In this document: positions 1-10,078 of the stretch, one piece after another
Numbering within the stretch: the stretch's first letter is position 1
How the letters are laid out: each line of letters begins with the position of its first letter
Source of the DNA: Spirochaetales bacterium
GTDB lineage: Bacteria; Spirochaetota; Spirochaetia; SZUA-6; DRHE01
Assembly: GCA_023136785.1 (NCBI GenBank)
Contig: JAGLQP010000036.1
Span: 1 to 10,078, forward strand
Direction of reading: 5' to 3'
Length of the DNA: 10,078 bases
Position numbers and translations under genes: made by a program
Notes under the pieces: generated by a model
What the model was told of the DNA's origin: nothing
What the model saw: only the letters and a program-made list of their open reading frames with translations
Database searches by the model: none

Positions 1-926
1 AACAAGCCGATCTCCTCGAATCGCTCCCGGACGGCCCTCTGCAGACTGTGATGGATGTTAAAGCCCACTACAACGAAGATGAGCCCGATCAGCACGGTCA
101 TCATGACTTTTTCCATTCGCAGAGCTCCGAAAAACGCCCGATTGAATTCCCTCCAGCTGACGATTCTGTATTTCTCACTGCCCAGGACATTCTGAATCTC
201 CCTGACAGCCTGTTGATCCCGGAAGCGATTCTGAATCTTCACGCCGATGGTGAGCGGAGCGGGAGTCCCAGAGTTGAGGGCGGACCCTTCCTCGAGGGAG
301 AAGAAGGCCCAGCCAAGATCGAACTCGTAATACCCGCTTCGAAACAGTCCGACTACCTGATAGAAGCGGCGTGAAGGCTGGAGATCGCCGAAGGAGGGGC
401 CTTCCAGTGACAGGATCGACACGCTGTCACCCACACTCACACCCAGATGCCGGGACAGCTCGACTCCAAGCACGAGAGCTCCCGGTCGATCTATCCCGAA
501 ATCTCCGGCCACGATCTCCAGGGTCCGCATAAACGTAGGATCCAGCTGCTCAACCTCAGGGGGCACTCCACGAATCAGACAACCCCGCAGCTCGGTAAAC
601 CTGCCCTGGATGATCACCTGGTGTTCGCTGAAGGGTACCACGGATCGGACATCGGGCTGAGCGCGCAGCCGGTCCAGGACGTCCACAAGCGCAGGGCCGG
701 TGCCGCCACCTCGAACCTCTTCTATCTGTATATGGTATGAGCTGATCTCCAGGATACTCTCGATAAAACCGAGCTGAAAACCGTTCATCACCCCCATCAC
801 GGCCGTAAGGGCCATCACCCCGACGGCAAGACCCAGAATCGAAAGCACGGTGGAGGTGGCTCCGACCCCGCGACGCCTGGATCGAAAGTAACGAAAGCCC
901 ATAAAGGCAATAAAACTGTACCTCAT
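1..926 (-). CDS. LolC/LolE-family lipoprotein-releasing ABC transporter permease (3' end outside window)
   Basis: This is an inner-membrane permease of the LolCDE type, which in characterised bacteria extracts mature lipoproteins from the inner membrane for transfer to the outer membrane. The 308 visible residues open with a basic stretch and a first membrane segment at about 24-50 that contains the family pattern GVMALTAVMGVMNGF. An extracytoplasmic MacB-like domain follows at about 55-265. A second membrane segment at about 274-293 ends in FNIHHSLQRAVRERFEEIG, very like the conserved FNI..L...V.E+..EI motif of LolC/E. The remaining two membrane segments lie beyond the left edge. The ATG overlaps the stop of the preceding gene as ATGA, with a GGGAG about 11 nt upstream. 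LolC and LolE cannot be told apart here, and a MacB/FtsX-like exporter is the alternative. The LolD ATPase should be nearby but is not in the window. Confidence 0.85.
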   Translation of the reverse strand, partial: MRYSFIAFMGFRYFRSRRRGVGATSTVLSILGLAVGVMALTAVMGVMNGFQLGFIESILEISSYHIQIEEVRGGGTGPALVDVLDRLRAQPDVRSVVPFSEHQVIIQGRFTELRGCLIRGVPPEVEQLDPTFMRTLEIVAGDFGIDRPGALVLGVELSRHLGVSVGDSVSILSLEGPSFGDLQPSRRFYQVVGLFRSGYYEFDLGWAFFSLEEGSALNSGTPAPLTIGVKIQNRFRDQQAVREIQNVLGSEKYRIVSWREFNRAFFGALRMEKVMMTVLIGLIFVVVGFNIHHSLQRAVRERFEEIGL

Positions 927-2029
927 TGCAGCTGCCGCTCCCGAATGACCTCCCCGTTGCGAAGAAACTCTTCCTTCACCTTTTCTTCTCCTTCGAAGTA
1001 GATCCTCATGAAGATCTGTCCCTCTCTGTACAGCTCTTCTGTGCGGGAGCTTTCCCCGCTGTCGGTTGAATAGATCGTTATTCTTTCCAGAGCACCCCGA
1101 ATCCGGTACTCCTCCCGCCTAAGGGTGTCCTGCGGACCGTAATCGAACAACCAATGCTCGAGTCCCCGTACACTCCGCTTGGTGGTTTCCACGATTGCCC
1201 CCGTCTCATCCCGAAGGTGGACGGTCTGTTCGATCTCATCACCCTCCTGTTCCACCACACTGCGGATCAGTCTGCCCTGCTCATCGTAACTACGCCGAAT
1301 CGTACGCCTGAGCTGCAACTGCTCCAGTTGCGAGCGCACCAACGCGTCTCCGTCCCCACGGTATTCGAAGCGTTCCCGTTCGATCAACTCTCCCTGGCTC
1401 CACCTCTCCCGCTCGGTCAGCCTTCCTTCCAGATCGTAGCGACTGACCTTTCTGTCCCGGACATTTCCGTAACGCTCTTCCGCCAGAATGCCGCCTCCGC
1501 CGCTCAGAGCCAACTCCTGGGTGGTTTGACGTTCCCTCTCCTCCCGGCTGACACGTCGCAGCTCCCCACCCGGTGACAGATAATAGGCGTCCCTGAATAG
1601 GAGCTCGCCCTTTGAATCGAAAGTCTCCGTCAGGGCAAGGACTGCTCCCCTGTAATGATAGACCTTGCGCCGGCTCGGTTCCCCGTCCTGAAAGAGCTGC
1701 TCCTCCGTCAACCTACCCGATTGATCGTACCGGAACCGCTCCTGGATCACCCCACCATCAAAAACTCGTTCCTCCTGCGCTCCAACCTCCCAACGGCGGA
1801 TCTCCTCACCCCTATGCAGCAGGGTGCGCTTCTCCCACTGGTCCCCCTTCTGCACAACGAGCAGGTAGGGAAACTCGTCCCGCTGGTACCAACCGATTTC
1901 TTCAAGAGCCATTCCCAAATCATTGGAGGTGTAATAACGTACCGAGGAGTCTTGTGGAAAAGACGGCAGAACGGCGAGAATCAGAAAAACGAAGACTGAG
2001 GAGATTCTGGAAACGGACAGGTCGATCAT
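923..2029 (-). CDS. Exported YD/MORN-like repeat protein of unknown function
   Basis: I do not recognise a named family for this 368-residue protein. The N-terminus (about residues 1-26) is a signal peptide: a short polar start, the hydrophobic run VFVFLILAVLPSF, then PQDSS. No lipobox cysteine is present, so a soluble periplasmic or surface protein is likely. The rest is very charged and built from degenerate repeats of about 20-30 residues. Their core is an aromatic residue, D, two residues, then GRL or GEL, followed by E/R-rich strands; RYDQSGRLTEE, RYDLEGRLTER and SYDEQGRLIRS are clear copies. This resembles YD or MORN-2 beta-hairpin repeats. Its ATG shares one base with the ftsY stop (TAATG), with GGAAG just upstream. 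Its stop overlaps the LolC/E-like start. The position suggests an envelope role linked to lipoprotein export, but that is inference only. Confidence 0.8.
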   Translation of the reverse strand: MIDLSVSRISSVFVFLILAVLPSFPQDSSVRYYTSNDLGMALEEIGWYQRDEFPYLLVVQKGDQWEKRTLLHRGEEIRRWEVGAQEERVFDGGVIQERFRYDQSGRLTEEQLFQDGEPSRRKVYHYRGAVLALTETFDSKGELLFRDAYYLSPGGELRRVSREERERQTTQELALSGGGGILAEERYGNVRDRKVSRYDLEGRLTERERWSQGELIERERFEYRGDGDALVRSQLEQLQLRRTIRRSYDEQGRLIRSVVEQEGDEIEQTVHLRDETGAIVETTKRSVRGLEHWLFDYGPQDTLRREEYRIRGALERITIYSTDSGESSRTEELYREGQIFMRIYFEGEEKVKEEFLRNGEVIRERQLQ

Positions 2030-2895
2030 TAGCTTCCGATCAAGCTGTTCAGGTATAGTTCCCTATCAAAAGGTACAAGATCCTCTACCTTCTCGCCCAC
2101 TCCCATGAATGAAAAAGGAATACCCAAATCGCTGGATATGGCGACCACGATTCCACCTTTTGCCGTCGAGTCATACTTTGCCAGGATGATGCTGTCCACA
2201 CCGATCGCCTCCTGAAACACCTCTGCCTGGCGCAGTGCATTCTGTCCGGTTGTGGCATCGAGTACCAGGATTTTTTTGTAGGCAGATCCGGAGATGCGGT
2301 TACCGGCAATCCTGTTGATTTTTCCCAGCTCCCTTACCAGATGAGCCTTGTTGTGCATCCGACCCGCCGTGTCGGCTATGACCAGATCGGTCCGATTTGC
2401 TTCTGCGCTGGAAATGGCTTCATACACCACCGCGCCTGGGTCGGCTCCAGGATCCTTGCGGAACACGTTCACACCGATCCGTTTACCCCACAGAACGAGC
2501 TGATCGACGGCTGCGGCTCGAAAAGTATCCGCCGCGGCGAGGAGCACCGTCTTTCCTTGCTGCCTTCTAAAAAAATTAGCCAACTTGGCGATCGTGGTCG
2601 TTTTTCCCACACCGTTGACGCCCAGAATCAGCAGCAGGTTCGTCGTATTTTCGATCAGGGATAGAGGCTCAACCCGCAGAGTTGATCCCAGCTGGAACTT
2701 AAGAATCCCGGAAAGCCGATCCCTATCCTTTTTCCCCGTACCGCGGATCTCCCCCCGGAGGGACTCGATGATCCTGGCGGCGGTTACCGGGCCGATATCG
2801 CCCTCGATCAGAATATCTTCGAGTTCATCGTAGAACTCCACATTCACGGCACCGAAGAGGTTGCGGAGCTTACCGCCCAAAGCAAACTTCCTCAT
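2029..2895 (-). CDS. ftsY: Signal recognition particle receptor FtsY
   Basis: FtsY is the SRP receptor GTPase that docks ribosome-SRP complexes at the inner membrane for co-translational insertion. From the chosen ATG the protein has 288 residues. An N domain covers about 1-75. The G domain then shows the P-loop GVNGVGKTT (92-100), DTFRAAA (123-129), DTAGR (175-179), DATTGQNA (213-220), a G4 box AKYD (239-242, TKxD in most FtsY) followed by STAKGG, and the C-terminal GVGE..EDL. The acidic A domain of E. coli FtsY is absent, so membrane contact must come from the N-terminal helix. The open frame reaches TTG at 2901 and GTG at 2898. A GGGGAG lies 9 nt before the ATG at 2895, 6 nt before the GTG and 3 nt before the TTG, so ATG or GTG is preferred. 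It starts 19 nt after the PEGA gene. Confidence 0.96.
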   Translation of the reverse strand: MRKFALGGKLRNLFGAVNVEFYDELEDILIEGDIGPVTAARIIESLRGEIRGTGKKDRDRLSGILKFQLGSTLRVEPLSLIENTTNLLLILGVNGVGKTTTIAKLANFFRRQQGKTVLLAAADTFRAAAVDQLVLWGKRIGVNVFRKDPGADPGAVVYEAISSAEANRTDLVIADTAGRMHNKAHLVRELGKINRIAGNRISGSAYKKILVLDATTGQNALRQAEVFQEAIGVDSIILAKYDSTAKGGIVVAISSDLGIPFSFMGVGEKVEDLVPFDRELYLNSLIGS

Positions 2896-2914
2896 CACCA
2901 AAAACTCCCCGAAG

Positions 2915-4333
2915 CTAGGCTTTCCGATCCGCGGCTCGAAGATAGCGGACCAGGCGTACCATCATGTTTACGAACAGAGAGGTACTGACGGCCAGGGTTC
3001 CCCAGTAGCCGTAGTAAAACACCAGGCCGGCAGCATTGAAGCGGTCTGCCTCATCGAAATTGAGATCGTTGATGGCCAGGCTGTACCCCACAGCGTAATC
3101 ATTCGCAAACCCCCAAAAGAACAGTGGAATCGGGATGGATATGGCGAAGAATCCGAAAGCCCTGTATAGCTCGTCCCGTCTCTGGTTTTGGATTTGCAGG
3201 GGATCGATTTCATCCAAGGTAAGAGGAACGGTTACCGTTTCGGCCACCCCCGAACCGGCATACAGGGGAAAATCGAGGTATCCCTCCTTGCGCAGGAGAA
3301 AGCGGTTCAGGTCATCCGGTTTTCCCACGGACAGGGGGGTGGCGCCAAGCCACTGCGATCCCTCGTATACCGCCGCCCCTTCCGGTTCGCTGTCCAATTC
3401 GAAGGAATCGCCGGGTTCCGGAGGCAACACGATCTGCTGTACCGCCTCGGTATAGGGATCAAGGGAGATCAATCGAACCACGGATTGATACCCGGGCGCC
3501 TGTACCCTCAGTTCCCTGCTTCCAGGAATCAGATAGGGTATCTCGAGAGGAGTGCGTCCCTGAAAGCTGTCATCAAGCCAGACCGAGGCTCTCGGCGGTT
3601 CCGTGTCCACCCGCAGGGAGGCCCAGTCCCGCCCCCACAGGATCGAAGCAAGTTCATCGGTCAGCTCATCGAATATCTCGTACAACTCAGTTGGCAGCAC
3701 CGCATCGCTGTAGGAAAACACATTCTCCCCCAGGGCGGCATCGAAAAAAATTACCTCGAAGTAAATATAACCCTGAATCTCTTCAAAGCGGCCCCAAAGC
3801 AGTGAATCCAGGTTCTCCTGCCTGGTCAACTGAAGCGGGCTGCGGACGGGCTGGTCGAAGATCAACCGTCCGTTTGCTCCTGAAGCAAAACGCAGGGGTT
3901 TGCTCTCCGGCAGGACAATTGCCTCCGGATTCAGCTCCCGCAGATCATTGAGGGCGAGGAGTTTTGCGGCTATTCGGTCCTCATAAAAAACAACCTTGTC
4001 TTCCCCTTTACCGGGGGTGAAGAACAGCTCATCCCGCGCACGCCGGTCGGCGCTGATGAGCTCTGCCAGGCGTTGCTGCTCCCTCCGAATGATCCGCTTT
4101 CGATAGCCTTTCGCCTCAGCGTCGCTGAAGAAATGGGTCGGAATCATCTCCAGACGTTCGCGAATCAAGAGGGGAAAGCTTTGACTCAGGTAGAGGTTCT
4201 CCTGGCTTAGGGCCTTGCCCTCGAAAGCGGCCACCCCAACGGTCCAATACTCCCTGTCATCGACGGGGATGTTGTCTTGGGGGCAAACCGTGATCGGTAC
4301 GGCTGCAAGCAGGAGGAGTGCAAGGACCTTCAT
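2915..4333 (-). CDS. Exported PEGA-domain membrane protein, unknown function
   Basis: This 472-residue protein starts with a signal peptide (MKVLALLLLAAVPITVCPQD). A periplasmic region at about 25-235 follows, with the helical, charged stretch KRIIRREQQRLAELISADRR and a mixed alpha/beta part. Two tandem PEGA domains come next. The first, about 239-303, contains LRVDTEPPRASVWLDDSFQG and TPLEIP..PG...L.....GY. The second, about 309-371, contains SFELDSEPEGAAVYEGSQWL and TPLSV. The C-terminus has two membrane segments at about 392-412 and 436-458 and ends in a basic tail. PEGA domains are usually surface or cell-wall-associated modules, but the role here is unknown. The frame is open a further 42 codons upstream, but only the ATG at 4333 gives a signal peptide, and it overlaps the receiver stop as ATGA. 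The C at residue 17 follows ITV, a poor lipobox. Confidence 0.85.
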   Translation of the reverse strand: MKVLALLLLAAVPITVCPQDNIPVDDREYWTVGVAAFEGKALSQENLYLSQSFPLLIRERLEMIPTHFFSDAEAKGYRKRIIRREQQRLAELISADRRARDELFFTPGKGEDKVVFYEDRIAAKLLALNDLRELNPEAIVLPESKPLRFASGANGRLIFDQPVRSPLQLTRQENLDSLLWGRFEEIQGYIYFEVIFFDAALGENVFSYSDAVLPTELYEIFDELTDELASILWGRDWASLRVDTEPPRASVWLDDSFQGRTPLEIPYLIPGSRELRVQAPGYQSVVRLISLDPYTEAVQQIVLPPEPGDSFELDSEPEGAAVYEGSQWLGATPLSVGKPDDLNRFLLRKEGYLDFPLYAGSGVAETVTVPLTLDEIDPLQIQNQRRDELYRAFGFFAISIPIPLFFWGFANDYAVGYSLAINDLNFDEADRFNAAGLVFYYGYWGTLAVSTSLFVNMMVRLVRYLRAADRKA

Positions 4334-4698
4334 TCGATATCGAGGGTCTTCTTGATCGAGTTGATTACCCGTTCGGGCTGAAAGGGCTTGACGATAAAAT
4401 CCTTGGCGCCCATCTGCAGCGCCTGAACGATCAGGGTTTGCTGTCCCAGGGCGGAACACATAATGATATTCGCACCCGGATCGGTTTTCAGTATCTTTTT
4501 CAGGGCGGTCAATCCATCCATCTTCGGCATGGTGATATCCATGAGCACGACATCGGGGCGCTTGTCTTGAAACAACTCCACCGCCTCCTCGCCGTTGGAG
4601 GCTTCCCCTACAACGCGAAAACCGGCCTTTTCTAAGAGATCTCTAAGCACGAGCTTGATGAATTGGAGATCATCGGCAATGAGGATATTTATGCCCAC
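4330..4698 (-). CDS. Stand-alone CheY-like response regulator receiver protein
   Basis: This 122-residue protein is a single receiver domain with no output domain. It has the full phosphorylation pocket: acidic pair D9/D10, phospho-acceptor D54 within VVLMDITMPKMDG, S82 at the Thr/Ser position, F101 at the switch aromatic (Tyr106 in E. coli CheY) and K104 in VKPF. Such proteins act by phosphorylation-dependent protein binding, classically at the flagellar motor switch, but many serve other pathways. No kinase or chemotaxis gene lies nearby, so its partner is unknown. The start is GTG at 4698, inside the last codons of prfB (10-nt overlap), with an AGGGG about 10 nt upstream. Its stop overlaps the ATG of the PEGA protein, making that protein a candidate functional partner. 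Confidence 0.92.
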   Translation of the reverse strand: MGINILIADDLQFIKLVLRDLLEKAGFRVVGEASNGEEAVELFQDKRPDVVLMDITMPKMDGLTALKKILKTDPGANIIMCSALGQQTLIVQALQMGAKDFIVKPFQPERVINSIKKTLDIE

Positions 4699-5802
4699 TG
4701 TTTCTTGGCCCCTGCGGCGCGCATGAGATAGCCCTCGATGAATTGGTCGATATCACCGTCCATCACAGCCTGGACATTCCCCGCCTCGATCTTGGTTCTG
4801 TGATCCTTCACCATCGAGTACGGATGAAAGACATACGAACGGATCTGACTGCCCCAGGCGATATCTTTCTTCTCGCTCTCCAGTTTTCGTCTCTCCTCGT
4901 CCTGCTGCTCCTTGAAGTGCTCGTAGAGCCGGGAACGGAGCACCTTCATGGCCATGGCCTTGTTCTTATGTTGGCTCCGTTCATTTTGGCACTGTACCAC
5001 GATTCCGGTCGGCAGATGGGTGATCCGTACAGCAGAATCCGTTTTATTCACATGTTGTCCCCCGGCTCCTCCGGCACGATAGGTGTCGATTCGCAGATCC
5101 TCCGTGTTGATCTCCACGTCGATGGTGTCATCGATTACCGGGGTTGTGAAAACCGATGCAAAGGAGGTATGCCTTCTTCGGGAAGCATCGAAGGGGGATA
5201 TGCGGACGAGTCTGTGCACTCCCGTCTCGGCTTTGAATAATCCGAAGGCGTATTCTCCGGTCATCTCCACGGTTACGGACTTGATTCCGCCTTCAGCCTC
5301 CGACATATCGATGATGGCGGTTTTGAAGCCGTGATTCTCGGCCCAACGCGTGTACATGCGCAGAAGCATGCTCACCCAGTCGCAGGCTTCGGTTCCCCCG
5401 GCACCGGAGTGAATGGTCACGAAAGCGGAAAGCGGATCGTTCTCTTCTCCCAGCAGCTGGAGGAGCTTCAGTTGTTCAAATTTTCCCTGCAGCCTCTTCA
5501 CGTCGGCCCTGATCTCTTCCGCCACAGATTCATCGGCCTCTTCCGCGGCCAGCTCGAACAGTTCTTTCACATCCTGGTAACTATTCTTCAGCTCTCGCCA
5601 CGGATCGTAGATACTCTTTAGTCGCTTCAGGGTGCTCATTATGTTCTCTGCGTGCTCACGGTTTTGCCAGAAATCGGCTGCCGCTGTCTGTTGCTCCAAG
5701 GAGTGAATTTTAGAGTTCAGCCCTTCGGGGTCAAAGATGCCTCCAAGATTCTTCGATGTCTTCCTCGAGACGGTCAATTTCAGTCTGTAACTCTTCAATC
5801 AT
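4689..5802 (-). CDS. prfB: Peptide chain release factor 2, made by programmed +1 frameshifting
   Basis: RF2 recognises UGA and UAA stop codons and triggers peptide release on the ribosome. The codon-recognition tripeptide SPF is present in VRISPFDASRRRHTSFASV. The catalytic GGQ loop is present in RAGGAGGQHVNKTDSAVR. The gene is read in two frames. ATG at 5802 opens a 23-codon frame (MIEELQTEIDRLEEDIEESW and RHL) that ends at UGA (5733-5731). Slippage by +1 on CUU continues at GAC into 347 further codons, giving about 370 residues, close to the 365 of E. coli RF2. The start has AAGGAAGG 6 nt upstream. A TTG at 5798 gives an open frame without the shift, but its first 19 codons are not RF2-like. 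The gene lies 18 nt after the Cas2-like gene and overlaps the receiver gene by 10 nt. Confidence 0.97.
5730..5744 (-). promoter_or_regulatory. RF2 autoregulatory +1 frameshift site
   Basis: On the minus strand the site reads GGAGG CAT CTT TGA C. It has a Shine-Dalgarno-like GGAGG exactly 3 nt before the slippery CTT, then the in-frame UGA followed by C. This matches the layout of the E. coli site (AGGGGG TAT CTT TGA C). When RF2 is scarce the UGA is decoded slowly, the CUU-bound tRNA slips +1 and full-length RF2 is made. When RF2 is plentiful translation stops after 23 codons. The frame change is read directly from the sequence; the mechanism is taken from the known family. Confidence 0.96.
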
Positions 5803-5820
5803 TACCAGCCTTCCTTGGTT

Positions 5821-6123
5821 TTAAGAATCGGATCGGGAACCAGCCCCTCTGCTGGTGTTTACCACGGTCTTACGCCATTTCTTCTCTTTCAGAACGGAGA
5901 TGACCAGGGTGTTTTCCATGGGGTACTGATAGAAACGCAAGCAGTCGTAGGAATCGGTCAGACGATCCAGCTCCCTCTTCAGACGAAGCAGTCCCCGCTC
6001 GTTTATCCTTAGAGACTCGTACAGGCCTTCGTGCACCTTCTTGAAACCATATTCCTGAAAGGTTGAATGCACTCGATCCCGATGATTTTCGCTGCCTAGA
6101 TCGCAAGACACCGCTACAAACAT
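5821..6123 (-). CDS. Orphan Cas2-like small protein (ferredoxin-fold), first gene of the prfB-ftsY operon
   Basis: This 100-residue protein resembles Cas2. The predicted layout fits the Cas2/VapD-like ferredoxin fold: strand MFVAVSCDLG with the conserved Asp at residue 8, helix at about 13-26, GF then strand KKVHEGLYESLR, helix at about 41-58, strand CLRFYQYP and a final strand near TLVISVLKEK. Cas2 proteins form dimers that scaffold Cas1 during spacer acquisition, and some are metal-dependent nucleases. No cas1, other cas gene or CRISPR array is in the window, and the gene sits 18 nt upstream of prfB, so a housekeeping or stand-alone role is more likely than CRISPR adaptation. The start is ATG at 6123; the only SD-like GGAG is too far away (about 20 nt), consistent with near-leaderless translation. 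The tail (about 89-100) is polar and Ser/Arg/Gly-rich. The fold assignment is by eye and not certain. Confidence 0.7.
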   Translation of the reverse strand: MFVAVSCDLGSENHRDRVHSTFQEYGFKKVHEGLYESLRINERGLLRLKRELDRLTDSYDCLRFYQYPMENTLVISVLKEKKWRKTVVNTSRGAGSRSDS

Positions 6124-6124
6124 C

Positions 6125-6153
6125 TTGATTAAGTTTAAAGATTCTCCTATTTT
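6125..6153 (+). promoter_or_regulatory. Possible sigma-70-type promoter for the FnIII/TPR-like exported protein
   Basis: On the plus strand a -35 TTGATT (6125-6130, 4 of 6) is followed by a 17-nt spacer and a -10 TATTTT (6148-6153, 4 of 6). Start would fall near 6160, leaving a leader of about 34 nt before the ATG at 6194. The elements interleave with those of the opposing promoter, so RNA polymerase probably cannot occupy both at once. The match is weaker than on the other strand. Confidence 0.45.
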
Positions 6154-6160
6154 GTGTCAA
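6132..6160 (-). promoter_or_regulatory. Sigma-70-type promoter for the Cas2-like/prfB/ftsY operon
   Basis: On the minus strand a perfect -35 TTGACA (6160-6155) is followed by a 17-nt spacer and a -10 TAAACT (6137-6132, 4 of 6 matches to TATAAT). Only 8 nt separate the -10 from the ATG at 6123. Transcription should therefore start 0-3 nt before the start codon, giving a nearly leaderless mRNA. That agrees with the absence of a properly spaced Shine-Dalgarno site. Confidence 0.65.
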
Positions 6161-6193
6161 ACTATGAAAAATCTTCGCCGATGAGTAACGTGT

Positions 6194-7450
6194 ATGAAGA
6201 AAGTGATCCTGCTTCTTCTCGTATTTCACCTCTGCATCGCCGGATTCACCCAGGAAGCAGGAACCGAGGCAGCCACCCCTTTCGTATCGAAACTCAAAGC
6301 CAAAGCCGCTGACTCCCATATACTGCTGACCTGGCGGAACCCCAAAGACCTTGAAGGGTTTGTTCTCCTGTACAGGCATTCAGAAGAAATAGGACGGGAA
6401 AACCTCGATCAGGCTCAACTTCTTGCCAGGCTGGCCCCCGACCGGGAGAGCTACGAGGACACCCCGCCGAAGGTTCGTCCCTACTATTACGCCGTATTGA
6501 TAGAAGAGGCAAGGGGCAAGCTCCATGAATTGTTCGTGCCTTTTCGAAACAAGACCGCTGAGGGTGCTCAAATTTCGATTCTACCCTCTGTGGAAAGCAT
6601 CGCCTCTCAAGTAACCGGCATTCAGGCGATGATCGTAGAAGATTCGATTCAGGTCATGTTCCAATCCTCGAATCCGGATAGAGACCTGCTGCTGTTTCGA
6701 AGCAACACCCCGATGCGCAGTACCGAGGACCTGCTCGAAGCCCTTGCTCCGATTCACCTCGAGGCGGGCACCACCCGCTTCACCGACTATCCGATTCCCG
6801 GGGTAGAGGCCTACTACGCCGTGATCGACACCGATATGTTCAAGCTGGGCAGGCAAGAGCTGGTAGCGGGCCAGAACAGTACCGATCGGCCGGTTACCGT
6901 TCCCCTCGAGGTGGAACGGGTTGCCCTGCCGCCGGCGGCGACAAAAGGTGAGACGGCCGCCCGGATACGGTCGATCTCTCCAACCCAGCCATCCGTCACC
7001 CTTCCCTATCTGCAGCTCCGCCGGAGTTCAAGCGGAAGGTTCGCCCTTCCTCAAGCCGTGCAGCAGCTGGATCCCGAAACTCAAGCGGCGATTGCTCGAA
7101 TCCTGTCTGATGCTCCCCCGCTTGAGGCCAAGCAGAGATCCGTTGTCATCCTGCCTGAGGATAAGAGCACGTTGGCCGCAGGCGAGTCGGCGAGTCTGCA
7201 GAAGATCCTGCGGGAATATCTCTTGACCGGCGATTATCAGGGCGCTGAAACAAAACTGCAGGGTTTCCTGAACCTCCGGCGGTCCGCATATACCGAAGCC
7301 CGGGTGCGTTTTTACCTTGCTCAGACCTACTATTTTCAAGGTTTGTACGAGGAGGCTCTTCTGGAGTTTGTTCTAGCCCAGGACGAGCTCTACGCTCCGG
7401 TCCAACCCTGGCTCGAGTCCTGCTTCCGCCGGCTTTGGAACAAGCCGTAA
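6194..7450 (+). CDS. Exported protein with two FnIII-like segments and a TPR-like C-terminus, unknown function
   Basis: I do not recognise a named family for this 418-residue protein. A signal peptide covers about residues 1-19 (MKKVILLLLVFHLCIAGFTQ); the Cys at 14 is inside the hydrophobic core and not in a lipobox. Two related beta-sandwich-like segments follow, at about 27-121 and 139-231. Each has a tryptophan or hydrophobic strand, a ..L.LYR or LLLFR strand, and a late F/YEDT..PYYYAV or FTDYP..EAYYAV pair, typical of fibronectin type III folds. A Pro/Ala-rich linker leads to a helical C-terminus (about 335-412). Its LLTGDYQGAETKL and FYLAQTYYFQGLYEEALLEF look like tetratricopeptide repeats. 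It is probably a periplasmic or envelope scaffold or binding protein. The start ATG has only a weak GAG about 9 nt upstream. It is the only plus-strand gene and ends 6 nt from the convergent GH57 stop. Confidence 0.85.
   Translation: MKKVILLLLVFHLCIAGFTQEAGTEAATPFVSKLKAKAADSHILLTWRNPKDLEGFVLLYRHSEEIGRENLDQAQLLARLAPDRESYEDTPPKVRPYYYAVLIEEARGKLHELFVPFRNKTAEGAQISILPSVESIASQVTGIQAMIVEDSIQVMFQSSNPDRDLLLFRSNTPMRSTEDLLEALAPIHLEAGTTRFTDYPIPGVEAYYAVIDTDMFKLGRQELVAGQNSTDRPVTVPLEVERVALPPAATKGETAARIRSISPTQPSVTLPYLQLRRSSSGRFALPQAVQQLDPETQAAIARILSDAPPLEAKQRSVVILPEDKSTLAAGESASLQKILREYLLTGDYQGAETKLQGFLNLRRSAYTEARVRFYLAQTYYFQGLYEEALLEFVLAQDELYAPVQPWLESCFRRLWNKP
7430..7447. repeat. Short inverted repeat at the end of the plus-strand gene
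   Basis: CGGCTT (7430-7435) and AAGCCG (7442-7447) can form a 6-bp stem with a 6-nt loop just before the TAA stop. It is followed on the plus strand by a run of seven A (7449-7455), not T. It therefore lacks the U-tract of an intrinsic terminator for the plus gene. On the minus strand the T run comes before the hairpin, the wrong order. It may still act as a weak bidirectional stop or RNA end. Confidence 0.4.
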
Positions 7451-7456
7451 AAAAAG

Positions 7457-9472
7457 CTATCCCTTACGCAAATCTATACTGACTTTCAATTCGTCCTGCT
7501 GTTCCGGTTGCAGGTTGATCTCCCACTGGGATACAAAGCATGAACCCTGGTATAGGGTAGTCCGTTTTTCCCGCTCGTAGCATACGGTCTCCACGGGCAG
7601 GCTCCAGAGAGAAAACGCCCTGTCCGCCCCCAAGCTCAAGCGCACACCGTTCGCCTTGTCATCTATCCACACGCTATTGATCGAATCGAGAGCCGTCGCC
7701 TCGCAGCTCACCCGTTTTTCTTTTTCTCCGATCTGTACCGAGAAATCAGAAAATTTATCTCCCTTGCCTGCCAAGGCCAGATTGAACTCCAGGCCGTACC
7801 AAAGCTCAATAGGAGCGGATCCGCCGTTTATGACCGCTATGGACAACTCGATCCCGTTCTCCTTAAAACGATAGCTCTTTCTCAACGTGACGGGATAGCT
7901 CTTGCGTTTGATTCGGACCTGTCCGTGGCGAAGCATTATCAACTTCCGCTGCTCCCGTTTGAGCTCCTCCAACTCGAAGGGTTGATCGATGAAATCCCCC
8001 ATCTCCTGGTAGCTCATCCTGTCGAACTTCTCGAGGGTCGTGTTCGGAGCAAAGAAGTGATCGATGAATCCTTTGCGCATATACCAGTCACAGCCTTCGT
8101 ATTTGTACCTGTGGTAGCGCTCGGGCCAGCGGGCGATCGTGTCAAGATAGTTCCAACTCTTCGGCAGATAGTCCAGCTCCAGAAGAATAGCCCCCATTCG
8201 GTGGACAAAGGCGTTGAGCACCTTGCCCTGATACAGATACTCGTCATGGCCGTCCATGTCGTAGTCCGTAGCAATGATCGCCGGCATGAACATACCGGCG
8301 TTTCGTGTAATTTTTTCGGCTTCGATGAAGGCTCGATAAGCCGCTTTACGGAGATGGTTCGCATAGGCGCCGCCGTGATGGCCGTGCCAGTACACCGCAC
8401 CGGTCTGGCCTTTCCACAGCTCGTTGAGGGCGGCCTTCTTCTTGTACTTGTCGCCGCGGATCTGATTCACCAGCACATGGGTATACATGAGCCGGGAGTA
8501 CAAGAGGTTGACTTCCGGATATCTTGTCAAGAACTGCCTGAAAAATCCCCTCTGCAGATAGACCACGCTTTCCGCTTTGCGGATCCTTTTAGAAACTTCT
8601 TGACAAATCTTCTGCCGCTTCGGCGATAGCGCACTATTCATGGTTTCCATCGAAGATAGGCAGGGGAAGTACAGTCTCCCTTGGGGTTGCACGGATTCGA
8701 GGTTGTAGCGGGGATTTCTCGGGTGAAGCCATTCCCGATTTTCCTCAAGAAGATCGAAGAAGCGGGGCAGCCAGCCGTTGTTTGTATAGATGGGAGGATT
8801 CGTCTGTTCGTCCTCCAGAGTCTCGCCGGGCAGCAGGATCACGGCGGTCTTCCCTCCGGTTTGACCGGCTGTTCCGTGAAGCTCCAGTATCAGATCCTCG
8901 GGGGTCTTGGCGGGGATCATGCGCTGCAGGGCAAGATGGAGGGGGAGTACGGTGATGGTCTTACCCTGGTCCTCGGTGAGATAGGGCTGGTAGCAGTCCT
9001 GCTCCTCTACGCCCGCGATATGGAAATGATGGTCATCGAGAAAGGTGTATTCGATACCGCTGTTGCTCAAGATTCGCGCCAGGCTCGGTTCCCAGACCCG
9101 TTCGGCGATCCAACTCCCGCGGGGCCGGGTACCGAAGGTGGTTCGAATGAAGGTGCTCATCTTCTCGATCTGCCCCAGCTTGTCGCCGTCGGGAAGAAGG
9201 GCCAGCACCGGCGCGTGATAGCCGCCGCCGAGAAGCTCCACCTGCTTGCGCCGGATCATCTCCTTGAGCAGCATGATGAACTCGGGGTGCTGGGCCTCCA
9301 ACCACTCGAAAAGAGAACCGCAGTAGTGCAGCACCCCGGGGATTCGCGGATACTTATACAGCAGGCTCAAGAACGGTTTGTAGGCCTGTTGATAAACCGC
9401 CTCAAATCGCTCCGGAGGGGTTCCATCGGGTTGATGATTGTACGTGCCAAATAGTAGACTGATCGACCTCAT
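7457..9472 (-). CDS. GH57 family protein, 4-alpha-glucanotransferase/alpha-amylase type, with altered acid/base site
   Basis: This 671-residue protein follows Thermococcus litoralis 4-alpha-glucanotransferase (659 residues) along most of its length, as recalled from memory. The GH57 barrel opens with FGTYNHQPDG (8-17), contains LGGGYHAPVLALLP (81-94), and has WIAERVWEP with nucleophile Glu at 124, then YTFLDDHHF. The central part (about 300-400) has AVYWHGHHGGAYANHLRKAA, and the C-terminal half matches the beta-rich DUF1926-type domain, including MGDFIDQPFE. There is no signal peptide, so it acts in the cytoplasm. GH57 members of this type cleave and transfer alpha-1,4-glucans in glycogen or maltodextrin metabolism. 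The motif HDDGEKFG, which carries the acid/base Asp214 in T. litoralis, is LLPGETLE (213-220) here in an ungapped stretch. Activity is therefore doubtful or uses another acid. The ATG overlaps the RnfB-like stop (ATGA). Confidence 0.88.
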   Translation of the reverse strand: MRSISLLFGTYNHQPDGTPPERFEAVYQQAYKPFLSLLYKYPRIPGVLHYCGSLFEWLEAQHPEFIMLLKEMIRRKQVELLGGGYHAPVLALLPDGDKLGQIEKMSTFIRTTFGTRPRGSWIAERVWEPSLARILSNSGIEYTFLDDHHFHIAGVEEQDCYQPYLTEDQGKTITVLPLHLALQRMIPAKTPEDLILELHGTAGQTGGKTAVILLPGETLEDEQTNPPIYTNNGWLPRFFDLLEENREWLHPRNPRYNLESVQPQGRLYFPCLSSMETMNSALSPKRQKICQEVSKRIRKAESVVYLQRGFFRQFLTRYPEVNLLYSRLMYTHVLVNQIRGDKYKKKAALNELWKGQTGAVYWHGHHGGAYANHLRKAAYRAFIEAEKITRNAGMFMPAIIATDYDMDGHDEYLYQGKVLNAFVHRMGAILLELDYLPKSWNYLDTIARWPERYHRYKYEGCDWYMRKGFIDHFFAPNTTLEKFDRMSYQEMGDFIDQPFELEELKREQRKLIMLRHGQVRIKRKSYPVTLRKSYRFKENGIELSIAVINGGSAPIELWYGLEFNLALAGKGDKFSDFSVQIGEKEKRVSCEATALDSINSVWIDDKANGVRLSLGADRAFSLWSLPVETVCYEREKRTTLYQGSCFVSQWEINLQPEQQDELKVSIDLRKG

Positions 9473-10078
9473 TGTTTGAGATGAACATCATTGCCCGCAA
9501 TGCATTTCGTTGGACAGGCTGTGGCTCCCTCCTGCCTGTCACCTGCAGCCGCGTAGTCGATCCGGGACAGATTGTCCTCGACTTTGTATCCCCCCTCGGG
9601 GGATTTCTTCTCGCAGATCTTGCAGGCTATGCAGCCAACCTTGCAATACTTCCGTACCTGCCCCCCCTTGTCCTTCGAACTGCAGAGGACCAGGTAATCC
9701 GCATCCTGGGGCAGCCACTGCATCACGCCGGTCGGACAGATCTTGACACACTGCCCGCAGGCTATGCAGATCTCCTTGTTCACCCAGACGAGCCCCTCGG
9801 AGTCGTAGTAGATCGCATCCACCGGACACACTCGGATACAGCTGCCCAATTCGAGGCAGCCGTACTTGCAGACCTTGTTGCCGCCGAACAGAGCGTATAG
9901 GGCGGTGCAATCCTCAACACCCGAGTATTCGAAGGCGTACTCGGAGGTTGAAACACCTCCACGGCAATGTACCTGGGGAACCCTCTTGACAGCATGGGTA
10001 TGTTCATACTCCACACCCATGAGCTCTGCTACCTGTTTGGCGACATCCGGGCCTCCGACCGTGCACAGGTCCAGGGCG
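9469..10078 (-). CDS. rnfB: RnfB-type polyferredoxin of an Rnf electron-transport complex (5' end outside window)
   Basis: RnfB is the iron-sulfur subunit that passes electrons into the membrane Rnf complex, which couples ferredoxin:NAD oxidoreduction to an ion gradient. The 202 visible residues (counted from the first full codon at 10077) begin at the end of the Fe-S domain, ALDLCTVGGPDVAKQVAELM, where C5 is the last ligand. Two complete Cys groups follow: C70-x3-C74-x5-C80-x3-C84-P and C104-x2-C107-x2-C110-x3-C114-P. A second ferredoxin unit has C145, C149-x2-C152-x2-C155, then Ser159 instead of Cys, and a last motif with only C188-P left. VLCSSKDKGG and the CKYGCLELGSC motif are characteristic of RnfB. 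The reading frame is open to the right edge, so the real start is outside; the ATG at 10020 is internal. The stop overlaps the GH57 ATG. Other Rnf subunits would be expected upstream. Confidence 0.85.
   Translation of the reverse strand, partial: ALDLCTVGGPDVAKQVAELMGVEYEHTHAVKRVPQVHCRGGVSTSEYAFEYSGVEDCTALYALFGGNKVCKYGCLELGSCIRVCPVDAIYYDSEGLVWVNKEICIACGQCVKICPTGVMQWLPQDADYLVLCSSKDKGGQVRKYCKVGCIACKICEKKSPEGGYKVEDNLSRIDYAAAGDRQEGATACPTKCIAGNDVHLKQ

Follow-up and report, generated by a model that had tools for sequence, protein, structure and literature searches.

We found that the RnfB protein encoded at one end of a spirochaete contig lacks four of the eight ligands of its last ferredoxin unit (FdIII). 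We think it likely, from sequence comparison, that in FdIII a plug of conserved residues has taken the place of one [4Fe-4S] cluster, and that the lost cluster was the distal end of an electron wire that is otherwise continuous. The window (the whole stretch of 10,078 nucleotides that was analysed) is an entire contig, C290, of a draft genome of 2.86 Mb in 745 contigs that is 82% complete. The gene runs into the end of the contig:

9469..10077, minus strand: rnfB, 5'-truncated by the contig end; 202 residues plus the stop codon TGA (9471-9469)

The minus-strand frame is open from this stop codon up to the contig end (10077-9472). Its product matched RnfB of Acetobacterium woodii (9eri_B; E 4.6e-38) and RnfB of Clostridium tetanomorphum (7zc6_B; E 2e-31). 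The top five NCBIfam matches were rnfB_Methano, RnfABCDGE subunit B and three PRK07118 entries ('Fe-S cluster domain-containing protein'); all five scored under the full-length cut-offs, the gene being cut. The nearest protein among the matches listed (P0001, 273 aa) is 87% identical. PF04060 (FdI) had no match in the window's own draft genome, and the N-terminal part of the protein, where RnfB has its membrane helix and FdI, lies outside the window. In a genome of the same genus (G002), the orthologue (L154:7610-8431) is the last rnf gene of a complete rnfCDGEAB operon and contains PF04060 (E 1.2e-12). Judged by these matches, the product is genuinely RnfB, the Rnf subunit that faces ferredoxin, with a predicted ferredoxin:NAD oxidoreductase function.

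RnfC was not found in the window's own draft genome. The two PF02508 matches in that genome, both on contig C266, adjoin an NqrF-like gene (NqrF was named by eye from the translation) and belong to an nqr cluster, because the NqrF-like gene comes next. By eye, contig C266 of the window's genome (G000; locus L235) bears nqrE, the end of nqrD and the nqrF-like gene, so the lineage seems to own both Rnf and Na+-NQR. Spirochaetes are among the phyla with rnf or nqr operons in the relevant part of a 2014 study on the origin of Na+-NQR (PMC4014512).

The 202 residues contain cysteines at positions 5, 38, 57, 70, 74, 80, 84, 104, 107, 110, 114, 132, 145, 149, 152, 155, 188 and 192. We assigned them, and the residues at the lost ligand positions, as follows:

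9907..9966, minus strand: C38 and C57, which supply half of the four ligands of the middle cluster (called B4 in C. tetanomorphum), from the alignment and the structural passages of PMC9588780
9736..9870, minus strand: FdII unit with eight Cys (70, 74, 80, 84, 104, 107, 110, 114); ligands intact, two [4Fe-4S] clusters expected
9643..9684, minus strand: C132 and C145, the remaining two B4 ligands, from the same two sources
9613..9633, minus strand: FdIII motif I with C149 (codon 9631-9633), C152 and C155, three ligands of the retained cluster, from the alignment
9601..9603, minus strand: S159, replacing the CP cysteine of motif I, a ligand of the lost cluster (alignment); S in 113 of 121 members of the clade
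9526..9546, minus strand: A178, G179, D180, R181 and G184, of which A178 (9544-9546), R181 (9535-9537) and G184 (9526-9528) replace three ligands of motif II (alignment)
9514..9516, minus strand: C188, completing the four ligands of the FdIII cluster that is retained (alignment)

The eight cysteines of FdII and the four of B4 are thus all present. In C. tetanomorphum, two ligands of cluster 4 come from the linker between FdII and FdIII and two from further upstream, as described in the cluster section of PMC9588780; by alignment, C132, C145, C38 and C57 correspond to them residue by residue. The last unit aligned to the RnfB chains of 9eri and 7zc6 without a gap, and S159, A178, R181 and G184 each stood opposite Cys in both. 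There is no Cys between 155 and 188; therefore, the usual ligands cannot hold a second FdIII cluster. We considered C192 as a rescue ligand and rejected it. It is conserved in the window's clade (118 of 121) and missing from most other reduced clades (those without the four ligands). Because C192 stands alone, we saw no alternative site for a second cluster. A two-cluster FdIII is usual in clostridial-type RnfB and is not strictly defining. An earlier note, made from the window alone, had proposed a gapless loss of all four ligands of one partner cluster and had assigned ligands by the CxxCxxC plus far CP rule. Its residue numbers (C149, C152, C155 and C188 kept; S159, A178, R181 and G184 substituted) are exact on the minus-strand frame, and alignment with the two solved chains, one of them from Acetobacterium, bears out both the assignment and the homology of the four positions to Cys ligands.

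The loss is common across the class, and common as well in several further families of spirochaetes; the window alone could not show that it is more than an oddity of one protein. We searched 61 genomes (the window's own and 60 relatives; 55 matched) and a phylum-wide sample of 198 genomes (115 matched, 16 of which, from families f44 and f29, are not in the counts). The resulting set had 150 distinct spirochaete sequences from 142 genomes and 58 family codes, with L055, L063 and L154 being duplicates and a fusion (L151) set aside. Of these, 89 lacked all four ligands, 60 were of the full type and one (L046) had three. Two of the full-type sequences are imperfect: L114 stops before the last Cys and L047 is masked in FdII. 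Apart from L015, L047 and L114, which are cut or masked, each of the 150 had the ligands of B4, FdII and FdIII cluster I. In named genomes we took the best 80 of at least 534 confirmed loci, nearly all clostridial by title and one from Chloroflexota; all 80 had the four ligands.

Protein searches gave 343 proteins with repeats counted once (the best 120 of 367, 106, and the best 120 of 631), some identical to the loci. We set aside P0160 and P0171, which are cut, and classified the other 341. Among these matches listed, 206 had none of the four ligands, 130 had all, two had three and three had one; P0249 and P0314 are of the reduced type. In total, 571 sequences from the matches listed, some overlapping, divided into 295 with none, 270 with all four and six partial, a split that exceeds chance. 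The partial six are L046 (C-C-H-C), P0194 and P0222 (both C-C-I-C), and P0021, P0236 and P0251 (one ligand each); they show that the loss falls short of a strict all-or-none pattern. In L046, P0194 and P0222 the middle Cys of motif II is His or Ile and the other three are kept; it is possible that these are intermediates or hold 3Fe-type clusters. Among the matches listed, reduced forms named outside the phylum were P0205 (Sedimentisphaera) and P0243 (Rhodothermaceae). Some genomes have two types of RnfB: G096, G117 and G120 have a reduced and a full one, and G052 has a reduced one and L046.

Where the lost cluster sat in the wire can be approached from its neighbours. According to the structural part of PMC9588780, the clusters of the C. 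tetanomorphum complex form a half circle, the inner stations are spaced 9-10.5 Å, and ferredoxin is proposed to enter at RnfB-6, which lies at the greatest distance from the membrane. C145 stands four residues before C149, just as its FdII counterpart C70 stands four before C74. C70 must ligate the first FdII cluster, because otherwise there would be fewer than eight ligands. A residue at the place of C145 therefore lies near its unit's first cluster. On this reading B4 should be next to the cluster that FdIII retains, and the lost cluster would be distal. Among the clusters of FdII, B4 and FdIII, the lost one was also the sole cluster missing in complete aligned sequences; other cluster gaps were confined to cut proteins (P0160, P0222, P0223 and P0240). 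With a spacing of 9-10.5 Å, a dispensable cluster points to the terminus and not to an inner station. The lost cluster was probably the distal, ferredoxin-facing end (B6/RnfB-6 of C. tetanomorphum). An extra C-terminal ferredoxin module (FdIV) showed a matching pattern. All 27 sampled sequences with FdIV keep the lost-type cluster (four clostridial loci and 23 database proteins, of which P0223 is a fragment), and FdIV occurred in none of the 298 reduced-type sequences among the matches listed; this pattern is weaker as a test because it is confounded by relatedness.

The strand ahead of the first Cys of a ferredoxin runs past both clusters, and the nearness of C145 to C149 does not strictly fix the cluster order. 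The lost cluster might then have been an inner station, leaving either one long slow hop or an FdIII that is purely structural, with electrons entering at B4/FdII. Docking in A. woodii was placed near B1-B2, not residue by residue, in the docking passages of PMC11889175. However, 149 of the 150 spirochaete sequences have every ligand of retained cluster I (L114 stops too early), which would be hard to explain with an electron-inert FdIII, and FdIV occurs solely with an intact second cluster in those sampled. We regard loss of an inner station as unlikely.

Two other accounts would make the missing ligands a matter of damage, and the conservation of the site bears on both. If selection were relaxed, the C-terminal unit would be decaying and the cluster would have been lost as unneeded. 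We compared 121 rows of the clade (the window and P0001-P0120, the best 120 of 367 matches). The residue at position 178 varies (entropy 3.12), and conservation is lower in the former loop (159-187; mean entropy 1.21) than in FdII (0.77). In contrast, S159 (113 rows), G163 (121), L170 (121), G179 (121), R181 (120, with K in one), G or A at 184 (121), C188 and P189 are nearly invariant. In addition, codons 157-193 compared with the same-genus genomes G001 and G002 gave dN of 0.07-0.08 and dS of 1.4-1.5 (dN/dS about 0.05), indicating that purifying selection acts on the new structure. The conserved plug and this ratio disfavour decay, which we consider very improbable. An error of sequencing or assembly might be suspected in a draft genome of this quality (82% complete, 745 contigs) with rnfB at a contig end, yet G001 and G002 show the identical pattern and, like P0001, read SPEGG...GDR at the site. 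Moreover, 119 of 120 homologues (the best 120 of 367) lack all four ligands, the exception being P0021 with one Cys at 159. These genomes and homologues leave an error with practically no probability. Many spirochaete relatives share the loss, so it belongs to the inherited design of the protein and did not arise from a sequencing error or from decay. The suggestion in the earlier note that the pattern looks like selection and not decay is upheld by the sharing of the loss in the clade, the conserved replacing residues and the codon comparison. The note also proposed a change in midpoint potential or in the path of the electrons; this is a plausible idea, which we narrow to the loss of the distal cluster at which electrons would enter.

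If a plug has replaced the distal cluster, then in the window's clade it would consist of S159-P-[ED]-G-G ... G179-[DE]-R181 ... [GA]184. With the FdII pair, B4 and the first FdIII cluster kept, the wire would be one cluster shorter and unbroken, and ferredoxin or another donor would hand electrons straight to the retained FdIII cluster (RnfB-5). Our guess is that R181, with the residues around it, occupies the space left by the cluster. Other families have other residues at the four positions: T-Y-T-S in f44, D-N-P-S/A in f39 and f57, x-x-L-A in most of f37 and f50, and N-F-D-G in f56 and f47. Because the plug residues differ in reduced clades outside the window's, R181 is not a general substitute. 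Just before the first lost Cys, position 158 is basic in a fraction of 0.55 of 271 reduced sequences vs 0.06 of 177 full ones, a figure dominated by the window's own clade; this fits a changed surface.

We compared the window's RnfB to known systems. Like C. tetanomorphum RnfB (7zc6_B), it has an eight-Cys FdII, a B4 cluster built from two linker and two upstream Cys, an FdIII motif I with the far CP Cys, and no FdIV. In C. tetanomorphum, though, FdIII holds both clusters, whereas the second cluster of the window's FdIII has no Cys ligand. With A. woodii RnfB (9eri_B) it has a common core over residues 71-264, but in the A. woodii protein FdIII has its two clusters, and an extra C-terminal module has two more. 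Among bacterial ferredoxins, single-cluster forms that arose from the 2[4Fe-4S] fold by keeping cluster I and losing cluster II offer a chemical precedent. Those are free proteins; in contrast, the loss described here lies within the fixed cluster chain of a membrane complex. A fusion of RnfB to a GltD-like part (L151, in genome G185) also keeps the FdI/FdII core and has an altered distal end, but there the entire FdIII is replaced by an FAD/NAD(P) oxidoreductase. Two such fusions lie in tandem on the minus strand directly after rnfA (G185:C35, 1705-3780 and 2-1591). Each has FdI and FdII followed by the GltD-like part (Pfam was run on the first only, and GltD-like was named by eye). Frames of 684-697 aa in G143, G152 and G167, with matches stopping near FdII, suggest further such fusions.

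That RnfB varies in size or cluster number is stated in passages of PMC9588780, PMC11889175 and PMC12174285 (the last a 2025 review), and eight clusters are counted for A. woodii RnfB in the structural account of PMC11889175. The sections on Rnf in these three papers and in PMC4014512 make no mention of single-cluster loss inside a unit. Neither spirochaetes nor Treponema appear in the main texts of PMC9588780, PMC11889175 and PMC12174285, and our searches of open-licence papers listed none on cluster loss in spirochaete RnfB. In the docking passages of PMC9588780 and PMC11889175, docking of ferredoxin near the outermost clusters is proposed and not demonstrated; current views on the entry point of ferredoxin, and on the clusters that Rnf requires, derive from modelling. 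The 89 of 150 spirochaete sequences amount to a natural deletion of the probable entry station in operons that are apparently intact. Reduced and full RnfB are natural variants for asking what the outermost cluster does in docking, speed and potential matching, and unit-wise loss is a clear example of how the length of a protein wire can change by one cofactor.

We built trees from residues 1-156 only, excluding the columns of the trait itself, with 168 and with 96 rows. For the larger tree we removed seven cut, masked or misread names and then near-copies (>80% identity), which took 205 candidates to 168; its database proteins and Bacillota-type loci are a hand-picked part. For the 96-row trees we took out 15 more names, for the most part long branches, and alternate rows of the main reduced group and of the full group. 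Both row sets needed five changes between reduced and full. In the careful 96-row tree the bootstrap, which had not settled, ranged from five to six changes, with 0 of 200 trees having one change. Well-supported branches force at least three changes in the careful tree and just one or two in the quick trees. Placing all reduced rows in one clade was not rejected by the AU test (p-AU 0.354 and 0.365). A tentative and rather doubtful notion is that the donor-facing end of RnfB is an evolutionary plug-in site. Spirochaetes would have repeatedly dropped the outermost cluster and rebuilt the cavity as a surface where another donor, or one of higher potential, could dock; elsewhere FdIV would have been added or FdIII exchanged for a flavin oxidoreductase (as in L151), and the Arg181 plug would be one such port.

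Three further genes in the window were annotated:

4689-5810, minus strand: prfB (release factor 2), with PCRF and RF-1 domains
5821-6123, minus strand: Cas2-like protein of 100 aa (PF09827, E 5.8e-08)
7457..9472, minus strand: GH57-type gene, whose start codon overlaps the rnfB stop (ATGA, 9472-9469)

No further Cas domain was found among the window proteins scanned with Pfam, and PADLOC gave no lead on the GH57-type gene. A GH57 gene adjoins rnfB in 33 of 34 loci of at least 3500 bases among L002-L038, the exception being L038, and in 0 of 12 full-type loci of that length, where flanks are limited. In prfB there is an in-frame TGA (5733-5731) in the context CTT TGA C, downstream of a GGAGG stretch (the frame was read by eye), which we take to be the usual +1 frameshift site.
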